Part shown: positions 1-64,000 of the stretch, in pieces
How positions within the stretch are numbered: position 1 is the first letter of the stretch
Layout: each line of letters begins with the position of its first letter
Assembly (NCBI GenBank): GCA_938011315.1
Contig: CALLUG010000012.1
Coordinates: 62,001-126,000 of the forward strand
From: an uncultured Flavobacteriaceae bacterium
GTDB lineage: Bacteria > Bacteroidota > Bacteroidia > Flavobacteriales > Flavobacteriaceae
DNA length: 64,000 bases
Direction: 5' to 3'
The notes under the pieces: model-generated
Seen by the model: the letters and a program-made list of their open reading frames with translations, nothing else
Told to the model about the DNA's origin: nothing
Databases searched by the model: none
Position numbers and translations under genes: made by a program

Positions 1-1
1 T

Positions 2-400
2 TTTATTATTCTAAGTGTTATACCAATTTCTTTTATTGGTGTGTTTTTAACCTTTTATCTATTTGATTTTAATTTTGATCAAGGTGGCTTAGCCTGTTTC
101 GTGTTACTAAGTGGAATTACAGTAAATGCCTCTATTTTTATTATTAATGGATTTAATAAACTACAAAAACAAAACCCCGAACAAAATAAAATAGAGCTAT
201 ATTTAGAAGCGTTCAAACAAAAAATATTTCCAATTATGCTAACCATTATCTCTACTATTCTTGGATTTATCCCTTTTGTAAAAGATGGACAGAATGAAGT
301 GTTTTGGTTTGCATTGGGTGTAGGCACTATAGGAGGGTTAATCTTTTCTTTAGTAGGTATTTTGTTATATTTACCTGTATTTACATTAAAAAAACAGTAA
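2..400 (+). CDS. RND efflux transporter permease, C-terminal fragment (5' end outside window)
   Basis: This is the last ~132 residues of an RND-superfamily (AcrB/CusA-like) inner-membrane permease, a proton-driven exporter that works with a periplasmic adaptor and an outer-membrane channel. The reading frame is open from the window edge, so the ATG at 41 is not the true start. Visible landmarks are the stretch around FDQGGLACFVLLSGI and VNASIFIINGFN, typical of the last transmembrane bundle of these pumps, followed by two more hydrophobic helices and a short basic tail. The specific substrate cannot be told from this part. Family call is firm; the subfamily is not resolved. Confidence 0.85.
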   Translation, partial: FIILSVIPISFIGVFLTFYLFDFNFDQGGLACFVLLSGITVNASIFIINGFNKLQKQNPEQNKIELYLEAFKQKIFPIMLTIISTILGFIPFVKDGQNEVFWFALGVGTIGGLIFSLVGILLYLPVFTLKKQ

Positions 401-671
401 ACAAAAAAACCATCAGAGACGAATGCCTTGCCTAAATTTTTTTTGCCTCTAACCAAAATCGCTATACATTTTGTTTGGCAAATACCTCTATTTTGTAATA
501 ATAATGATGTAAACGTAATATATATTGCACGCTTACAATAAGCTATGCCTTAACTAGAAACAAGTTAATAACTTTTATATATTTAGCCTTATAAAACCCT
601 AGTAGAAAAAGGCTTTTTATTTAATTTCGTTTTTTAAGCAAAGACATCATTTACACTAATTAATAGTTACT
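401..671. other. intergenic stretch without a recognisable gene
   Basis: AT-rich DNA between the RND gene and the palindromic element upstream of thyA. No frame of convincing length or family resemblance, no tRNA cloverleaf and no TAnnTTTG promoter were found here apart from the weak hairpin listed separately. Confidence 0.5.
585..620 (+). terminator. possible weak terminator after the RND gene region
   Basis: AGCCTT (585-590) can pair with AAGGCT (609-614) across an 18-base loop and is followed by TTTTTATTT. The stem is only 6 bp and it lies 185 bases past the stop codon, so this is a weak call. Confidence 0.3.
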
Positions 672-840
672 AGCTTATACCAATTGTTATTTAAAATAAG
701 TTGCAAATAATTTGGAATATAGTGTGTTTAGATGACATAGAAAACCTAAACATAGTCTTAGTTGCGCTTCGATTTTATAGCGATATATAGACGCAATAGA
801 AACGAATGATATAGCTTATTTTGAGTCATAATTGATATTA
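672..840. repeat. MITE-like palindromic intergenic element, copy 1
   Basis: The left end (675-700) contains TACCAATTGTTATTTAAAAT followed by AAG. The right end (813-840) reads AGCTTATTTTGAGTCATAAT then TGATA, which is the imperfect reverse complement of the left end (about 20 of 26 positions). The element therefore has inverted ends about 165 bp apart, with an inner short palindrome (TGTTTAG ... CTAAACA). Closely related arms occur at 6544-6597 and 61153-61174. No coding capacity is visible. It abuts the thyA start, so it may carry the thyA promoter region. Confidence 0.55.
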
Positions 841-855
841 ACAACCCACATTGCA

Positions 856-1680
856 ATGAAACAATATTTAGATTTAGTAAAACATGTTTTAGAAAACGGC
901 ACCCAAAAAGGCGACCGTACGGGCACAGGCACAAAAAGTGTTTTTGGTTACCAAATGCGTTTCGATTTGGACAAAGGGTTTCCTATGGTAACCACAAAAA
1001 AACTTCATTTAAAATCTGTTATTTACGAACTATTGTGGTTTTTAAAAGGCGATACTAATATTAACTACCTCAAAGACAATGGGGTTCGTATTTGGAACGA
1101 ATGGGCAGACCAAGATGGCAATTTGGGTCCCGTATATGGTCATCAATGGCGTAATTGGAACAATGACGAGATAGACCAAATAAAAGACCTTATACAAACC
1201 TTAAAAAACAACCCTAATAGCAGAAGGATGTTAGTATCTGCTTGGAATCCCTCTGTGCTTCCAGACACCTCCAAGTCGTTTAGCGATAACGTTGCTAATG
1301 GAAAAGCAGCACTACCCCCTTGTCATGCTTTTTTTCAGTTTTATGTAGCAAACGGGAAACTATCATGCCAACTCTATCAGCGCAGTGCAGACGTGTTTTT
1401 GGGAGTACCGTTCAATATCGCATCTTACGCTTTGCTTACGATGATGATAGCTCAAGTTTGTGGTTATCAAGTAGGAGAGTTTATACATACTCTTGGAGAT
1501 GCACACATTTATAACAACCACCTAGCACAAGTAGAGTTGCAATTGTCTCGAGACATCCGTAAGCTACCAACACTAACATTAAACCCAGAAATTACAGATA
1601 TTTTTAATTTTAGCTTTAAGGACTTTACTTTGGCCGATTATAATCCACACCCACATATTAAAGGCACTGTAGCCGTTTAA
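856..1680 (+). CDS. thyA: thymidylate synthase
   Basis: Converts dUMP plus 5,10-methylene-tetrahydrofolate to dTMP and dihydrofolate in the cytoplasm. The N-terminus [20 protein letters not shown] and the RTGTGT motif match ThyA; the catalytic cysteine lies in the [11 protein letters not shown] segment (about residue 156), [10 protein letters not shown] is the phosphate-binding arginine region, and [15 protein letters not shown] binds the pyrimidine. A TTG 24 bases upstream is in frame, but the ATG at 856 gives the canonical N-terminus and usual length (274 residues). The next two genes follow within 12 bases each, ending in DHFR, which recycles the dihydrofolate made here. Confidence 0.97.
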
Positions 1681-1688
1681 AATATATT

Positions 1689-2138
1689 ATGAAACATTTA
1701 CTCTTACTACTTGCATTAATTAGCACATCAATTAGCTTTGCTCAAAAAAAGCAAACTAACGAATCAGAAGAAGTCCCTTTTGTGATTATAGAAAAAGTTC
1801 CTGTATATCCTAATTGCCAAAAATGGATTTCCGATAATGTAAAATTAAAAAAATGCATGTCCAATAAGATTAGTGATCATGTAAGTAAGAAATTTAATAC
1901 TAGACTTGCAAAAAGGCTAAGTCTTCCTGAAGGAAACGTAAAAATACAAATCTATTTTAAAATAAATAGAAAAGGAAAAGTAGTAGCCATTAAAGCTTCT
2001 GCACCTCACCGAAAACTTGAGAAAGAAGCTGTGAGAGTTATAAAATTACTTCCTGATATGGTAAAACCAGGATTTCATAAAGGAAAACCTGTTACTGTTC
2101 CTTATGCGTTGCCAATACTTTTTGCTGTTACAAAATAA
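1689..2138 (+). CDS. secreted TonB C-terminal-like protein
   Basis: 149 residues. Residues 1-19 form a clean signal peptide ending in SFAQ. The remainder resembles the TonB C-terminal fold used by many Bacteroidota secreted proteins: VPVYPNCQ, then a beta-rich part around VKIQIYFKINRKGKVVAI, with the spaced KEAVRVIKLLPDMVKPGFHKG segment typical of the family. There is no transmembrane anchor or proline linker, so it is not a conventional TonB energy transducer. It sits 8 bases after thyA and 11 before the DHFR gene, almost certainly co-transcribed, but a link to folate metabolism is not evident. Confidence 0.7.
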   Translation: MKHLLLLLALISTSISFAQKKQTNESEEVPFVIIEKVPVYPNCQKWISDNVKLKKCMSNKISDHVSKKFNTRLAKRLSLPEGNVKIQIYFKINRKGKVVAIKASAPHRKLEKEAVRVIKLLPDMVKPGFHKGKPVTVPYALPILFAVTK

Positions 2139-2149
2139 AAATAAGCGCT

Positions 2150-3061
2150 ATGTTTAGCAAAAAAAAAACAGAACAACCAACAATAGATAAAGAACAACTG
2201 GAGCTTATACAAAATGCACAGAAGCGTGTTGCACAAAAAAGGCGCTTGTACATTCATTTTGTCATCTTTCTAATTGGCACTTTATTTTTAATTTCACTTA
2301 ACCTAATTATAGGTTTTGGAAGTAATGTTAAGGTGTTTGAAAAAGATTGGTTTGTTTCTGTAACCTTACTTTGGTTATGCATCTTCATATATCACCTAAG
2401 CCAAGTCTATGTTGCTCATAAGTTTATGGGTAAATCTTGGGAACAAAAACAAATAAACAAGTTGGTAGCTAAACAAGAAGCTCGTATTGAAAAACTTAAA
2501 CATAAATTTGAAAAAGAAGAAACACATATTGCACAAAGTAACGTGTACAATTTAAAAACAACTAACCATAAGAATATAACTATTATCGTAGCCGCCTCAG
2601 AAAACAACGCTATTGGTAAAAATAATGATTTAATTTGGCATTTAAGTCATGACTTAAAACGCTTTAAGACTCTAACCAATAATCACCATATTATTATGGG
2701 GCGAAAAACGTTTGAAAGCTTTCCTAAACCCTTACCTAATCGCACACATATTGTTATTTCAAGACAAGAAGACTACAAGGTGCCAAAAGGTGTTATTGTT
2801 GTAAGCTCACTACAAAAAGCGATTGCGGTAGCAAAACATGATGCACAACCTTTTATTATAGGAGGAGGCGAAATATACAAGCAAGCGATGCATATTGCAA
2901 ATAAAATAGAGCTTACCCGTGTGCATGGCCATTTTGAGGCTGACACTTTTTTTCCTGAAATTGACCCCTCTATTTGGAAAGAGACAGCAAATACATTTCA
3001 TAAAAAAGACGAAAAGCACAAATACGAATTTTCTTTTATAACTTACAAAAGACTATTGTAA
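2150..3061 (+). CDS. folA: dihydrofolate reductase with N-terminal 2TM membrane domain
   Basis: 303 residues in one uninterrupted frame. Residues ~20-105 match the 2TM domain of Bacteroidota (RLYIHFVIFLIGTLFLISLN, a second helix around VTLLWLCIFIYHLSQVY, then WEQKQINKLV), followed by a charged, probably helical linker. Residues ~142-303 are a complete DHFR: IVAASENNAIGKNNDLIWHL with the substrate-binding Asp in SHDLKRFK, IIMGRKTFESFPKPLP, and the FIIGGGEIYKQA nucleotide loop. DHFRs are normally soluble ~160-residue enzymes, so this one should be tethered to the inner membrane. Reduces dihydrofolate to tetrahydrofolate, completing the cycle with ThyA. Confidence 0.9.
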   Translation: MFSKKKTEQPTIDKEQLELIQNAQKRVAQKRRLYIHFVIFLIGTLFLISLNLIIGFGSNVKVFEKDWFVSVTLLWLCIFIYHLSQVYVAHKFMGKSWEQKQINKLVAKQEARIEKLKHKFEKEETHIAQSNVYNLKTTNHKNITIIVAASENNAIGKNNDLIWHLSHDLKRFKTLTNNHHIIMGRKTFESFPKPLPNRTHIVISRQEDYKVPKGVIVVSSLQKAIAVAKHDAQPFIIGGGEIYKQAMHIANKIELTRVHGHFEADTFFPEIDPSIWKETANTFHKKDEKHKYEFSFITYKRLL

Positions 3062-3348
3062 TCTAGTATCTAAAAAAACAACGCTGTTACGATATCATTT
3101 CTAAGAATATTTTTTGCACTCATACTCAGTTTAATTTTAAGCTGTATCGTAAAATTAAGTACCACCTTACTTGTTGTAATATAATGCTAATAGCCTACAC
3201 AAGAAGCATACATAACGATGAATCCTTAAATTGATAATTTCTATTTTAATCTAAAAATTAAGTTAAAAAAGTATTAAAAAGATTAATAAACTAATGTGTT
3301 TTCTAAAAATTATTATTTTTACAAGGTAAATTTAAAACATCAAATACA

Positions 3349-5829
3349 TTGAAACACTCTTCCATTAAGATTTTATGTTTAGCAGTATTGCTAATTGTAT
3401 CCTCTTGTAAAACAGCAAAAGATGCAGCCAAAACAGCTACAGCTACAGCAAAGCCAAAGGCAAAACCTAAAAAAGGTGATATACAAGCCTATGATAAGGT
3501 AATTACAAAAGACGCAAAAACAGACAAAGGTCTTTTTGATGTACATAAATTAGACGGTAAGTTTTTTTATGAAATTCCAGACACCCTTTTTAATAGAGAA
3601 ATGCTAATGGTAACTCGTATTGCCAAAACCGCAAATGGATTAGGCTTTGGTGGTGGCAAACAAAATACCCAAGTATTACGTTGGCAAAAAAAAGATAAAA
3701 AAATATTATTACGCGTTGTTTCTCACACGGTTGTTGCAGCCGACTCATTGCCTATAAGCGAAGCCGTAGTAAACTCCAATTTTGAACCTATATTATATGC
3801 CTTTCCTATAAAGGCTTATGGCAAAGACTCTCTAAGTACAGTAATAGACGTAACGAGCTTATTTGCTAAAGATGTCAAGCCACTTGGTTTACCGCAAAGA
3901 AGTAGAACAGCCTTTAGAGTAACACGATTAGAGTCTGACAAATCATTTATAGAAAGTGTAAAAAGCTACCCTACAAATATTGAAGCTAGACACGTAAAAA
4001 CATACGCCGCAGGTAGAGCACCATCTAATCCTAGCTTAGGGTCTATATCTTTAGAGATTAATAACTCAATGATTTTGTTACCCAAAGTACCAATGAAGCG
4101 TCGTATTTTTGATCAACGTGTTGGTTGGTTTGCCAGAGGTCAAGTAGATTACGGACTAGAAGCACAAGAAAGTAAAACGGTACGTTATCTAGACCGTTGG
4201 AGACTAGAAGTTAAAGACGAAGATATTGCAAAATTTAAACGAGGAGAACTAGTAGAACCTAAAAAGCAAATTGTTTATTATATAGATAGAGCAACCCCAA
4301 AAAAATGGATAAAATATATAAAACAAGGTATTGAAGATTGGCAAGTAGCCTTTGAGGCTGCAGGTTTTAAAAATGCAATTATAGCTAAACTACCCCCTAC
4401 TCCAGAGGAAGACCCCGAATGGAGTGCCGAAGATGCACGCTACTCTGTAGTAAGATACTTAGCCTCTCCAATACCAAATGCAAATGGGCCTCATGTAAGT
4501 GATCCACGTTCTGGCGAAATTTTAGAATCAGATATTAACTGGTATCATAACGTAATGACTCTGTTACGCAACTGGTTTTTTGTACAAACATCCGCAATAA
4601 ATCCCGATGCGCGAGGTGTGGCTTTTAAAGATGAAGTTATGGGACGTTTAATTCGTTTTGTGTCATCTCATGAAGTAGGTCATACTCTTGGACTACCTCA
4701 TAACATGGGAAGCAGTGTGGCTTATCCTGTAGAAAAATTACGAGACCCAGAATTTACAAAAAAATACGGCACAGCGCCCTCTATAATGGATTATGCACGT
4801 TTTAACTATATCGCACAACCAGGTGATGGCGATGTTGCTTTAATGCCTAATATTGGAGTTTATGATAAGTACTCTATCTCTTGGGGGTACCGGCCCATTT
4901 TAGATGCAAAAACAGCAGAAGAAGAAAAGAAAACTCTAGACAGTTGGATTTTAAAACATGCAGGTGATCCTTACTACAGATTTGGAGGTCAGCAATTTGG
5001 AGTTATAGACCCAACATCACAGACCGAAGATTTGGGCGACGACGCCATGCTAGCAAGCCACTACGGGATTTTAAACCTTAAGCGTATTGTGCCTAACCTC
5101 CTAGAATGGACCGCAGAAGATGGTAAAAACTACTCAGATTTACAAACAATGTATGGACAAGTGTTAGGGCAATTTAGTAGATATATGGGGCATGTTACTG
5201 GCAATATAGGCGGAGTTATACAAATTAACAAAACATACGACCAAAAAGGTGCGGTATTTACTCATGTGGATAAAGCTACACAAAAAAGGGCAATGGACTT
5301 TCTTCATAAAGAATTATTTAGCACACCAAGTTGGTTAATGGATACTAATATTTTTAATAAAATTGAAAATGCAGGAGCTATAGAACGTTTAAGAGGAACC
5401 CAAGTAAGAACATTAAACAGTATCTTAGACACAGGGAGAATGCAGCGACTTATCGAAAATGAAACAATTAATGGCGCAAGCGGATATTCATTTTTAAATA
5501 TGATGCAAGACCTACGCAAAGGCATTTTTAGTGAGCTATCTAGAGGCAGCTCTATAGACACTTATAGAAGAAATTTACAACGTGCCTATATTGATAGAAT
5601 GAGCACTATAATGAACCCTCCAACAACAAGCACAACTACTTTTAATTTTAGAAGATTTGGAGGAACTCGAGTTAACGTTAGTCAATCCGATATTAAAGCA
5701 GTTGTAAGAGCAGAATTAAAAGAATTACAACGCACTATCAAAAACGGTATTGGACGCTCTAATGGGCTAAGTAAAATTCATCTACAAGACGCACTAGAGC
5801 GTGTAAACATGATCTTAGACCCTAAATAG
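3349..5829 (+). CDS. zinc-dependent metalloprotease lipoprotein (DUF5117/DUF4953-type)
   Basis: 826 residues beginning at a TTG codon: the TTG start gives a complete lipoprotein signal (MKHSSIKILCLAVLLIVSSC, Cys at residue 20), while later ATGs would remove it. The zinc site is HEVGHTLGLPH (HExxHxxGxxH) near residue 443, with a downstream Met-turn candidate in APSIMDYARFNY. An Ala/Lys-rich linker follows the lipid anchor. This is the large Bacteroidota family with DUF5118, DUF5117 and DUF4953 segments, predicted to be an envelope-anchored metzincin-like protease. Substrate unknown. A hairpin terminator follows at 5867. Confidence 0.85.
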   Translation: MKHSSIKILCLAVLLIVSSCKTAKDAAKTATATAKPKAKPKKGDIQAYDKVITKDAKTDKGLFDVHKLDGKFFYEIPDTLFNREMLMVTRIAKTANGLGFGGGKQNTQVLRWQKKDKKILLRVVSHTVVAADSLPISEAVVNSNFEPILYAFPIKAYGKDSLSTVIDVTSLFAKDVKPLGLPQRSRTAFRVTRLESDKSFIESVKSYPTNIEARHVKTYAAGRAPSNPSLGSISLEINNSMILLPKVPMKRRIFDQRVGWFARGQVDYGLEAQESKTVRYLDRWRLEVKDEDIAKFKRGELVEPKKQIVYYIDRATPKKWIKYIKQGIEDWQVAFEAAGFKNAIIAKLPPTPEEDPEWSAEDARYSVVRYLASPIPNANGPHVSDPRSGEILESDINWYHNVMTLLRNWFFVQTSAINPDARGVAFKDEVMGRLIRFVSSHEVGHTLGLPHNMGSSVAYPVEKLRDPEFTKKYGTAPSIMDYARFNYIAQPGDGDVALMPNIGVYDKYSISWGYRPILDAKTAEEEKKTLDSWILKHAGDPYYRFGGQQFGVIDPTSQTEDLGDDAMLASHYGILNLKRIVPNLLEWTAEDGKNYSDLQTMYGQVLGQFSRYMGHVTGNIGGVIQINKTYDQKGAVFTHVDKATQKRAMDFLHKELFSTPSWLMDTNIFNKIENAGAIERLRGTQVRTLNSILDTGRMQRLIENETINGASGYSFLNMMQDLRKGIFSELSRGSSIDTYRRNLQRAYIDRMSTIMNPPTTSTTTFNFRRFGGTRVNVSQSDIKAVVRAELKELQRTIKNGIGRSNGLSKIHLQDALERVNMILDPK

Positions 5830-5866
5830 AATATTTCTCTAAGTTTTTATTTTAATACGGAAAAAA

Positions 5867-5897
5867 AGATTGTCCCAAAAAGGCAATCTTTTTTTTT
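5867..5897 (+). terminator. rho-independent terminator after the metalloprotease gene
   Basis: AGATTGTCC pairs with GGCAATCT (one bulged base) across a short A-rich loop and is followed by an unbroken run of nine T. Placed 37 bases after the stop codon at 5829. Confidence 0.75.
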
Positions 5898-5995
5898 GAA
5901 TTATAACGATAGTACTCATTAGGTTTTATAGCCTCAAGTAAAAACATTAAACCTTTTTAATTTACATTAGTCATAATAGTATAAATAAATAAAAA

Positions 5996-6457
5996 ATGAA
6001 AACATTAGTACTACTTGCTTTAACGTTTCTAACATTACATGTCACAGCACAAAACAAAGACAGAATACCTGTAAAACAACACAAAATAAAAGAGGTTAAG
6101 AGGACGAAAATAAAGCAACATAATTTTTCTGCTGAAGAACGAGCAGAAATACAATCTAAACGAATGACTCTACAATTAGACCTAAATAATAAGCAACAAA
6201 ATCAAGTTAAAGCTGCAATTTTAAGACAAATAAAATCACGTCAAGAACTTGCAGAAGAAACAAAAAATAAAAAAACATTAGCAAAAAGAGAAAAGCTCAC
6301 AAAGGAAGAAAAACTGAAGCGCATAAATAAACGGTTAGACAACCAAATAGCTATGAAGAGCAAAATGAAATCCATTTTGAACGCAGAGCAATATGAAAAA
6401 TGGCAAAAAAATCTGGCTAGAAAAAAAAGACCTATCGCAATATCATATAGACAATAA
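5996..6457 (+). CDS. Spy/CpxP-like (LTXXQ) secreted helical protein
   Basis: 153 residues with a signal peptide ending near HVTAQ. The mature part is highly charged and almost entirely helical; FSAEERAEIQSKRMTLQLDL followed by NKQQNQVKAAI and later LNAEQYEKWQ fits the two-helix LTXXQ pattern of Spy/CpxP-type periplasmic proteins (DUF4890-like in Bacteroidota). Such proteins act as envelope chaperones or stress sensors; the specific role here is inferred only from the fold. It stands alone between a terminator and a minus-strand gene. Confidence 0.6.
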   Translation: MKTLVLLALTFLTLHVTAQNKDRIPVKQHKIKEVKRTKIKQHNFSAEERAEIQSKRMTLQLDLNNKQQNQVKAAILRQIKSRQELAEETKNKKTLAKREKLTKEEKLKRINKRLDNQIAMKSKMKSILNAEQYEKWQKNLARKKRPIAISYRQ

Positions 6458-6543
6458 GGCATATTAAAAAAACGATACAACTAGCGTTTTTATTACAACA
6501 TAAGTCTCTTCAAGGATATAGCTTATACCATTGAGTTGTATAA

Positions 6544-6597
6544 TACCAATTGTTACTCAAAATAAGCTATATAATCCATTTTAAATAACAATTGGTA
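6544..6597. repeat. palindromic intergenic repeat, copy 2
   Basis: Two 20-bp arms, TACCAATTGTTACTCAAAAT and ATTTTAAATAACAATTGGTA, are reverse complements at 18 of 20 positions with a 14-bp spacer. The second arm, read in reverse, equals the left end of the element at 672-700 exactly over 20 bases, so this is a short copy of the same family. Located between the Spy-like gene and the DUF4293 terminator. Confidence 0.6.
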
Positions 6598-6648
6598 AAC
6601 CCTTCAATAACACATTTAATGATTAAAAAGGCATCTTAAAAAATGCAA

Positions 6649-6679
6649 TAAAAAAAGCTCAAGATTTTCATCTTGAGCT
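6649..6679 (-). terminator. rho-independent terminator of the DUF4293 gene
   Basis: On the minus strand, AGCTCAAGAT, a GAAA loop and ATCTTGAGCT make a perfect 10-bp stem followed by seven or more T. The T-tract is only on the minus-strand side, so it ends the DUF4293 transcript, 25 bases beyond that gene's stop. Confidence 0.85.
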
Positions 6680-6703
6680 AACGCACTATTTACAATAATA
6701 GTA

Positions 6704-7111
6704 TTACCTCAACCGGTCTACAGATTTTACAAGAGCCTCATCCTTTTTAATAGCTTTGTTGGCCAAAACTAAAAATACGATAGAAAATATAGGCAGAAGC
6801 ACCCCAACACCATTCTCAGAAACCTTAGTCTCTCCTGATGTATTTAGTAGTCTAATTACAAATAACACTAATAAAGTAAAGTTTAATATAATATTAAGCC
6901 GTCCCAAAACAAATTGTAACATCCTATTTTTAAATAAAAAAATTGAAGTTAAAGCTAAGCCCCCAGAACTCAAAAATAAAACAAGATATAGCGTTTCATC
7001 TTTTGCATAAAAAGGTAAGTCATTAATAGTCCATAAATAACATAGAAAACTAAGCCCTGTAGATATAGCAATACAGATTAACAAATAAATTGTTTGAACT
7101 CTTTGAAGCAT
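6704..7111 (-). CDS. DUF4293 family membrane protein
   Basis: 135 residues starting MLQRVQTIYLLICIAIS, the characteristic start of DUF4293, with four hydrophobic helices (around residues 8-25, 42-60, 68-87 and 102-118) and a charged C-terminal tail. It is divergent from rho across a 238-bp shared promoter region, an arrangement I know from other flavobacteria. No function is known for the family. Confidence 0.8.
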   Translation of the reverse strand: MLQRVQTIYLLICIAISTGLSFLCYLWTINDLPFYAKDETLYLVLFLSSGGLALTSIFLFKNRMLQFVLGRLNIILNFTLLVLFVIRLLNTSGETKVSENGVGVLLPIFSIVFLVLANKAIKKDEALVKSVDRLR

Positions 7112-7349
7112 TTTTAAATTAAATTAAAATAAAAAACAAAAATAATAGTTTCTTTTTTAAAACATATAGGATTCTTTAAAAAGAAAGTTATATATTAGCG
7201 GCGTTATTTTTAGCAACCATTATATAGTGTGCTACTACATAATCTTCATTAAATTAATTCCAAGTCAAAATTATTTTCTGCTACGTTTCTAAAACACATC
7301 TAGTACTAAAACATACAATTACCATTTATAAAAAATATACAATCTCATA

Positions 7350-9038
7350 ATGTTTGAAATTTCCCAATTAAAAGAAATGAAGCTTCCCCAGCTTCAAGAT
7401 ATTGCTAAAAACTTAAAGATATTAAAATATCGTTATCTAAAAAAATTAGATTTAATATACCAAATTTTAGATTACCAAGCAGCTAACCCTTCTCAAAATG
7501 TAACTAGTAGCGTTAAGGCACCTACACTAGCAACTGCAACTAAAATTGAGAAACCAAAGCGAGAACGTATTGAGAAACCAAAGCCACCGTCAATACCTAA
7601 ACAAAAGGCTATTGATTTTAAAAAAGAAGACACAGAAAGCACTGAAGTGGTTAAAACTGCAAAGCCAAAACCCGCTGGCCCTAAAAACACAGCTCATACG
7701 ACTACAGTAGAGACTAAAACAGATAAAGCCAACCCTAAAAAAACACAAGACAAAAAACCACAAACACAAGGGCAACAAAAAAAACCAAACCCAAATCAAA
7801 ACCGCCCACAGCACAAAAATCAAAAACAAGACAAAAACTTTAATAACCATAACAACAATGGTAATGGAAGTAATGTAGGAAATAAAGATAATCGAAATCG
7901 TTACCGCGATCCAGACTTTGAATTTGATGCCATTATAGAAAGTGAAGGTGTACTAGATATTATGCAAGACGGTTATGGATTTTTACGCTCCTCAGACTAT
8001 AATTATTTATCATCTCCAGATGACATATATGTGTCTCAATCGCAAATTAAGTTATTTGGATTAAAAACAGGAGATACTGTATTGGGACATGTAAGACCTC
8101 CTAAAGAAGGAGAAAAATATTTTCCGCTAATAAAAGTAGTTTCAATCAATGGGCAAGACCCAAAGGTGGTTAGAGATCGTGTTTCTTTTGAGCATCTAAC
8201 CCCTTTATTTCCTCAAGAAAAATTTAATATCGCCGAAAAACAAAGCACGATTTCTACAAGAATAATGGATTTGTTTTCTCCCATAGGAAAAGGGCAACGT
8301 GGTATGATTGTATCACAACCTAAAACAGGAAAAACAATGCTACTAAAAGATGTAGCAAACGCCATTGCAGCAAATCACCCTGAGGTTTATCAAATGATTT
8401 TGTTAATTGACGAGCGCCCAGAAGAGGTTACAGACATGCAACGTAATGTACGTGGCGAAGTTATAGCCTCTACCTTTGATAAAGAAGCACACGAACACGT
8501 AAAAATTGCGAATATTGTATTGGAAAAAGCAAAACGTTTGGTGGAGTGTGGACACGATGTTGTAATTTTACTAGACTCCATTACACGTTTAGCAAGAGCA
8601 TACAATACAGTTCAGCCTGCTTCCGGAAAAATTCTTTCGGGAGGTGTAGATGCCAATGCGCTACACAAACCAAAACGTTTTTTTGGTGCCGCAAGAAATA
8701 TAGAAAACGGAGGGTCACTCTCTATTATCGCAACAGCTTTAACAGAAACAGGGTCTAAAATGGATGAAGTTATTTTTGAAGAATTTAAAGGCACAGGTAA
8801 TATGGAGCTGCAATTAGATCGAAAAATATCTAACCGCAGAATTTTCCCTGCCATAGACCTTACCTCTTCAAGTACACGTAGAGACGACATTCTACTAGAC
8901 GAGAACACAGTACAGCGTATGTGGGTAATGCGAAAGTACCTTGCCGATATGAACCCTGTAGAAGCAATGGAATTTATTAACGATCGCTTTAAACAAACTA
9001 GAAATAACGAAGAGTTTTTGATTTCTATGAACAGTTAA
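7350..9038 (+). CDS. rho: transcription termination factor Rho, with a long disordered N-terminal insert
   Basis: 562 residues against ~419 in E. coli. Residues 1-45 are the Rho N-terminal helical region ([20 protein letters not shown]). Residues ~50-180 are a low-complexity insert rich in Lys, Pro, Thr, Gln and finally Asn/Gly. Residues ~190-265 are the cold-shock-like RNA-binding domain ([16 protein letters not shown]). The ATPase follows: Walker A PKTGKT near 327, Walker B region [16 protein letters not shown], and the conserved [23 protein letters not shown]-dependent ATPase and helicase that ends transcription. A 200-base leader precedes the start. Confidence 0.97.
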
Positions 9039-9090
9039 TATGAGAGTATTACTAATGAAACTGATAATACTTTACAACTAAAATTTTCAG

Positions 9091-9138
9091 ATAAACAAGG
9101 GTCTTAATTTTAAAACTAAAATTACAACCCTTGTTTAT
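9091..9138. terminator. strong hairpin downstream of rho
   Basis: ATAAACAAGGGT (9091-9102) and ACCCTTGTTTAT (9127-9138) are perfect 12-bp complements around an AT-rich inner segment that can itself pair. There is no long T-run after it, so it may be an mRNA 3'-end stabiliser or imperfect terminator rather than a textbook one. It lies 53 bases after the rho stop. Confidence 0.6.
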
Positions 9139-9151
9139 GTGATATAATTAA

Positions 9152-9199
9152 GTGGTTTGTCAAAAGCATCCTCAGTACAAACACACCTTTTCAAACCAC
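9152..9199. other. second hairpin between rho and dxs
   Basis: GTGGTTTG plus AAAAG (9152-9166, two bulged bases) pairs with CTTTTCAAACCAC (9187-9199). It sits between the rho hairpin and the dxs -7 box, so it precedes the probable dxs transcription start. It may be part of the rho 3' region or a DNA-level site; its role is not established. Confidence 0.4.
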
Positions 9200-9241
9200 A
9201 TACTTTATAGATAATTATGTATTAATTTAGGTTTCAACACT

Positions 9242-9249
9242 TACCTTTG
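9242..9249 (+). promoter_or_regulatory. dxs -7 promoter element (TAnnTTTG)
   Basis: TACCTTTG matches the Bacteroidota -7 consensus TAnnTTTG. Only seven bases separate it from the dxs ATG at 9257, which would make the dxs mRNA leaderless or nearly so. No good -33 TTG was seen at the expected distance. Confidence 0.55.
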
Positions 9250-9256
9250 CAAACCA

Positions 9257-11017
9257 ATGAGTAGTTTGTTACAACATATTAATAGCCCTAAAGAATTACG
9301 TAGATTACAGATTGCAGACTTACCACAATTAGCAAAAGAGTTAAGACTATTTATTATTGATATTGTTGCCACAAAACAAGGGCATCTAGGGTCAAGCCTT
9401 GGGGTTGTAGAACTAACCATTGCATTGCATTATGTTTTTAATACACCTCAAGACTTACTTGTATGGGATGTTGGGCATCAAGCTTATGGCCATAAAATAC
9501 TAACGGGTAGAAAAAATATATTTCACACAAATAGACAATTAGGAGGTATTAGTGGGTTCCCTAAACGTATTGAAAGTAAATACGACGCTTTTGGCGTTGG
9601 TCACTCATCCACATCAATTTCTGCTATTTTAGGAATGGCTATAGCATCGCAAATAAAAGGCGATTATAAAAAACAGCATATTGCAGTTATTGGTGATGCC
9701 TCTATTGCTAGCGGAATGGCATTTGAGGGTCTAAACCATGCAGGTGTAACTGCTGCCAATGTACTAATTATTTTAAACGATAATGCCATAGGTATAGACC
9801 CAAGTGTGGGGGCGCTAAAACAGTACTTAACTGGTGTAAAAAAAGGAGTACAACAGCAAGATAATATCTTTGAGGCTTTAAGCTTTAATTATACAGGCCC
9901 TATAGACGGTCACAATATAAATGCACTTATTTTGGAGTTAGAACGATTAAAAACCGTGGAAGGCCCTAAATTACTGCATATAATTACCACAAAAGGGAAG
10001 GGGCTAAAACAAGCAGAAAAGCATCAAATTACCTACCATGCTCCCGGAAAGTTTAATGCAAAAACGGGCGATTTAATTAACGAAACAAATAGATTAACAC
10101 CTCCAAAATATCAAGATGTTTTTGGCTACACTATTGTAGAATTAGCTAAAAAAAACAAAAAAATTATAGGAATAACTCCAGCAATGCCCACCGGAAGTTC
10201 CTTAAAATATATGATAAACAAAATGCCAAATCGTGCTTTTGATGTTGGCATTGCAGAGCAACACGCCGTTACATTTGCTGCAGGTTTAGCAACACAAGGC
10301 TTAATTCCTTTTTGTAATATTTACTCTACGTTTTTGCAACGTGCTTACGATCAAGTTATACACGATGTTGCTCTACAACAACTACCTGTTATATTTTGTT
10401 TGGATAGGGCAGGCTTAGTTGGTGAAGATGGCGCAACACATCACGGTGTTTTTGATTTGGCATATTTACGTTGCATCCCAAACCTTATTATTTTTGCGCC
10501 CCGTAACGAAATAGAATTACGCAATATAATGTACACAGCGCAATTAGGTTTAAATTTCCCCTTAGCTATCCGCTATCCTAGAGGTAGAGGAACTAATATT
10601 GATTGGAAACAGGAATTTACAAAGATTACAATAGGAACAGCAAAACGCTTGAAAAAAGGACACAAATTAGCCGTTTTAAGTATTGGCACTATCGCAAAAA
10701 ATGTAAGTTCTGCAATTCAAAATCTAGACGTGTCACATTATGATATGCGCTTTGTAAAACCTCTCGACGAAAAACAATTGCATTTTGTTTTTAAAACCTA
10801 CAAGGATATCATTACTATCGAAGATGGCTGCGTAACGGGAGGATTTGGGACTGCCGTTTTAGAATTTGCTTCCAAACATAATTACACAAATACAACGCAC
10901 ACTATGGGTGTTCCAGATGTTTTTGTACAACACGGCACAATAAACGAATTGCAAGAAGAGGTAAAACTAAGCCCAAAAATTATTCTAAATAAAATTAAAA
11001 AAGTATTAGAGTCCTAG
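9257..11017 (+). CDS. dxs: 1-deoxy-D-xylulose-5-phosphate synthase
   Basis: 586 residues. Thiamine-diphosphate enzyme that condenses pyruvate with glyceraldehyde-3-phosphate to DXP, the first step of the MEP isoprenoid pathway. Landmarks: WDVGHQAYGHKILTGR, the FGVGHSSTSISAILGMA loop, the ThDP/Mg site IAVIGDASIASGMAFEGLNH ending in NVLIILNDN, and FDVGIAEQHAVTFAAGLA with the catalytic Glu of the pyrimidine domain, then DRAGLVGEDGATHHG. Slightly shorter than E. coli Dxs (620). Convergent with the HemD-like gene, only 19 bases apart. Needs ThDP, whose uptake may be controlled by the riboswitch gene at the other end of the window. Confidence 0.95.
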   Translation: MSSLLQHINSPKELRRLQIADLPQLAKELRLFIIDIVATKQGHLGSSLGVVELTIALHYVFNTPQDLLVWDVGHQAYGHKILTGRKNIFHTNRQLGGISGFPKRIESKYDAFGVGHSSTSISAILGMAIASQIKGDYKKQHIAVIGDASIASGMAFEGLNHAGVTAANVLIILNDNAIGIDPSVGALKQYLTGVKKGVQQQDNIFEALSFNYTGPIDGHNINALILELERLKTVEGPKLLHIITTKGKGLKQAEKHQITYHAPGKFNAKTGDLINETNRLTPPKYQDVFGYTIVELAKKNKKIIGITPAMPTGSSLKYMINKMPNRAFDVGIAEQHAVTFAAGLATQGLIPFCNIYSTFLQRAYDQVIHDVALQQLPVIFCLDRAGLVGEDGATHHGVFDLAYLRCIPNLIIFAPRNEIELRNIMYTAQLGLNFPLAIRYPRGRGTNIDWKQEFTKITIGTAKRLKKGHKLAVLSIGTIAKNVSSAIQNLDVSHYDMRFVKPLDEKQLHFVFKTYKDIITIEDGCVTGGFGTAVLEFASKHNYTNTTHTMGVPDVFVQHGTINELQEEVKLSPKIILNKIKKVLES

Positions 11018-11036
11018 TCTAGAGACTATATCTTGA

Positions 11037-11786
11037 TTATTTTTTTGAATTTACCGTTTTTATGTACTTTTCTAGAGCCATTGTCATAGAGGGCGTTTTA
11101 GGTGCTGGCGCAGCAATATCTACACGAAGCCCTTTGCTCTCTACCGCTTTTACAGTTGTGTTTCCAAAAACGGCGATACGAGTATCGTTTTGTTTAAAAT
11201 TAGGGAAATTATGAAATAAAGATTCTATTCCGGAGGGACTAAAAAAGACTAAGATATCATAAAATACATCCTCTAAGTCAGACAAATCACTGATTACTGT
11301 TTTGTAAAATGTAGCTTGTCTCCAATTAAGGCTTAACTTATCTAAAGCTGTAGGTATTTCTGGTTTTAATTTATCCGAACTTGGTAATAAAAACGCTTCT
11401 TCTTTATATTTTTTAATTAAAGGAATTAACTCAGAGAAAGTGCGCTTACCAACATAAATTTTACGCTTTCTATACACAACATATTTTTGTAAATAAAAAG
11501 CGACAGCTTCAGATTGACAAAAATATTTCATGGTATCTGGAACTTTAAATCGCATTTCTTCAGCAACTCTAAAAAAATGATCTACAGCATTTCTACTGGT
11601 AAGTATAATTGCAGTAAAGGTTTTTAAGTCAATTTTTTGAGATCGTATATCTTTTGCAGAAACACTTTCTACATGTATAAAAGGTCTAAAATCAATTTTT
11701 ACACGTTGTTTTTGCTGTAAATCAAAATAAGGTGAATTTTCTATTTTAGGCTCTGGTTGTGACACCAAAATTGTTTTTACTTTCAT
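11037..11786 (-). CDS. hemD: uroporphyrinogen-III synthase-like protein
   Basis: 249 residues. HemD-type fold: N-terminal VKTILVSQPEP, then FTAIILTSRNAVDHFF, YFCQSEAVAFYL and the second-domain signatures ILVFFSPSGIESLF and IAVFGNTTVKAVESKGL. Would close and isomerise hydroxymethylbilane to uroporphyrinogen III for haem. Sequence conservation in this family is low, and the Bacteroidota version is assigned mostly by the paired TSRNAV and SPSG motifs. The DUF4271 gene lies 26 bases upstream on the same strand, so they are probably one transcript. Confidence 0.8.
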   Translation of the reverse strand: MKVKTILVSQPEPKIENSPYFDLQQKQRVKIDFRPFIHVESVSAKDIRSQKIDLKTFTAIILTSRNAVDHFFRVAEEMRFKVPDTMKYFCQSEAVAFYLQKYVVYRKRKIYVGKRTFSELIPLIKKYKEEAFLLPSSDKLKPEIPTALDKLSLNWRQATFYKTVISDLSDLEDVFYDILVFFSPSGIESLFHNFPNFKQNDTRIAVFGNTTVKAVESKGLRVDIAAPAPKTPSMTMALEKYIKTVNSKK

Positions 11787-11812
11787 GGAGATTATGCATT
11801 TATTTATACAAC

Positions 11813-12457
11813 CTAACTTGTAAATAAGTTATACAAAATGATATAAGGAGCAATTTCAAGTGCGCAAAGATATAAAATAAAATAAAATAAATTACTAAAA
11901 ATTATATTTTGATGAGTTTTAAAAGAAACAGCAAAACCAACACTGTTTATAAATACTATTAAGACTAAGGTGATGTAAATCATTAAGGTCGAGTTTGGAG
12001 CTACAAAACAAAGAATAATATTAATAGGCAATAAGAGTAAACCAATATAGTTTTTGTAATTTATTTTTTGAAACACATACAAATCAATCAATGCTTCTAT
12101 CTCAAATAGACTAGCAATTAAGCGCTCTACAAGTATCTTAATAAGAATTAAAGCACCAATGCCAGTAAGTGTTTTAAAAAACAATGATGCCGTAAAAACA
12201 AAATCATTAAAAAATGAACGATAGGCTAAAAAATAAAATAAAGACAACGAAATAATTAAATTAGTGTATAGCAAAGCATCAAAGCCGTGTATAAATTTTT
12301 GTTGCTTAGAGTAAATTTTTAAATATTTATAATTATTTATAAGGAGTAGAAAATCATTAAACCGCGTTGTATAAGCATACTTAGCTATTGCTAAGATACA
12401 TAGGCATACAACAATTAAAATCGTGTACCACTCGGTAGATATGGTTTCTCGTAACAT
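11813..12457 (-). CDS. DUF4271 membrane protein
   Basis: 214 residues with about six hydrophobic helices and few charged residues between them; the N-terminal helix is followed by TTRFNDFLLLINNYKYLKIY, a DUF4271 feature. Precedes the hemD-like gene, a pairing that is usual in flavobacteria. No biochemical role is known for the family; an envelope function near haem synthesis is only suggested by location. Confidence 0.75.
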   Translation of the reverse strand: MLRETISTEWYTILIVVCLCILAIAKYAYTTRFNDFLLLINNYKYLKIYSKQQKFIHGFDALLYTNLIISLSLFYFLAYRSFFNDFVFTASLFFKTLTGIGALILIKILVERLIASLFEIEALIDLYVFQKINYKNYIGLLLLPINIILCFVAPNSTLMIYITLVLIVFINSVGFAVSFKTHQNIIFSNLFYFILYLCALEIAPYIILYNLFTS

Positions 12458-12493
12458 AATCGCTAAATTATGAAGAATATTCTTTAAAAAACT

Positions 12494-12501
12494 TACTTTT
12501 G
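12494..12501 (+). promoter_or_regulatory. -7 promoter element for the glycosyltransferase operon
   Basis: TACTTTTG matches TAnnTTTG, 19 bases before the ATG at 12521 in the short gap between divergent genes. No clear -33 TTG at the expected spacing. Confidence 0.45.
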
Positions 12502-12520
12502 CTAAAACTAATAAAATCTT

Positions 12521-13243
12521 ATGACCGACGCAGTTGTCATAATCCCAACATATAATGAAATTGATAACATTGAAACTTTACTAAGAGCCATATTTAGTTT
12601 AGACAAAGCATTTCATGTTCTTGTTATTGACGACAATTCTCCAGATCTCACAGCGCAAAAAGTAATAACGCTCAAAAGGGAGTTTAGCGACCGTTTGTTT
12701 TTAGAAAAACGGACGAGCAAACAAGGACTAGGCACTGCGTATATTCACGGATTTCAATGGTGTTTAAAACGGCAATACAATTATATCTTTGAGATGGATG
12801 CCGATTTTTCGCATAATCCCAAAGACCTAAAAACGCTTTATGATACCTGCCAGCAAGATGCAGATATGGTTATAGGCTCACGTTATGTAAAAGGAGTTAA
12901 TGTTGTAAATTGGCCCATGAGTAGAGTATTACTATCTTACTTAGCCTCAAAATATGTGCGGCTAATTACGGGGTTAAAAATTCATGATACCACAGCAGGG
13001 TTTGTGTGCTATAAAAGAAAAGTGCTAGAAGCTATCAATCTTGATGCTGTTAAATTTGTGGGCTACGCTTTTCAAATAGAAATGAAATTTAAAACCCATT
13101 TAAAAGGCTTTAAAATAAAAGAGATTCCTGTAGTTTTTACAGACCGCTCAAGAGGAGAGTCCAAACTAAGTAACGGTATTATATCCGAAGCTATTTTTGG
13201 GGTAATAACAATGAAACTCAAAAGTTTGTTTACAAAACAATAA
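12521..13243 (+). CDS. polyprenol monophosphomannose synthase-like GT2 glycosyltransferase
   Basis: 240 residues, a complete GT-A fold family 2 enzyme. VVIIPTYNEIDNIETLLRAI, the nucleotide Asp in VLVIDDNSPD, EMDADFSHNP (DXD) and GSRYVKG ... DTTAGFVCYKRKVLEAI are the dolichol/polyprenol-phosphate mannosyltransferase signatures. No C-terminal GtrA-like membrane domain. It would transfer a hexose (probably mannose) from a nucleotide sugar to polyprenyl phosphate at the cytoplasmic membrane face. Followed after 2 bases by the dihydroorotase gene and then by a DUF4296 lipoprotein. Confidence 0.85.
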   Translation: MTDAVVIIPTYNEIDNIETLLRAIFSLDKAFHVLVIDDNSPDLTAQKVITLKREFSDRLFLEKRTSKQGLGTAYIHGFQWCLKRQYNYIFEMDADFSHNPKDLKTLYDTCQQDADMVIGSRYVKGVNVVNWPMSRVLLSYLASKYVRLITGLKIHDTTAGFVCYKRKVLEAINLDAVKFVGYAFQIEMKFKTHLKGFKIKEIPVVFTDRSRGESKLSNGIISEAIFGVITMKLKSLFTKQ

Positions 13244-13245
13244 TT

Positions 13246-14589
13246 ATGAAAACAACAACACTGCTTATTAAAAACGCTAAAATTGTAAATGAAGGTCGCA
13301 TTTTTAATAGCGACATCCTTATAGAAAACGAACTCATAATACAAATAGCGCCAAACATAACCCCTCCTAAAACAGTAAGAACAGTCGATGCACAAAATAA
13401 CTTTGTCCTTCCTGGGGTTATTGATGACCAAGTTCATTTTAGAGAGCCAGGGCTAACACACAAGGGTACTATAAAAACAGAATCTAGAGCAGCAATTGCA
13501 GGAGGAATAACCTCCTTTATAGAAATGCCTAATACCAATCCGCAAACAACAACAATAGAAAAACTTGAAGCAAAATTTGCTATCGCAGCAAAAACCTCAT
13601 TTGCAAACTACTCGTTTATGTTTGGAGGAACTAATAACAACTTAGAGGAAATTTTAAAAGTAAACCCTAAAAATGTAGCAGGATTAAAATTATTTTTAGG
13701 TTCCTCTACAGGCAATATGCTTGTTGATAATCTGGAAGTTTTAGAAAAAATATTTTTGAGCACAGATTTAATAATCTCTGTACATTGCGAAGACGAAACA
13801 ACGATACAAACTAACCTTAAAAAATATAAAGAAACGTATGGCGATAACATCCCAATACAATATCACCCTCACATTAGGAGCGAAGATGCTTGCTACGTAT
13901 CGTCGTCCAAAGCCATAGCATTAGCAAAAAAAACAGGTGCTAGACTACATGTGTTTCATTTGTCTACAGCAAAAGAAATGGAATTGTTTTCTAATGAATT
14001 AGAATTAAAAGACAAAAAAATTACGGCAGAAGTTTGCATACATCACCTTTGGTTTTCGGATAAAGACTACAACACAAAAGGAACTTTGATAAAATGGAAT
14101 CCAGCAGTAAAAACAGTCAGCGATAGAGATAAACTTTGGGAAGCTTTGCTCGACGATCGTATTGATGTTATTGCAACAGACCACGCACCACACACCTTGC
14201 AAGAAAAAGAAAACAATTACGTTAACGCCCCCTCTGGAGGCCCTTTAGTACAACATGCTTTACCTGCCATGATGGAAGCTTACCATAAAGGTAAAATTAC
14301 TATCGAAAAACTTGTCGAAAAAATGTGCCATAACCCCGCTATATTATTTCAGATAGAAAAGAGAGGCTTTATTAAAGAAGGCTATTTTGCAGACCTAGTT
14401 ATTGTGAACCCAAACAAGCCTTGGCTTGTAGAAAAAAACAATGTATTATGCAAAAGTGGCTGGTCTCCTTTTGAAGGAACAACCTTTAAGTCTAGCATAA
14501 CACACACTTTTTTAAACGGAAGTTTAGTTTACGAAAACGATAAATTTTACGATATTAAAGCGGCAAAGCGATTAACTTTTAATAGATAA
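13246..14589 (+). CDS. pyrC: dihydroorotase
   Basis: 447 residues, amidohydrolase superfamily, class I-like. Interconverts carbamoyl-aspartate and dihydroorotate in pyrimidine synthesis. Metal-site motifs: VIDDQVHFREPGLTHKG near residue 58 (the usual HxH is QxH here), GLKLFLGSSTGN around the position of the bridging lysine, HCED, HVFHLSTA, and the catalytic Asp in DVIATDHAPHTLQEK. The Gln in place of the first His is, as I recall, normal in Bacteroidota enzymes, so I treat it as a lineage variant and not a broken site. Overlaps the next start (TAATG). Confidence 0.9.
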   Translation: MKTTTLLIKNAKIVNEGRIFNSDILIENELIIQIAPNITPPKTVRTVDAQNNFVLPGVIDDQVHFREPGLTHKGTIKTESRAAIAGGITSFIEMPNTNPQTTTIEKLEAKFAIAAKTSFANYSFMFGGTNNNLEEILKVNPKNVAGLKLFLGSSTGNMLVDNLEVLEKIFLSTDLIISVHCEDETTIQTNLKKYKETYGDNIPIQYHPHIRSEDACYVSSSKAIALAKKTGARLHVFHLSTAKEMELFSNELELKDKKITAEVCIHHLWFSDKDYNTKGTLIKWNPAVKTVSDRDKLWEALLDDRIDVIATDHAPHTLQEKENNYVNAPSGGPLVQHALPAMMEAYHKGKITIEKLVEKMCHNPAILFQIEKRGFIKEGYFADLVIVNPNKPWLVEKNNVLCKSGWSPFEGTTFKSSITHTFLNGSLVYENDKFYDIKAAKRLTFNR

Positions 14590-15050
14590 TGAAAATAATA
14601 AAATACATAGTTGTCCTAGTTTTAATACTCTCTTGTAAGCATAGTACGATAGAAAAACCTAAAAAACCAGATAATCTTATTTCAAAAGGAAAAATGGTCG
14701 ATATTCTTTACGATATTACCATTGTTAACACAGCAGTAAGTACCCAAAAAATAGCACTTAAAAACAATGGCTTGCAACCTAAAGCCTATATTTTTAATAA
14801 ATATAACATTGATAGCCTACAATTTGCTTTAAGTAATAACTACTATGCTTTTAATCCAGACATTTATAAAGATATTTATGATAGATTAAACAAACGCTTA
14901 AGCAAAGAAAAAGCACATTATCAAGCTATATTAGATAGTACTAAAACTGCACAAGCTTTACAAAAAAAAATAAAAGACTCTATACAAAAACTAAAACAAT
15001 CAAAAGAAAAAGGTCTTAAACTTAAGCCTGATCTTTTAAAAAAAACTTAG
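14589..15050 (+). CDS. DUF4296 lipoprotein
   Basis: 153 residues. Signal with lipobox LILSC (Cys 16), then MVDILYDITIVNTAV and YIFNKYNIDSLQFALSNNYYA, the core pattern of DUF4296 proteins of Bacteroidota, and a Lys-rich coiled tail. Start codon overlaps the dihydroorotase stop. Its last 29 bases overlap the end of the convergent SDR gene. Function unknown; probably an envelope lipoprotein. Confidence 0.75.
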   Translation: MKIIKYIVVLVLILSCKHSTIEKPKKPDNLISKGKMVDILYDITIVNTAVSTQKIALKNNGLQPKAYIFNKYNIDSLQFALSNNYYAFNPDIYKDIYDRLNKRLSKEKAHYQAILDSTKTAQALQKKIKDSIQKLKQSKEKGLKLKPDLLKKT

Positions 15051-16038
15051 CATTGCGGGCAATAGACTGATCTAAACTCAAAAAATTATATTGTAAGGCA
15101 TTTTTAATTTTTGAATTGTCATAATGTGAGGTTTTTAAAACTGAATTAGCGATTTGCTTTGTAATATTACGAGGTGTTTTTGTCATAAAAGCTCTTAGCC
15201 AGTCTATATTGTAAGCAATTGTTAAAAGAGTTTTAGAAGCTATTTTATTTGAAGGTTTTAAATTAAACGCAATCCTAATTTTGTTAAAAACTGAGTGAAA
15301 CGACTCGTTTTCTGTAACTAAAATATAACGATTGTTTTTAAACACCCCTTCCATTAGTAGCACCATAATGGTTACTACATCACTAACGTCAACGTAGCCT
15401 GTAACGCCCTTTGTAGAAAATGGATTCGTATTTTTGTAAACACGACTAAATAAATAACCACTACCAGAGCCCCAAAACCCAGGGCCTAAAATAATCCCAG
15501 GGTTAACAATAACAACATCTAAGCCCTCTTGAGAACCTCGCCAAACTTCCATTTCTGCACCATATTTTGTAATGGCATAATTTGAGTGTGCTTGCTCAGG
15601 GTTCCACAACGTATTTTCTGTAATTAATTGGGTTGCAGAAGTTGTTTCGCCAATAGTAGCAATAGAACTTACATAACAGAGCTTTGCAACGGCATTTGCG
15701 ACACATAAATTTACAATATTTGCAGTTCCGTCTATATTAACAGAAAGCAGATTACTGTAGTCTTTAGGCTCAAAAGAAATTAATGCAGCACAGTGATATA
15801 CACTTGTAACACCCTTAAAGGCTTCAGCTAATGAAGGAATATCTGTAATATCGGCTTTAACCCATTCAATTTTAGAAAACAGAGGCTCTAGGTCTTTTGT
15901 ATAATACTTAAAGACCTGCCTAACTGCATTTAAGCGATTCTCATGTCTATAAATTGCTCGTACAGATTGGTTGTGCTCTAACAGTTTGTACAATAAATGA
16001 CTCCCAACTAAACCCGTGCCTCCAGTAACTAAAACCAT
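15022..16038 (-). CDS. NAD-dependent epimerase/dehydratase family protein (extended SDR)
   Basis: 338 residues. N-terminal Rossmann motif LVTGGTGLVGSHLLYKLLEH and catalytic YAITK (YxxxK) around residue 153, with the preceding Ser in CYVSSIATIG. The overall pattern (FSTKGVTGYVDVSDVV, MLLMEGVF) is that of dihydroflavonol-4-reductase-like SDRs widespread in flavobacteria. Substrate unknown. Divergent from tyrS; its 3' end overlaps the DUF4296 gene tail to tail, which would give a short antisense overlap. Confidence 0.8.
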   Translation of the reverse strand: MVLVTGGTGLVGSHLLYKLLEHNQSVRAIYRHENRLNAVRQVFKYYTKDLEPLFSKIEWVKADITDIPSLAEAFKGVTSVYHCAALISFEPKDYSNLLSVNIDGTANIVNLCVANAVAKLCYVSSIATIGETTSATQLITENTLWNPEQAHSNYAITKYGAEMEVWRGSQEGLDVVIVNPGIILGPGFWGSGSGYLFSRVYKNTNPFSTKGVTGYVDVSDVVTIMVLLMEGVFKNNRYILVTENESFHSVFNKIRIAFNLKPSNKIASKTLLTIAYNIDWLRAFMTKTPRNITKQIANSVLKTSHYDNSKIKNALQYNFLSLDQSIARNAKFFLKDQA

Positions 16039-16066
16039 AGCACTAAATTACTGTTTTTTTTCTTTT

Positions 16067-16095
16067 TTGGTACGTTATGAAACGGTTATATTTGT
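16067..16095 (+). promoter_or_regulatory. tyrS promoter
   Basis: TTG (16067-16069), an 18-base spacer, then TATATTTG (16088-16095): both Bacteroidota promoter elements at their usual spacing. The ATG follows 19 bases later. Confidence 0.7.
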
Positions 16096-16114
16096 TTAAA
16101 CGTTTAGAAGAAAA

Positions 16115-17413
16115 ATGAGTAAAAATTTTATTGAAGAGTTAAGTTGGAGAGGAATGATACACGATGTTATGCCTGGGGCAGAAGCACATTTGTTAGAACA
16201 AATGCGAAGTGCTTATGTTGGTTTTGATCCAACGGCAGACTCTTTGCACATAGGAAATCTAGTTCCTATTATGCTCTTAGCACATTACCAACGCTGTGGG
16301 CATAAACCATTTGCCTTAGTCGGTGGAGCAACAGGAATGATAGGAGATCCCTCAGGAAAATCTAACGAAAGAAATTTACTAGATGAAAAAACATTAGCCC
16401 ACAACCAAAGTGCAATTAAAAAGCAGTTATCACATTTTTTAGATTTTGAAAGCGATGCCAGTAATGCCGCTGTTTTAGTAAATAACTACGACTGGATGAA
16501 CTCGTTTTCATTTTTAAACTTTATAAGAGATATTGGTAAGCACATTACAGTTAACTATATGATGGCAAAAGACTCTGTAAAAAACAGAATTACGTCCGAA
16601 ACAGCGTCCGACGGAATGAGTTTTACCGAATTTACCTACCAATTAGTACAGGGTTACGATTTTCTTCATTTGTATAACAATTACAATTGCAGCATACAAA
16701 TGGGAGGTAGCGACCAATGGGGCAATATCACTACAGGAACAGAACTCATAAGGCGTATTGCGAAAGGAAAAGGTTATGCAATTACCTGCCCGTTAGTTAC
16801 AAAAGCCGATGGATCTAAGTTTGGAAAATCTGAAGGAGGCAATGTTTGGTTAGATGCAAAACGCACTTCTCCTTATAAATTTTATCAATATTGGTTAAAC
16901 TCCAGCGATGAGGATGCTAAAAAATATATAAAGATTTTTACCTTTTTAACCCAAGATATAATAAACGACCTAATTCATAAACACACAGAGGCACCACACT
17001 TAAGGTTACTACAAAAACGATTAGCTCAAGAAATAACCACTATGGTACACTCTGAAAATGATTTTGTAAATGTAGAAAAAGCATCAAATATTTTATTTAG
17101 TAAAACTTTTAAAGCAGACATTAAAACCTTAAATGAAGCCATGTTTTTAGAGCTTTTTGAGGGTGTTCCACAAACAGAATTATCCCAACTAGATCTTAAT
17201 AAAGGTATAGATATGATTGCTGCTTTAGCATCTAAAACTAATTTTTTAAACTCTAATGCAGAAGCAAGGCGTGCGCTAAAAGAAAATGCAGTAAGTGTTA
17301 ATAAAGAGAAAGTAAAACCAGAGTACATAATTACAACCAAAGACTTAATTAACAACAAATACATTATACTAGGTAAAGGAAAGAAACATACTTATATTAT
17401 AAAAGTCGTATAA
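16115..17413 (+). CDS. tyrS: tyrosyl-tRNA synthetase
   Basis: 432 residues, class I synthetase that charges tRNA-Tyr. [15 protein letters not shown] carries the HIGH-like signature, [17 protein letters not shown] is the tyrosine/ATP site, KFGKSEGGN is the KMSKS loop, and the C-terminal ~70 residues form an S4 RNA-binding domain ([20 protein letters not shown]). Length matches the bacterial family. Own promoter directly upstream and strong terminator downstream, so transcribed alone. Confidence 0.97.
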
Positions 17414-17416
17414 ATA

Positions 17417-17451
17417 AAAACTCCTGTTTACAAGTGCTAAACAGGAGTTTT
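17417..17451. terminator. bidirectional terminator between tyrS and the YHS gene
   Basis: AAAACTCCTGTTTA and TAAACAGGAGTTTT form a perfect 14-bp stem with a 7-base loop, with A-tract and T-tract on the outer edges. It sits between two convergent genes and can serve both. Confidence 0.85.
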
Positions 17452-17492
17452 AAACAAAACTAACCAACTTAAAATTATTATTTATTTCACTT

Positions 17493-17945
17493 TTACTTTG
17501 TTTTTATCTCTTCCCAGTTTTTGTCGGCTTTTTGCTGTAAAACTTTCGCGTCTTTTTTAATCCATTTTTTCAAGGTATTATTACCAAAAGCATTGTAAAA
17601 AAGATATAGCTTATCATCTCTAATTTCAAAAGTTTTTGGGTTAACATCTGCTTTTTTGGATGCTAAGGCTACAGCGTAGGCACAATAGCCTCCATATTGA
17701 GGGATATATTTTTCGGGATTTGCGTTAAACAAATCTAAATGATCTTGCGATGCAAATTTAAAATTAGCACCATTGTATGTCGTTGTGTATTTCCGATCAC
17801 CTTTTAAGGGCGCTTGGTTAGTAAAATACGAAACAACATCATATCCTTCAACAACAAAGCCTTTAGCCGTATTATAGTCAATTTGCTGCGCTGTTATTGT
17901 TGAAAAACTTAGGATAAAAAATGAAATTAAAATTTTCATAAACAA
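17493..17945 (-). CDS. secreted YHS domain protein
   Basis: 150 residues. A signal peptide (MKILISFFILSFSTITAQ; the second Met, two residues in, may be the true start) is followed by a YHS-type domain: VEGYDVVSYFTNQAPLKGD, YNGANFKFASQDHLDLFNANPEKY and YGGYCAYAVA, with a single Cys in the usual metal-site region. YHS domains are small, often metal-associated folds; the secreted Bacteroidota versions are not characterised. Convergent with tyrS. Confidence 0.8.
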   Translation of the reverse strand: MFMKILISFFILSFSTITAQQIDYNTAKGFVVEGYDVVSYFTNQAPLKGDRKYTTTYNGANFKFASQDHLDLFNANPEKYIPQYGGYCAYAVALASKKADVNPKTFEIRDDKLYLFYNAFGNNTLKKWIKKDAKVLQQKADKNWEEIKTK

Positions 17946-18004
17946 TATGCTTTTTTTGTTAAGTCGGAGCGATTAAAAATAGATTACATTTTAAAATGCA
18001 ATAA

Positions 18005-18985
18005 CTACAACACCATAAGGTTACAGCCACGAATATCAGAATTGTCAAACCTACCTAAAACCTCAAACGTATTATCGTTATGCGTACGCCCTAAATCTTG
18101 AGTAGCAATAAACGCACAGGAGTGTATATTGGCAAGGTCTATAATATTAATCCCTCCTGTTTTATTATTGGTTTGTAAGCTAAGTGCGTCTTCTGTATCT
18201 CGAGTTAAAATACGCATCCACGGAGGGGTGCGAAACTTACCTAAACCTAATGAGTATGCCTGCGAAAGTAATTCTGTCATACCATACTCGCTATGGATTT
18301 GTGCTACCCCAAAACCTTTTTGTAATTGCTCATGTAGAGCTTCTCTAATGAGTTCTTTTCTACGCCCTTTCATCCCACCCGTTTCCATTATTATAGTGTG
18401 GTTTAAGTTAAGCTTATACAATTCTATAAAATCTAAAAGTGCGAATGATACACCTATAAGTAGGGTTTTCGTTTTGGTGTTTTCAAGATGAACTAAAGTT
18501 TCTTTTAAAGTCTCATAATCGTTTAAGTAAAACCCACTTTTGGGATGATTAGACTGCACAATCATATCATTAACCATATATACTAAAGAGGATCCATCGC
18601 GTTCTAAGTACGAAGGTAACAATGCCAACACAGCATAATCATCAATGTTACCATAAAAATGCTTAAAGCCTTGCCTAAAACTTTTTTTATATAAATCAAT
18701 ATCTACAATATGGTGTTTACTAACATTATTTCCCGAAGTTCCAGAGCTAGTAAACGTAGTTGTATTTGTGGTCTTAGCACTTAGCACTTTATGAGTTTTA
18801 AAAAACTGTATAGGTAAGAAAGGGATGTCTTTAAGCGTTTTTACATCGCTTGGATGGATATAGAGCAAATCACAAAACGAGCGATACACAGGGTTGTGAC
18901 TAAACTGAAATTGGAATACTTTTATTGCAGCAGTAATAAAATCGGTGTCGGTTTTTATATTAAATATGTGGTTTGTGGCTATCAT
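18005..18985 (-). CDS. LuxE/acyl-protein synthetase-like protein
   Basis: 326 residues. Resembles the LuxE/PaaK branch of adenylate-forming enzymes: N-terminal VYRSFCDLL, IPFLPIQFFKTHKVL, the TFTSSGTSGNN phosphate-loop region near residue 80, METGGMKGRRKE, and HSEYGMTELLSQAY. In luminous bacteria LuxE activates fatty acids, but no lux genes are here. Such orphan copies are widespread in Bacteroidota and their acyl substrate is unknown. Next to the type II restriction-modification pair but separated from it by 28 bases. Confidence 0.75.
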   Translation of the reverse strand: MIATNHIFNIKTDTDFITAAIKVFQFQFSHNPVYRSFCDLLYIHPSDVKTLKDIPFLPIQFFKTHKVLSAKTTNTTTFTSSGTSGNNVSKHHIVDIDLYKKSFRQGFKHFYGNIDDYAVLALLPSYLERDGSSLVYMVNDMIVQSNHPKSGFYLNDYETLKETLVHLENTKTKTLLIGVSFALLDFIELYKLNLNHTIIMETGGMKGRRKELIREALHEQLQKGFGVAQIHSEYGMTELLSQAYSLGLGKFRTPPWMRILTRDTEDALSLQTNNKTGGINIIDLANIHSCAFIATQDLGRTHNDNTFEVLGRFDNSDIRGCNLMVL

Positions 18986-19013
18986 AGTGCGTAACGTTTT
19001 TGTAACTAGACCG

Positions 19014-20114
19014 CTATACCAAATCGTTTATATCGTCTTGAAAAACAAACGTTCTATGATAGTCTAAGTATTTTGCTCTGTTCTCTGGATATATTCTTAA
19101 TACGTTTTTTGCATTCGGATTTATACTCAATCTCTCCCAAGTATAAGGTGTTAATTGAGTTCCGCAAACGAGTTCGCCTTTATCTGTAAATGTTATATAT
19201 CCTTGGTCAAAGAGTTTGTCGTACGTTGGTGACAATGCAAGACCATTAAAATAATCAATAGCTTCTTCAGTCTTATTTTCGCTTATACAAGTTCTATATG
19301 GCTTGATATGACTTGCAATTAATAATCTTTCATCAGATATTTTAGTAAATGGACATTGTGGCATATGCTCAATTACTTTCTTTCTGTATTTTTGAGCACC
19401 TGCTCTTGATGGGATTCTTTTGGTAATTTTCTTTTGTTTTTGAATTGTCTCTATTTCTGTTGAAGAAGCTGAAAGTTTAGGATGAACAATTGAACGGAAT
19501 TGATAATCTACTAAAATTCTAAAGTAGAATAGAGGTTTTGAAATTTCGCCATTATTAACAATTGGTATCAATTTCAATATTGACAAATAACTAATTTTTG
19601 GCAAAATCAATTTTCTCCATAAACCCCATATGTCATTATCTGAGCGAATATAACCTCTATTTCGCTTTTTATCTTTTGTCAAATCTGAAACATCATAAAT
19701 GGGAAAGAAAATTTTATCATTCTCTAAAGCATCTATTTTGTTTAGATGTTTTGCATAAAACTCTGAAATATCAAATTTATAGACTTGTTCTTGTTTTTGA
19801 TATTCAATTCGAGCATCATAAAGATATTTCAGTAAGTTTGACTTACTGAAAAAACAATTTTCTTGAATTACTGGGTAGGTTCTATCTCCATCAACTTCAG
19901 CTCCTCCCCAATTATTATATTCAAAAAAATCTTTTAATCGTTCTCCATTTTTCCCTGCATAACTTCCAACATACTTTCTTGATTCTCCATTTCCTTTAAA
20001 CATTTTAAGTTTATTCTTCCTGTATATGAAACTGTCTTCTGCTCTCAAATTTTGAATGGAATCTATAATGTGGTATTCTAATCCCGAAATTTTTATCTTT
20101 TGAAAATTATCCAT
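19014..20114 (-). CDS. HNH restriction endonuclease of a type II R-M system
   Basis: 366 residues. The C-terminal ~130 residues form an HNH domain: CPFTKISDERLLIASHIKPY, then FNGLALSPTYDKLFDQGYITF (residues ~255-310). The N-terminal ~240 residues have no family I recognise and are probably the target-recognition part. The start ATG directly abuts the TAG stop of the methyltransferase gene, so the two are translated from one mRNA with the protective enzyme first. Expected to cut the sequence the methyltransferase protects; the site cannot be read from sequence. Confidence 0.8.
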   Translation of the reverse strand: MDNFQKIKISGLEYHIIDSIQNLRAEDSFIYRKNKLKMFKGNGESRKYVGSYAGKNGERLKDFFEYNNWGGAEVDGDRTYPVIQENCFFSKSNLLKYLYDARIEYQKQEQVYKFDISEFYAKHLNKIDALENDKIFFPIYDVSDLTKDKKRNRGYIRSDNDIWGLWRKLILPKISYLSILKLIPIVNNGEISKPLFYFRILVDYQFRSIVHPKLSASSTEIETIQKQKKITKRIPSRAGAQKYRKKVIEHMPQCPFTKISDERLLIASHIKPYRTCISENKTEEAIDYFNGLALSPTYDKLFDQGYITFTDKGELVCGTQLTPYTWERLSINPNAKNVLRIYPENRAKYLDYHRTFVFQDDINDLV

Positions 20115-21599
20115 CTATTTCTTGGTAAATTTAGTAATATCCATTTGTTTTAAAATTGCAATTAAAACATCTACAACAATGCTGTTTCCTGCTTGTCTAT
20201 ACATTTGTGTGTCGCTAACAACTTGTTTGAAATCGTCCCTAAAGCCCATCAAGCGTAAGCACTCTTTAGGTGTTAGTTTTCTAATTCTACCTTTATTATG
20301 TGTAACGTAGTTATCAACACCGGCTCTGTGCATTTTATGCATTGATTGTAAAAGTGGTCTAGCAATTTCTAAATCTGTTTTTATTCTTGTTTTAAAGTTT
20401 TTTGTACCTTCTGAAAGAACATATTTTGTAGTTTTTTCAGAGAGATAGTACTTTTCCTCAACCTCGTTTACATCAAAAATAAATTCATCAAACTCTTTAG
20501 TGTCCTGACGTTCAAAAATAAAATCCCCATGCCAGTTAAATTGCTGATTTGCTTTTTGGCAAATTGCAATGTCTCCATTTATTTGAGTGTATCTTTTTTT
20601 TCTGTTTTTCGAACTTGTTACAAATTTCACTCCCTTTTCTTTCAGATAATATTTACTATCTGTATAATCTTCAAGAAAATCTTGCATTTTGTATTCTAAT
20701 TCAATTGGTTCAGGAAATTCAAAATTGATGGACTTGTCTTTAAATCCAATTACAAAAATTCGTTCTCTGTGTTGAGGCATTCCGTAATTTTTAGCATTCA
20801 TAACTTGGTAAAAATAGCTATAACCAAGTTCATCAAATGTTGCTTTTATGGTTTCAAAAGTATTTCCTTTATCGTGATTTATTAAACCTTTTACATTTTC
20901 GAAAATGAATACTTTTGGTTGGCTCTCTTTTACAATTCTTGCAAATTCATAAAATAATGTTCCTCTTGTATCTTTAAATCCTTTTCTTTTTCCAACCATT
21001 GAAAATGATTGACAAGGACTTCCTCCAACTAAAAGGTCAATCTTTCCTTTGTATTTTTTCCCATTAACGTCTTTTACATCATCATACCATCTGCCTTCAT
21101 CAATATCGTAATTCTCAAAATAACTTTGTTTTGCAAATCTATCTATATCACTTGCAAATACAATTTCGGTGTTTAAATTTAATCTTTTAAAGGCATATTC
21201 AATCCCGCCAATTCCCGAAAAAAGTGTAGCAATTCTTGTTGTGCTTTTTGGGTTTTCAAACTCTTTTTCAGTCCATTTTTTTTGAAAAGAAAGACGTACT
21301 TGATTTGAAACATATAAATCCATATGCTCATTAACAATATTTAAAACATCTTTGTACCCTGAGTATGTTTTAAGTTCTTGAATTACTTTTGAAGAATAAT
21401 AATGGTTTAATAAATCTTTTTGTTTGGTTTTTAAAATGTCTGCCAACGGAAGAACCAGTTCAGTAGCCAAAACGCGTTCTTCTTTTTCTATCTTTCCAAG
21501 TGTGGAAGTGTCAATATCTAAATGAGAAGCAACCTTTCTTAAAGGAAAGCCCAATTCAGTTCTGCGCTGCTTTATATATTCTCCAAATGTTGTAACCAT
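20115..21599 (-). CDS. DNA cytosine-5 methyltransferase with N-terminal XRE-type HTH
   Basis: 494 residues from the ATG at 21599 (an upstream in-frame TTG at 21611 is less likely). Residues ~1-90 are an HTH module (LRKVASHLDIDTSTLGKIEK) followed by a helical tail. The C5-methyltransferase follows: motif I TLFSGIGGIEYAF, motif IV GGSPCQSFS with the catalytic Cys, ENVKGL motif VI, QHRERIFVIG motif VIII, and motifs IX/X RKLTPKECLRLMGF and YRQAGNSIVV. Like M.SsoII and M.EcoRII, an HTH-bearing methyltransferase can repress its own promoter; a palindrome overlapping the -7 box lies just upstream. Pairs with the HNH nuclease. Confidence 0.92.
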   Translation of the reverse strand: MVTTFGEYIKQRRTELGFPLRKVASHLDIDTSTLGKIEKEERVLATELVLPLADILKTKQKDLLNHYYSSKVIQELKTYSGYKDVLNIVNEHMDLYVSNQVRLSFQKKWTEKEFENPKSTTRIATLFSGIGGIEYAFKRLNLNTEIVFASDIDRFAKQSYFENYDIDEGRWYDDVKDVNGKKYKGKIDLLVGGSPCQSFSMVGKRKGFKDTRGTLFYEFARIVKESQPKVFIFENVKGLINHDKGNTFETIKATFDELGYSYFYQVMNAKNYGMPQHRERIFVIGFKDKSINFEFPEPIELEYKMQDFLEDYTDSKYYLKEKGVKFVTSSKNRKKRYTQINGDIAICQKANQQFNWHGDFIFERQDTKEFDEFIFDVNEVEEKYYLSEKTTKYVLSEGTKNFKTRIKTDLEIARPLLQSMHKMHRAGVDNYVTHNKGRIRKLTPKECLRLMGFRDDFKQVVSDTQMYRQAGNSIVVDVLIAILKQMDITKFTKK

Positions 21600-21613
21600 A
21601 TTTTTAGACAAAA

Positions 21614-21641
21614 TTTTTAGGACAAATCTAGTCCAAAAATA
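21614..21641 (-). promoter_or_regulatory. promoter -7 box and candidate operator of the type II R-M operon
   Basis: On the minus strand TATTTTTG (21641-21634) fits TAnnTTTG. It runs directly into the palindrome GGAC-TAGATTT-GTCC (21634-21620), flanked by T5 and A5. The palindrome would cover the transcription start, as expected for autorepression by the HTH of the methyltransferase. The type III island has a similarly placed GAC-N7-GTC palindrome. Confidence 0.55.
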
Positions 21642-21832
21642 TGGGATATTCTATTTTTTCTGAATTTTGCTTTAAAGTTAAATATAAACAAAAACATACA
21701 AAAGAGAACCTCAACGCATTAAAAAAACAATATTTTAGTATAAATATCATAAAACTTATGGGTAAGTAAATTTAACAATACGAGCGCCCTGTTTGACCCA
21801 AACTAAAATATTAAGGTCTAAAATAAATGAAT

Positions 21833-21840
21833 TATATTTG
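21833..21840 (+). promoter_or_regulatory. -7 element of the rml operon promoter
   Basis: TATATTTG matches the Bacteroidota -7 consensus, 34 bases before the rmlB ATG at 21875. No clear -33 TTG. Confidence 0.5.
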
Positions 21841-21874
21841 TTTTTTAATATAAAACGCAATTACTTCAACCTGC

Positions 21875-22921
21875 ATGAATGTATTAATTACTGGGGGAGC
21901 TGGATTTATAGGATCGCACATTGTAAGATTATTTGTTAAAAGGTACTCAAATTATACAATATTTAATTTAGATAACCTTACCTATGCAGGTAACCTAGAA
22001 AACTTAAAGGATATTGAACATTGTGCGAATTACAGGTTTATAAAAGGCGATATTACGGACGAGTGTTTTGTGAACCATCTTTTCTTTGAGCATAAGTTTG
22101 AACATATTATTCACCTAGCTGCAGAGTCTCATGTAGATAAATCAATACAAAACCCTTTAACCTTTGTTAAAACAAATGTTATTGGAACGGTTGTGCTCTT
22201 AAACGCCTTTAAATCTCTATGGAAAGGTAATTTTGAATCAAAGCGATTTTACCACATTAGTACAGACGAGGTTTATGGCACTTTAGGTCCCACTGGTTTG
22301 TTTAGTGAAACTACAGCTTATAGCCCCAATTCGCCTTATTCAGCATCCAAAGCAAGTTCAGATCACTTTGTTAGGGCTTATGGCGAAACTTACAAAATAC
22401 CCTACATTATTACAAACTGCTCTAATAATTATGGGCCAAATCAGTTTCCAGAAAAATTAATCCCATTGTTTATCCATAACATTATACACAATAAGCCTTT
22501 GCCCGTTTATGGTGATGGGAATTACACTAGAGATTGGCTTTATGTGGTCGATCACGCTACTGCTATAGACACCGTATTCCATAATGGTGTAAGTGGCGAA
22601 ACGTATAATGTAGGAGGAAACAATGAGTGGAAAAATATAGATTTGGTAAGACTGTTATGTAGCCAAATGGACATTAAGCTTTTTAGGGATAAAGGCTCAT
22701 CCGAGCGATTAATAACGTACACAAAAGATCGTCCTGGTCACGATTTGCGCTATGCGATAAATACCTCAAAAATTACAAAAGAATTACATTGGAAACCTTC
22801 TGTAAATTTTGAAAAGGGACTGGGCATTACTATAGATTGGTATTTAAAAAACAGCAGTTGGCTAAACAACGTTACTAGTGGCACTTACCAATCGTACTAT
22901 AAACATCAATATCATAAATGA
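21875..22921 (+). CDS. rfbB: dTDP-glucose 4,6-dehydratase
   Basis: 348 residues, extended SDR. Removes water from dTDP-glucose to give dTDP-4-keto-6-deoxyglucose, step 2 of dTDP-rhamnose synthesis. Motifs: [19 protein letters not shown] (NAD), the [12 protein letters not shown] segment, [10 protein letters not shown] with the catalytic Thr-Asp-Glu, [10 protein letters not shown] (YxxxK), and [20 protein letters not shown]. First gene of a four-gene operon; its stop overlaps the rfbA start (ATGA). Confidence 0.96.
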
Positions 22922-23775
22922 AAGGAATTATACTAGCAGGAGGCTCCGGAACACGCTTATACCCACTTACTAAGGTTATGAGCAAACAATTAATGCCTGT
23001 GTATGATAAGCCTATGATTTATTACCCTCTATCGACACTTATGGCTGCGGGCATACGCGAAATATTAATTATTTCTACCCTAACAGATCTTCCAAATTTT
23101 AAAACCCTTTTGGGAGACGGCTCGGCTTATGGTTGCGTTTTTAAGTACGAAGTTCAAAATCAACCTAATGGCTTAGCAGAAGCCTTTATTATTGGCGAAA
23201 CATTTATCGGCAACGATGATGTTGCTCTAATACTGGGTGATAATATTTTTTACGGCTCAGGCTTAACTCAAAGCCTTAATGCAAATAACAAGCCCAACGG
23301 TGGAGTTATTTTTGCATACCACGTTCAGGACCCACAGCGTTATGGCGTTGTAGAGTTTAAAAAAGGAAAAGCAATTTCTATTGAAGAAAAACCACAGCAA
23401 CCTAAATCAAATTATGCAGTTCCTGGAATTTATTTTTATGATAATACTGTAATTGCTATCGCAAAAAGCATAACAGCGAGCAAACGCGGTGAGTTAGAAA
23501 TAACAGATATTAATAAGACCTACTTAGAGCAAGGCAAGCTAAATGTTGAAATACTAGACAAAGGCATTGCTTGGCTCGATACAGGTACCTTTAGCTCCTT
23601 AATGCAAGCTTCTCAATTTGTTGAGGTTATAGAGCAGCGCCAAGGGCTAAAAATTGGTTGTATAGAAGAGGTTGCTTTTAAAATGAATTATATTACTAAA
23701 AATCAATTGGAGAAACTTGCCAAACCTTTACTAAAGAGTGGTTACGGCAAGTATCTTCAGCAATTAATACATTAA
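22918..23775 (+). CDS. rfbA: glucose-1-phosphate thymidylyltransferase
   Basis: 285 residues. Makes dTDP-glucose from dTTP and glucose-1-phosphate, step 1 of the pathway. N-terminal [11 protein letters not shown] nucleotide loop, [31 protein letters not shown] with the metal-binding Asp, and [19 protein letters not shown]. Length typical of the RmlA short form. Overlaps both neighbours by ATGA/TAATG-type junctions, so translation is coupled. Confidence 0.96.
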
Positions 23776-24320
23776 TGACCGTTGAGCATACAAACTTAGA
23801 AGGATGTTATGTTATAAGCCCCAAAATTATTAAAGATTCTAGAGGCTATTTTTTTGAGCGTTTCAATGCTCAAACATTTCAAAAGTTAACAGGCAAATCC
23901 GTTAATTTTGTTCAGGACAATCAATCTTTTTCTAAAAAAGGAGTTATAAGAGGGCTTCACTATCAAGAGGGAGCATTTGCCCAAGCAAAGTTGGTAAGCG
24001 TTATACAAGGGGCTGTGCTAGATGTTTGTGTTGACCTTAGGGTTGCTTCCAAAACTTTTGGAAAACATTTTTCAATACGTATAGATGATAACAACAAAAA
24101 GCAATTGTTTGTGCCTAAAGGATTTGCTCATGGATTTTCTGTACTAAGCGAACAAGCGATTTTTTCTTACAAATGCGATTGCTATTATAACAAAGCATCC
24201 GAGCGCGGCATTATATACAACGATCCTAGTTTAGGGATAAACTGGCAAACCCCAGAAAGCGAACGTATTATTTCAGAAAAAGATTTGCAATTACCAACCT
24301 TTCAAACCGTTTTTACGTGA
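23775..24320 (+). CDS. rfbC: dTDP-4-dehydrorhamnose 3,5-epimerase
   Basis: 181 residues, RmlC cupin fold. Double epimerisation at C3 and C5. Key segments: GYFFERFNAQTFQ, FVQDNQSFSKKGVIRGLHYQ (active-site His), LDVCVDLR, LFVPKGFAHGFSVLS and the Tyr in SYKCDCYYNKASERGI. Starts at the last base of rfbA's stop; its TGA overlaps the GTG start of rfbD. Confidence 0.95.
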   Translation: MTVEHTNLEGCYVISPKIIKDSRGYFFERFNAQTFQKLTGKSVNFVQDNQSFSKKGVIRGLHYQEGAFAQAKLVSVIQGAVLDVCVDLRVASKTFGKHFSIRIDDNNKKQLFVPKGFAHGFSVLSEQAIFSYKCDCYYNKASERGIIYNDPSLGINWQTPESERIISEKDLQLPTFQTVFT

Positions 24321-25183
24321 AACCTAAAATTCTAGTTACAGGTGCTAAGGGGCAGTTAGCCAAAGCAATTAAAAATATAGTTGCTACATACACTAAGGAT
24401 TATGAATTTTATTTTGTTAGTAAGGCAAATTTAGATATTACTAAAGCACAAGATGTTAAAGCATTTTTAACTAAGCACAGGTTTGAATACTGTATTAATT
24501 GTGCGGCATATACTAATGTCGCCGAAGCCGAAAAAAATCCCAAAAAGGCATTTAAGATAAACTCCGAAGCAGTAATGTACTTAGCAGACTCTTGTAAAGC
24601 CTCAAACACAATACTCATACATATATCTACAGATTATGTATTTAGTGGCGAAACGAATATTCCTTATATAGAAACCGATTTGCCTAATCCAATTAATGTG
24701 TATGGAAAATCCAAATTGGCAGGAGAGGCGTATATTACTAAAAATTTGAGCTCGTATTTTATTATTAGAACATCTTGGTTATACTACCAAAATACTAATA
24801 ACTTTATGACAACAATGCTTAGCCTTTCTCAAAAAGAAACTCCATTAACTGTTGTTGATAACCAAATAGGTAGCCCTACGTATGCAGAAGATTTGGCAAA
24901 AGTAATTTTAAAAATAATAACCCTAAAGACTAACAAATTTGGGATTTATCATTACAGTAACTCTGGCCAAACGAGTTGGTACGATTTTGCTAAAACAATA
25001 TTTAACATCATAAAAACTAATCCTTCCTTAAGCCCTAAGAAATTTTATAATATACCATCAGTACTAAATCGTCCTTTGTTTAGTGTTTTAAATACAAGTA
25101 AAATAGAACAAACATTTTTGTTTAAAATTCCTAATTGGAAAACGAGTTTAAAAGTAGCACTGTCAAAGATGTATAAATTTTAA
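24317..25183 (+). CDS. rfbD: dTDP-4-dehydrorhamnose reductase
   Basis: 288 residues. NAD(P)H-dependent last step to dTDP-L-rhamnose. VTGAKGQLAKAI nucleotide loop, NCAAYTNVAEAEKNP, STDYVFSGETN and YGKSKLAGE (YxxxK). The start is GTG in a GTGA overlap with rfbC's stop; no alternative ATG gives the nucleotide-binding N-terminus. Closes the rml operon, order B-A-C-D. No rhamnosyltransferase is in the window, so the acceptor glycan is unknown. Confidence 0.93.
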   Translation: MKPKILVTGAKGQLAKAIKNIVATYTKDYEFYFVSKANLDITKAQDVKAFLTKHRFEYCINCAAYTNVAEAEKNPKKAFKINSEAVMYLADSCKASNTILIHISTDYVFSGETNIPYIETDLPNPINVYGKSKLAGEAYITKNLSSYFIIRTSWLYYQNTNNFMTTMLSLSQKETPLTVVDNQIGSPTYAEDLAKVILKIITLKTNKFGIYHYSNSGQTSWYDFAKTIFNIIKTNPSLSPKKFYNIPSVLNRPLFSVLNTSKIEQTFLFKIPNWKTSLKVALSKMYKF

Positions 25184-25296
25184 CATTGAATATGCTATCT
25201 GTTTTTAGTTATAATTATATAGAAGTACATTTGTATTGATCATTTTGTTTTTTCGAGTGCTCGTTATTCATTCTGTTATTCCGTTTTTAACATTAT

Positions 25297-25342
25297 AAAT
25301 CAGGTAAATACAATTACTAATTGCATTTACCTGATTTTAGTT
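25297..25342 (+). terminator. terminator after the rml operon
   Basis: AAATCAGGTAAAT (25297-25309) and ATTTACCTGATTT (25325-25337) form a perfect 13-bp stem around an AATTACTAATT-type loop, followed by a short T-rich tail. Confidence 0.7.
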
Positions 25343-25383
25343 TGTATAACTTAATTATTTATACTTTTATGTAAATTGCGTAT

Positions 25384-25827
25384 ATGATTACAATCATTAC
25401 AAAAATATTTGAAGAACTGTCTGTTAAGCAATTGTACTATATATTACAGTTACGAAGTGAAGTCTTTGTTGTAGAGCAAGATTGCGTATATTTGGATATA
25501 GATGGTAAAGACCCTAAAGCACTCCATGTTATAGGGTACAAAAACAACAAAATTGTAGCTTATACACGTATTTTTAAAGCAGGAGATTATTTTGATACTG
25601 CTAGTATTGGTCGTGTTGTTGTTTCAAAATCTGAGCGTTACAACAAATATGGTTATGCTATTATGAAGAGTTCTATTCATACAATTATATCACTTTATCC
25701 TGGCGCAACAATAACTTTATCTGCTCAGATGTATTTAAAACAATTTTATACTAATTTAGGATTTAAAGCGCAAGGAAGCGACTACTTAGAAGATGGGATT
25801 CCTCATATTTTAATGATTAGAAACTAA
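25384..25827 (+). CDS. ElaA-like GNAT acetyltransferase
   Basis: 147 residues, compact GNAT fold. LYYILQLRSEVFVVEQDCVYLDIDGKDP is the ElaA-type N-terminus, IGRVVVSKSERYNKYGYAIM the acetyl-CoA loop (the usual RxxGxG is degenerate), and YTNLGFKAQGSDYLEDGIPH the C-terminal signature. Substrate unknown. Its last bases overlap the end of the convergent OmpA-family gene by 4 nt. Confidence 0.8.
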   Translation: MITIITKIFEELSVKQLYYILQLRSEVFVVEQDCVYLDIDGKDPKALHVIGYKNNKIVAYTRIFKAGDYFDTASIGRVVVSKSERYNKYGYAIMKSSIHTIISLYPGATITLSAQMYLKQFYTNLGFKAQGSDYLEDGIPHILMIRN

Positions 25828-26693
25828 CGCTTTGCTGCGATATGTGTGATTTTTATTTCCACGCGTCGATCTAACTTAGGGTCGCCGTTAAGAGGAAATT
25901 TGCGTTTTAATCCTACGTATCGCATTCTGTTTTTTTTAACGCCTTTAGAGGCAAGGTAATCAAATATAAATTTTGCTCTAGCTAAAGATAAATTTCTTTT
26001 TTTTGTTTTAGCATCTACAGCGTCTCGACTTTTATAAGTGCAACAAACATGACCTTGTATTGTAAAATAAATATTATCTAACTCAACTAATATTTTTGCT
26101 ATTTCTTTGAGAACATCTTTAGATTCTGGTAAAATTTCGCTATGTCCGTTCTTAAACAATATGTTTTTTAAGGTGATTTTATCACCTACTTTCAAATCCT
26201 GTTTTAAAAATGCTACAGTCTGATTTATTGGCTTTATTTCTTTTTGCACAACAACAGGTGGTGCTAAAGATGTTGTGTCTTTTATAATAGGCTTTTGTAT
26301 TACTATAATTTCAGCCTTTCTGTTTAAGCCTCTAACCCCTTTTATATCTTTAACACTTAGGGTTTTAAGTAGTACTTCTCCTTTTCCATCTACATTTGTA
26401 ATAATCGTTGAATCAATTTTATGATTAACAAATAGGTTTTTTATAGCGTTAGCACGCCTATTAGAGAGTTTTAAATTATACGCATCGCTTCCTCGGTCAT
26501 CGCAAAATCCAAAAATTGAAATTTTACCTATTGCAATTGTTTTTATACTATCAATAAATGCAATGAGCCTATTTTGTTCATTTTGTTTTACCACAAAGCT
26601 ATCCGAATCGAAATAAACAGCATGTTTTATTTCACTTTGAGAAAACAATAATATAGGACCTAAAAAGAATAAAAAAATAATAGTATTTTTCAT
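25824..26693 (-). CDS. protein with two tandem OmpA-like domains
   Basis: 289 residues. Signal peptide ending near LLFSQ. Residues ~20-125 form a first OmpA-like peptidoglycan-binding domain (HAVYFDSDSFVV, IFGFCDDRGSDAYNLKLSNRRANAI), then a ~45-residue linker with a PP turn, then a second domain at ~180-285 (ILFKNGHSEILPESKDVLKEIA, FTIQGHVCC, LSLARAKFIFDYLASKGV, RRVEIKI). Likely a periplasmic peptidoglycan-linking protein. The second domain has an unusual CC pair where the usual Asn/Asp-containing loop begins. Last gene of the long minus-strand cluster, 62 bases after ctp. Confidence 0.8.
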   Translation of the reverse strand: MKNTIIFLFFLGPILLFSQSEIKHAVYFDSDSFVVKQNEQNRLIAFIDSIKTIAIGKISIFGFCDDRGSDAYNLKLSNRRANAIKNLFVNHKIDSTIITNVDGKGEVLLKTLSVKDIKGVRGLNRKAEIIVIQKPIIKDTTSLAPPVVVQKEIKPINQTVAFLKQDLKVGDKITLKNILFKNGHSEILPESKDVLKEIAKILVELDNIYFTIQGHVCCTYKSRDAVDAKTKKRNLSLARAKFIFDYLASKGVKKNRMRYVGLKRKFPLNGDPKLDRRVEIKITHIAAKR

Positions 26694-26755
26694 CTAAGTA
26701 CTTAATAGTGTTAAAGGTACTAAAATTTATGTGTTTTATTTTATTAAAGTTAGAC

Positions 26756-28390
26756 TTAATTTAAGTATCCATTATACTTTACGGGGTCTGCCAAAATAGT
26801 TTTAGCTGTGTTTATTTCTTCATTGTTTATTAAGTAAAACTTGTGTAATCCTTCTCTATAGAAATAACGTTTAATGATTTCGCTTTCTAGATAGCGTTTT
26901 AATTGATCTTTATTATCGTCTATAGATTTGCTTTTAAGTGTTGTGATATTTGCCAAAAGTTTGTTGTAATCTTTAGACAAGTTTCCCATTAATTCTTCTT
27001 CTGAAGCAATTAGCATGGCATCGTTTATCGCTTTTTCTGTTTTAGTTTCAAAATCAAAATTAGTTGTTTTTAAATAGCTTTTAAAGCTATTGAAATCTGA
27101 ATCTGAAAATCTAAATTGCTCTAAATTACTAATATCATTTTTATAATAATATTCTGTTGCAAAATTAAAGATTAGATTGTCTTTTATAATTGCTTTGGTA
27201 ATTGTTGAGGGTTTAGCCAATGCTATTTCTACATCTGGACTTACACCACCACCATCAAATACGGAGCGTCCATTTTTAGTTTTAAACTCATTATAGTTTT
27301 CTTGTTTTGTTCTTACCGCATTTCCTTGTTCATCTCTATTCCAGTAATCTAAGGCTTGTATACAACGTCCAGAAGGGGTGTAATATCTAGAGATAGTTAC
27401 CTTTAGCTGTGTGCCGTAGGTTAGGTTTTTGGGGCGTTGTACAAGACCTTTGCCAAAACTACGAGAGCCAATAATAACTGCTCGATCTAAATCTTGTAGT
27501 GACCCAGAAACAATCTCGCTCGCAGAGGCACTTCTGCCATCAATAATAACTGCTAAAGGTATTTCTGTGTCTATAGGTTCGTTTTTTGTGTGATATAAAC
27601 GATTGTATTTCTTTACTTTAGACTTTGTGGTAACCACCAATTTGCCTTTTGGCACAAATAGATTTACAATATTAATTGCTTCTATTAGTAGCCCTCCTGG
27701 GTTACTTCTTAGGTCTAAAATAATTTGTTCTGCTCCTTTTTCTTTGAGTTCTATTAGCGCTGCTTTTGTTTCGCTAGAGGCTTTTCTATTAAAGCGTGAC
27801 AGGGCAATATAGCCTGTTTTACTATCGACCATATTAAAAAACGGTACTGCTTTTACTTCAACCTCCTCCCTAGTAATGGTTGCTGTTTTTATTTCGCCTT
27901 GGCGTAAAAATTGTACCTCCACTTTTGAGCCTGCAGCGCCGCGAAGTAAATCTCCAGAGTTTTCTTTAAAATCGGAAATTAGGATGTTGCCTACTTTAAT
28001 AATTTCATCTCCAGCTTTTAGCCCTGCTTTATCTGCGGGATAATCTTTATAAGGCTCTATAATTACTAATTTATCTTTAAGAGTACGTACGTTTGCGCCA
28101 ATACCAGTATACTCGCCTGTGTTATTTATTCTGGCAGCTTCAACATCTTGCTCGTTATAAAATTTAGTATAAGGGTCTAAATCTTTAAGCATATTTTTAA
28201 TTGCAACATCCATTAAATCGCCCGGGTTGGTTTGATCGACATAATTCATATTGAGCTCTTTAAATAATGTTGTAAAGATTTCTATTTGCTTTGCAATTTC
28301 AAAAAAATCACTCTTAAAGGCACTTCCTGTAACTAAAATAATAAGTGCTAATACGGGAATTAGGATCCGTTTTTTTATCAATTTTTTCAT
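26756..28390 (-). CDS. C-terminal processing protease, S41 family
   Basis: 544 residues. N-terminal signal/anchor helix, PDZ domain at ~85-165 (YTGIGANVRTLKDKLVIIEP, ADKAGLKAGDEIIKVG), S41 catalytic domain with LRSNPGGLL, the nucleophile in SASASEIVSG (about residue 288) and the catalytic Lys in SFGKGLVQ (about 313). C-terminal ~130 residues are helical. Periplasmic tail-specific protease. Starts 12 bases after rnpA on the same strand. Confidence 0.9.
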   Translation of the reverse strand: MKKLIKKRILIPVLALIILVTGSAFKSDFFEIAKQIEIFTTLFKELNMNYVDQTNPGDLMDVAIKNMLKDLDPYTKFYNEQDVEAARINNTGEYTGIGANVRTLKDKLVIIEPYKDYPADKAGLKAGDEIIKVGNILISDFKENSGDLLRGAAGSKVEVQFLRQGEIKTATITREEVEVKAVPFFNMVDSKTGYIALSRFNRKASSETKAALIELKEKGAEQIILDLRSNPGGLLIEAINIVNLFVPKGKLVVTTKSKVKKYNRLYHTKNEPIDTEIPLAVIIDGRSASASEIVSGSLQDLDRAVIIGSRSFGKGLVQRPKNLTYGTQLKVTISRYYTPSGRCIQALDYWNRDEQGNAVRTKQENYNEFKTKNGRSVFDGGGVSPDVEIALAKPSTITKAIIKDNLIFNFATEYYYKNDISNLEQFRFSDSDFNSFKSYLKTTNFDFETKTEKAINDAMLIASEEELMGNLSKDYNKLLANITTLKSKSIDDNKDQLKRYLESEIIKRYFYREGLHKFYLINNEEINTAKTILADPVKYNGYLN

Positions 28391-28402
28391 TGTTTTGTGT
28401 TT

Positions 28403-28777
28403 TTATGACATTTCTTTTTTCAAAATTTTTTGAAATGCTGTGGTCATTGCTTGTTCTATCTTGTGTAGGCTTATGTTTTCTTTACCAAGGTACAAAATCA
28501 TAAACGCATATTGTGTTGTTATGTTGTTAAAATATGTTGTTTTATTAAGACGATATGCTTCTCTTAATAGGCGTTTTATTTTATTTCGTTTTACGGCTAG
28601 CTTAACTTTTTTTTTGGATACTGAAACTCCTGTTTTTGCAATTACTGAAGTCTCAAAATCTGTTGTTTTATAGACAATGCGGAGTGGATATACAGATACG
28701 GATTTGCCTTGAGAAAATAACTCATCTATTAACTTTTTTCCTTTAAGCCGCTCTCTTTTTGAATACGTTTGTTTCAT
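28403..28777 (-). CDS. rnpA: ribonuclease P protein component
   Basis: 124 residues. Protein subunit of RNase P, which matures tRNA 5' ends. SKRERLKGKKLIDELFSQGKS is the standard N-terminus; KTGVSVSKKKVKLAVKRNKIKRLLREAYR is the RNR motif that binds the catalytic RNA. Encoded in the ricT-gldH-pbp1A-rnpA-ctp run and not next to rpmH as in many bacteria. Confidence 0.93.
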   Translation of the reverse strand: MKQTYSKRERLKGKKLIDELFSQGKSVSVYPLRIVYKTTDFETSVIAKTGVSVSKKKVKLAVKRNKIKRLLREAYRLNKTTYFNNITTQYAFMILYLGKENISLHKIEQAMTTAFQKILKKEMS

Positions 28778-28839
28778 AACACATTAACTATGCAAACAAT
28801 TATTAAATCAAACTTTAATTATGTTAGACACTATTTGCA

Positions 28840-31173
28840 TTAAAAATCTATTTCTAGTTCGTCATCAAAGTTTGAAGGGCTGTCCTCATTATTATCTTGA
28901 TCGCAATCTACTGAAACTGATAGTTGTTTGGGTTTTTCGAAGTCTTCTTTAGAGACGTTTAGGTTTTGATCATTATAGCAGCTTTTCATAAACAATGCCC
29001 AAATAGGCAGGGCCATAGAAGCTCCGGACCCGTAGGTAATTGTTTTAAAATGTGCTGCTCTATCTTCTGCTCCAACCCAAACTCCAGTTACTAAATTTGG
29101 AACCATACCTATAAACCAACCATCACTTTGATTTTGAGTAGTCCCTGTTTTGCCTGCAATAGGATTTGTAAAATTGTAAGGATATCCTGTAATAATTTCT
29201 TTGTAAACAGGTTTTCTTGAATTTGTGGTTCTTAGTCTAACTCCAGAGCCTGCTTGGGTAACTCCTTCTAGCAGGTTAACGGTTAGATAGGCTGTTTGCT
29301 CACTCAAAACATCTTTGGTTTCTGGGGTAAATTGAAACAGTGTTGTTCCGTTTTTATCTTCAATACGAGTAATAATAACAGGCTTTGTGTAGATGCCTTT
29401 ATTTGCAAATGTCGCGTATGCAGCAACCATTTCGTGTACGCTTAGATCTGGGGTTCCTAGGGCAATAGATGGCACTGGCAGAATGTCTTGCTGTATACCC
29501 AAATTATGAGCTAAATCAATAACAGGTTGAGGGCCTATTTGGTCTATTAACCTAGCGGTAATGGTATTTACAGAATTGGCTATTCCATTTTTGAGTGTTC
29601 TTTTTCCGCCGTAGTCTGTATGTCCTCCAGAGTTTTCTGGACACCATTGTTCTGTATTACCATGTCTTCCTGCTTCAATACAAAAAGGTGTGTCTGAAAA
29701 AGTGTCGCAAGGCGAATATCCTAACTGATCCATAGCTGCAGCATATACAAAGGGTTTAAAAGTGGACCCTATTTGTCGCTTTCCTTGGCTTACCATATCG
29801 TATTGAAAGTGCTTGTAGTTTATACCACCCACCCAAGTTTTTACATATCCTGTTTGGGGATCCATAGCCATCATACCTGTTCTTAAAAAAGATTTGTAAT
29901 AACGCATAGAATCCATAGGTGTCATAGTGGTATCTATAGTTCCTTTCCAAGAAAATATACGCATTTTGGTTGGCGTGTTAAAAGCGTTTATAATTTGTTG
30001 TGTGCTTGCGCCAGCAGCCTTCATAACTCGCCAGCGTTCTCCTCGCCGCATTCCTTTTAGTAATAAGGTGTCTATAGCACCTTTTGTAAGTTCTAAAAAT
30101 GGGGCGGTAGGATTACGTGAAGGTGTGTTTTGATGGAAAAACTCTGCTTGGAGTCTAGGCATATGATCTGCAACGGCTTTTTCGGCATATTTTTGCATGC
30201 GAGAGTCTATGGTGGTGTATATTTTTAGTCCATCACTATTAATGTTGTATTTAGAGCCATCGGGTTTTCTGTTGTTTTCGTCATCAATCCATTTTTTTAG
30301 TTGTTTTTTCAAAAATGTTCTAAAGTAGGTTGCTGTACCAGAACTGTGACTGTCTGGCTTGTATGTTATGCCCAAGTCTGTCCCTTGAAGTGAGTCTTTC
30401 TCGGCTTCAGAAATAAAGTTATATTTAGCCATTTGAGCAAAAACAACTTGTCGTCTCTTTTTAGTTTTAACTGCTCTTTTACCTTTGTCTTTTAAAGGAT
30501 TAAAAAGTGAAGGGTTTTTTAGCATCCCCACAATCATAGCAGATTCTTTAATATCTAACTCATTAGGTTCTTTTCCTCCAAAATAAATTCTAGATGCAGA
30601 ACGAATACCGTCTGCATTGTTATCAAAGTCTACAATATTTAGATATTGTGCTATAATTTCTTGTTTGGTGTATTGACGTTCTAAACGAATAGCAATAATC
30701 CATTCTTTAAATTTTTGTGTAACTCGCTTTATTTTGTTGCTCGATGCTCTTTTGGTAAAAAGTAATTTTGCTAGTTGTTGTGTAATGGTACTTGCGCCAC
30801 CACTACCGGGCTTTAGGATTGCTCTTAATGTACTGCGCGCATCTATGCCTGCGTGGTCTAAATAACGTACATCTTCTGTTGCTATTAGTGCGTTTACTAA
30901 GTGTTTTGGTAACTCATCGTAGTTTACTGGCGTTCTGTTGTCTCTAAAATAAAAATTGCCTAAAGTTTTATTATCGCTCGATATAATTTCTGTAGCTAAG
31001 TTCGTTTCTGGATTTTCTAGCTGTGTGTGGTCTGGCATTTCACCTAGCAGACCCCATGACGCAGATAAAAACATTAAGATAATACATATAATTCCTAGTG
31101 AGAATATAATCCAAAACCAACGAATGTATTTTAAAAACTCTACTGTGATGTCTTTTTTCTGTTTTGCTGCCAT
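28840..31173 (-). CDS. class A penicillin-binding protein (PBP1A-like)
   Basis: 777 residues. One N-terminal transmembrane helix (~15-40). Glycosyltransferase family 51 domain with the catalytic Glu in ALIATEDVRYLDHAGID and GGASTITQQLAKLLF. Transpeptidase domain with SxxK in GSTFKPF (about residue 471), SVN in IANSVNTITARLI, and KTG in AGKTGTTQNQSDGWFIG (about 678). Polymerises and cross-links peptidoglycan. Acidic, probably disordered C-terminal tail. 13 bases after gldH. Confidence 0.93.
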   Translation of the reverse strand: MAAKQKKDITVEFLKYIRWFWIIFSLGIICIILMFLSASWGLLGEMPDHTQLENPETNLATEIISSDNKTLGNFYFRDNRTPVNYDELPKHLVNALIATEDVRYLDHAGIDARSTLRAILKPGSGGASTITQQLAKLLFTKRASSNKIKRVTQKFKEWIIAIRLERQYTKQEIIAQYLNIVDFDNNADGIRSASRIYFGGKEPNELDIKESAMIVGMLKNPSLFNPLKDKGKRAVKTKKRRQVVFAQMAKYNFISEAEKDSLQGTDLGITYKPDSHSSGTATYFRTFLKKQLKKWIDDENNRKPDGSKYNINSDGLKIYTTIDSRMQKYAEKAVADHMPRLQAEFFHQNTPSRNPTAPFLELTKGAIDTLLLKGMRRGERWRVMKAAGASTQQIINAFNTPTKMRIFSWKGTIDTTMTPMDSMRYYKSFLRTGMMAMDPQTGYVKTWVGGINYKHFQYDMVSQGKRQIGSTFKPFVYAAAMDQLGYSPCDTFSDTPFCIEAGRHGNTEQWCPENSGGHTDYGGKRTLKNGIANSVNTITARLIDQIGPQPVIDLAHNLGIQQDILPVPSIALGTPDLSVHEMVAAYATFANKGIYTKPVIITRIEDKNGTTLFQFTPETKDVLSEQTAYLTVNLLEGVTQAGSGVRLRTTNSRKPVYKEIITGYPYNFTNPIAGKTGTTQNQSDGWFIGMVPNLVTGVWVGAEDRAAHFKTITYGSGASMALPIWALFMKSCYNDQNLNVSKEDFEKPKQLSVSVDCDQDNNEDSPSNFDDELEIDF

Positions 31174-31186
31174 TAGTTACTTTTTA

Positions 31187-31684
31187 TTAGTCTATTTTTT
31201 CTACTCTAAAACCAATATCTGTAATGCCTTGTAAGTAGGCTATTCCGTTAACCTTACCTGTTTCCCTCATAGCGTGTTGGATTTTTATTTTGTAAGTCCC
31301 TTGTTCTTTAAACACAAAAGGTGTTTTGTAGCCTTTGTACCATAACTTATTTTCTTTTATATCTGTAAATCCAGAACCTAGCAATTTGCCGTCTGTAGCT
31401 GCCATCTGGTACTCCAAGGTGTCTTTGATGGTTTTTCCATTAGGGTAGTCCATTTGTACAATTAAAAAAAGATTATTGTATTTGTAATCATTTGTATTTC
31501 TAATATTAACAAATAAATTATATAAGGCTATTGAGTCGTTTGGGGTAATTTGAAATGAAACAACATCTGCTTTATCCCACTGGTTGGGTACAGATTTGTA
31601 AGCATCAAAAAAACGTTTGGAGTCACAAGACATTAGTGTTAAGCAAAGTAATATTATCACTAAAAACGTTAACCTATTTTGCAT
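31187..31684 (-). CDS. gldH: gliding motility lipoprotein GldH
   Basis: 165 residues from the ATG at 31684; a longer reading frame upstream lacks the signal. Lipobox CLTLMSC, then NQWDKADVVSFQI, NLFVNIRNTNDYKYNNLFLIVQ, DTLEYQMAATDGKLLGSGF and YLQGITDIGFRVE, the GldH pattern. GldH is one of the lipoproteins required for flavobacterial gliding and type IX secretion in Flavobacterium johnsoniae. Its start overlaps the end of ricT by 11 bases, an arrangement usual in the family. Confidence 0.9.
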   Translation of the reverse strand: MQNRLTFLVIILLCLTLMSCDSKRFFDAYKSVPNQWDKADVVSFQITPNDSIALYNLFVNIRNTNDYKYNNLFLIVQMDYPNGKTIKDTLEYQMAATDGKLLGSGFTDIKENKLWYKGYKTPFVFKEQGTYKIKIQHAMRETGKVNGIAYLQGITDIGFRVEKID

Positions 31685-32843
31685 TATTTTTAGACTTTCT
31701 TTTATTGTTTCTATTTCTGTTTGAGGGTTTGCGTTTGTTTTTTCGCTTTTTATTGTCAAAACGTGTTAAACTATCTTGCCCTACAACATTTTCAAAAGCT
31801 GTTTTAGAGTCTTCTACAGGAAGGTCGATTACATAGTCTTCCAAATTCGGCACTTTTTCTTTTTTCTTATTTAAGATGATTATTTGGTTAACTTGATCTA
31901 CGGTAAGTTTATACCAGTTCATCCATTCGCCTTGATAGGCAAACCACATTACTCTTTTAAAAATATCTGTTTTTTGGCATACTGCAACCCCTTTCTCGGT
32001 TTGAAGTTTTATGTCGTTTTTTGGGATATCTTTTAGGGCGTCTAAGTAGGTGTCTAACTCATAGTTTAAGCAGCATTTTAGTTTTCCGCATTGTCCTGCT
32101 AGTTTTTGTGGGTTTAGTGATAATTGCTGGTAACGTGCTGCCGATGTGCTTACGGATCTAAAATCTGTTAGCCAAGTAGAGCAGCATAATTCTCGCCCAC
32201 AAGAGCCAATTCCTCCAAGCCTAGCGGCTTCTTGTCGCAACCCTATTTGTTTCATCTCTATACGAGTTTTAAACTCTTTTGCAAATAACTTTATGAGTTC
32301 TCTAAAATCGACACGATCTTCTGCTGTGTAGTAAAAAGTTGCTTTGCTGCCATCACCTTGAAATTCAATATCCGAAATTTTCATTTGAAGTTTTAAATCT
32401 ATCGCAAACTGACGTGCCTTTACCTTCATTGGTTCTTCTTTGTCTCTTGCGGCAGACCAAGTATCGATGTCTTTTTGGGTTGCTTTTCGGTATATTTTTA
32501 AAACTTCTGATTGATTTTTTTTTGTGTTTTTACGTTTCATTTGGACTCTTACAAGCTCGCCCAAAAGTGTAACCATACCTATGTCGTGACCAGACTGCGC
32601 TTGGGTTGCTACTATGTCTCCAATGCTTAACGATAGGTTTTCTGAATTTTCATAATAGTATTTTCTTCCGTTTTTAAAGCGAATTTCTACCCAGTTATAA
32701 GGTGCTTCGCCATTGGGTAGGGACATGTTAGATAACCAATCGAAAACGGTTAGTTTATTGCAACTATCTGTCCCACAGGTGCCATTATTTTTACAGCCTT
32801 TGGGCTGTCCGTCTTTGCCAGTTGAGCAACTATTACAAGCCAT
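31674..32843 (-). CDS. ricT: PSP1/RicT-family protein
   Basis: 389 residues from the ATG at 32843 (MACNSCSTG); an in-frame start 31 codons upstream is unlikely. Cys-rich N-terminus (CNSCSTG, CKNNGTCGTDSC), then the PSP1 core: VATQAQSGHDIGMVTLLGE, KISDIEFQGDGSKATFYYTA, LGGIGSCGRELCCSTWL and LAGQCGKLKCCLNYE. RicT belongs to the iron-sulfur Y-complex that affects RNA maturation in Bacillus; the Bacteroidota protein has an extra C-terminal tail rich in Lys/Asn/Arg. First gene of the minus-strand run. Confidence 0.88.
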   Translation of the reverse strand: MACNSCSTGKDGQPKGCKNNGTCGTDSCNKLTVFDWLSNMSLPNGEAPYNWVEIRFKNGRKYYYENSENLSLSIGDIVATQAQSGHDIGMVTLLGELVRVQMKRKNTKKNQSEVLKIYRKATQKDIDTWSAARDKEEPMKVKARQFAIDLKLQMKISDIEFQGDGSKATFYYTAEDRVDFRELIKLFAKEFKTRIEMKQIGLRQEAARLGGIGSCGRELCCSTWLTDFRSVSTSAARYQQLSLNPQKLAGQCGKLKCCLNYELDTYLDALKDIPKNDIKLQTEKGVAVCQKTDIFKRVMWFAYQGEWMNWYKLTVDQVNQIIILNKKKEKVPNLEDYVIDLPVEDSKTAFENVVGQDSLTRFDNKKRKNKRKPSNRNRNNKRKSKNNAK

Positions 32844-33004
32844 GTTACTTAGTGTATATCTTGATTCTGTGTGCAAAAACACCAGAAGATGATTTATATT
32901 ATAACGTTTCGTGTTTAAATCGTTACAAAACGTCACGCCATTTTAACGTATAGCTTGTAAAGATACTATTATTTTACAGACTTAAAAACTATCTAAGAGT
33001 TGTT

Positions 33005-34069
33005 TTACTTATTGAGGACTTCAAAAATATTTCTTAAATCTTTTTTGTATGGCAAATGCTTAGCACGTCCTTTTTTAAAAATATCATTGCTATTGCCTTG
33101 ACCACTTCGCATCATTTTTTGTTCTTCTTCAGGAAGCTTATTAACTTCCATGCAGGTTGTAGAGCAACAATTGTCTAGTTGTGCCTTACAGTTTTCACAT
33201 TGAATAAATAGCAAATGACAAGCATCATTGGCGCAGTTTGTATGTGTATCGCAGGGAGCACCACACTGGTGGCAGTTCGCAATTACATCGTTACTAATAC
33301 GCTCCGAACGTCTATCATCGAACACAAAGTTTTTGCCTATAAACTTATTTTCAAGGTTATTTTTTTTTATTTGGTGCACGTAGTTGATAATACCACCTTC
33401 GAGTTGATATACATTTTTAAAGCCTTTATGCTTGTAGTAAGCACTTGCTTTTTCGCAACGAATACCACCTGTGCAATACATTACTAAGTTTTTATTTTGT
33501 TTATAATCTTTTAAATCTTGCTCTATAAAATCTAAAGAATCTCGAAAGGTATCTACATCTGGGGTTATGGCGTTTTTAAAATGACCTATTTCACTTTCAT
33601 AATGATTACGCATATCGACTAGAATGGTATTAGGGTCTTCTATCATAGCGTTAAATGCTTCTGCTTGCAAATGAACCCCCTTATTAGTTACATCAAACGA
33701 GCTATCGTTTAGTCCATCTGCAACGATCTTGTCTCTTAATTTTATTTTTAATTTTAAAAATGAGAAATCATTTTGTTCTATCGCAATATTAAGTCTTACA
33801 TTTTTAAGAAAAGAAATTGTATCAAGATGCTGCTTAAACGTATTAAAGTTTTCTGCAGGGATAGATAGCTGCGCGTTTATTCCTTCTGTAGCGATATAAA
33901 TTCTACCTAAAACATTTAGGCTATTCCATTTAATAAATAGCTGATCTCTAAAGTTTTGAGGATTGTCAATTTTGAAGTACTTATAAAAAGAGATTGTTAA
34001 GCGTTCTTTTCCTGCTTTTTCTATAAGCAAAGCCCTTTCTTTAGCGCTTAAATTGTTGTACAGTTGCAT
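33005..34069 (-). CDS. trhO: tRNA uridine-34 hydroxylase TrhO (rhodanese family)
   Basis: 354 residues. N-terminal acylphosphatase-like domain (GRIYIATEGINAQLSIP), central rhodanese domain with the catalytic Cys in VMYCTGGIRCEKASAYYKHKGF, and a Cys-rich C-terminal region (CHQCGAPCDTHTNCANDACHLLFIQCENCKAQ). YceA/TrhO makes 5-hydroxyuridine at tRNA position 34 using oxygen. Long form with the zinc-ribbon-like tail. A terminator and a 30-codon ORF lie upstream. Confidence 0.9.
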   Translation of the reverse strand: MQLYNNLSAKERALLIEKAGKERLTISFYKYFKIDNPQNFRDQLFIKWNSLNVLGRIYIATEGINAQLSIPAENFNTFKQHLDTISFLKNVRLNIAIEQNDFSFLKLKIKLRDKIVADGLNDSSFDVTNKGVHLQAEAFNAMIEDPNTILVDMRNHYESEIGHFKNAITPDVDTFRDSLDFIEQDLKDYKQNKNLVMYCTGGIRCEKASAYYKHKGFKNVYQLEGGIINYVHQIKKNNLENKFIGKNFVFDDRRSERISNDVIANCHQCGAPCDTHTNCANDACHLLFIQCENCKAQLDNCCSTTCMEVNKLPEEEQKMMRSGQGNSNDIFKKGRAKHLPYKKDLRNIFEVLNK

Positions 34070-34132
34070 GCTATACGTATATTTAATGTTAAAAAATGAT
34101 GGGCAAAGTTAGTCTTTAATTAAGTTTAAAGC

Positions 34133-34174
34133 AAAAAAAAAACACTTTGATGGAGAGTCAAGGTGTTTTTTTTT
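34133..34174. terminator. strong terminator between trhO and the small ORF
   Basis: AACACTTTGA and TCAAGGTGTT pair (one G-U) across a 7-base loop, with eight A before and seven T after, so it can work in either direction. On the minus strand it ends transcripts coming from the 34232-34324 ORF, separating them from trhO. Confidence 0.75.
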
Positions 34175-34182
34175 AGACTAAT

Positions 34183-34228
34183 TCGTTATACGTTTTTTTT
34201 TAATTCTGAACAATTAAATGTATAACGA
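34183..34228. other. hairpin 3' of the small Cys-Cys ORF
   Basis: TTCGTTATACGTTT and AAATGTATAACGAA form a 14-bp stem (one mismatch or G-U) around a T-run and AATTCTGAACAATT. Read on the minus strand it directly follows the 30-codon ORF and precedes the terminator at 34133. Confidence 0.45.
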
Positions 34229-34231
34229 ACA

Positions 34232-34324
34232 CTAGCCTCCATCTGTTTTACAACAAGAATTTACACCAACCGCATAGGAGAAGCTGCTAGTTTTGGTAAA
34301 TACTGTTTTTTTTAAAAATCTCAT
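34232..34324 (-). CDS. small 30-residue Cys-Cys peptide, unknown
   Basis: An ATG at 34324 opens 30 codons to a TAG. The N-terminal half is basic (MRFLKKTVFTKTSS), the C-terminal half is polar and ends SCCKTDGG. TACCTTTTG, one base longer than TAnnTTTG, lies ~35 bases upstream, and two hairpins (34183 and 34133) follow, so it has the outline of an independent transcript. I do not recognise the family. A basic leader, a vicinal Cys pair and a terminal Gly-Gly could fit a modified-peptide precursor or a small metal/redox peptide, but no maturation gene is nearby. May be chance. Confidence 0.4.
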   Translation of the reverse strand: MRFLKKTVFTKTSSFSYAVGVNSCCKTDGG

Positions 34325-34525
34325 TTTAATACTTAATTTGGGGTTCAAAAGGTAACCTTGCAAGGTTTTACTTAATGTAACAGATACGTAATTTTCTTTT
34401 CATAGCAATAATTTTCCTATCTGTTATCTAGTAGATGCAAAATGTTTAAAAAGGTTGCGTATTAAAATTGCTAAACATTAAAAGATATATTATTTTAGCA
34501 GCATTAGAACAAAAAAAAAGAAGCA

Positions 34526-35527
34526 ATGAGTAGTGAAAAAGAAGCAAAATTAAAAGCCTTAAAACTTACATTAGATAAGTTAGACAAAGCTTACGGCAAA
34601 GGAACAGTCATGAAAATGAGTGATGCTGCCATTGAAGATGTAGATGCTATACCCTCTGGATCTTTAGGATTGGATATTGCTTTAGGAGTTAATGGGTATC
34701 CTAGAGGAAGAGTTATAGAAATATACGGCCCAGAATCTTCTGGAAAAACAACCTTAACACTACATGCCATTGCAGAAGCCCAAAAATCGGGTGGTATTGC
34801 GGCATTTATTGATGCAGAACATGCTTTTGATCGATTTTATGCAGAAAAATTAGGTGTAGATATCGATAACTTAATTATATCTCAACCTGATAATGGTGAG
34901 CAAGCTCTAGAAATTGCAGATAATTTAATTCGCTCTGGAGCTATCGATATTGTCGTTGTTGACTCTGTTGCAGCCCTAACACCTAAAAGTGAAATTGAAG
35001 GCGAAATGGGAGATTCCAAAATGGGATTACATGCACGCTTAATGTCTCAAGCATTACGAAAACTAACTGCCTCAATTAGCAAAACAAACTGTACCGTTAT
35101 TTTTATTAATCAGCTTAGAGAAAAAATAGGCGTTATGTTTGGGAACCCAGAAACAACTACGGGAGGTAATGCTCTAAAATTTTATGCTTCTGTACGTATC
35201 GATATTCGTCGTTCTACACAAATAAAAAACAGTAATGGTGATGTGCTTGGGAACAAAACACGGGTAAAAGTAGTTAAAAACAAAGTGGCACCCCCATTTA
35301 GGCTCGCCGAGTTTGATATTATGTATGGTGAAGGAGTTTCTAAAGTGGGCGAAATTTTAGATATCGCCGTAGAGCATGAGGTTGTTAAAAAAAGTGGTTC
35401 TTGGTTTAGTTATCAAGACACAAAACTTGGTCAAGGTAGAGATGCCGTAAAAATTATTATAAAAGATAATCCTGAACTTATGGATGAACTTGAAGAAAAA
35501 ATAAAAGCAATTATTACCGAAAATTAA
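34526..35527 (+). CDS. recA: recombinase RecA
   Basis: 333 residues. ATP-dependent strand exchange and SOS co-protease. [21 protein letters not shown], Walker [16 protein letters not shown], Walker [14 protein letters not shown], the L1/L2 loops ([22 protein letters not shown] split here: [12 protein letters not shown] and LHARLMSQ) and [16 protein letters not shown]. The usual acidic disordered tail of E. coli RecA is short here (ends AIITEN). No clear promoter consensus, but TATTTTAG is 30 bases upstream. Confidence 0.97.
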
Positions 35528-35678
35528 TTTGTTTTCTAAAAAGCTTATTTTTTCTAGATACAGCACGCAACCTTTTTATGTATTTTGCATCTAACCTATA
35601 TAATGCTTTTGGTATAATAGATTTTTACAGAAATGATTAGTTGTATATAATATTCTTATTAATTAAAAACTATAATAA

Positions 35679-36224
35679 TTGAGTTTAGACCAACTCATAG
35701 AGCATTGTAAAAAGAACGATACTAAGGCACAGAGTGATATATATAAGCTCTTTTCGGGAAAGCTTTTTGCTATATGTTTAAAATATGCAAGAAACCGAAC
35801 AGAGGCGGAAGACGGTTTGCAAGACGCTTTTATTACTATTTTTAAAAAAATAGATCAATATAAAAATAAAGGGTCTTTTGAAGGTTGGCTAAAACGAATT
35901 ACGATAAACACTGTATTACAAGGGTATCGTAAAGAAAATGTTTTAGATATTGTTAATGAAGAAGATATAGAAGATACAACAGTAATAATAAATGAAGATA
36001 CTATTAATTTAGATTTTTTGCTCAAAAGCATACAAGAATTACCCGATCGGTATCGTTTAGTTTTTAATCTGTATGTGTTAGATGGGTACTCGCATAAAGA
36101 GATATCACAAATGCTTAAAATATCATTAGGAGCATCAAAGTCTAACCTTTCTAGGGCGAGATTAAAATTGAAAGACAAAATTGAACAATATCAATTAGAT
36201 TTAAATTCATCTAATTATAAATGA
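35679..36224 (+). CDS. RNA polymerase sigma-70 family factor (ECF-type)
   Basis: 181 residues starting at TTG (no nearer ATG keeps region 2). Region 2: LFAICLKYARNRTEAEDGLQDAFITIFKKIDQYKNKGSFEGWLKRITIN; region 4: LLKSIQELPDRYRLVFNLYVLDGYSHKEISQMLKI and SKSNLSRARLKLKDKI as the HTH. No region 3, hence ECF-type. Its stop overlaps the start of the next gene (ATGA), which carries a single transmembrane helix and may be its partner. Downstream of recA, a familiar neighbour in flavobacteria. Confidence 0.88.
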   Translation: MSLDQLIEHCKKNDTKAQSDIYKLFSGKLFAICLKYARNRTEAEDGLQDAFITIFKKIDQYKNKGSFEGWLKRITINTVLQGYRKENVLDIVNEEDIEDTTVIINEDTINLDFLLKSIQELPDRYRLVFNLYVLDGYSHKEISQMLKISLGASKSNLSRARLKLKDKIEQYQLDLNSSNYK

Positions 36225-37696
36225 ATGACAATAAAAACATAGACAGACTTTTTCAAGAAAAGTTTAAAGATTTTGAGGCTCAGCCAAGTCCCGAACTTTG
36301 GCAGCGCATTGAAAGTGGATTAAACGCTCCTAAAAAGAAAAGAAGAGTTGTCGCCTTATGGTGGAAACTGGGAGGGATTGCAGCAATTTTTATACTAATG
36401 TTTGGTATTACTAATGTTATTTTATTCAATAAACAACCTCTAAACACGATTAATAATACAACTATTGTTAATACTAAAAAATCAACTAACCCGAATAGCA
36501 AAATTGATAACAGTAAACCAGTTAATAACAGTACAGAAGCAGAAATCACTTTAGCAAAGCAACAAGAGGATCACAAACAGCGGCAAACGGCAAAAACCAA
36601 AAACAGCTTACCAAATAATAATACTAAATTAAGAAAAACAACCACCGTCCTTCAAAACACTAGAAGTAATCCAATAGTAAAAAACAATACCTCCAAAATA
36701 AGTAACAGTAGTGACGAGCCGCAAAATAATGATGTCAATAGTATTAATAAAGATTTTGATTATTTAGACAACGCTATTTCTAAAACAAAAACCGCAGACT
36801 TGGATACAAAAGAGACTAAGTCATCGAACTCTAATAGTGGTCTTTCTGAAAATGAAAAAGATATTATTAAAAGCATTTTAGACGAAAATAATACTCAAGA
36901 AACCTCTGTTGTGAACAATACTGAAGTTACAGAAAACTTAGAAGATACATTGGATAAAGATTTTGAAAAAAATAAGACCACAAAAAAATGGCAAATTACA
37001 CCAAATGTAGCTCCTGTATTTTTTAATGCCATTGGAAGTAATGGGTCTACTATTGGCGCAGAGTTCAATAATAACTCAAAAACATTTGACAACAATATAA
37101 GCTACGGTGTTAATGCAAAATATAAAGTAGCAAAACGTTTAAATTTACGTGCTGGGGTTAATAAGGTAGATCTAAGTTTCAGGACAAATGATGTGGTGCT
37201 TTTTGGTTCTCAAAACAATAATAATTTTATCACTACCGTAGTAAGTCCTAATAATCGCAGACTACAAAATGTAAACCTCAACGCTACGTTTTCTAATTCG
37301 CAAGCGATTAACCTTAATAATTCTAATTCAGGGCCTTCAGCAGCTATAGAGCAGGAGTTTGGATTTATAGAAGTTCCTTTAGAAATAGAGTATGCTATTT
37401 CAGACAAAAAACTGGGGCTGCGAGTTATTGGAGGATTTAGTGCTTTCTTTTTAGATAATAACGAAGTATTTTCTAGAACTAGGACTCAAAGCACCTTAAT
37501 TGGAGAAGCAACAAACATTAATGACATAAGTTACAGTGCAAATCTTGGATTAGGTGTTAACTATAAGGTTTCAAAAACATTAAACTTTAGTCTCGAACCT
37601 ACTTTTAAGTATCAAATAAACACCTTTAGCGGGGTTACAGGAAATTTCCAACCTTATTTTGTTGGGGTATATTCTGGAGTTAGCCTACAATTCTAA
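36221..37696 (+). CDS. sigma-factor-coupled membrane protein with barrel-like C-terminus
   Basis: 491 residues. Residues 1-40 are cytoplasmic-like and charged (DRLFQEKFKDFEAQPSPELW), residues ~47-65 are one transmembrane helix (GGIAAIFILMFGITNVILF), residues ~70-250 are Asn/Thr/Lys-rich and disordered, and residues ~290-491 are a repeated beta pattern like an outer-membrane beta-barrel (VNAKYKVAKRLNLRAGVNKV ... YFVGVYSGVSLQF, ending in Phe). ATGA overlap with the sigma gene suggests an anti-sigma-type role for the N-terminus; that is inference. Confidence 0.65.
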   Translation: MNDNKNIDRLFQEKFKDFEAQPSPELWQRIESGLNAPKKKRRVVALWWKLGGIAAIFILMFGITNVILFNKQPLNTINNTTIVNTKKSTNPNSKIDNSKPVNNSTEAEITLAKQQEDHKQRQTAKTKNSLPNNNTKLRKTTTVLQNTRSNPIVKNNTSKISNSSDEPQNNDVNSINKDFDYLDNAISKTKTADLDTKETKSSNSNSGLSENEKDIIKSILDENNTQETSVVNNTEVTENLEDTLDKDFEKNKTTKKWQITPNVAPVFFNAIGSNGSTIGAEFNNNSKTFDNNISYGVNAKYKVAKRLNLRAGVNKVDLSFRTNDVVLFGSQNNNNFITTVVSPNNRRLQNVNLNATFSNSQAINLNNSNSGPSAAIEQEFGFIEVPLEIEYAISDKKLGLRVIGGFSAFFLDNNEVFSRTRTQSTLIGEATNINDISYSANLGLGVNYKVSKTLNFSLEPTFKYQINTFSGVTGNFQPYFVGVYSGVSLQF

Positions 37697-37733
37697 TTTT
37701 AATAATGTTTGCTAAAATTGAATACAAAAAGCA

Positions 37734-38795
37734 TTAAACATCGTCATAGTCTATAATAAGTGTTGCTGTTGTTGGTTCTGCCTGGCAAGTAAGCACCAAT
37801 CCTTCTGCTAATTCGGCATCAGTCAAAATATTATTTTGTCGCATTGTCGCACTTCCCTCCTTAATTCGAGCAATACAGCTGCTACAAACACCACCTTGGC
37901 AGGAATAAGGCACATCAATATTTTGTGATAATGCAACATCTAGAACTGAGTCTTTTTGAGACATCGTAAATGAGTTTTCAGTATCATCTACTATAATAGT
38001 AATTTGTGTTTTTCCTTTAGCAACCATTGGGGTATCACTCTTAGTGTGGTTACTAACACTACTCTTAAATAGCTCATAAAAAATAACCTCGTCCGAAATA
38101 GTATTATCTGCCAAGGTATTTCTTACTGTCTGTATCATTGCTTCTGGACCACAAATATAAAAAGCATCAATAGGGATGTTGTTATACTTATTTGTAATAA
38201 ATTGGTTTACCGTAGCACTATCAATTCTTCCAAATAAAGCACCTTCAATAGTGTTTTGACTAAACATAAACTGAAGATCAAACCGCGAACCATATTCAGC
38301 CTGTAAGGCCAAAAGCTGTGAGTAAAAAATAGTATCTTCTGGAGTTTTATTTCCATACACTAATACAAATTTACTATGCGTTTCCTCTTGCAAAACTGTT
38401 TTGGCAATACTCATTATAGGTGTAATACCACTTCCTGCAGCAAAGGCAACAATTGTTTTTTGAGTAGATGGATTTGGCAAAAACACAAATCTACCATTGG
38501 GTTTAGAAACCTCCAAAACATCCCCAACACGTAACGATGTATTAGCAAATACAGAAAAAACACCTTCACTTACCATTTTTACAACAACCTTAAGTTCGTT
38601 GCTTTTTGGGGAGACACAAAGTGAATAATCTCGACGAACGTCATTACCACCAATAGTTGCTTTTAGTGTAATATACTGTCCCGCTTTGAACGCAAATGTA
38701 GATTTTAAATTTTCTGGAACTAAAAAACTTATGACTACTGCGTTTGCAGTATTTTTAGTAATATCCTTTATAGTAAGATTGTGAAATTGAGCCAT
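37734..38795 (-). CDS. PaaE-like 2Fe-2S flavin oxidoreductase
   Basis: 353 residues. FAD-binding domain (RRDYSLCVSP, NGRFVF), NAD(P) domain (VAFAAGSGITPIMSIAKTVL, DAFYICGPEAMIQTVRNTL) and a C-terminal plant-type ferredoxin domain with VPYSCQGGVCSSCIARIKEG and a distal Cys in LTCQAEP. This is the layout of PaaE, reductase of phenylacetyl-CoA epoxidase, but no other paa genes are near, so the electron acceptor here is unknown. Monocistronic by appearance. Confidence 0.85.
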   Translation of the reverse strand: MAQFHNLTIKDITKNTANAVVISFLVPENLKSTFAFKAGQYITLKATIGGNDVRRDYSLCVSPKSNELKVVVKMVSEGVFSVFANTSLRVGDVLEVSKPNGRFVFLPNPSTQKTIVAFAAGSGITPIMSIAKTVLQEETHSKFVLVYGNKTPEDTIFYSQLLALQAEYGSRFDLQFMFSQNTIEGALFGRIDSATVNQFITNKYNNIPIDAFYICGPEAMIQTVRNTLADNTISDEVIFYELFKSSVSNHTKSDTPMVAKGKTQITIIVDDTENSFTMSQKDSVLDVALSQNIDVPYSCQGGVCSSCIARIKEGSATMRQNNILTDAELAEGLVLTCQAEPTTATLIIDYDDV

Positions 38796-38876
38796 TATAA
38801 TTTTTTTTCAAAAATAAGAAAGCGTAAGTCGTTTGTATTATATTTATGAAAAAAATAAGATATACCTGTTGTGTAT

Positions 38877-39149
38877 TTAGGCTAAGTTAGTTTTAAAAGC
38901 AGAAGTGTCTCTAGAAATTAAAAACTCTTTATACATTAAATTATCAGAATTTTTATAATCAGTAATCTTTTCAAAGCAAGACGTACAATCTGTATCTGAA
39001 ATGATAATTGCCACATAGTTTTTAATTGAATTACTTGGGTCTATTAAATTTATTATATCATTTTTTAAAGAAGTATTTGTGTGTTGATTACAAGAAAATA
39101 ATAATGCACTAATAAGTATTGTTAAACTCTTTAGAAAGTGTAAGCTCAT
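38877..39149 (-). CDS. small lipoprotein with CxxC, possibly truncated thioredoxin-fold
   Basis: 90 residues. Lipobox ALLFSC (Cys 19). VAIIISDTDCTSCFEKITDY carries a CxxC (CTSC) after a beta-strand, as in thioredoxin-like proteins, but the protein ends about 40 residues later without the rest of the fold. Either a truncated redoxin-type lipoprotein or a short family of its own. Starts 6 bases after the 383-residue lipoprotein gene, so co-transcribed with it. Confidence 0.5.
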   Translation of the reverse strand: MSLHFLKSLTILISALLFSCNQHTNTSLKNDIINLIDPSNSIKNYVAIIISDTDCTSCFEKITDYKNSDNLMYKEFLISRDTSAFKTNLA

Positions 39150-39155
39150 AGCGGT

Positions 39156-40307
39156 TTATTCTTGAATTTGACCAATGTAAAAAGTAGTAATGCCATTTAA
39201 ATCATCATACTTACTGACATCACTTTTTCGTATAATCACTTTATCTTTTGAATAAAAAGCAATTGGAACTCCAAAATTACTTGGGACTAATATGTCTTTC
39301 ATTATTTTTGAGTCATTAAATAATACATGTATCCAAATATTTAGATTTAGAGGTTTATAATCAGGGCCATCTATTGGATTTAATCTAAAATGATCAATAA
39401 CCTCATCTCTATCTTTAGCTTCCGTATAAACGACATAATCATTTATATCTGTTTTGTAATAACCTTCAATTATTGAGTTAGTAAAAAATTGAATTTCCTC
39501 TTCTAATTCTGATATATTAGAGTCACTCCCAAAAGGTATTTTCAACCTCTTATAGTGTTCTAGTTTTAAAGGAACTACCTTTATTAAATTAGTAGATAAT
39601 ACGTTGTATGTATATATATTACTGTCATTTGAATTTACAAAAGAATATTCATTTTTAATTTTATCTAATTGATGATAATAAACATAAGGATATGGGTAAA
39701 AAAAGTCTTTATTATTAAAATCGCTATTTTTTAGTGGGAAATCGGCGAAAAAAACTTGCGATGCATCACTATTGTTATGCCTTAATAAAAGTTTGTGATC
39801 TTGTTCGTAGAAATTTCTAAGAGAAGGGTCTCCATTAGGTTTATTTATTGATATAATTAATGAATCATTTATGACTGAGAAATTTGATATTGTAGAATAA
39901 TTATTAGGGATATTAATATTAATATTTTCTACTAAAACTCCATTAAAATTATAAACCTTAATCCCTTTGGATGAAGAAACACCTATTAAACTATCATTAA
40001 TAAATTTTAATGAGTAAGGTAAAATTTGCGATTTAAATTCACTGGGAGCTGAACCGAATTTATTAAATACCTTAATTTTATTATCTTTTAAATTGTAAAC
40101 ACCTATATCACTACTTATGTAATTGTAAATTAAAATATTATCCCCTATCATGTCAGTTAAAATTGCTGAAGAAAGTTCAACTTTTATCGAATCAATAATT
40201 GTTATCCTCGAATCAAGATAAGACGCAATACTTTTATTTTCTTTATTACAAGAAAGTATAATGCTTATAACGCATATAGTTATTGCAAATTTGAAAATTG
40301 AATTCAT
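39156..40307 (-). CDS. lipoprotein, probable six-bladed beta-propeller (DUF4221-like)
   Basis: 383 residues. Lipobox IILSC (Cys 20). The rest is a string of short beta-strand units with repeated DSLI/D-N-I patterns (DNILIYNYISSDIGVYNL, NKFGSAPSEFKSQILPYSL, INDSLIGVSSSKGIKVYNF), as in the six-bladed propeller lipoproteins of Bacteroidota. A second protein of similar type is encoded at 59889-61097. Function unknown; surface or periplasmic sensor or binding role is possible. Confidence 0.6.
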   Translation of the reverse strand: MNSIFKFAITICVISIILSCNKENKSIASYLDSRITIIDSIKVELSSAILTDMIGDNILIYNYISSDIGVYNLKDNKIKVFNKFGSAPSEFKSQILPYSLKFINDSLIGVSSSKGIKVYNFNGVLVENININIPNNYSTISNFSVINDSLIISINKPNGDPSLRNFYEQDHKLLLRHNNSDASQVFFADFPLKNSDFNNKDFFYPYPYVYYHQLDKIKNEYSFVNSNDSNIYTYNVLSTNLIKVVPLKLEHYKRLKIPFGSDSNISELEEEIQFFTNSIIEGYYKTDINDYVVYTEAKDRDEVIDHFRLNPIDGPDYKPLNLNIWIHVLFNDSKIMKDILVPSNFGVPIAFYSKDKVIIRKSDVSKYDDLNGITTFYIGQIQE

Positions 40308-40453
40308 CTGTTTTCATTAAAAAGTTATAAAGATCAATGTTAATGATTTAAACATTCTAAAACAACTCTTTACGTATAAAATACTAGACAAAGACACGAT
40401 AGAAATGGAAATAGTAGTCGATACTACCAGTGGTAAACCAGGGCAAACTCATC

Positions 40454-40675
40454 TCTGACGCCTAAAATTTTGACTAGATAGTTATTGTTATAAGCAGCTT
40501 TAGTCTTTTTACCTTTAAGTTCTTGCCTAGTTATTCAACGAAGGCAACATCTAAGCACCAGTATAATTTATTTTCAATACCCCAATGTAATCGAATGGTT
40601 TTTGCAATTTTTCTGCATTTATCTCTAAGCTTGTGGTGTAATATCTGATTGCTGTTTTGTTAGTTTTATCTGACT
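40454..40675 (-). pseudogene. ISAs1-family transposase remnant
   Basis: Read on the minus strand in shifting frames: TAIRYYTTSLEINAEK, then after a frameshift TIRLHWGIENKLYWCLDVAF ending in a stop, then in another frame LKGKKTKAAYNNNYLVKIL up to the inverted repeat. These match the ISAs1 pattern (RYYISSL, RxHWxIENKLHWxLDVxF, and the C-terminal KGKRxKAGWDNDYLLKIL). The segment between LDVAF and LKGKK, which normally holds EDxSRxRxGNAAxN, is deleted. At least two frameshifts and one deletion; not functional. Confidence 0.75.
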
Positions 40676-40694
40676 TTTTAAAATAGTTAAAGTA

Positions 40695-40739
40695 TTGATT
40701 ATTAGAGTGATATGCTAAATATCAATAACTAATAATCAA
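40695..40739. other. nested palindrome inside the ISAs1 remnant
   Basis: TTGATTATTAG (40695-40705) and CTAATAATCAA (40729-40739) are perfect 11-bp complements, with TGATAT...ATATCA nested inside. It lies between the transposase remnant and the right terminal repeat. No T-run follows; it may be a leftover of the transposase 5' region. Confidence 0.4.
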
Positions 40740-40970
40740 CTGAATTTTAATTGTTTATGTTAAAATATAATCCTCCAAAATCATTCAAAAAGTATGAGTT
40801 TGCCCTGTATAAAGAAGCACAATAGCATAAAATACATATAAAAATCACTAAATTGCATACCAAAATATGTAGTGTTCATTTTAAATAATATAGGATTGAC
40901 TCAATATTTTTAAAATCACTTTATTACAACTTTTATAAGCTCAAAATTAAACTCATAAGCTAGGCACATT

Positions 40971-42461
40971 ATGTTTAAATACGGAATAGACACCTTATCC
41001 ACTCACACAGTATTAGCAATATCTCGAAACAAAACTAAAGCTGTATTAACACAAGAAGCCATTAAAAACGTAACGCTCTGTAGAGAAAAAGTAGAAAGTA
41101 TAGCAAATTCTAACAAAGCTGTTTATGGTATAAACACAGGTTTTGGTCCTTTATGCGACGTACAAATTTCGCCGCAAGAAACTAGCAAACTCCAAGAAAA
41201 CTTGCTAATAACTCACGCCGTAGGTGTAGGAAATCCAATTGCAAAATCGATATCAAAACTTATGCTGGTATGTAAAGTTCATGCACTATGCCAAGGGTTT
41301 TCCGGAATAAGATTAAGCGTTATACAGCGCATTATATATTTTATAGAACACGACTTAATTCCTGTAGTGCCAGAGCAAGGATCGGTAGGAGCTTCTGGCG
41401 ATTTAGCACCGTTATCGCACTTATTTTTGCCCTTACTAGGCGAAGGAGAATTTTGGGATAATAACAAAATAGTACCCGCCAACCAAATACTAAAGCAACA
41501 CAAACTAGATCCTATACAGCTAAAGGCGAAAGAGGGTTTAGCCTTAATAAATGGAACACAATTTATTTTAGCACACACTATTGTTGGCTTAGAAAAAATG
41601 GAATACCTACTAGACCTAGCAGATGTTTCTGGAGCGATGAGTATAGAGGGCTATCAAGGGAGTGAGTCTCCTTTTAAAGATGCTTTGCATACTATTAGAC
41701 CCTTTAAGGGGACTCTAAAAGTGGCAGAACATATGCGGTTATTATTTAAAGATTCGCAAAACATGGTTTCACACCAAAATTGCGAACGCATACAAGACCC
41801 TTACTCTATGCGTTGTATCCCTCAAGTTCATGGGGCTTCTAGAAATGCTTATTACCATTTACAAGAACTGGCAGAGATAGAATTGAACTCTGTAACAGAC
41901 AATCCCATTGTACTAAGCATAGACGAAACAATTTCTGGAGGAAATTTTCATGGACAACCCTTAGCAATGGCTTTAGATTATGCCTCTATAGCAGCAGCAG
42001 AGTTAGGCAATATTTCCGATAGGCGATCATATTTATTATTAGAAGGTAAGTCTGGTTTACCACGATTACTAACCGAAAGTGGCGGACTAAATTCCGGGTT
42101 TATGATTCCACAATACACTACTGCAGCCTTAGTTTCAGAAAACAAATCACTCTGCTTTCCGCCATCGGCAGACAGCATTCCAACTTCTTTAGGACAAGAA
42201 GATCATGTTTCTATGGGGAGTATTTCAGGAAGAAAGTTTAATCAAATTTTAAATAATTTAGAAAAAATTTTAGCCATAGAACTTATGTACGCCGCACAAG
42301 CTTTAGAGTTTAGAAGGCCAAATACATTTTCCTCAATACTAGAAAAAAATTACGCTTTAATTCGTACAAAAGTAGCTAAACTAGAAGACGACCGAATACT
42401 AAAATACGATATAGATGCTATGATTACGATGGTTAACAATAAATTATTTACGGTAAATTGA
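40971..42461 (+). CDS. hutH: histidine ammonia-lyase
   Basis: 496 residues. Removes ammonia from L-histidine to give urocanate, first step of degradation. YGINTGFGPLCDVQI, the MIO prosthetic-group triad ASG in EQGSVGASGDLAPLSHLFLPL (about residues 141-143), and QDPYSMRCIPQVHGASRNAY plus NPIVLSIDETISGGNFHGQPLA. First gene of hutHUIG, transcribed into hutU 14 bases later. Upstream DNA is the ISAs1 remnant, which may have displaced an older upstream neighbour; no hut regulator is in the window. Confidence 0.95.
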   Translation: MFKYGIDTLSTHTVLAISRNKTKAVLTQEAIKNVTLCREKVESIANSNKAVYGINTGFGPLCDVQISPQETSKLQENLLITHAVGVGNPIAKSISKLMLVCKVHALCQGFSGIRLSVIQRIIYFIEHDLIPVVPEQGSVGASGDLAPLSHLFLPLLGEGEFWDNNKIVPANQILKQHKLDPIQLKAKEGLALINGTQFILAHTIVGLEKMEYLLDLADVSGAMSIEGYQGSESPFKDALHTIRPFKGTLKVAEHMRLLFKDSQNMVSHQNCERIQDPYSMRCIPQVHGASRNAYYHLQELAEIELNSVTDNPIVLSIDETISGGNFHGQPLAMALDYASIAAAELGNISDRRSYLLLEGKSGLPRLLTESGGLNSGFMIPQYTTAALVSENKSLCFPPSADSIPTSLGQEDHVSMGSISGRKFNQILNNLEKILAIELMYAAQALEFRRPNTFSSILEKNYALIRTKVAKLEDDRILKYDIDAMITMVNNKLFTVN

Positions 42462-42475
42462 GACACAAATAAGCT

Positions 42476-44473
42476 ATGGATTTTAAAACAGAAATACGAC
42501 AAGGGATTCCTTCAAAATTGCCAGAAAAACCAAAAAAACGAAACCAGGAAAATAGAGCTCCAAAACGAAAAGATATTTTGTCTAAAGACGAAAAAAAATT
42601 AGCAATACGCAATGCGCTAAGGTATTTCCCTTCAGAATGGCATCGAGAGTTAGCCATAGAATTTGCAGATGAGCTAAAAACCTATGGTCGTATTTATATG
42701 TTTCGGTTTAAGCCAAGTTATGACATTTATGCAAGACCAATAGAGGAGTACCCCGCAAAATCTAAGCAAGCAGCAGCTATTATGCTAATGATTCAAAATA
42801 ATCTAAATCCAGATATAGCACAGCACCCTAACGAGTTAATTACCTATGGTGGTAATGGTGCTGTATTTCAAAACTGGGCACAGTACTTACTAACAATGCA
42901 GTATTTGGCAACACTTAGCGATACACAAACATTACATATATATTCGGGGCACCCTATGGGTTTATTTCCATCATCTAAAGAAGCTCCAAGAGTGGTTGTA
43001 ACCAATGGTATGATGATTCCTAATTACTCACAGCCAGACGATTGGGAAAAATTTAATGCTCTAGGCGTAACACAGTACGGACAGATGACGGCAGGATCCT
43101 ATATGTATATAGGGCCACAAGGCATTGTGCATGGCACAACCATTACCGTAATGAACGCATTTCGAAAAATTTTGAAACCCAAGGATAGTCCTAAAGGAAA
43201 ACTATTTTTAACAGCAGGTTTGGGTGGTATGAGTGGTGCGCAACCAAAAGCAGGAAACATAGCAGGTTGCATTACTATTTGTGCAGAAATAAACCCTAAA
43301 GCAGCTACAAAACGCCATAAGCAAGGTTGGGTAGACCTTCTTATTAGCGATATAGATGACTTAATAACACGAGTAAAACAAGCACAACAAACAGACGAGG
43401 TCGTCTCTATAGCGTATATTGGAAATATTATTGATGTGTGGGAATCTTTTTACGACGCTAATATTTTTGTGCATATTGGTTCCGATCAAACCTCATTACA
43501 CATCCCTTGGACAGGGGGGTACTACCCTGTAGGACTTAGTTACGAGGCTTCCAATAAACTGCTTAGAGAGCAACCCGAAGTGTTTAAATTAAATGTACAG
43601 CAATCCTTACGTAGACATGCAGAAGCTATAAATAAACACGCTGCTAGAGGAACTTACTTTTTCGATTATGGTAATGCCTTTTTATTAGAAAGTGCTCGTG
43701 CTGGTGCTGATGTAATGGCAAAAAACAAAATAGATTTTAAGTATCCATCTTATGTACAAGATATTTTGGGCCCTATGTGTTTCGATTATGGTTTCGGACC
43801 ATTTCGTTGGGTATGTGCCTCAGGAAAACCAGAAGACTTAGATGTCACAGACACGATTGCAATGAACGTGCTGCAAGATATGATGAATAATGCTCCAGCC
43901 GAAATCCAACAACAACTGCAAGATAATATTACTTGGATAAAAAATGCAAAACAAAACAAAATGGTGGTTGGTTCTCAAGCACGAATTTTGTATGCCGATG
44001 CCGAAGGACGTTCTAAAATAGCTCAAGCCTTTAATAACGCCATTGCAACACAAACGATAGGCCCTGTAATATTAGGTCGAGACCATCACGATGTTAGTGG
44101 CACAGACTCTCCATATAGAGAAACCTCAAATATTTATGACGGTAGTAAATTTACTGCCGATATGGCAATACACAATGTTATTGGAGATAGTTTTAGAGGA
44201 GCTACTTGGGTGTCTATTCACAACGGTGGTGGCGTTGGTTGGGGAGAAGTTATAAATGGGGGCTTTGGACTGTTGCTAGATGGAACCCCAGAAGCAGAAA
44301 CACGCTTAAAAAACATGCTGTTTTACGATGTTAATAATGGTATTGCACGCAGAAGTTGGGCTAGAAACCAAGAAGCTATTTTTGCAATTAAACGAGAAAT
44401 GCAGCGTAATCCTAACCTAAAAGTAACCTTGCCAAATGTGGTAGAAGATGAGGTGTTAAACACATTATTTTAA
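42476..44473 (+). CDS. hutU: urocanate hydratase
   Basis: 665 residues, longer than the ~556 of Pseudomonas or Bacillus HutU because of an N-terminal extension and internal inserts. Hydrates urocanate to imidazolonepropionate with NAD as a tightly bound cofactor. YGGNGAVFQNWAQYLLTMQYL, SGHPMGLFPSSKEAPRVVVTNGMMIPNYS (split here into SGHPMGLFPS and VVVTNGMMIPNYS), LTAGLGGMSGAQPKAG, and WVSIHNGGGVGWGEVINGGF near the C-terminus are the family hallmarks. Stop overlaps the hutI start. Confidence 0.95.
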   Translation: MDFKTEIRQGIPSKLPEKPKKRNQENRAPKRKDILSKDEKKLAIRNALRYFPSEWHRELAIEFADELKTYGRIYMFRFKPSYDIYARPIEEYPAKSKQAAAIMLMIQNNLNPDIAQHPNELITYGGNGAVFQNWAQYLLTMQYLATLSDTQTLHIYSGHPMGLFPSSKEAPRVVVTNGMMIPNYSQPDDWEKFNALGVTQYGQMTAGSYMYIGPQGIVHGTTITVMNAFRKILKPKDSPKGKLFLTAGLGGMSGAQPKAGNIAGCITICAEINPKAATKRHKQGWVDLLISDIDDLITRVKQAQQTDEVVSIAYIGNIIDVWESFYDANIFVHIGSDQTSLHIPWTGGYYPVGLSYEASNKLLREQPEVFKLNVQQSLRRHAEAINKHAARGTYFFDYGNAFLLESARAGADVMAKNKIDFKYPSYVQDILGPMCFDYGFGPFRWVCASGKPEDLDVTDTIAMNVLQDMMNNAPAEIQQQLQDNITWIKNAKQNKMVVGSQARILYADAEGRSKIAQAFNNAIATQTIGPVILGRDHHDVSGTDSPYRETSNIYDGSKFTADMAIHNVIGDSFRGATWVSIHNGGGVGWGEVINGGFGLLLDGTPEAETRLKNMLFYDVNNGIARRSWARNQEAIFAIKREMQRNPNLKVTLPNVVEDEVLNTLF

Positions 44474-45711
44474 TGCGAATTATATTCAAACATATAAAAG
44501 AATTACTTCAAGTAAGACCCAAGTCTGTAAGCTTTGTATCTGGCAAAGAAATGAGCAAATTGCCAACTATAAAAAATGCATATTTAATTATTGAAGACGA
44601 AACAATTTTAAATTTTGGACCAATGTCAGAATGTCCAAACCTTAAGTTCGATCAAGTTATTAATGCTACAGGACAAATACTATTGCCCTCATGGTGCGAC
44701 TCGCATACCCATATTGTATATGCAGGACATCGTGAAGGTGAGTTTGTAGACCGTATCAATGGTCTATCTTACGAAGACATTGCTAATAATGGTGGTGGCA
44801 TATTGAACTCTGCAAAAAAATTACAAGAAACCTCCGAAGACGACTTGTACAAACAAAGTAAACAACGCCTAGTTGATGTAATGCAATTAGGTACAGGCGC
44901 TATAGAAATTAAATCGGGATATGGCTTAACCACAGACGCCGAGTTAAAAATGCTTAGAGTAATTAAACGCTTAAAAGAAACTTACCCCATAGAGATTAAA
45001 GCCACATTTTTAGGCGCACATGCTATACCCTTAAAATATAAAACCAATGCACAAGCTTATATACAATTACTAATTGATGAGCTTATTCCTAAAGTAGCAA
45101 AACACCAACTAGCAGAGTATATTGATGTGTTTTGCGAAACAGGATATTTTTCTGTACAAGATACAGCACAAATTTTAGAAGCAGGAGCGCGCTATGGTTT
45201 AATTCCAAAAATTCATGTTAACCAATTTACAGCAATAGGAGGCGTACAGTTGGGCGTAAAACACAAAGCCTTATCTGTAGATCATCTAGAAGAATTGCGA
45301 GATCAAGATCTACAAGCCTTACAAAATACAGCAACAATGCCTGTTGCACTACCTGCCTGTTCTTTTTTCTTAGGTATCCCTTATACTCCAGCTCGAAAAA
45401 TGATAGACGCAGGATTGCCCTTAGCAATAGCCACAGATTATAACCCTGGATCTACACCTTCTGGAAATATGAATTTTGTAGTATCTACTGCTTGTATAAA
45501 AATGAAAATGACACCAGAAGAAGCCATTAATGCCGCAACCATTAACGGTGCTTATGCTATGGGGTTAGAGCATAAAGTAGGGTCGATTACTAAAGGGAAA
45601 CTCGCCAATTTAATTCTAACAAAACCTATAAGCTCTTATGGATTTATACCTTATTCCTTTGGGGAATCTCAAATAGATAGCTTATACATAAAAGGGCAAA
45701 AAATGTCATAA
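44473..45711 (+). CDS. hutI: imidazolonepropionase
   Basis: 412 residues, amidohydrolase. Opens the imidazolone ring to N-formimidoyl-L-glutamate. LLPSWCDSHTHIVYAGHREGEF holds the HxH metal site, GTGAIEIKSGYGLTTDAELKML, IKATFLGAHAIP, VFCETGYFSV, KIHVNQFTAIGG and ATDYNPGSTPSGNM complete the active site. Starts at the last base of hutU's stop and is followed by hutG 16 bases later. Confidence 0.95.
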   Translation: MRIIFKHIKELLQVRPKSVSFVSGKEMSKLPTIKNAYLIIEDETILNFGPMSECPNLKFDQVINATGQILLPSWCDSHTHIVYAGHREGEFVDRINGLSYEDIANNGGGILNSAKKLQETSEDDLYKQSKQRLVDVMQLGTGAIEIKSGYGLTTDAELKMLRVIKRLKETYPIEIKATFLGAHAIPLKYKTNAQAYIQLLIDELIPKVAKHQLAEYIDVFCETGYFSVQDTAQILEAGARYGLIPKIHVNQFTAIGGVQLGVKHKALSVDHLEELRDQDLQALQNTATMPVALPACSFFLGIPYTPARKMIDAGLPLAIATDYNPGSTPSGNMNFVVSTACIKMKMTPEEAINAATINGAYAMGLEHKVGSITKGKLANLILTKPISSYGFIPYSFGESQIDSLYIKGQKMS

Positions 45712-45727
45712 CTTAATTCATATTATA

Positions 45728-46717
45728 ATGATACAAGATCAGTTAACAGTAGGTTATAAAGAAGGACAAAAAGCAAACTGGACAGGACGATTATCGGCAG
45801 CCAACTTACCTCCTCAATATTGGCATCAAATCATTGCATTAAGGAATATAAATACGATAGAAACACAAGTCGATTTTAATATTGGACTAATAGGTTATGC
45901 CTGCGACGAAGGTGTGCGTAGAAATCTAGGAAATGTGGGCGCAGTACAGGGCCCCAAAGTATTAAGAGAAAAGCTATCTACCTTACCCGTACATTTTAAG
46001 GGTATGCAGGTAGCAGACTTAGGCGATATCATTTGTGTTGATCAACATATGGAAGATTGCCAAAAGGCTTTGTCTAAAAGCATTACAAAACTACTTAAAC
46101 ACAATGTGTTTCCTATTGTTATTGGGGGAGGGCATGATATGGCTTATGGGCACTACTTGGGAATTAAAAACTTTACTAAACAAAAAAGCGTTGGAATTAT
46201 AAATTTTGATGCACATTTTGATTTAAGACCCGTAAGCAGTTTGCCAAATTCTGGAACTCCTTTCAACCAAATTTCTAAACATTTACAGTCCTCTGGAACT
46301 CCGTTACATTACTTTGCCATAGGAATTCAAAAACAATCAAACACAAAAGAATTGTTTGCTATTGCAAAGCAAGAAGGTGTTACTTACGCTTATAACACCG
46401 AGTGTGAGTCTGGTAAAGATATAGAGGCTTTACAACTAAAGTTAAGTGCGTTTATGCAAAGTGTAGATTATCTTTATATTACTATAGATATGGACGGTTT
46501 TTCTTCGGCATATGCTCCTGGAGTAAGTGCAGCATCACCTTTTGGCTTTACGCCTAAGTTTGTGTACACAATGTTAGCCTTTTTGTTTCGTAGTAAGAAA
46601 GTAATTTCTTGCGATATTGCAGAGCTAAACCCTGTTGTAGATTTTAATAAACATACGTCGAGCTTAGCAGCTAAGCTTGTAGATGTTATTGTTGAAAATT
46701 GTTGTAAATTGGTCTAA
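45728..46717 (+). CDS. hutG: formimidoylglutamase
   Basis: 329 residues, arginase/agmatinase fold. Hydrolyses N-formimidoyl-glutamate to glutamate and formamide. Mn-binding motifs: PIVIGGGHDMAYGHYLGI, GIINFDAHFDLRPV and YITIDMDGFSSAYAPGVSA. Completes hutHUIG, turning histidine into glutamate. Tail to tail with the ovothiol-type operon. Confidence 0.92.
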   Translation: MIQDQLTVGYKEGQKANWTGRLSAANLPPQYWHQIIALRNINTIETQVDFNIGLIGYACDEGVRRNLGNVGAVQGPKVLREKLSTLPVHFKGMQVADLGDIICVDQHMEDCQKALSKSITKLLKHNVFPIVIGGGHDMAYGHYLGIKNFTKQKSVGIINFDAHFDLRPVSSLPNSGTPFNQISKHLQSSGTPLHYFAIGIQKQSNTKELFAIAKQEGVTYAYNTECESGKDIEALQLKLSAFMQSVDYLYITIDMDGFSSAYAPGVSAASPFGFTPKFVYTMLAFLFRSKKVISCDIAELNPVVDFNKHTSSLAAKLVDVIVENCCKLV

Positions 46718-46735
46718 GATATATATTTGCAAATC

Positions 46736-46815
46736 TTACTCGAGTTCTAGAGTTGGCAATCATTATTTTCAAAAACCCGATGGCACATACATAGAACTAC
46801 TAATGTTGTACACAC
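46736..46815 (+). pseudogene. possible remnant of a VOC/glyoxalase-family gene
   Basis: In the frame following hutG a short open stretch reads VGNHYFQKPDGTYIELL before a stop at 46831. This resembles the C-terminal metal-binding end of VOC-superfamily proteins (GxxxxFxDPDGNxIEL). No start or upstream half is present. Short, so chance similarity cannot be ruled out. Confidence 0.3.
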
Positions 46816-46817
46816 AA

Positions 46818-47951
46818 TTAAAATTTTATTAATTCGTCCATTACACTATCAACATATTGAACATTAGTATAGTAATGAGGTGAAATTCTAAAAATGTTTT
46901 TTACTCCATTTTTAGGAAATTGCAGTGGGGAATTCCAATGATTCATTGTTGAAACATTAAGACCTATATTTTTAAAATTATTGATTAAAGAACTTTCTAA
47001 ATCAGGATTTTTTAAAAAGAAACCGCAAATTCCGGATTTAGAGCTTATTGAACCAATTATTTTTAGTTTATCATTTGCAGAAACTACTTTTCTTATATTA
47101 TTAGCATATTGTTCTTTGTTGGAAAATAGTTTGGTTTTAATGACTGAATTGCTTTCTTTTATTGCATTTGTTAAACCAAGTAGCGCAGCAATATTTCGTT
47201 CCCATAATTCAAATCTTTTGGCATTTTTAATAATATGAAGTCCTATTATTGCTTCATTTTTATCCAAAACTAGACTTGATGATGATAAATCGAGTTGAGA
47301 TTCTTTTATCTTCGCTTTTGGTTTTATATATATAAACCCTGTTCCTCTTGGACCTCTAAGCCATTTTCTGCCAGTGGTTATGAAAGCATCACATTTCATT
47401 CTTTGAACATCAACAGGTATGTTTCCTAAAGATTGGCAACCGTCAACAATGTATATTGCGCCATATTTGGAAGCCAATATACCAATTTCGTATACAGGGT
47501 TAACAATTGAGCCATGTGCAATAGCGTGACTTAAAACTATTGTTTTAACACCTGATTTAAGGAAATCTTCAATTTTATTTAAATCTAACGTTCCATCAAA
47601 ATCGCAGTTGTGTATAATAAGTTCAGCTTTACATATACTCGTTTTTTTATATAAATTAATCAAATTTGTACCAAATTCTGAAGAAAGTGTTAGTATTTTA
47701 TCTCCTTTATTTATTGGTAGTCCTTCAATTACTAAATTCCAACCTCTACTAGCACTATCTACAAAGGCTATATTATTTGGACTTGGAGCATTAATACTGA
47801 GTGCAGCTTGGACATAAAAATCTTGAATTTTAGATTCAGATAAAGTAGCGGCTTGATAAGCGCCCACCTGTCGTTCTAGTTGTAGGTGTTCAACAATAAT
47901 ATTATGTGTTGTTTCACTGGTAATTGATGCTCCGGCATTATTTAAATACAT
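46818..47951 (-). CDS. ovoB: PLP-dependent OvoB-like sulfoxide lyase (aminotransferase class V fold)
   Basis: 377 residues. Class V aminotransferase fold: N-terminal MYLNNAGASI, IAFVDSASRGWNLVIEGL, VLSHAIAHGSIVNPVYEIG, IYIVDGCQSLGNIPVDVQ with the PLP-binding Asp, and the PLP lysine in FITTGRKWLRGPRGTGFIY (about residue 194). Alone this could be a cysteine desulfurase or EgtE-type enzyme. Because it follows ovoA and a cupin gene on the same strand (15 bases apart), the best reading is the lyase that cleaves 5-histidylcysteine sulfoxide to 5-thiohistidine. Gene symbol is by context. Confidence 0.7.
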   Translation of the reverse strand: MYLNNAGASITSETTHNIIVEHLQLERQVGAYQAATLSESKIQDFYVQAALSINAPSPNNIAFVDSASRGWNLVIEGLPINKGDKILTLSSEFGTNLINLYKKTSICKAELIIHNCDFDGTLDLNKIEDFLKSGVKTIVLSHAIAHGSIVNPVYEIGILASKYGAIYIVDGCQSLGNIPVDVQRMKCDAFITTGRKWLRGPRGTGFIYIKPKAKIKESQLDLSSSSLVLDKNEAIIGLHIIKNAKRFELWERNIAALLGLTNAIKESNSVIKTKLFSNKEQYANNIRKVVSANDKLKIIGSISSKSGICGFFLKNPDLESSLINNFKNIGLNVSTMNHWNSPLQFPKNGVKNIFRISPHYYTNVQYVDSVMDELIKF

Positions 47952-47966
47952 TATATTAGGTTTAAT

Positions 47967-48773
47967 TTATACGACATCATCAATCTTTTTGAGCGTATTT
48001 TTATTAAAAAAAAGTACGGTATTAGCTTTTTCTTTTGAACTGGCTACAGTAATAGCATATTTTCCAATCAACGTTCCATCACCGTGTATTGTTCCAGGAG
48101 GGGTGTATAGCCCGTAGCCATAGGGAATTCTATATGCAGAAAAACTATATTGATTTGCAGAGATTTTTTTGCCTATGATAATATGTCCTTTTGAGCAGGG
48201 ACTAAGTGGAATATGAATATGGGGAAAATTATGTGTTTCAACGTAATAGCCTCCGCCTCCACTTTCTTGTGTTAGAAAGTCCTCTTTATAATTAGGTTTA
48301 TAATCGTATTCCATAAGAACGGTCTGTGCTGGAAAATAAACTACGGGGAAACTTGAACCATTTTCAATTAGTTCTAAGCCATAAAATTTTATATTTTCTT
48401 TATTGGCTAAAACAATAGGAATTTTAAAATTGTCTGGCACTAATAAAGCTCCCATTCCATCAAAAATGTTAGCGTCTTTACCTGCATTTCTAATAATGTT
48501 TTTTTTGTCTGCTTGCTTTGAAGAAAACCATTCTGCTTTAATAATTATCCTTTCATTAGTATTGACCTCATTTTTTTCTAAAGTGAGTAACGATTGTTCT
48601 GATAAAGAAAACTTCCATTGAGAGGTTCCTTTTTCTATAAAAGCTCTACCTGTGAGTGTCTCTAAAACCAAATCATTTGGTTTATTAACTGAATAACGAG
48701 ACAGGGTAGCTTGCTCCAGCATTTCCTTTCTTTCCTCGTTTAATTCAAAATGGGTGTTAATGGGACGTTTCAT
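47967..48773 (-). CDS. cupin-like protein in the ovothiol operon
   Basis: 268 residues from the ATG at 48773, chosen because it makes an ATGA overlap with the ovoA stop (an in-frame ATG 8 codons earlier is the alternative). No signal peptide. The centre has HNFPHIHIPLSP (HxH, about residue 184) and, 40 residues on, YGLYTPPGTIHGDG, which fits cupin motif 2 (G-x4/5-PxG-xx-H). A second, N-terminal half is beta-rich and also cupin-like in rhythm, so it may be bicupin. I know no named family. Its place between ovoA and the ovoB-like gene suggests a metal-dependent step or binding role in thiohistidine metabolism. Confidence 0.6.
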   Translation of the reverse strand: MKRPINTHFELNEERKEMLEQATLSRYSVNKPNDLVLETLTGRAFIEKGTSQWKFSLSEQSLLTLEKNEVNTNERIIIKAEWFSSKQADKKNIIRNAGKDANIFDGMGALLVPDNFKIPIVLANKENIKFYGLELIENGSSFPVVYFPAQTVLMEYDYKPNYKEDFLTQESGGGGYYVETHNFPHIHIPLSPCSKGHIIIGKKISANQYSFSAYRIPYGYGLYTPPGTIHGDGTLIGKYAITVASSKEKANTVLFFNKNTLKKIDDVV

Positions 48774-50902
48774 TTTGTTAAAATTTTCTTTTTCCACACC
48801 CCTATATAAGGTAGGATATATTGGTATTTTCTACTTGTTTCTTTAAGGATAAAAGGGATATCTTGTGTTTCGCTTAAAAAATCAAAATTAGTAGCTAATA
48901 ACGTTTTAATATACTCACTAGAATAAAAAGGCTTTTCATCCTTTATGTAGCCTCCTATCCATTTCTCTTTTTCGGTAAACTCTTCTTTCCATGTAAACGG
49001 GGACGTAATAACCAAAACAGCACCTTCATTCATTCTATTGTTTAATTCTGATAAAAATGAAATCGGATCATATAATCTATCTACTAAGTTAGCCGCCAAC
49101 ACAAAGTCATATCCTTTTAGTTTGGCAGGTAGGTTACAGGCATCTGCTTGAAAAAACTCAACATTCGCTCCCTTTTTGTCTAATTGAATCGTATTCAAAT
49201 GAATTGATTTATGTTCATACATATTTCCTTCAATCAGTGTTTTATATTTCACCGTTTCAAGTTCTTTCAGTCGATATGCATATTGAATAAAATGAGCAGA
49301 AAAATCTACTCCTGTAACGTTATCAAAATAGCGACTAAGTTCAAAACAACTTCTGCCAACAGAACATCCTACATCCAGTGCTTTTAGTTTTTTACTTTGA
49401 TTCCAAAATTGTGATGCATAGTTGATCACAGCAACTGCAAAAGGTTCTTTGCCTAAATAATTGTTACTGTAATGTGCATCTAAATACATACTACAGGCCT
49501 CATCTGTTTCGTAGGAGTCAGCATTTTGAGTAATTTCATGCTCAGACTGAACTAGTCTAAAACCAGCATGCTGAAAAAAATGTTTTCTAAATGCATATCG
49601 ACTTTCTCTTCTTGCGCAATTGCCTCCAGAAATCCAGCTACCTCCTTTAATTATATTGTGCTTATCATCGAAGGTTGGTATAGAAAAATCATCGTAATAT
49701 TGATGCGGCTTGAATCCTTTGAATGGCTGAATAGGACTTTCGGTCCATTGCCATACATTGCCACAGACATCGTAAAGTTTGTTATGTTTAAATTTATTGA
49801 CAGGGCACGAAGAGGCAAAGTGGGCTAAGTGGATGTTCGTGTTTTTGTGTTCAGAATCTTCATTTCCTAAAAAATGTTGATTATACATAGAGTGCCACTC
49901 ATGCTCTGATGGTAACCTGACATTTTTACCTTTAGACTCGGAATACCAATTACAAAAAGCTTTGGCTTCGTAATAGTTTACCTCTACAGGCCAGTTCATT
50001 GGGAGAGGAATTTCCTCGATCATATTACGCAGCTTATAGCCATGAGGTTCCGTATGGTCTGCTATCCAAAAAACGGGATGGGTGGCTTGCTTGAATTCCA
50101 CCCAAGAAGCTCCTTCATCTGTCCACCACTTATGGTTTTTATACCCACCGTCTTTTACAAATTCTAAATATTCGCTATTGGATATAAGCGATTGGCTTGT
50201 TGTAAACCTTTTTACCTCTTGGGAGTCTTTGCCATATTCATTATCCCAGCCGTAATAATCCGAAGGCATATTAATTCCTAATTGAACGTTTTCATTTTTA
50301 ATTTCAATAAAATTGTTGCTTGGCACTGTATTGCTATATTCTTTACAAGTCGTCCATCCTTTGGTTTGCTGATGTATATACTTAATATCAAGTTGGCGAA
50401 TTAAAACAGAAGATGTTTCCAAATGGATGAGTTCATGTTCTATACCCATTAACACAATCCAAGCTGGATGATTCCAATCGATTATTGTTCCCAAAGGAAG
50501 ATTGTCAATTACTTCTATAACAATGTCTTGAACACTATTTCTGTACTGCTTAACGTCGTCTACTTTAGGCCAATCAATATGTTTGTCATTTAAATCATCC
50601 CATGACATCTCGTCTACGCCTACTGCAAATAAGGATTCGAAAAGCTCATTTACCCTTGAGGTAATGATTTTTGATACCGTTAACTTATTAATAAAGAAAG
50701 TAGCTGTATGACCAAAGTAGAAAATGAGTGGGTGTCTTAAGGCTTCTGGGCGTTTATAAAATGCTTCCTCACTATTTAGACATTGAAATAAGTTTTCATA
50801 AAGTTGGAAAGTATGACAAAAAAAATCTTTAATTTCTTGTCTTTTACTTTCGTCTAGTGTTTTTCCTAGGAAAGGAGAGTTATAAATTTTTTTATTTATC
50901 AT
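48770..50902 (-). CDS. ovoA: 5-histidylcysteine sulfoxide synthase / thiohistidine N-methyltransferase (OvoA)
   Basis: 710 residues, three parts. DinB-like N-terminal domain with FGHTATFFINKL and the iron facial-triad motif HELIHLE (HxxxHxE, about residue 157). FGE-sulfatase domain to ~435 (LPMNWPVEVNYYEAKAFCNW, VRLPSEHEWHSMY, DVCGNVWQWTESP, GGSWISGGNCARRESRYAFR). C-terminal SAM methyltransferase at ~460-700 (LDVGCSVGRSCFELSRYF, VTGVDFSAHFI). This full fusion identifies OvoA rather than EgtB: it couples cysteine and histidine with oxygen to the sulfoxide and later methylates the imidazole. First gene of the operon. Confidence 0.9.
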   Translation of the reverse strand: MINKKIYNSPFLGKTLDESKRQEIKDFFCHTFQLYENLFQCLNSEEAFYKRPEALRHPLIFYFGHTATFFINKLTVSKIITSRVNELFESLFAVGVDEMSWDDLNDKHIDWPKVDDVKQYRNSVQDIVIEVIDNLPLGTIIDWNHPAWIVLMGIEHELIHLETSSVLIRQLDIKYIHQQTKGWTTCKEYSNTVPSNNFIEIKNENVQLGINMPSDYYGWDNEYGKDSQEVKRFTTSQSLISNSEYLEFVKDGGYKNHKWWTDEGASWVEFKQATHPVFWIADHTEPHGYKLRNMIEEIPLPMNWPVEVNYYEAKAFCNWYSESKGKNVRLPSEHEWHSMYNQHFLGNEDSEHKNTNIHLAHFASSCPVNKFKHNKLYDVCGNVWQWTESPIQPFKGFKPHQYYDDFSIPTFDDKHNIIKGGSWISGGNCARRESRYAFRKHFFQHAGFRLVQSEHEITQNADSYETDEACSMYLDAHYSNNYLGKEPFAVAVINYASQFWNQSKKLKALDVGCSVGRSCFELSRYFDNVTGVDFSAHFIQYAYRLKELETVKYKTLIEGNMYEHKSIHLNTIQLDKKGANVEFFQADACNLPAKLKGYDFVLAANLVDRLYDPISFLSELNNRMNEGAVLVITSPFTWKEEFTEKEKWIGGYIKDEKPFYSSEYIKTLLATNFDFLSETQDIPFILKETSRKYQYILPYIGVWKKKILTK

Positions 50903-51062
50903 GTGATAATGTTTATATTTAGTAAAGTGAATCGGATGGTAAAATCTCTAATTAGTTTTGGAGTTATGATGGTACTGTTCTAAGAGTCCATTTGTATAAT
51001 TATTTACTTCGTTAGTTTTCATGTAGCATAATTTAAGGGTTTATTGAGTGTAATCATCTGCA

Positions 51063-51323
51063 TTACAAATAGCCAAGGGTTTTACGCTCTAACTTTATAA
51101 AGAAATGGACTGTTTGATGTTCGTCACCAATTATTCCATAAACATTTTGACTCTCCGTAACAGACCAAATATTAGAAAAGTCGTATTGAAATGACTTGTA
51201 TTTATTTAAAACATTTTCAGATTGATAATCAACTTCTAAATTGAAATTCTCTCTTACTTTATCAAGAGTTTGTGCGAATGAAATATTCGAAATTAAAAGT
51301 AGTATAATGATTATTCGTTTCAT
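51063..51323 (-). CDS. small secreted protein, unknown
   Basis: 86 residues. Signal peptide MKRIIIILLLISNISFAQ. The mature ~68 residues (TLDKVRENFNLEVDYQSE, YGIIGDEHQTVHFFIKLERK) match no family I know. The DNA just before its ATG reads GACGTCAGCAACACG (minus strand), similar in position to the GGGACGTTG just before the lipoprotein at 59255, on the other side of the type III island. Probably secreted or periplasmic. Confidence 0.55.
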   Translation of the reverse strand: MKRIIIILLLISNISFAQTLDKVRENFNLEVDYQSENVLNKYKSFQYDFSNIWSVTESQNVYGIIGDEHQTVHFFIKLERKTLGYL

Positions 51324-51450
51324 TTTTTAGCGTGTTGCTGACGTCGTTTGTATGAAAAACCGTATGTTAAAAATACTGAATTTTAGGATTAGTACTTAGC
51401 TAAATTTTATATTTTTTTTGAGCTTAACTTATTGTCTTATAATTGGGAGG

Positions 51451-51472
51451 GGGGAATGATCACTATTTCCCC
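51451..51472. other. G-rich hairpin upstream of the type III island
   Basis: GGGGAA and TTCCCC pair around a TGATCACTA-type loop; the left arm is part of GGGAGGGGGG, an unusually long G-run for this AT-rich DNA. It lies between the divergent 51323 and 51586 genes. Role unknown. Confidence 0.3.
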
Positions 51473-51535
51473 AACCTATCCAAGACTCTTTGTAAATTCA
51501 GAAAACAAAATCATTGAATATCTAAAAACTCTAAT

Positions 51536-51557
51536 TATATTTGACACTAATTGTCAA
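51536..51557 (+). promoter_or_regulatory. promoter -7 box and candidate operator of the type III island
   Basis: TATATTTG (51536-51543) fits TAnnTTTG. TTGACA-CTAAT-TGTCAA (51541-51557) overlaps its 3' half; within it GAC-ACTAATT-GTC has the same N7 spacing as the palindrome at the type II system's promoter. The XRE gene starts 29 bases after the palindrome. Binding there would block transcription, suggesting autorepression. Confidence 0.6.
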
Positions 51558-51585
51558 GTGTAATTAATCAATTGGTGTTTAACAA

Positions 51586-51903
51586 ATGGAAAACAACAAA
51601 TCTACAGGCGAAATTCTTAGAGAGAAAAGAGAAGAAAAAGGATTGCTTTTACGACACATTTCTGCCGAACTCGATATTGATACTGCAATACTCAGTAAAA
51701 TTGAAAGGAGCGAACGAAAAGCGACAAAAGAACAAATACTAAAGCTTGCCGATATATTAAACTTAAACAAAGATAATTTACTTGTTCAATATTTAAGTGA
51801 AAGAATACTTTATGAAATAAGAGATGAAGAACTTGGTAGTAAAGCATTAAAAGTGGCTGAACAGAAAATGAAGTACATTAATAACAAGAAAAGCCAAGCT
51901 TAA
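51586..51903 (+). CDS. XRE-family controller protein of the type III R-M island
   Basis: 105 residues. HTH_XRE domain at ~8-62 (GEILREKREEKGLLLRHISA, LDIDTAILSKIERSERKAT), then a helical tail. The whole protein, including the tail, resembles the N-terminal ~90 residues of the C5-methyltransferase at 20115-21599 (LDIDTSTLGKIEKEER in the same place). Likely the controller (C) protein of the R-M operon. Its TAA overlaps the Res start (TAATG), so translation is coupled. Confidence 0.85.
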   Translation: MENNKSTGEILREKREEKGLLLRHISAELDIDTAILSKIERSERKATKEQILKLADILNLNKDNLLVQYLSERILYEIRDEELGSKALKVAEQKMKYINNKKSQA

Positions 51904-54620
51904 TGGATATTAAATTAGAATTATTAGAATATCAAGAAACGGCAATAAAGTCTGTTATTGATGTATTTGACGGAAACGACAAAAACTCATTTGACAATGC
52001 GTGCAAAGATGGTATTCGTTCAAATATATGTTCACTTTCTGCCGAACAATTAACAGAAAACATAAAATCTGTTTTACTTGAAAACGGAGTTGACGAAGAA
52101 GTTGCAAAACTGACCAATGAACAAGAACTAACCATTGAAATGGAAACAGGAACAGGAAAAACACTTGTTTATGTCAAATCCATTTATGAGTTATTTAAAC
52201 AGTACGGATTTACAAAATTTATAATTCTTGTTCCTTCGGTTGCTATTCGCCAAGGAGTTTTAAGTACACTCTCTACTTTTAAAGAACAATTGGAAGAAGT
52301 TTATGGCTTTACACCCAAATCATTTGAATACAGTAGTAAAAAACGTAACAAAGTAACCAATTTTATTGAAGAACAACATCCTCAAATAATGGTAATGACC
52401 TTGGCTTCTTTCAATTCAGAAGACAAAATTTTAAACCAAGCCAAAAGAGAAGACCTTTTTGCAAACATTCCATTTATTAAAGCCATTGGACGTACTAATC
52501 CAATTATCATAATGGATGAACCACAAGAAGGAATGGATACTCCAAATTCTATCAATCAAATAGCTAAATTAAATCCGCTATTTAAGATTAGATATTCCGC
52601 AACACACAAAGTTTCCAAAAATAAATTGTATCGTTTAACGCCTTATGACAGTTACAAAGAAGGATTAGTAAAAAAGATTGAGGTTTTAACCGTTACAGAA
52701 AAAAATGATGAAGCCACGTTAAAATTAGAACTTTCAGAAACTAAGAACGGAAAGAATCCTATTCAAGCAAAAATTAAAGCTTGGCATCAATTAGCAAGTG
52801 GAAAAATTGAATTTAAAAACACAAAATGGTTAAAGGATGGCGACAACCTTGGAGAAGTCACCAATAACCCAAGTTATTTAAAATACAAGATTGACAGAAT
52901 CAAAAAAAGTCTAAGAACACAAAAATGGTCCGTTTCATTTACTAACGGAACAGAGATTTTTGAAAATCAGGCTTCTGGAAATATTCGAAGCATTTGGAAC
53001 TTACAAATCGAATGGCTCATCATTCGACACTTTACAAAAAAACAAAAACTACAAGAAAAAGGCATAAAATGCCTTTCGCTTATATTTATTGATAAAGTTG
53101 CTAATTATGTTAGTGATGAACCAATTATTAAAAATCTATTTATAGAGAAATACACCGAACTATATCCTGAATTTCACGATAACAACCAACCAACAGCAGA
53201 ACATATTGAAACTATACAAGGTTCTTATTTTGCTAAAACAGGCAAAAATGAATTTACGGATAGCGAAAATTCAATGCGAAAAAACGCAGCTGTTTTTGAT
53301 GCTATTTTAAGAGATAAAGAAGGGTTGTTGAGTTACGGAGATTCTGTAGCCAATAAAATAGAATTCATTTTTTCACACTCTGCTTTAGGTGTTGGTTGGG
53401 ATAATCCTAACATTTTTAATATTGCAACATTGAGTAACTCGTTTTCTGAAATTAAGAAACGCCAAGAAATTGGAAGAGGATTGCGTATTTGTGTAAATGC
53501 AGATGGACAACGTGTTTATGATAAATTGAACGTTTCGGATGATGAAAGAATCAATCAACTAACCATAATTCCTAATGAGACTTACGAAACTTTTGTAACG
53601 CAATATCAAGAAGAAATTAAAGAAGCGTACGGAACTTCAGGTGCTGGTGCAGGAATGATACATACGCATAAAGGAGAAAAACAAAATGAAGTCCACTTTA
53701 AACGCAATGCTAACGACACTATCAATAAAGCATTTAAACGCTTTTGGGATGCCTTAGCTAAAAAAACAAATTACACAGTAAGATTTGATGAACAAGCTTT
53801 AATTGACAGAAGCAAAGAAGCGCTGAATGCAATTAAAATTGCAGATTATGAAGCAGAAGTAAGCAGTCGCTCAATAGGTGAAATTACAGAAAATGGTATT
53901 GAAGATGAATTTGGAGGTGCGGAAAGTTACAAATTGAAAGCTCATTTTACAGCTTTAGATTTAGTAGAAGAAATTAGCGAAAACACGGGGCTAAGTTACC
54001 TCACAACCTTTAATATTATTAACGAAATTACCTATGAGAATTTCGCCAAAAATCCACCTCAATTTATTCATCAAGCCTCTGCTTTGATTAAAAATATAGA
54101 GTTGGAAGAAATGATAAGAGGATTGGATTATCATTTAACAGATGACTCTTTTCCTTTTGAATTTAACGATTTTACAAAACAAATTGAATACAGTAATTAT
54201 ACCGATACGCCAAAGAGAGGTGTATATAATAGAATAATTCACGATAGTGATGTAGAACATCAATTTGCTTTGGCTACAGATAATGATGATGAAGTTATTT
54301 GTTTTTTAAAGCTTCCAAGGTATTACAAAATAAAAACTCCCATTGGCGATTACAATCCTGATTTTGGTATAGTAATGAAGCGTAAAAGTTTACGAGACGG
54401 AAAAGAAAGTGAATTCTATTTTGTAATAGAAACCAAAGGAACAAACGATATTAATAATAAGAAAGCACTAAAAGAAAGTGAACTGTACAAAATAAAATGT
54501 GCCATTAAGCATTTTGCCACTTTAGACGTAGATGTACAATACAAAGCTCCTGTAAAAGATTACCAATATTTTAAAACAGAAGCCAATACTACTATTAATA
54601 CATTAATTGAAGAAGCATAG
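51903..54620 (+). CDS. type III restriction enzyme, Res subunit
   Basis: 905 residues. SF2 translocase with Walker A METGTGKT (residues ~81-87), motif Ia IILVPSVAIRQGV, Walker B-like IIMDEPQEGMD (DEPQ in place of DExH), motif III RYSATHK and motif VI KKRQEIGRGLRICV. C-terminal PD-(D/E)xK nuclease: NPDFGIV near 817 and FVIETKG near 840. ATP-driven cleavage in complex with Mod. In most type III systems mod precedes res; here res comes first, right after the XRE gene. Confidence 0.93.
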   Translation: MDIKLELLEYQETAIKSVIDVFDGNDKNSFDNACKDGIRSNICSLSAEQLTENIKSVLLENGVDEEVAKLTNEQELTIEMETGTGKTLVYVKSIYELFKQYGFTKFIILVPSVAIRQGVLSTLSTFKEQLEEVYGFTPKSFEYSSKKRNKVTNFIEEQHPQIMVMTLASFNSEDKILNQAKREDLFANIPFIKAIGRTNPIIIMDEPQEGMDTPNSINQIAKLNPLFKIRYSATHKVSKNKLYRLTPYDSYKEGLVKKIEVLTVTEKNDEATLKLELSETKNGKNPIQAKIKAWHQLASGKIEFKNTKWLKDGDNLGEVTNNPSYLKYKIDRIKKSLRTQKWSVSFTNGTEIFENQASGNIRSIWNLQIEWLIIRHFTKKQKLQEKGIKCLSLIFIDKVANYVSDEPIIKNLFIEKYTELYPEFHDNNQPTAEHIETIQGSYFAKTGKNEFTDSENSMRKNAAVFDAILRDKEGLLSYGDSVANKIEFIFSHSALGVGWDNPNIFNIATLSNSFSEIKKRQEIGRGLRICVNADGQRVYDKLNVSDDERINQLTIIPNETYETFVTQYQEEIKEAYGTSGAGAGMIHTHKGEKQNEVHFKRNANDTINKAFKRFWDALAKKTNYTVRFDEQALIDRSKEALNAIKIADYEAEVSSRSIGEITENGIEDEFGGAESYKLKAHFTALDLVEEISENTGLSYLTTFNIINEITYENFAKNPPQFIHQASALIKNIELEEMIRGLDYHLTDDSFPFEFNDFTKQIEYSNYTDTPKRGVYNRIIHDSDVEHQFALATDNDDEVICFLKLPRYYKIKTPIGDYNPDFGIVMKRKSLRDGKESEFYFVIETKGTNDINNKKALKESELYKIKCAIKHFATLDVDVQYKAPVKDYQYFKTEANTTINTLIEEA

Positions 54621-54623
54621 AAA

Positions 54624-56648
54624 ATGAAAAATATAAACAAACATATGCCTTTGAGTAACGATTGGAACAAAGAAAGATTGGAGCAGTTAAAACAATTAAT
54701 GCCAGATCTTTTTACCAATGATGGTGCCCTAAACATAAACGAACTTAAAAAAGTAGTTGACCCTAAAAGTGTGAATGAAACAGAACGTTATGAGTTTAGA
54801 TGGTTTGGTAAAAGTAATGCTAAAAGAGAAGCTTTTACCCCTACAGATGCGACGCTTGTTTATGATAAAGAAAGAAGTGTAAATCCAAGCGAAAGTGAAA
54901 ACTTAATAATAGAAGGAGAAAACCTAGCCGTACTCAAACTATTAAGTAACAGCTACCGTGAGCAAGTAAAGTGCATTTATATTGACCCACCTTACAATAC
55001 GGGTAAAGACTTTGTGTATTCTGACAAATTTAACCAAGACAAAAAAGAATATTGGGAAAATTCGGAGATGACTGAAGATGGCTTCAAAATAGATACTAAT
55101 ACTGAAACTGATGGACGTTTTCATAGTAATTGGCTCAATATGATGTATAGCCGTTTGTTAGTTGCAAGACAATTGTTAAAAGAAGATGGTATAATTGCGA
55201 TTCATATTGATGAACACGAAGAGCATCATTTAAGAAAACTATGTGAAGATGTTTTCGGAGAAGAAAATTTTTTAGGAAATATTATTTGGGATAAACAAAA
55301 TCCAAAAGGTGATGCAAAATCAATAGGATATCAGCACGAAAATATTATGCTTTTTGCCAAAAGCAACGAATCTTTATTTTCTGTTTCTGATTTAAGAAGA
55401 GAAAAGCCTAATGCCAATCAAATTTTGAAAAAGGCAGCAACATTATTTAAGAAAGTCTCAAAGAATGGATTACATGAAGTCAATTCAGAATTTAAAGAAT
55501 GGATAAAATCCCAACCGTATAGTGGTGGAGAAAGAGCTTATGATAAAATTGACAAAAATGGAGATGTTTATAGAGGTGTTTCAATGGCTTGGCCTAATAA
55601 GAAAAAAGCTCCTGACCAATATTTTATTCCTTTAATTCACCCTACTACAAAAAAAGAATGTCCGATACCAGAAAGAGGTTGGAGAAATCCACCTGAAACA
55701 ATGGAAGATTTATTGAAAAATAATTTAATCCTTTTCGGAAAAGATGAAAGCAAACAACCTGAAAGAAAATATTTACTAAAAGAGAATTTATTTGAAAATA
55801 TTCCAAGTGTTGTTGGATATGCAGGAAGTGATGATGCATTGTTAAAAAAGTGGAATTTAGAATTTGATAATCCAAAACCTTACAAATTTGTGAAAGACTT
55901 TATTAAACCTTTCATTTCTAAAGATGATATTGTTTTAGATTTCTTCGCAGGTTCAGGAACTACAGGGCAAGCCATAACAGAGCTCAACCAAGAAGATGGC
56001 GGAAACAGAAAATACATTTTAGTACAATTGCCCGAACAAACAGATGAAAAAAGTGAAGCTTACAAAGCAGGTTATAAAAAAATAAGCGACATCACTATTG
56101 AACGAAACAAACGAGTAATAGAAAAAATACAAAAAGGTCTAAAAGAGAAAGAAGAGAAGAAAAAAGGAGAACTACCTTTAGAAATGGTAGCTGAAGATGC
56201 CCCTAACTATTCTAAAAACTCTAGTTTGGGCTTTAAAGTATTCAAACTTCAAAAATCTAACTTTCCAAGAGTAGAATTTGCACCCGATCCTGAAAAAACA
56301 GAGGAAGAAAATATTGAGCTACTTAAACAGTACATTAAAGACAAAGAAGCACAATTGGTAAATGCCTTCAACAGAGACGAATTGATTACCGAAATATTAA
56401 TAAAAAACGGTTTTAAGCTCAATTATACCTTAACTAAGCAAGCCAAATTTAAAAAAAATGAAATGCTATTTGCTACAGATGGAGACAAAGAAACTTTAAT
56501 CTGTCTGGATGTTATTATTGCAGATGAAACCGTAGAGTATTTCAAAATAAATATAGACCAAAAATTAATCGTACTAGAACGTGCCTTAGACACCACAAAA
56601 AAATGGAATTTAAAACACGCTATGGGAGATAAGTTTAATGCCTTTTAA
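54624..56648 (+). CDS. type III DNA methyltransferase, Mod subunit (adenine-specific)
   Basis: 674 residues. DPPYNTGKDFVYSDKF (catalytic DPPY, about 119) comes before the SAM motif FFAGSGTTGQAI (about 440): the beta-class order typical of type III Mod enzymes. The ~320 residues between hold the target-recognition region. Methylates adenine and gives the Res-Mod complex its specificity. Three bases after res. No simple repeat tract that would allow phase variation was seen in the coding sequence. Confidence 0.93.
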   Translation: MKNINKHMPLSNDWNKERLEQLKQLMPDLFTNDGALNINELKKVVDPKSVNETERYEFRWFGKSNAKREAFTPTDATLVYDKERSVNPSESENLIIEGENLAVLKLLSNSYREQVKCIYIDPPYNTGKDFVYSDKFNQDKKEYWENSEMTEDGFKIDTNTETDGRFHSNWLNMMYSRLLVARQLLKEDGIIAIHIDEHEEHHLRKLCEDVFGEENFLGNIIWDKQNPKGDAKSIGYQHENIMLFAKSNESLFSVSDLRREKPNANQILKKAATLFKKVSKNGLHEVNSEFKEWIKSQPYSGGERAYDKIDKNGDVYRGVSMAWPNKKKAPDQYFIPLIHPTTKKECPIPERGWRNPPETMEDLLKNNLILFGKDESKQPERKYLLKENLFENIPSVVGYAGSDDALLKKWNLEFDNPKPYKFVKDFIKPFISKDDIVLDFFAGSGTTGQAITELNQEDGGNRKYILVQLPEQTDEKSEAYKAGYKKISDITIERNKRVIEKIQKGLKEKEEKKKGELPLEMVAEDAPNYSKNSSLGFKVFKLQKSNFPRVEFAPDPEKTEEENIELLKQYIKDKEAQLVNAFNRDELITEILIKNGFKLNYTLTKQAKFKKNEMLFATDGDKETLICLDVIIADETVEYFKINIDQKLIVLERALDTTKKWNLKHAMGDKFNAF

Positions 56649-56658
56649 AAATAGAAAA

Positions 56659-57426
56659 ATGAGTAATAAAGTAATTAATTTGTTTGGGAACAACAAAATA
56701 GTTCCAAATACAGGAGTTAAGTATTCAACATTATTAGAACAATTTATGAATCCTTTTATGGATGATTTAAAAGATTATGAATACATAGAAGATATTTTAG
56801 AGTTTGCAATAAATATTTGGAATATGGCCAATGTGAATAGTCTTATGCCAAATGAGAATATTGAAAAAGAAATAAACTCAATTAAACAAAATAAAAAAGA
56901 ATTTTTGCTAATAAAAAGAATGATAGCCTACAAGGAAGAAAATTTTAAAGCATACACAAATTTTATAGTAGATTTTGAATTAAAAGAAGTAAGCGATGAC
57001 GAAGACCCTATACTAAGTGTTATAACCCAAGAAGAGAATGCTTATATAGCAAACATGATAAACGCTATAGAAGAAGATGAACTGTACGTTCAAGAAGATT
57101 TTGAAGAAAATTATATTAATAGAAGTGCGATTATTCTAAAACCAAAACAACCATTTATAGATTGGTATAATAATTTGTACCCTGACAGTAAGATGGATGA
57201 GATAGAGGTTGATATATATCTGGTTGATGATAATATAGATGATTTAGAAAAATTTCTGAAAAAGAAATTCGATAAATTATTTACAATGGCATTAGAAGAT
57301 TGGCATACCAACAAAAAACAATGGCCTCAAAAACGTAATTACAAAATGTTTAACCTTTGGTTTCGAGTTGAAATATCGGAAGCGATTTATGATTTAGAAG
57401 AAAAGCCGGTTTTAAAATCAGAATAA
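56659..57426 (+). CDS. unknown protein of the type III island, two-part
   Basis: 255 residues from the ATG at 56659; an ATG at 56638 that overlaps mod adds seven residues. N-terminal ~120 residues are helical (LLEQFMNPFMDDLKDYEYIE, LEFAINIWNMANVN). The C-terminal ~100 (RSAIILKPKQPFIDWYNNLY, WPQKRNYKMFNLWFRVEISE) resemble a small uncharacterised family that I have seen as stand-alone proteins. Very acidic. No known nuclease or enzyme motif. Its place directly behind mod and before the SWIM gene suggests it is carried as part of the island. Confidence 0.5.
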   Translation: MSNKVINLFGNNKIVPNTGVKYSTLLEQFMNPFMDDLKDYEYIEDILEFAINIWNMANVNSLMPNENIEKEINSIKQNKKEFLLIKRMIAYKEENFKAYTNFIVDFELKEVSDDEDPILSVITQEENAYIANMINAIEEDELYVQEDFEENYINRSAIILKPKQPFIDWYNNLYPDSKMDEIEVDIYLVDDNIDDLEKFLKKKFDKLFTMALEDWHTNKKQWPQKRNYKMFNLWFRVEISEAIYDLEEKPVLKSE

Positions 57427-57448
57427 GTAGCCATTTTACAGCTAAACA

Positions 57449-59131
57449 ATGAAAATACCTTTAAACGAATTTGAGCAACTCATTGATGAAAAAATCTTAA
57501 AAAGAGGGTTGTCCTATTTTAAAGGTGATGCAATAAATGATTTTACAGAAATTTCAAATGGAGGGTATGAAGCCATTGTTTTTGGTACAGAAGAATATAC
57601 AATTCAACTAAAAATTCACAACAAGACCATTACCGAATATAATTGCGATTGTCCTTACGATATGGGGCCGGTTTGCAAACACATAGTTGCAGTAATTTTT
57701 CATTTACAACAAGATGAATTAGGATTAAATGAACCGAATATTTCTAAATCAAGAAAGAAAAAAACAAAGTCCGTTTCTCAACAAGTAAAAGAATTATTAA
57801 AAACAATTTCACACAAAGAGCTTATAGAATTTGTACAGCAGAATAGTAAAAAAGACAAGAAATTTAGGAATTACTTTTTAGCATCCTTTGGTCATTTAAG
57901 TCAAAATCAATCGAAAGAATTTTACCAAAAACAGATTCATTCCATATTGCAATCAGCAGCAGGAAGAGATGGCTGGATAGATTGGTCGGATATGAAATAT
58001 GTAGTAAACACAACCCAACCATTTTTAGAAAATGCCAAAAAGTATTTAACTAATACTAATTTTGAAAATGTATTCCTCATCAGCACCGCTTTACTAGAAG
58101 AAATGACAGAAGCTTTTGAGTATGGAGATGACAGTAATGGAGATTTAGGTTACTTTATAGAATCGGCTATGGAGTTACTTTCTAAATTAACACAAGAAAA
58201 ACTCCCAAAAGACTTAAAAGAGAGAATATTTGAATACTGCATTTCTACTTTTAAACAAAAATTATTTGAAGGTTGGGATTGGCATTTAGGAATGCTTCAT
58301 ATTGCTTGTAAGCTAATTGATAAAGAAAGTGATGCAAATATAATTCTTGATTGTTTAGAATCTGTTAATGGAGATTATGAAAGAGAAAGAGCTCAGTGCT
58401 TTAAACTAGACTTATTAAGACGCTTTAAAGGAGAAAAAGAAGTAGATGAATATATTAACAAACACATTTCAAATCCATCAATTAGAAAAAAAGAGATAGA
58501 AAAATCGTTTGAAAATAATAATTTTGAAAAGGTAATACAGCTTTCAGAAGATGGCATTAAATGTGATAAAAAAGACAAACCAGGATTGGTTAAAGTTTGG
58601 TGTAATTGGTTACTGAAAGTTGCACAAACGCAAAAAAATACTTCAAAAATTATTGAATATTCAAGATTCCTGTTTATTAATAATTTTCATCCCGAACAAG
58701 ATTACTATCAAATTCTTAAAGAGACTATTGAAAATGAAAAATGGCATCCCTTTCTAGAAGAAATAATAAAAGAAATTACGCCTAAAAATAGGTGGACTTA
58801 TACGGAATTAGTACGGAAAATTTACATAAAAGAAGAATGGTGGGATAGATTATTTATGATGCTAAAACAAAATCTTTCTATGCAGAATATTGAGCAGAAC
58901 GAACAGTATTTATCAAAAGAGTATTCTTCTGAATTGATTGAACTTTACAGCGAAAGAATCACAAGCTATGTTGAAAAATATATTGGAAGAAATCATTACC
59001 AAACAGCCTGCAGATATTTACGTAGAATGAAAAAACTAGGCGGGAATGAACAAGTAAATGAGTTGATAGAGTTATTTAGGAAACAATACCCAAAGCGTAA
59101 AGCTTTAATAGATGAACTAAGCCGAGTGTGA
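57449..59131 (+). CDS. SWIM zinc-finger protein
   Basis: 560 residues. SWIM motif near residues 68-80: YNCDCPYDMGPVCKHIVAVIF (CxC...CxH). The remaining ~470 residues are helical repeats without an obvious catalytic motif (FRNYFLASFGHLSQNQ, YLRRMKKLGGNEQVNELIEL). SWIM domains bind DNA or protein in helicases, transposases and toxin-type or R-M-associated genes. It follows the 262-codon gene after 22 bases and ends the island's same-strand run of five genes. Confidence 0.75.
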   Translation: MKIPLNEFEQLIDEKILKRGLSYFKGDAINDFTEISNGGYEAIVFGTEEYTIQLKIHNKTITEYNCDCPYDMGPVCKHIVAVIFHLQQDELGLNEPNISKSRKKKTKSVSQQVKELLKTISHKELIEFVQQNSKKDKKFRNYFLASFGHLSQNQSKEFYQKQIHSILQSAAGRDGWIDWSDMKYVVNTTQPFLENAKKYLTNTNFENVFLISTALLEEMTEAFEYGDDSNGDLGYFIESAMELLSKLTQEKLPKDLKERIFEYCISTFKQKLFEGWDWHLGMLHIACKLIDKESDANIILDCLESVNGDYERERAQCFKLDLLRRFKGEKEVDEYINKHISNPSIRKKEIEKSFENNNFEKVIQLSEDGIKCDKKDKPGLVKVWCNWLLKVAQTQKNTSKIIEYSRFLFINNFHPEQDYYQILKETIENEKWHPFLEEIIKEITPKNRWTYTELVRKIYIKEEWWDRLFMMLKQNLSMQNIEQNEQYLSKEYSSELIELYSERITSYVEKYIGRNHYQTACRYLRRMKKLGGNEQVNELIELFRKQYPKRKALIDELSRV

Positions 59132-59138
59132 AAATAAC

Positions 59139-59245
59139 CAACGCCTAAACAGCCTACTTACGAAAGCCCTCGCAGACTTTGTATCTGTGATTTATTTGCT
59201 AAATTAGTGCTTAAACCACTTGACAAACCACACATTGGGACGTTG
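59139..59245. repeat. intergenic element bounded by CAACG...CGTTG
   Basis: A 107-bp stretch that is more GC-rich than its surroundings begins CCAACGCC and ends GGGACGTTG; the outer five bases are complementary, and CGCAGA...TCTGTG forms an inner stem. The lipoprotein ATG follows 10 bases later. The layout recalls a cassette boundary (attC-like), but the classical integron core sites are not matched, so this is descriptive only. Confidence 0.35.
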
Positions 59246-59254
59246 TAAAACATT

Positions 59255-59758
59255 ATGAAAAAAATCAATACGTTAATATTATTGCTTTTAATTTCAATAT
59301 TTGTGACAAGTTGTGACAAGAAAAAAGCATTATTTGAGATTGGAATATCAGACGTTTTACATAAAACTCTTTTCCGACATAAAAAATGTAATAGTGACTT
59401 TTATTACAATCTAAAAATAAGAAACGACTCTATTTTTGTTGAGGGTAAATTGAATAATTCCTCTGGAAATCATATCGGAAAGTTAAATAAATTTGAATTG
59501 GATAAATTGTTAATGCTAATTGAAAATATTGACCGAAAACAAAGAAAGAAAAGAAAAATAAATCCGACAAGAGGAATGACAGCTCTTATGATTAAAAAAA
59601 ATGGAAAAGTAATAGATTCATTAGTGAATTTCACAACTGAATGGAGTGAAAACGACCTAATTCTTTTTAAATATATAGGAAAACTAATTTGCGAAAAGAG
59701 ATTAAAGAAAACAAAGAAGTTAGTTCCTTTTCCGACTTGGGAAATGGTTAAACCGTAG
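59255..59758 (+). CDS. lipoprotein, unknown
   Basis: 167 residues. Signal with lipobox FVTSC (Cys 20). Mature part FRHKKCNSDFYYNLKIRNDS and FELDKLLMLIENIDRKQRKK, without a family I recognise. Single-gene unit preceded by the 107-bp element at 59139-59245. Likely accessory. Confidence 0.55.
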   Translation: MKKINTLILLLLISIFVTSCDKKKALFEIGISDVLHKTLFRHKKCNSDFYYNLKIRNDSIFVEGKLNNSSGNHIGKLNKFELDKLLMLIENIDRKQRKKRKINPTRGMTALMIKKNGKVIDSLVNFTTEWSENDLILFKYIGKLICEKRLKKTKKLVPFPTWEMVKP

Positions 59759-59888
59759 TATTTTTGAAGCAAAGCACAATAAACAAGAGTTTTAATGCAG
59801 CTCTTTTTTTTTAAAAGTACCACGTCATTTTGTCTAAGCTTAATACTTTATAGTGTAAAACATAATAATACAATTTAGATAGTTTCAT

Positions 59889-61097
59889 TTACTGCTCTAC
59901 CTTATAAACAGCGTAGCGTTTTTCGTTTTCGTTTTCGGGTTCTTTTATTGAAAAGTGAATACCTTCGTTACTTACTAACGTGTTTGTGTAATAATCATTT
60001 AGATTTATAACGTCGAGAGGGATATTAAATACCTTTGTGGTTTCTGAGCTTAAATTTAATGCAACCAAAGAAGCTTTACGTACCACTTGGAATTCTTCTT
60101 TTGTATTGGGGTCTATAGCCGTTTTAGTGCCATGAATTAAAATCTTGTAAATCCAGTTATACTCTGGGTCTATAAACATACTTGTGTAATAAGCACAATT
60201 TGTAGACTTAGAGCCATCATAACTAGACTCATCCCTAAGATGCTTAATTTCAGTTTCATGCTTGTCCAGAAAGTTAGTATAGTTTGCGGTTGTAACATTA
60301 GGGTCGCTTGCATAGTAAGTTTTTTGGAGTTTAGCGTTTTTAAAAGCATAAATACTGTCGTTTAGCAAAGAACTTGCATATAAGGTATTAGTGTCTTTAA
60401 CAAAAAAAGCACCAACAGTAGGCATTGTCCCATATTTAGTCATCCATTTCTTAATACGTTCAATAATTTTGTCGTGATTTTTTACCAATACAGAATTTTC
60501 TAAATAAGTAGCTTCAATGCTTCCAGTGTCAAAATTAAAAACACCTTTTGTAGGGTTGTCATCAACATCGTTAGGAAATATTTTGTATAGCGATGTATAT
60601 AGCTTATTGTCCTCAAAATAAGAGGTGTTATCGAGTCGCACACACGTGTCATCAATAATACTTTCAACAGTTGTTTCTGCTTTTTTAATAATCTTTCCGT
60701 TAGCATTAACAATATATATAAATTTGTTGGTATTTATAATAATTGTATTAAGGTCATGAACAAGAAAACCAACATGAAAATATGGTGCTACAATACCATT
60801 AGACCCTTCACGTTCGAGCTGTATTTTACGGTATAAGCTACTGGTATCGTAATTATAAATATAGATGGAGTAATTAGCCCTGTTAAAAAAACAGTAATAC
60901 CTAATGTTGTTTATAGTTACAATTTTTTCATCTTCAAGTTGGTCATAGGCAGTTTCATTATCTAAAACAAAAACTTTATCGGTTTGTCTTACTAAGCTAT
61001 ACTCTTTCGGTGTTTGCTTAGAACGTTCTGTTTTACAACTAAGGCAAAGCATAACACACCAACAGATAAGACTGTATTTTAAACTGTTTTTCATCAT
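59889..61097 (-). CDS. DUF4221 family lipoprotein
   Basis: 402 residues. Lipobox MLCLSC (Cys 20 or 21). VFVLDNETAYDQLEDEKI, IRYYCFFNRANYSIYIYNYD, KIQLEREGSNGI and FLVHDLNTIIINTNKFIYIV are DUF4221 features; the domain is predicted as a beta-propeller. Functionally uncharacterised. Similar in type to the lipoprotein at 39156-40307. Divergent from the ArfB-like gene; a repeat arm lies between the two. Confidence 0.75.
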   Translation of the reverse strand: MMKNSLKYSLICWCVMLCLSCKTERSKQTPKEYSLVRQTDKVFVLDNETAYDQLEDEKIVTINNIRYYCFFNRANYSIYIYNYDTSSLYRKIQLEREGSNGIVAPYFHVGFLVHDLNTIIINTNKFIYIVNANGKIIKKAETTVESIIDDTCVRLDNTSYFEDNKLYTSLYKIFPNDVDDNPTKGVFNFDTGSIEATYLENSVLVKNHDKIIERIKKWMTKYGTMPTVGAFFVKDTNTLYASSLLNDSIYAFKNAKLQKTYYASDPNVTTANYTNFLDKHETEIKHLRDESSYDGSKSTNCAYYTSMFIDPEYNWIYKILIHGTKTAIDPNTKEEFQVVRKASLVALNLSSETTKVFNIPLDVINLNDYYTNTLVSNEGIHFSIKEPENENEKRYAVYKVEQ

Positions 61098-61152
61098 TAG
61101 AGTTTACGAATTTGTATGCCAAGATAACAAAAAATAGTTTTACAAATATGAG

Positions 61153-61174
61153 TATTTTGGAGTCATAATTGGCA
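61153..61174. repeat. single arm of the intergenic palindrome family, copy 3
   Basis: TATTTTGGAGTCATAATTGG, read in reverse, matches the right end of the element at 813-840 and the left arm at 6544 (TxCCAATTxTGACTC, then AAAATA). Only one arm was found, between two divergent genes. Confidence 0.4.
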
Positions 61175-61219
61175 TTACTACAAAATGGACTATATTGTAC
61201 TATTTTACAAGTACTAAGT

Positions 61220-61624
61220 ATGGATATTAAAACAATAAGTTCCGAACTTAAGTTTAAAGCAGTTCGTAGTTCTGGCAGTGGCGGGCAGCACGTTAATAAA
61301 GTAGCTTCAAAGGTAGAGCTGCACTTTAATCTAGCATCGTCCTTAGGCTTATCTGTAGAAGAAAAACAGCGTTTAATTAGCGTTTTAAAATCAAAATTAA
61401 CTAAAGACAATCAACTTATTTTACAATGTAGTGAGTCTCGTAGTCAGCACAACAACAAAGCGCTTGTTATAAAGCGATGTATAGCTCTAATTAAACAAAG
61501 CTTACATGTTCCTAAAAAACGAATGGCAACCAAAATTCCTAAAAGTGTAATACGCAAACGCATAAAAGAAAAACGAAACCTATCGGACAAAAAAAAGCTT
61601 AGAAAAAAACCAAAATTAAGTTAA
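61220..61624 (+). CDS. arfB: ArfB-like peptidyl-tRNA hydrolase (ribosome rescue)
   Basis: 134 residues from the ATG at 61220; a longer frame upstream starts at TTG and is unlikely. GSGGQHVNKVASKVELHF holds the catalytic GGQ motif of class I release factors, and the C-terminus is the basic tail typical of ArfB/YaeJ (KKRMATKIPKSVIRKRIKEK, ending KKLRKKPKLS), which enters the empty mRNA channel. Hydrolyses peptidyl-tRNA on stalled ribosomes. Just upstream of the TPP riboswitch promoter. Confidence 0.88.
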   Translation: MDIKTISSELKFKAVRSSGSGGQHVNKVASKVELHFNLASSLGLSVEEKQRLISVLKSKLTKDNQLILQCSESRSQHNNKALVIKRCIALIKQSLHVPKKRMATKIPKSVIRKRIKEKRNLSDKKKLRKKPKLS

Positions 61625-61645
61625 AAAAAAACCAAAAATCTGTAT

Positions 61646-61653
61646 TACATTTG
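61646..61653 (+). promoter_or_regulatory. -7 element of the riboswitch/TonB receptor promoter
   Basis: TACATTTG matches TAnnTTTG and lies 17 bases before the first conserved riboswitch block (GGGGTGC at 61670), so transcription would start right at the aptamer. Confidence 0.6.
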
Positions 61654-61661
61654 CACCGTTC

Positions 61662-61805
61662 TCAAAAAAGGGGTGCTTTATTACGATTAAAAAGAGTTTT
61701 GATGACTAAGCGCATGTAAAGTTTTCAATATAAATTTTTAAGATATAATTGGCTGAGATCATACCCATTGAACCTGAGCAGGTAATGCTGCTAAGGAAAC
61801 AAGTG
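61662..61805 (+). ncRNA. TPP (thiamine pyrophosphate) riboswitch
   Basis: Conserved THI-box blocks in order: GGGGTGC (61670-61676), CTGAGA (61753-61758), ACCC (61763-61766), GAACCTGA (61770-61777), GCAGGTAATGCTGC (61778-61791) and AAGGAAAC. The P3 region between the first two blocks is about 76 bases, much longer than the short hairpin of E. coli thiM. It leads into a TonB-dependent receptor gene 130 bases further, the usual place in Bacteroidota. TPP binding should switch the receptor off; no clear terminator was seen, so translational control is likely. Confidence 0.92.
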
Positions 61806-61935
61806 TTAAGAAAATGGCGTTGGCCTGTGTGTTGTAAAACGATACTAGCTAACGAAAAGGCTTAACAGTATAGAAAACAATTATTAACTAACAAGAATAA
61901 TGACCTCTTTTTATTCGGTTATAAGCTTAATCGCA

Positions 61936-64000
61936 ATGAAAAAATTAGTACTACTCACTACACTATTGGTTGTTTTTATGACAGCTAATGCACAACAAAA
62001 CACCAAAAAAGATTCGTTAAAAACCGAAAAGTTAGACAAAGTAATTGTAAAATCGTCTCGTGCAACAGCAGAGACACCAATTACCTATTCTGAAATTAGT
62101 AAAATTGAAATAGAAAAAGTAAACTTAGGTCAGGATATCCCTGTGCTTTTAAAATACTTACCATCCACTGTATCGACTACGTTTGATGGCACAGGAATTG
62201 CCTATACAGATATTAGAATTCGTGGTGCCGATAACTCTAGAATTAATGTTACCCTTAACGGGATTCCTTATAATGATGCCGATAGCCAAACCGTGTTTTG
62301 GGTAAACCTACAAGACTTTGCGTCTTCGGTAGAAAATATACAGGTGCAACGTGGGGTAGGGACTTCTACCAACGGTGCAGGCGCATTTGGCGCAAGCATT
62401 AATGTGTTAACAGACGATTATGCAACAGAGCCCTTTGCTGAAATAGCAAACTCTTATGGTAGTTTTAATTCCAGAAAACATACGGTAAAGCTAGGTACAG
62501 GCTTACTCAACGATCATTTTGCCTTTTCTGGACGTTTATCGCGCATTGAGTCTGACGGGTATATAGACCGTGCTTTTTCAGATTTAAGCTCTTATTTTTT
62601 GAGTGGAATTTACAAAACAGATCGTACCTTAGTTAAAGCGTTGGCTTTTGGAGGCGAAGAGATAACAGGATTGGCCTTTGCAGGAGTTGATGAAGCGACA
62701 TTGGCAACAGACAGACGTTTTAATGCCGATGGCCTGTTTTTTGACCGTGATGGAAATCAGCAATTTCATGACAATCAAACCGATAATTACAAACAAGACC
62801 ATTACCAGTTACACACCACTCACACGTTTAATTCTAATTGGACGGGCAACCTCTCCTTACATTATACTTATGGTCGTGGTTTTTTTGAACAATATATAGA
62901 CGACCAAGCTTTTTTTGATCCAAATTTTAGCGGAAACTTAGAGTTTTACAGGCTCCCATCTTTCACACTTAATGGGGAGTTAATAGAAAGTGCCGACTTA
63001 ATTACACGCTCGCACCTAAATAGTGATTTTTATGGTACAGTGTTTAATATAAATTATAAAACCAACAAGCTTGATGCTATTTTTGGTGGTAGCTGGAACC
63101 GTTATGACGGCGAGCAATTTGGAGAAATTATTGCTTCAGATATTTCACCCTTACCCTCGATACCAACACGATTTTTTGATAATAATAGCGACAAAAAAGA
63201 TGTTAACCTATACGCCAAAGCAACATTTAAGTTGGGCAATAGACTATCATTTTATGCCGATGCACAACTACGAAATATAGATTATACAGCAAACGGATCC
63301 CTGTTTAACCCAAACGCAACACTTTCTGTAAACGAAAATTATACATTTTTTAACCCTAAAGCAGGGCTTACCTTTAAGGCAAACCAAAATAATAGTTTGT
63401 ATTTTTCTTATGCTCGAGCAAACAGAGAACCCGCAAGAGTCGATTTTGAAAACGGCAACCCAGAACCCGAAAGCTTAAACGATTTTGAATTAGGATGGCG
63501 CTTAAACACTAAGCGCTTTAAGGTAAACACCAACGTGTATTACCTAGATTTTACCAACCAGTTAGTCCTTACAGGCGAGCTAGACCAAGTAGGGTTTCCT
63601 ATTAGGCAAAACAGTGGGAGCAGTTTTAGATTAGGTCTAGAGGTCGATGCTACAATTAGCTTGAGCGATAAGCTTTTTGCCAGACCAAATATTGCGATAA
63701 GTACAAACAAAAACAGAGATTTTATTGCACAGCGTGACGGAGAACTTCAAAACTTAGGAACGACTAACATTTCATTTTCTCCAGATTTTGTGGCAGGCAA
63801 TGCTATTACTTATGCGCCAACAGATCATTTGAGTTTCACTTTCTTTTCAAAATATGTGTCAGAACAATATTTGGCAAATATCGATGCCGAAAGCTCACGA
63901 CTAGACAGCTACTTTACGAACGATCTAAACGTACAGTATGTTATTGATGGATTTTCAATTGTAAAATCAATTGTGCTAACAGGACAGATTAATAATATAT
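61936..64000 (+). CDS. TonB-dependent receptor, probable thiamine-type transporter (3' end outside window)
   Basis: 688 codons in the window with no stop. Signal peptide MKKLVLLTTLLVVFMTANAQ from the ATG at 61936 (an in-frame ATG at 61900 would add 12 residues). Plug domain at ~35-150: VIVKSSRATAETPITYSEI (TonB-box-like), DIRIRGADNSRINVTLNGIP, VQRGVGTSTNGAGAFGASIN. Beta-barrel from ~155 on. Outer-membrane importer powered by TonB. The TPP riboswitch upstream makes thiamine or a precursor the likely substrate; this is inference from regulation and known Bacteroidota examples. Confidence 0.9.
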   Translation, partial: MKKLVLLTTLLVVFMTANAQQNTKKDSLKTEKLDKVIVKSSRATAETPITYSEISKIEIEKVNLGQDIPVLLKYLPSTVSTTFDGTGIAYTDIRIRGADNSRINVTLNGIPYNDADSQTVFWVNLQDFASSVENIQVQRGVGTSTNGAGAFGASINVLTDDYATEPFAEIANSYGSFNSRKHTVKLGTGLLNDHFAFSGRLSRIESDGYIDRAFSDLSSYFLSGIYKTDRTLVKALAFGGEEITGLAFAGVDEATLATDRRFNADGLFFDRDGNQQFHDNQTDNYKQDHYQLHTTHTFNSNWTGNLSLHYTYGRGFFEQYIDDQAFFDPNFSGNLEFYRLPSFTLNGELIESADLITRSHLNSDFYGTVFNINYKTNKLDAIFGGSWNRYDGEQFGEIIASDISPLPSIPTRFFDNNSDKKDVNLYAKATFKLGNRLSFYADAQLRNIDYTANGSLFNPNATLSVNENYTFFNPKAGLTFKANQNNSLYFSYARANREPARVDFENGNPEPESLNDFELGWRLNTKRFKVNTNVYYLDFTNQLVLTGELDQVGFPIRQNSGSSFRLGLEVDATISLSDKLFARPNIAISTNKNRDFIAQRDGELQNLGTTNISFSPDFVAGNAITYAPTDHLSFTFFSKYVSEQYLANIDAESSRLDSYFTNDLNVQYVIDGFSIVKSIVLTGQINNI

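Follow-up and report, generated by a model that had tools for sequence, protein, structure and literature searches.

Within the window, a stretch of 64,000 nucleotides from an uncultured Flavobacteriaceae bacterium, a tightly spaced three-gene unit lies on the minus strand, in the order ovoA, a gene for a cupin-like protein, and a gene for a class V PLP enzyme. The unit and the genes next to it are as follows:

48770-50902, minus strand: ovoA, 710 aa; 5-histidylcysteine sulfoxide synthase with a C-terminal thiohistidine N-methyltransferase domain (TIGR04344, TIGR04345)
47967-48773, minus strand: cupin-like gene, 268 aa; start overlapping the end of ovoA (ATGA); E179, H181, H185, and H230 as candidate ligands of a metal
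46818-47951, minus strand: class V (Aminotran_5) PLP gene, 377 aa; PF00266; presumed C-S lyase replacing OvoB
40971-46717, plus strand: hutH, hutU, hutI, hutG (histidine degradation); TIGR01225, TIGR01228, TIGR01224, and TIGR01227, all over cut-off

The TGA stop codon of ovoA shares four bases (ATGA) with the ATG start codon of the cupin-like gene, and 15 bases lie between the stop of the latter and the ATG of the PLP gene. A first-pass annotation of this DNA had given this overlap and gap exactly, and its view that the cupin-like gene is tightly coupled to the OvoA and PLP genes is confirmed by the gene spacing. The hutHUIG genes are convergent with the ovo unit, with 100 bases separating both ends, and are a neighbor outside the unit. 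A scan of the locus for promoters and terminators gave no more signals than shuffled sequences, and the GC content of the unit (31 to 36%) is not distinctive.

OvoA and its class V PLP partner

Judged from its sequence, the window OvoA is a genuine and intact OvoA, in line with the earlier description as a full-length fusion. It reached 654 bits with the N-terminal model TIGR04344 (cut-off 400) and 281 bits with the C-terminal model TIGR04345 (cut-off 170), carries the HxxxHxE motif as HELIHLE at residue 156, and has 8khq as its best solved relative (E 4e-233). As a member of this family, it would join histidine and cysteine and could methylate the imidazole. OvoA was found above cut-off in only 4 of the 395 genomes sampled from the phylum of the window, and viral contigs contained no OvoA match. 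In a tree of 18 OvoAs, the window protein was placed, with uncertainty, outside the group of the three other OvoAs from its phylum.

The PLP enzyme matched PF00266 (Aminotran_5, class V) with 122.8 bits. Its nearest relatives, found in 12 other genomes of 178 at E values up to 1e-25, are at most 32% identical. A cysteine desulfurase was rejected, as Trp339 takes the aligned position of the catalytic Cys in the C-terminal loop of SufS and the cut-offs of the SufS models were not reached. Descent from OvoB was rejected as well, since the enzyme belongs to PF00266, whereas a class I/II gene (PF00155, PatB, or related) adjoins OvoA in nine of 12 gammaproteobacterial loci; this comparison covers the PLP neighbors of OvoA, a type to which the experimentally studied OvoB presumably belongs. 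Three of these nine neighbors (L063, L064, and L073) matched PF00155 alone, below every NCBIfam cut-off. At L070 and L072, no lyase was seen by eye in the 1.5-kb flank of OvoA, and L067 entered neither the lyase count nor the OvoA alignment and tree. On plasmids, there were 18 OvoA matches, three of which were inspected: in one, the gene adjacent to ovoA is annotated as a PatB lyase, and the other two showed no lyase in an incomplete gene table. What stands of the first-pass label "ovoB-like" is therefore a PLP C-S lyase candidate, but one of class V and not of the class I/II found beside OvoA.

The locus resembles the OvoA/OvoB pathway in that a full-length OvoA fusion and a C-S lyase candidate are encoded in one operon, and it differs in the PLP class and in the extra cupin-like gene between both enzymes. 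EgtE (TIGR04343) belongs to the same class V superfamily and presumably also cleaves the C-S bond of a sulfoxide; however, the window enzyme stayed far below the cut-off of this model (106 versus 400 bits), and its partner is OvoA and not an ergothioneine synthase. By analogy with EgtE in ergothioneine synthesis, the window enzyme would most likely carry out the C-S cleavage that is otherwise done by OvoB, which makes the locus a probable example of OvoB being replaced by a PLP enzyme of class V. According to PMC9103826, EgtE turns its sulfoxide substrate into a labile sulfenic acid, so that a lyase product in need of further handling is known chemistry.

It is quite improbable, in our estimate, that the unit, with its divergent OvoA, class V enzyme, and cupin-like protein, makes something other than ovothiol A, be it an altered thiohistidine or a sulfur-histidine compound related to it. 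Such a product would fit with the end branch of the window OvoA, the longest among the 18 (1.36), with its deviation from 5 of the 136 alignment columns that are invariant in the 17 other OvoAs, three of them in the methyltransferase domain, and with the unusual lyase family and cupin. However, the other 131 columns are retained, both OvoA models are passed by a large margin, and drift after transfer also gives long branches.

Candidate metal site and possible fold of the cupin-like protein

The product of the middle gene had initially been described as a cupin with HxH and PPGTIHGDG motifs. Both motifs are present, as HNFPHIHIP and TPPGTIHGDG. However, profile searches at E values up to 1 gave the protein no match in Pfam or NCBIfam, and a Cupin_2 search of its own genome matched three other places and not this gene. 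Searches of the PDB with the sequence and with its profile gave no match, the PHROG comparison gave nothing above noise, and a profile comparison with four cupins gave no support, with single-sequence templates being weak tests. As true cupins can escape curated sequence profiles, the fold was examined separately.

The full-length AF2 model had a pLDDT of 41, and a PDB structure search with it gave nothing; the core model was of low confidence as well (pLDDT 54.5). Foldseek returned no match at E values up to 0.001 with either model. Among the structures listed for the core model, those matched best were DUF4867, the ureidoglycolate hydrolase AllA, the ketoisomerase QdtA, and acireductone dioxygenase (Z 6.8, 6.0, 5.5, and 5.4), all of which we take to be cupin folds and none of which was matched in the PDB by sequence. 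A second DUF4867 entry reached a Z of only 4.5. The 17 listed matches with a Z of 5 or more are presumably mostly cupin folds, with none of them being significant, including the best at Z 6.8. A cupin fold is thus weakly supported by these models.

Five residues (E179, H181, H185, H230, and D232) are invariant in 13 aligned sequences, including the window protein. H187 of the HxH motif is kept in close homologues only and not across this alignment, and L098, which is outside the alignment, appears by eye to have no counterpart of H185. The conserved pattern of candidate ligands is E-x-H-x3-H plus H230, i.e., an order E-H-H-H, which differs from the usual cupin order H-H-E-H. The invariance suggests that the protein probably holds a metal via Glu179, His181, His185, and His230, which makes the metal binding proposed in the first-pass annotation plausible for a cupin-like site.

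Homologues and their genomic neighbors

Among 395 genomes of the phylum of the window, 249 of its family, and 40 of relatives, which are overlapping samples, the cupin-like gene was found once each time, always in the window genome. The genome searches were samples rather than a full census, with 1,988 single-genome searches in all, including repeats, and a motif scan that detects close relatives only covered 84,980 species genomes. In these sampled genomes and in the motif scan, no second genome with the ovoA/cupin/PLP arrangement was found. Within the samples searched, all other homologues were from Gamma- and Zetaproteobacteria and form a small uncharacterized family.

None of the 16 accepted homologous loci had an OvoA match in its flanks, and none of the eight other home genomes tested had an OvoA above cut-off. 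L061 (E 2e-4) and L099 (E 6e-4) had been dropped as doubtful homologues before this count; L099 was the 17th locus tested for OvoA, also without a match, and L061 was not included in that test. L057, L093, L094, and L095 duplicate L008, L002, L005, and L007, respectively. In the opposite direction, the 1.5-kb flanks of OvoA contained no cupin-like gene at the three other loci of the same phylum or at the 12 gammaproteobacterial loci. A general partnership of the cupin with the pathway is not supported: the first-pass annotation had suggested a count of homologues beside ovoA in this phylum and had named rare adjacency as evidence against its proposal, and within the samples searched, the gene occurs in a single genome of the phylum, and its homologues elsewhere showed no adjacent ovoA. 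A general ovothiol enzyme was rejected for the same lack of co-occurrence in the genomes and loci searched. The ovothiol link of the cupin-like protein is seen in the window genome alone and is not conserved among the homologues searched.

In six of nine close proteobacterial homologues, a PAS(-GGDEF) gene lies beside or near the cupin-like gene, which suggests another ancestral role of the family. Together with the end of hutHUIG only 100 bases away, these neighbors could point to a sensor or regulator with histidine, thiohistidine, or a metal as its ligand and with control over gene expression or signaling, a role that the proteobacterial relatives may have together with their PAS-GGDEF neighbors and that would here include a link to the hut operon. 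We regard this as very unlikely, as no PAS or GGDEF protein was seen by eye among the ORFs at about 39-64 kb of the window, no DNA-binding domain profile of Pfam or NCBIfam matched the protein, and the hut operon is convergent and not co-transcribed.

Other neighbors include a LysR regulator and a catalase (L004), an upstream CDGSH/Glu_synthase protein (L003), and nhaC, which overlaps with the plasmid homologue of Vibrio scophthalmi. A phage or mobile-element gene was rejected, as phages and viral contigs contained no match, no PHROG was above noise, and there was one plasmid homologue with 32% identity. The mixed neighbors would fit a metalloprotein of general function, perhaps in stress, that entered the ovo operon by lateral transfer and is matched to the pathway in its expression only, without contact to thiohistidine. 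The missing OvoA in the homologous loci and genomes and the restriction of the operon to one genome among those searched agree with such a passenger, which we regard as a real possibility, at clearly less than an even chance. However, one would not readily expect a passenger at a four-base overlap in the middle of a unit whose other genes all belong to the pathway, and a joint arrival of the three rare genes is possible.

Possible role in the ovo unit

Our preferred reading, held tentatively and slightly short of an even chance, is a rare variant ovothiol operon in which the lyase is not homologous to OvoB and a recruited, probably metal-binding cupin acts after the lyase. The locus as a whole was probably acquired laterally, and the cupin-like protein would have been recruited from the gamma- and zetaproteobacterial family. 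It would most likely act on the reactive lyase product, be it 5-thiohistidine, its sulfenic acid, or ovothiol, in a metal-dependent tailoring or protection step. Going by the position in the operon, the protein could plausibly act directly on thiohistidine. The location of the gene between two pathway enzymes, the rarity of all three genes among relatives, the intact OvoA, the class V enzyme with Trp at the SufS Cys position, the invariant candidate ligands, the EgtE chemistry, and the 5THNAT precedent described below argue for the variant operon; the single genome, the 0/16 loci with OvoA, the PAS(-GGDEF) neighbors (6/9), and the weak fold models argue against it. A further point against it is that the authors of PMC12631010 judged other genes of an ovoA cluster to be unlinked to 5-thiohistidine. 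The more specific view that the cupin is a thiohistidine-processing metalloenzyme, which together with the independent class V lyase makes or recycles an undescribed ovothiol derivative, seems unlikely to us.

There is a precedent for a tailoring enzyme beside ovoA: the 5-thiohistidine N-acetyltransferase 5THNAT, a GNAT family protein encoded beside ovoA in Bacteroidota and recurrent in over 50 genomes according to the same paper (PMC12631010). The window gene differs from it in that it encodes an unrelated cupin-like protein and is found in one genome. Besides 5THNAT, only OvoA is named there as an enzyme known to use a 5-thiohistidine derivative as substrate, and any further enzyme with such a substrate would therefore help to explain the purpose of these compounds. 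The locus offers a compact three-gene unit for testing action on 5-thiohistidine compounds, with a cupin-like family that itself has no Pfam or NCBIfam model. At two of the OvoA loci compared (L020 and L021), a GNAT gene lies directly before ovoA.

Architecture of the ovo unit and its OvoA

The genes ovoA, cupin-like and PLP-enzyme form one tight three-gene unit on the minus strand of the window, and the coordinates and spacing in the first-pass annotation proved exact on re-check. The features of the region are as follows.

48770-50902, minus strand: ovoA, 710 aa
47967-48773, minus strand: cupin-like gene, 268 aa; its ATG overlaps the TGA stop of ovoA (ATGA)
46818-47951, minus strand: PLP-enzyme gene, 377 aa; starts 15 bases past the stop of the cupin-like gene
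40971-46717, plus strand: hutH-hutU-hutI-hutG, a complete histidine-degradation operon, convergent with the ovo unit
51586-57426, plus strand: HTH gene and genes for a 905-aa helicase-like and a 674-aa methylase-like protein, upstream of ovoA; named by eye

The window OvoA exceeded the cut-offs of both NCBIfam models (TIGR04344, 654 bits against 400; TIGR04345, 281 bits against 170), carries HELIHLE at residue 156, and has kept 131 of the 136 columns that are invariant in 17 other full-length OvoAs aligned, confirming the earlier view of a full-length fusion with an HxxxHxE site. The nearest solved relative, 8khq (E 4e-233), is annotated as an OvoA-type fusion. When these 18 OvoAs were placed in a tree with two outgroup sequences, the window protein had the longest end branch (1.36) and fell outside a supported group (98/98) in which the other three OvoAs of its phylum cluster with a single gammaproteobacterial one, a placement that is unsure for so long a branch. 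Sequence identity was highest to a gammaproteobacterial OvoA (49%) and 44% to the three OvoAs of its own phylum.

The class V PLP enzyme as a probable replacement of OvoB

The PLP enzyme matched Pfam Aminotran_5 with 122.8 bits and reached no NCBIfam cut-off; the model of EgtE, the ergothioneine lyase, gave 106 bits against a cut-off of 400. A role as cysteine desulfurase is improbable, because tryptophan 339 occupies the position of the SufS catalytic cysteine in an alignment.

In contrast to this class V enzyme, the PLP enzyme adjacent to OvoA belongs to class I/II in nine of 12 gammaproteobacterial OvoA loci obtained from 274 genomes. PatB-family C-S lyases over the cut-off adjoined OvoA in six of the 12 loci (L062, L071, L065, L066, L068, and L069) and other PF00155 proteins in three (L063, L064, and L073), while no lyase was seen by eye in the 1.5-kb OvoA flank of L070 and L072, and L067 was unscored in this count. 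The class I/II neighbours in L063, L064, and L073 reached no NCBIfam cut-off, PatB included, and are possibly a second type of OvoB. On a Sulfurovum plasmid, ovoA is followed by an annotated PatB-family lyase, and the incomplete gene tables of the Ewingella and Rahnella plasmid ovoA loci contain no lyase. The window PLP protein itself matched nothing in the 12 gammaproteobacterial loci at E up to 1e-3. The label "OvoB-like" is thus justified by the position beside ovoA but not by the enzyme family. By analogy with the class V EgtE, the enzyme would likely be a non-homologous replacement of OvoB.

Residues and predicted fold of the cupin-like protein

The cupin-like protein was matched by neither Pfam nor NCBIfam models, and no PHROG match rose above noise. 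A motif scan across 84,980 species genomes identified eight relatives with 42 to 49% identity, all titled Gamma- or Zetaproteobacteria or subgroups thereof, and genome and plasmid searches added eight further distinct, mostly distant homologue loci (L058, L059, L060, L010, L096, L097, L098, and L100). W82, N102, E179, H181, P184, H185, H230, and D232 were among the invariant positions in 13 aligned sequences; H187, part of the HxH motif named in the first-pass annotation, was not. Owing to this invariance, one Glu and three His would be the best candidate metal ligands; by eye, the H185 position is missing in the L098 homologue, one of four loci found after the alignment.

Modelling of the full-length protein gave a poor result (pLDDT 41), and the model of residues 70-268 was better yet weak (pLDDT 54.5, pTM 0.56). 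With this core model, Foldseek gave no match at E up to 0.001 and a list in which cupins were mixed with unrelated beta proteins. A second structure aligner placed DUF4867 on top (Z 6.8, against 4.5 for a second entry of this protein), followed by ureidoglycolate hydrolase AllA (6.0), sugar ketoisomerase QdtA (5.5), and acireductone dioxygenase (5.4), although by the aligner's own caution Z values below 8 may reflect merely a common arrangement. Most of these proteins have cupin folds. A cupin fold is therefore not established by modelling; it is plausible but unproven.

Distribution, possible role, and genomic neighbours

The cupin-like gene had been proposed as an unassigned partner in the ovothiol pathway, but the evidence from other genomes speaks against a general link of its family with ovothiol synthesis. 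In overlapping samples of the window's own phylum, presumably Bacteroidota, of its family and of its relatives, the gene occurred in 1/395, 1/249, and 1/40 genomes, respectively, the window's own each time. OvoA exceeded the cut-off in four of the 395 phylum genomes; some OvoA match was present in 279, most of these being, by score, weaker relatives of the sulfoxide-synthase or FGE type. The phylum's three other OvoA loci contained neither a cupin-like nor a class V gene, and a cupin-like gene was missing from all 12 gammaproteobacterial OvoA loci. Seventeen cupin-like loci were tested for OvoA, and the 16 accepted as homologues had no OvoA match within flanks of ~1.2 to 12 kb. OvoA above the cut-off was absent from all eight tested home genomes of cupin-like homologues, several of which are incomplete metagenome assemblies; in six of the eight, OvoA matched more weakly, with 125 bits at best. 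Even in groups that have it, the family is sparse, with 5/274 gammaproteobacterial genomes (including the sample's centre genome and one doubtful case), 2/78 genomes of the Mariprofundus class, and 5/95 genomes of one gammaproteobacterial order (one doubtful). A literature search that reached few subscription papers found none joining a cupin with OvoA and OvoB or ovothiol; the two matches for cupins and ergothioneine biosynthesis, again with few subscription papers covered, looked unrelated by title and the start of the abstract.

We give a direct role on thiohistidine slightly less than an even chance. In its favour, the gene shares four bases with ovoA and lies between the two required pathway enzymes. 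Relatives seldom carry any of the three genes of the unit, a pattern compatible with joint arrival. In Bacteroidota, the known precedent of a tailoring enzyme linked to ovoA is the 5-thiohistidine N-acetyltransferase 5THNAT (PMC12631010). In two loci of same-family genomes, L020 (PF00583 by profile) and L021 (by eye), ovoA is immediately preceded by a GNAT gene, at 937-1470 in each and ending 9 bases before ovoA; both probably belong to the 5THNAT kind described in that paper. Its authors also judged some genes within an ovoA cluster to be unrelated, which calls for caution regarding the cupin-like gene. The EgtE step yields a labile sulfenic acid, according to a review (PMC9103826), so a helper acting after the lyase would make chemical sense.

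A related PAS protein was encoded in the locus of six of nine close proteobacterial homologues (L001, L003, L005, L006, L008, and L058) and was absent from the loci L002, L004, and L007. In L005 it lacks GGDEF and lies ~4 kb from the homologue; in the other five, a PAS-GGDEF gene (diguanylate cyclase) is conserved beside the homologue, which suggests signalling or ligand sensing as the setting of this family. A mechanosensitive channel adjoins the homologue in L002 and L005, and a LysR regulator and then a catalase lie beside it in L004. A 32%-identical homologue on the Vibrio scophthalmi plasmid pVS53 (L010, 11818-12654) overlaps the end of the nhaC antiporter gene.

Upstream of ovoA in the window, the 905-aa and 674-aa proteins look by eye like a type III restriction-modification system, and no NCBIfam model matched the latter (E up to 1e-20). 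Together with the HTH gene, this putative pair would be compatible with an insertion hot spot. On the other side, 100 bases separate the ends of the ovo unit and the hutHUIG operon, so that histidine breakdown and histidine-based thiol synthesis are placed end to end. The window hutH and hutU share 73-78% identity with Pseudoalteromonas plasmid copies, a likeness that hints at exchange between phyla.
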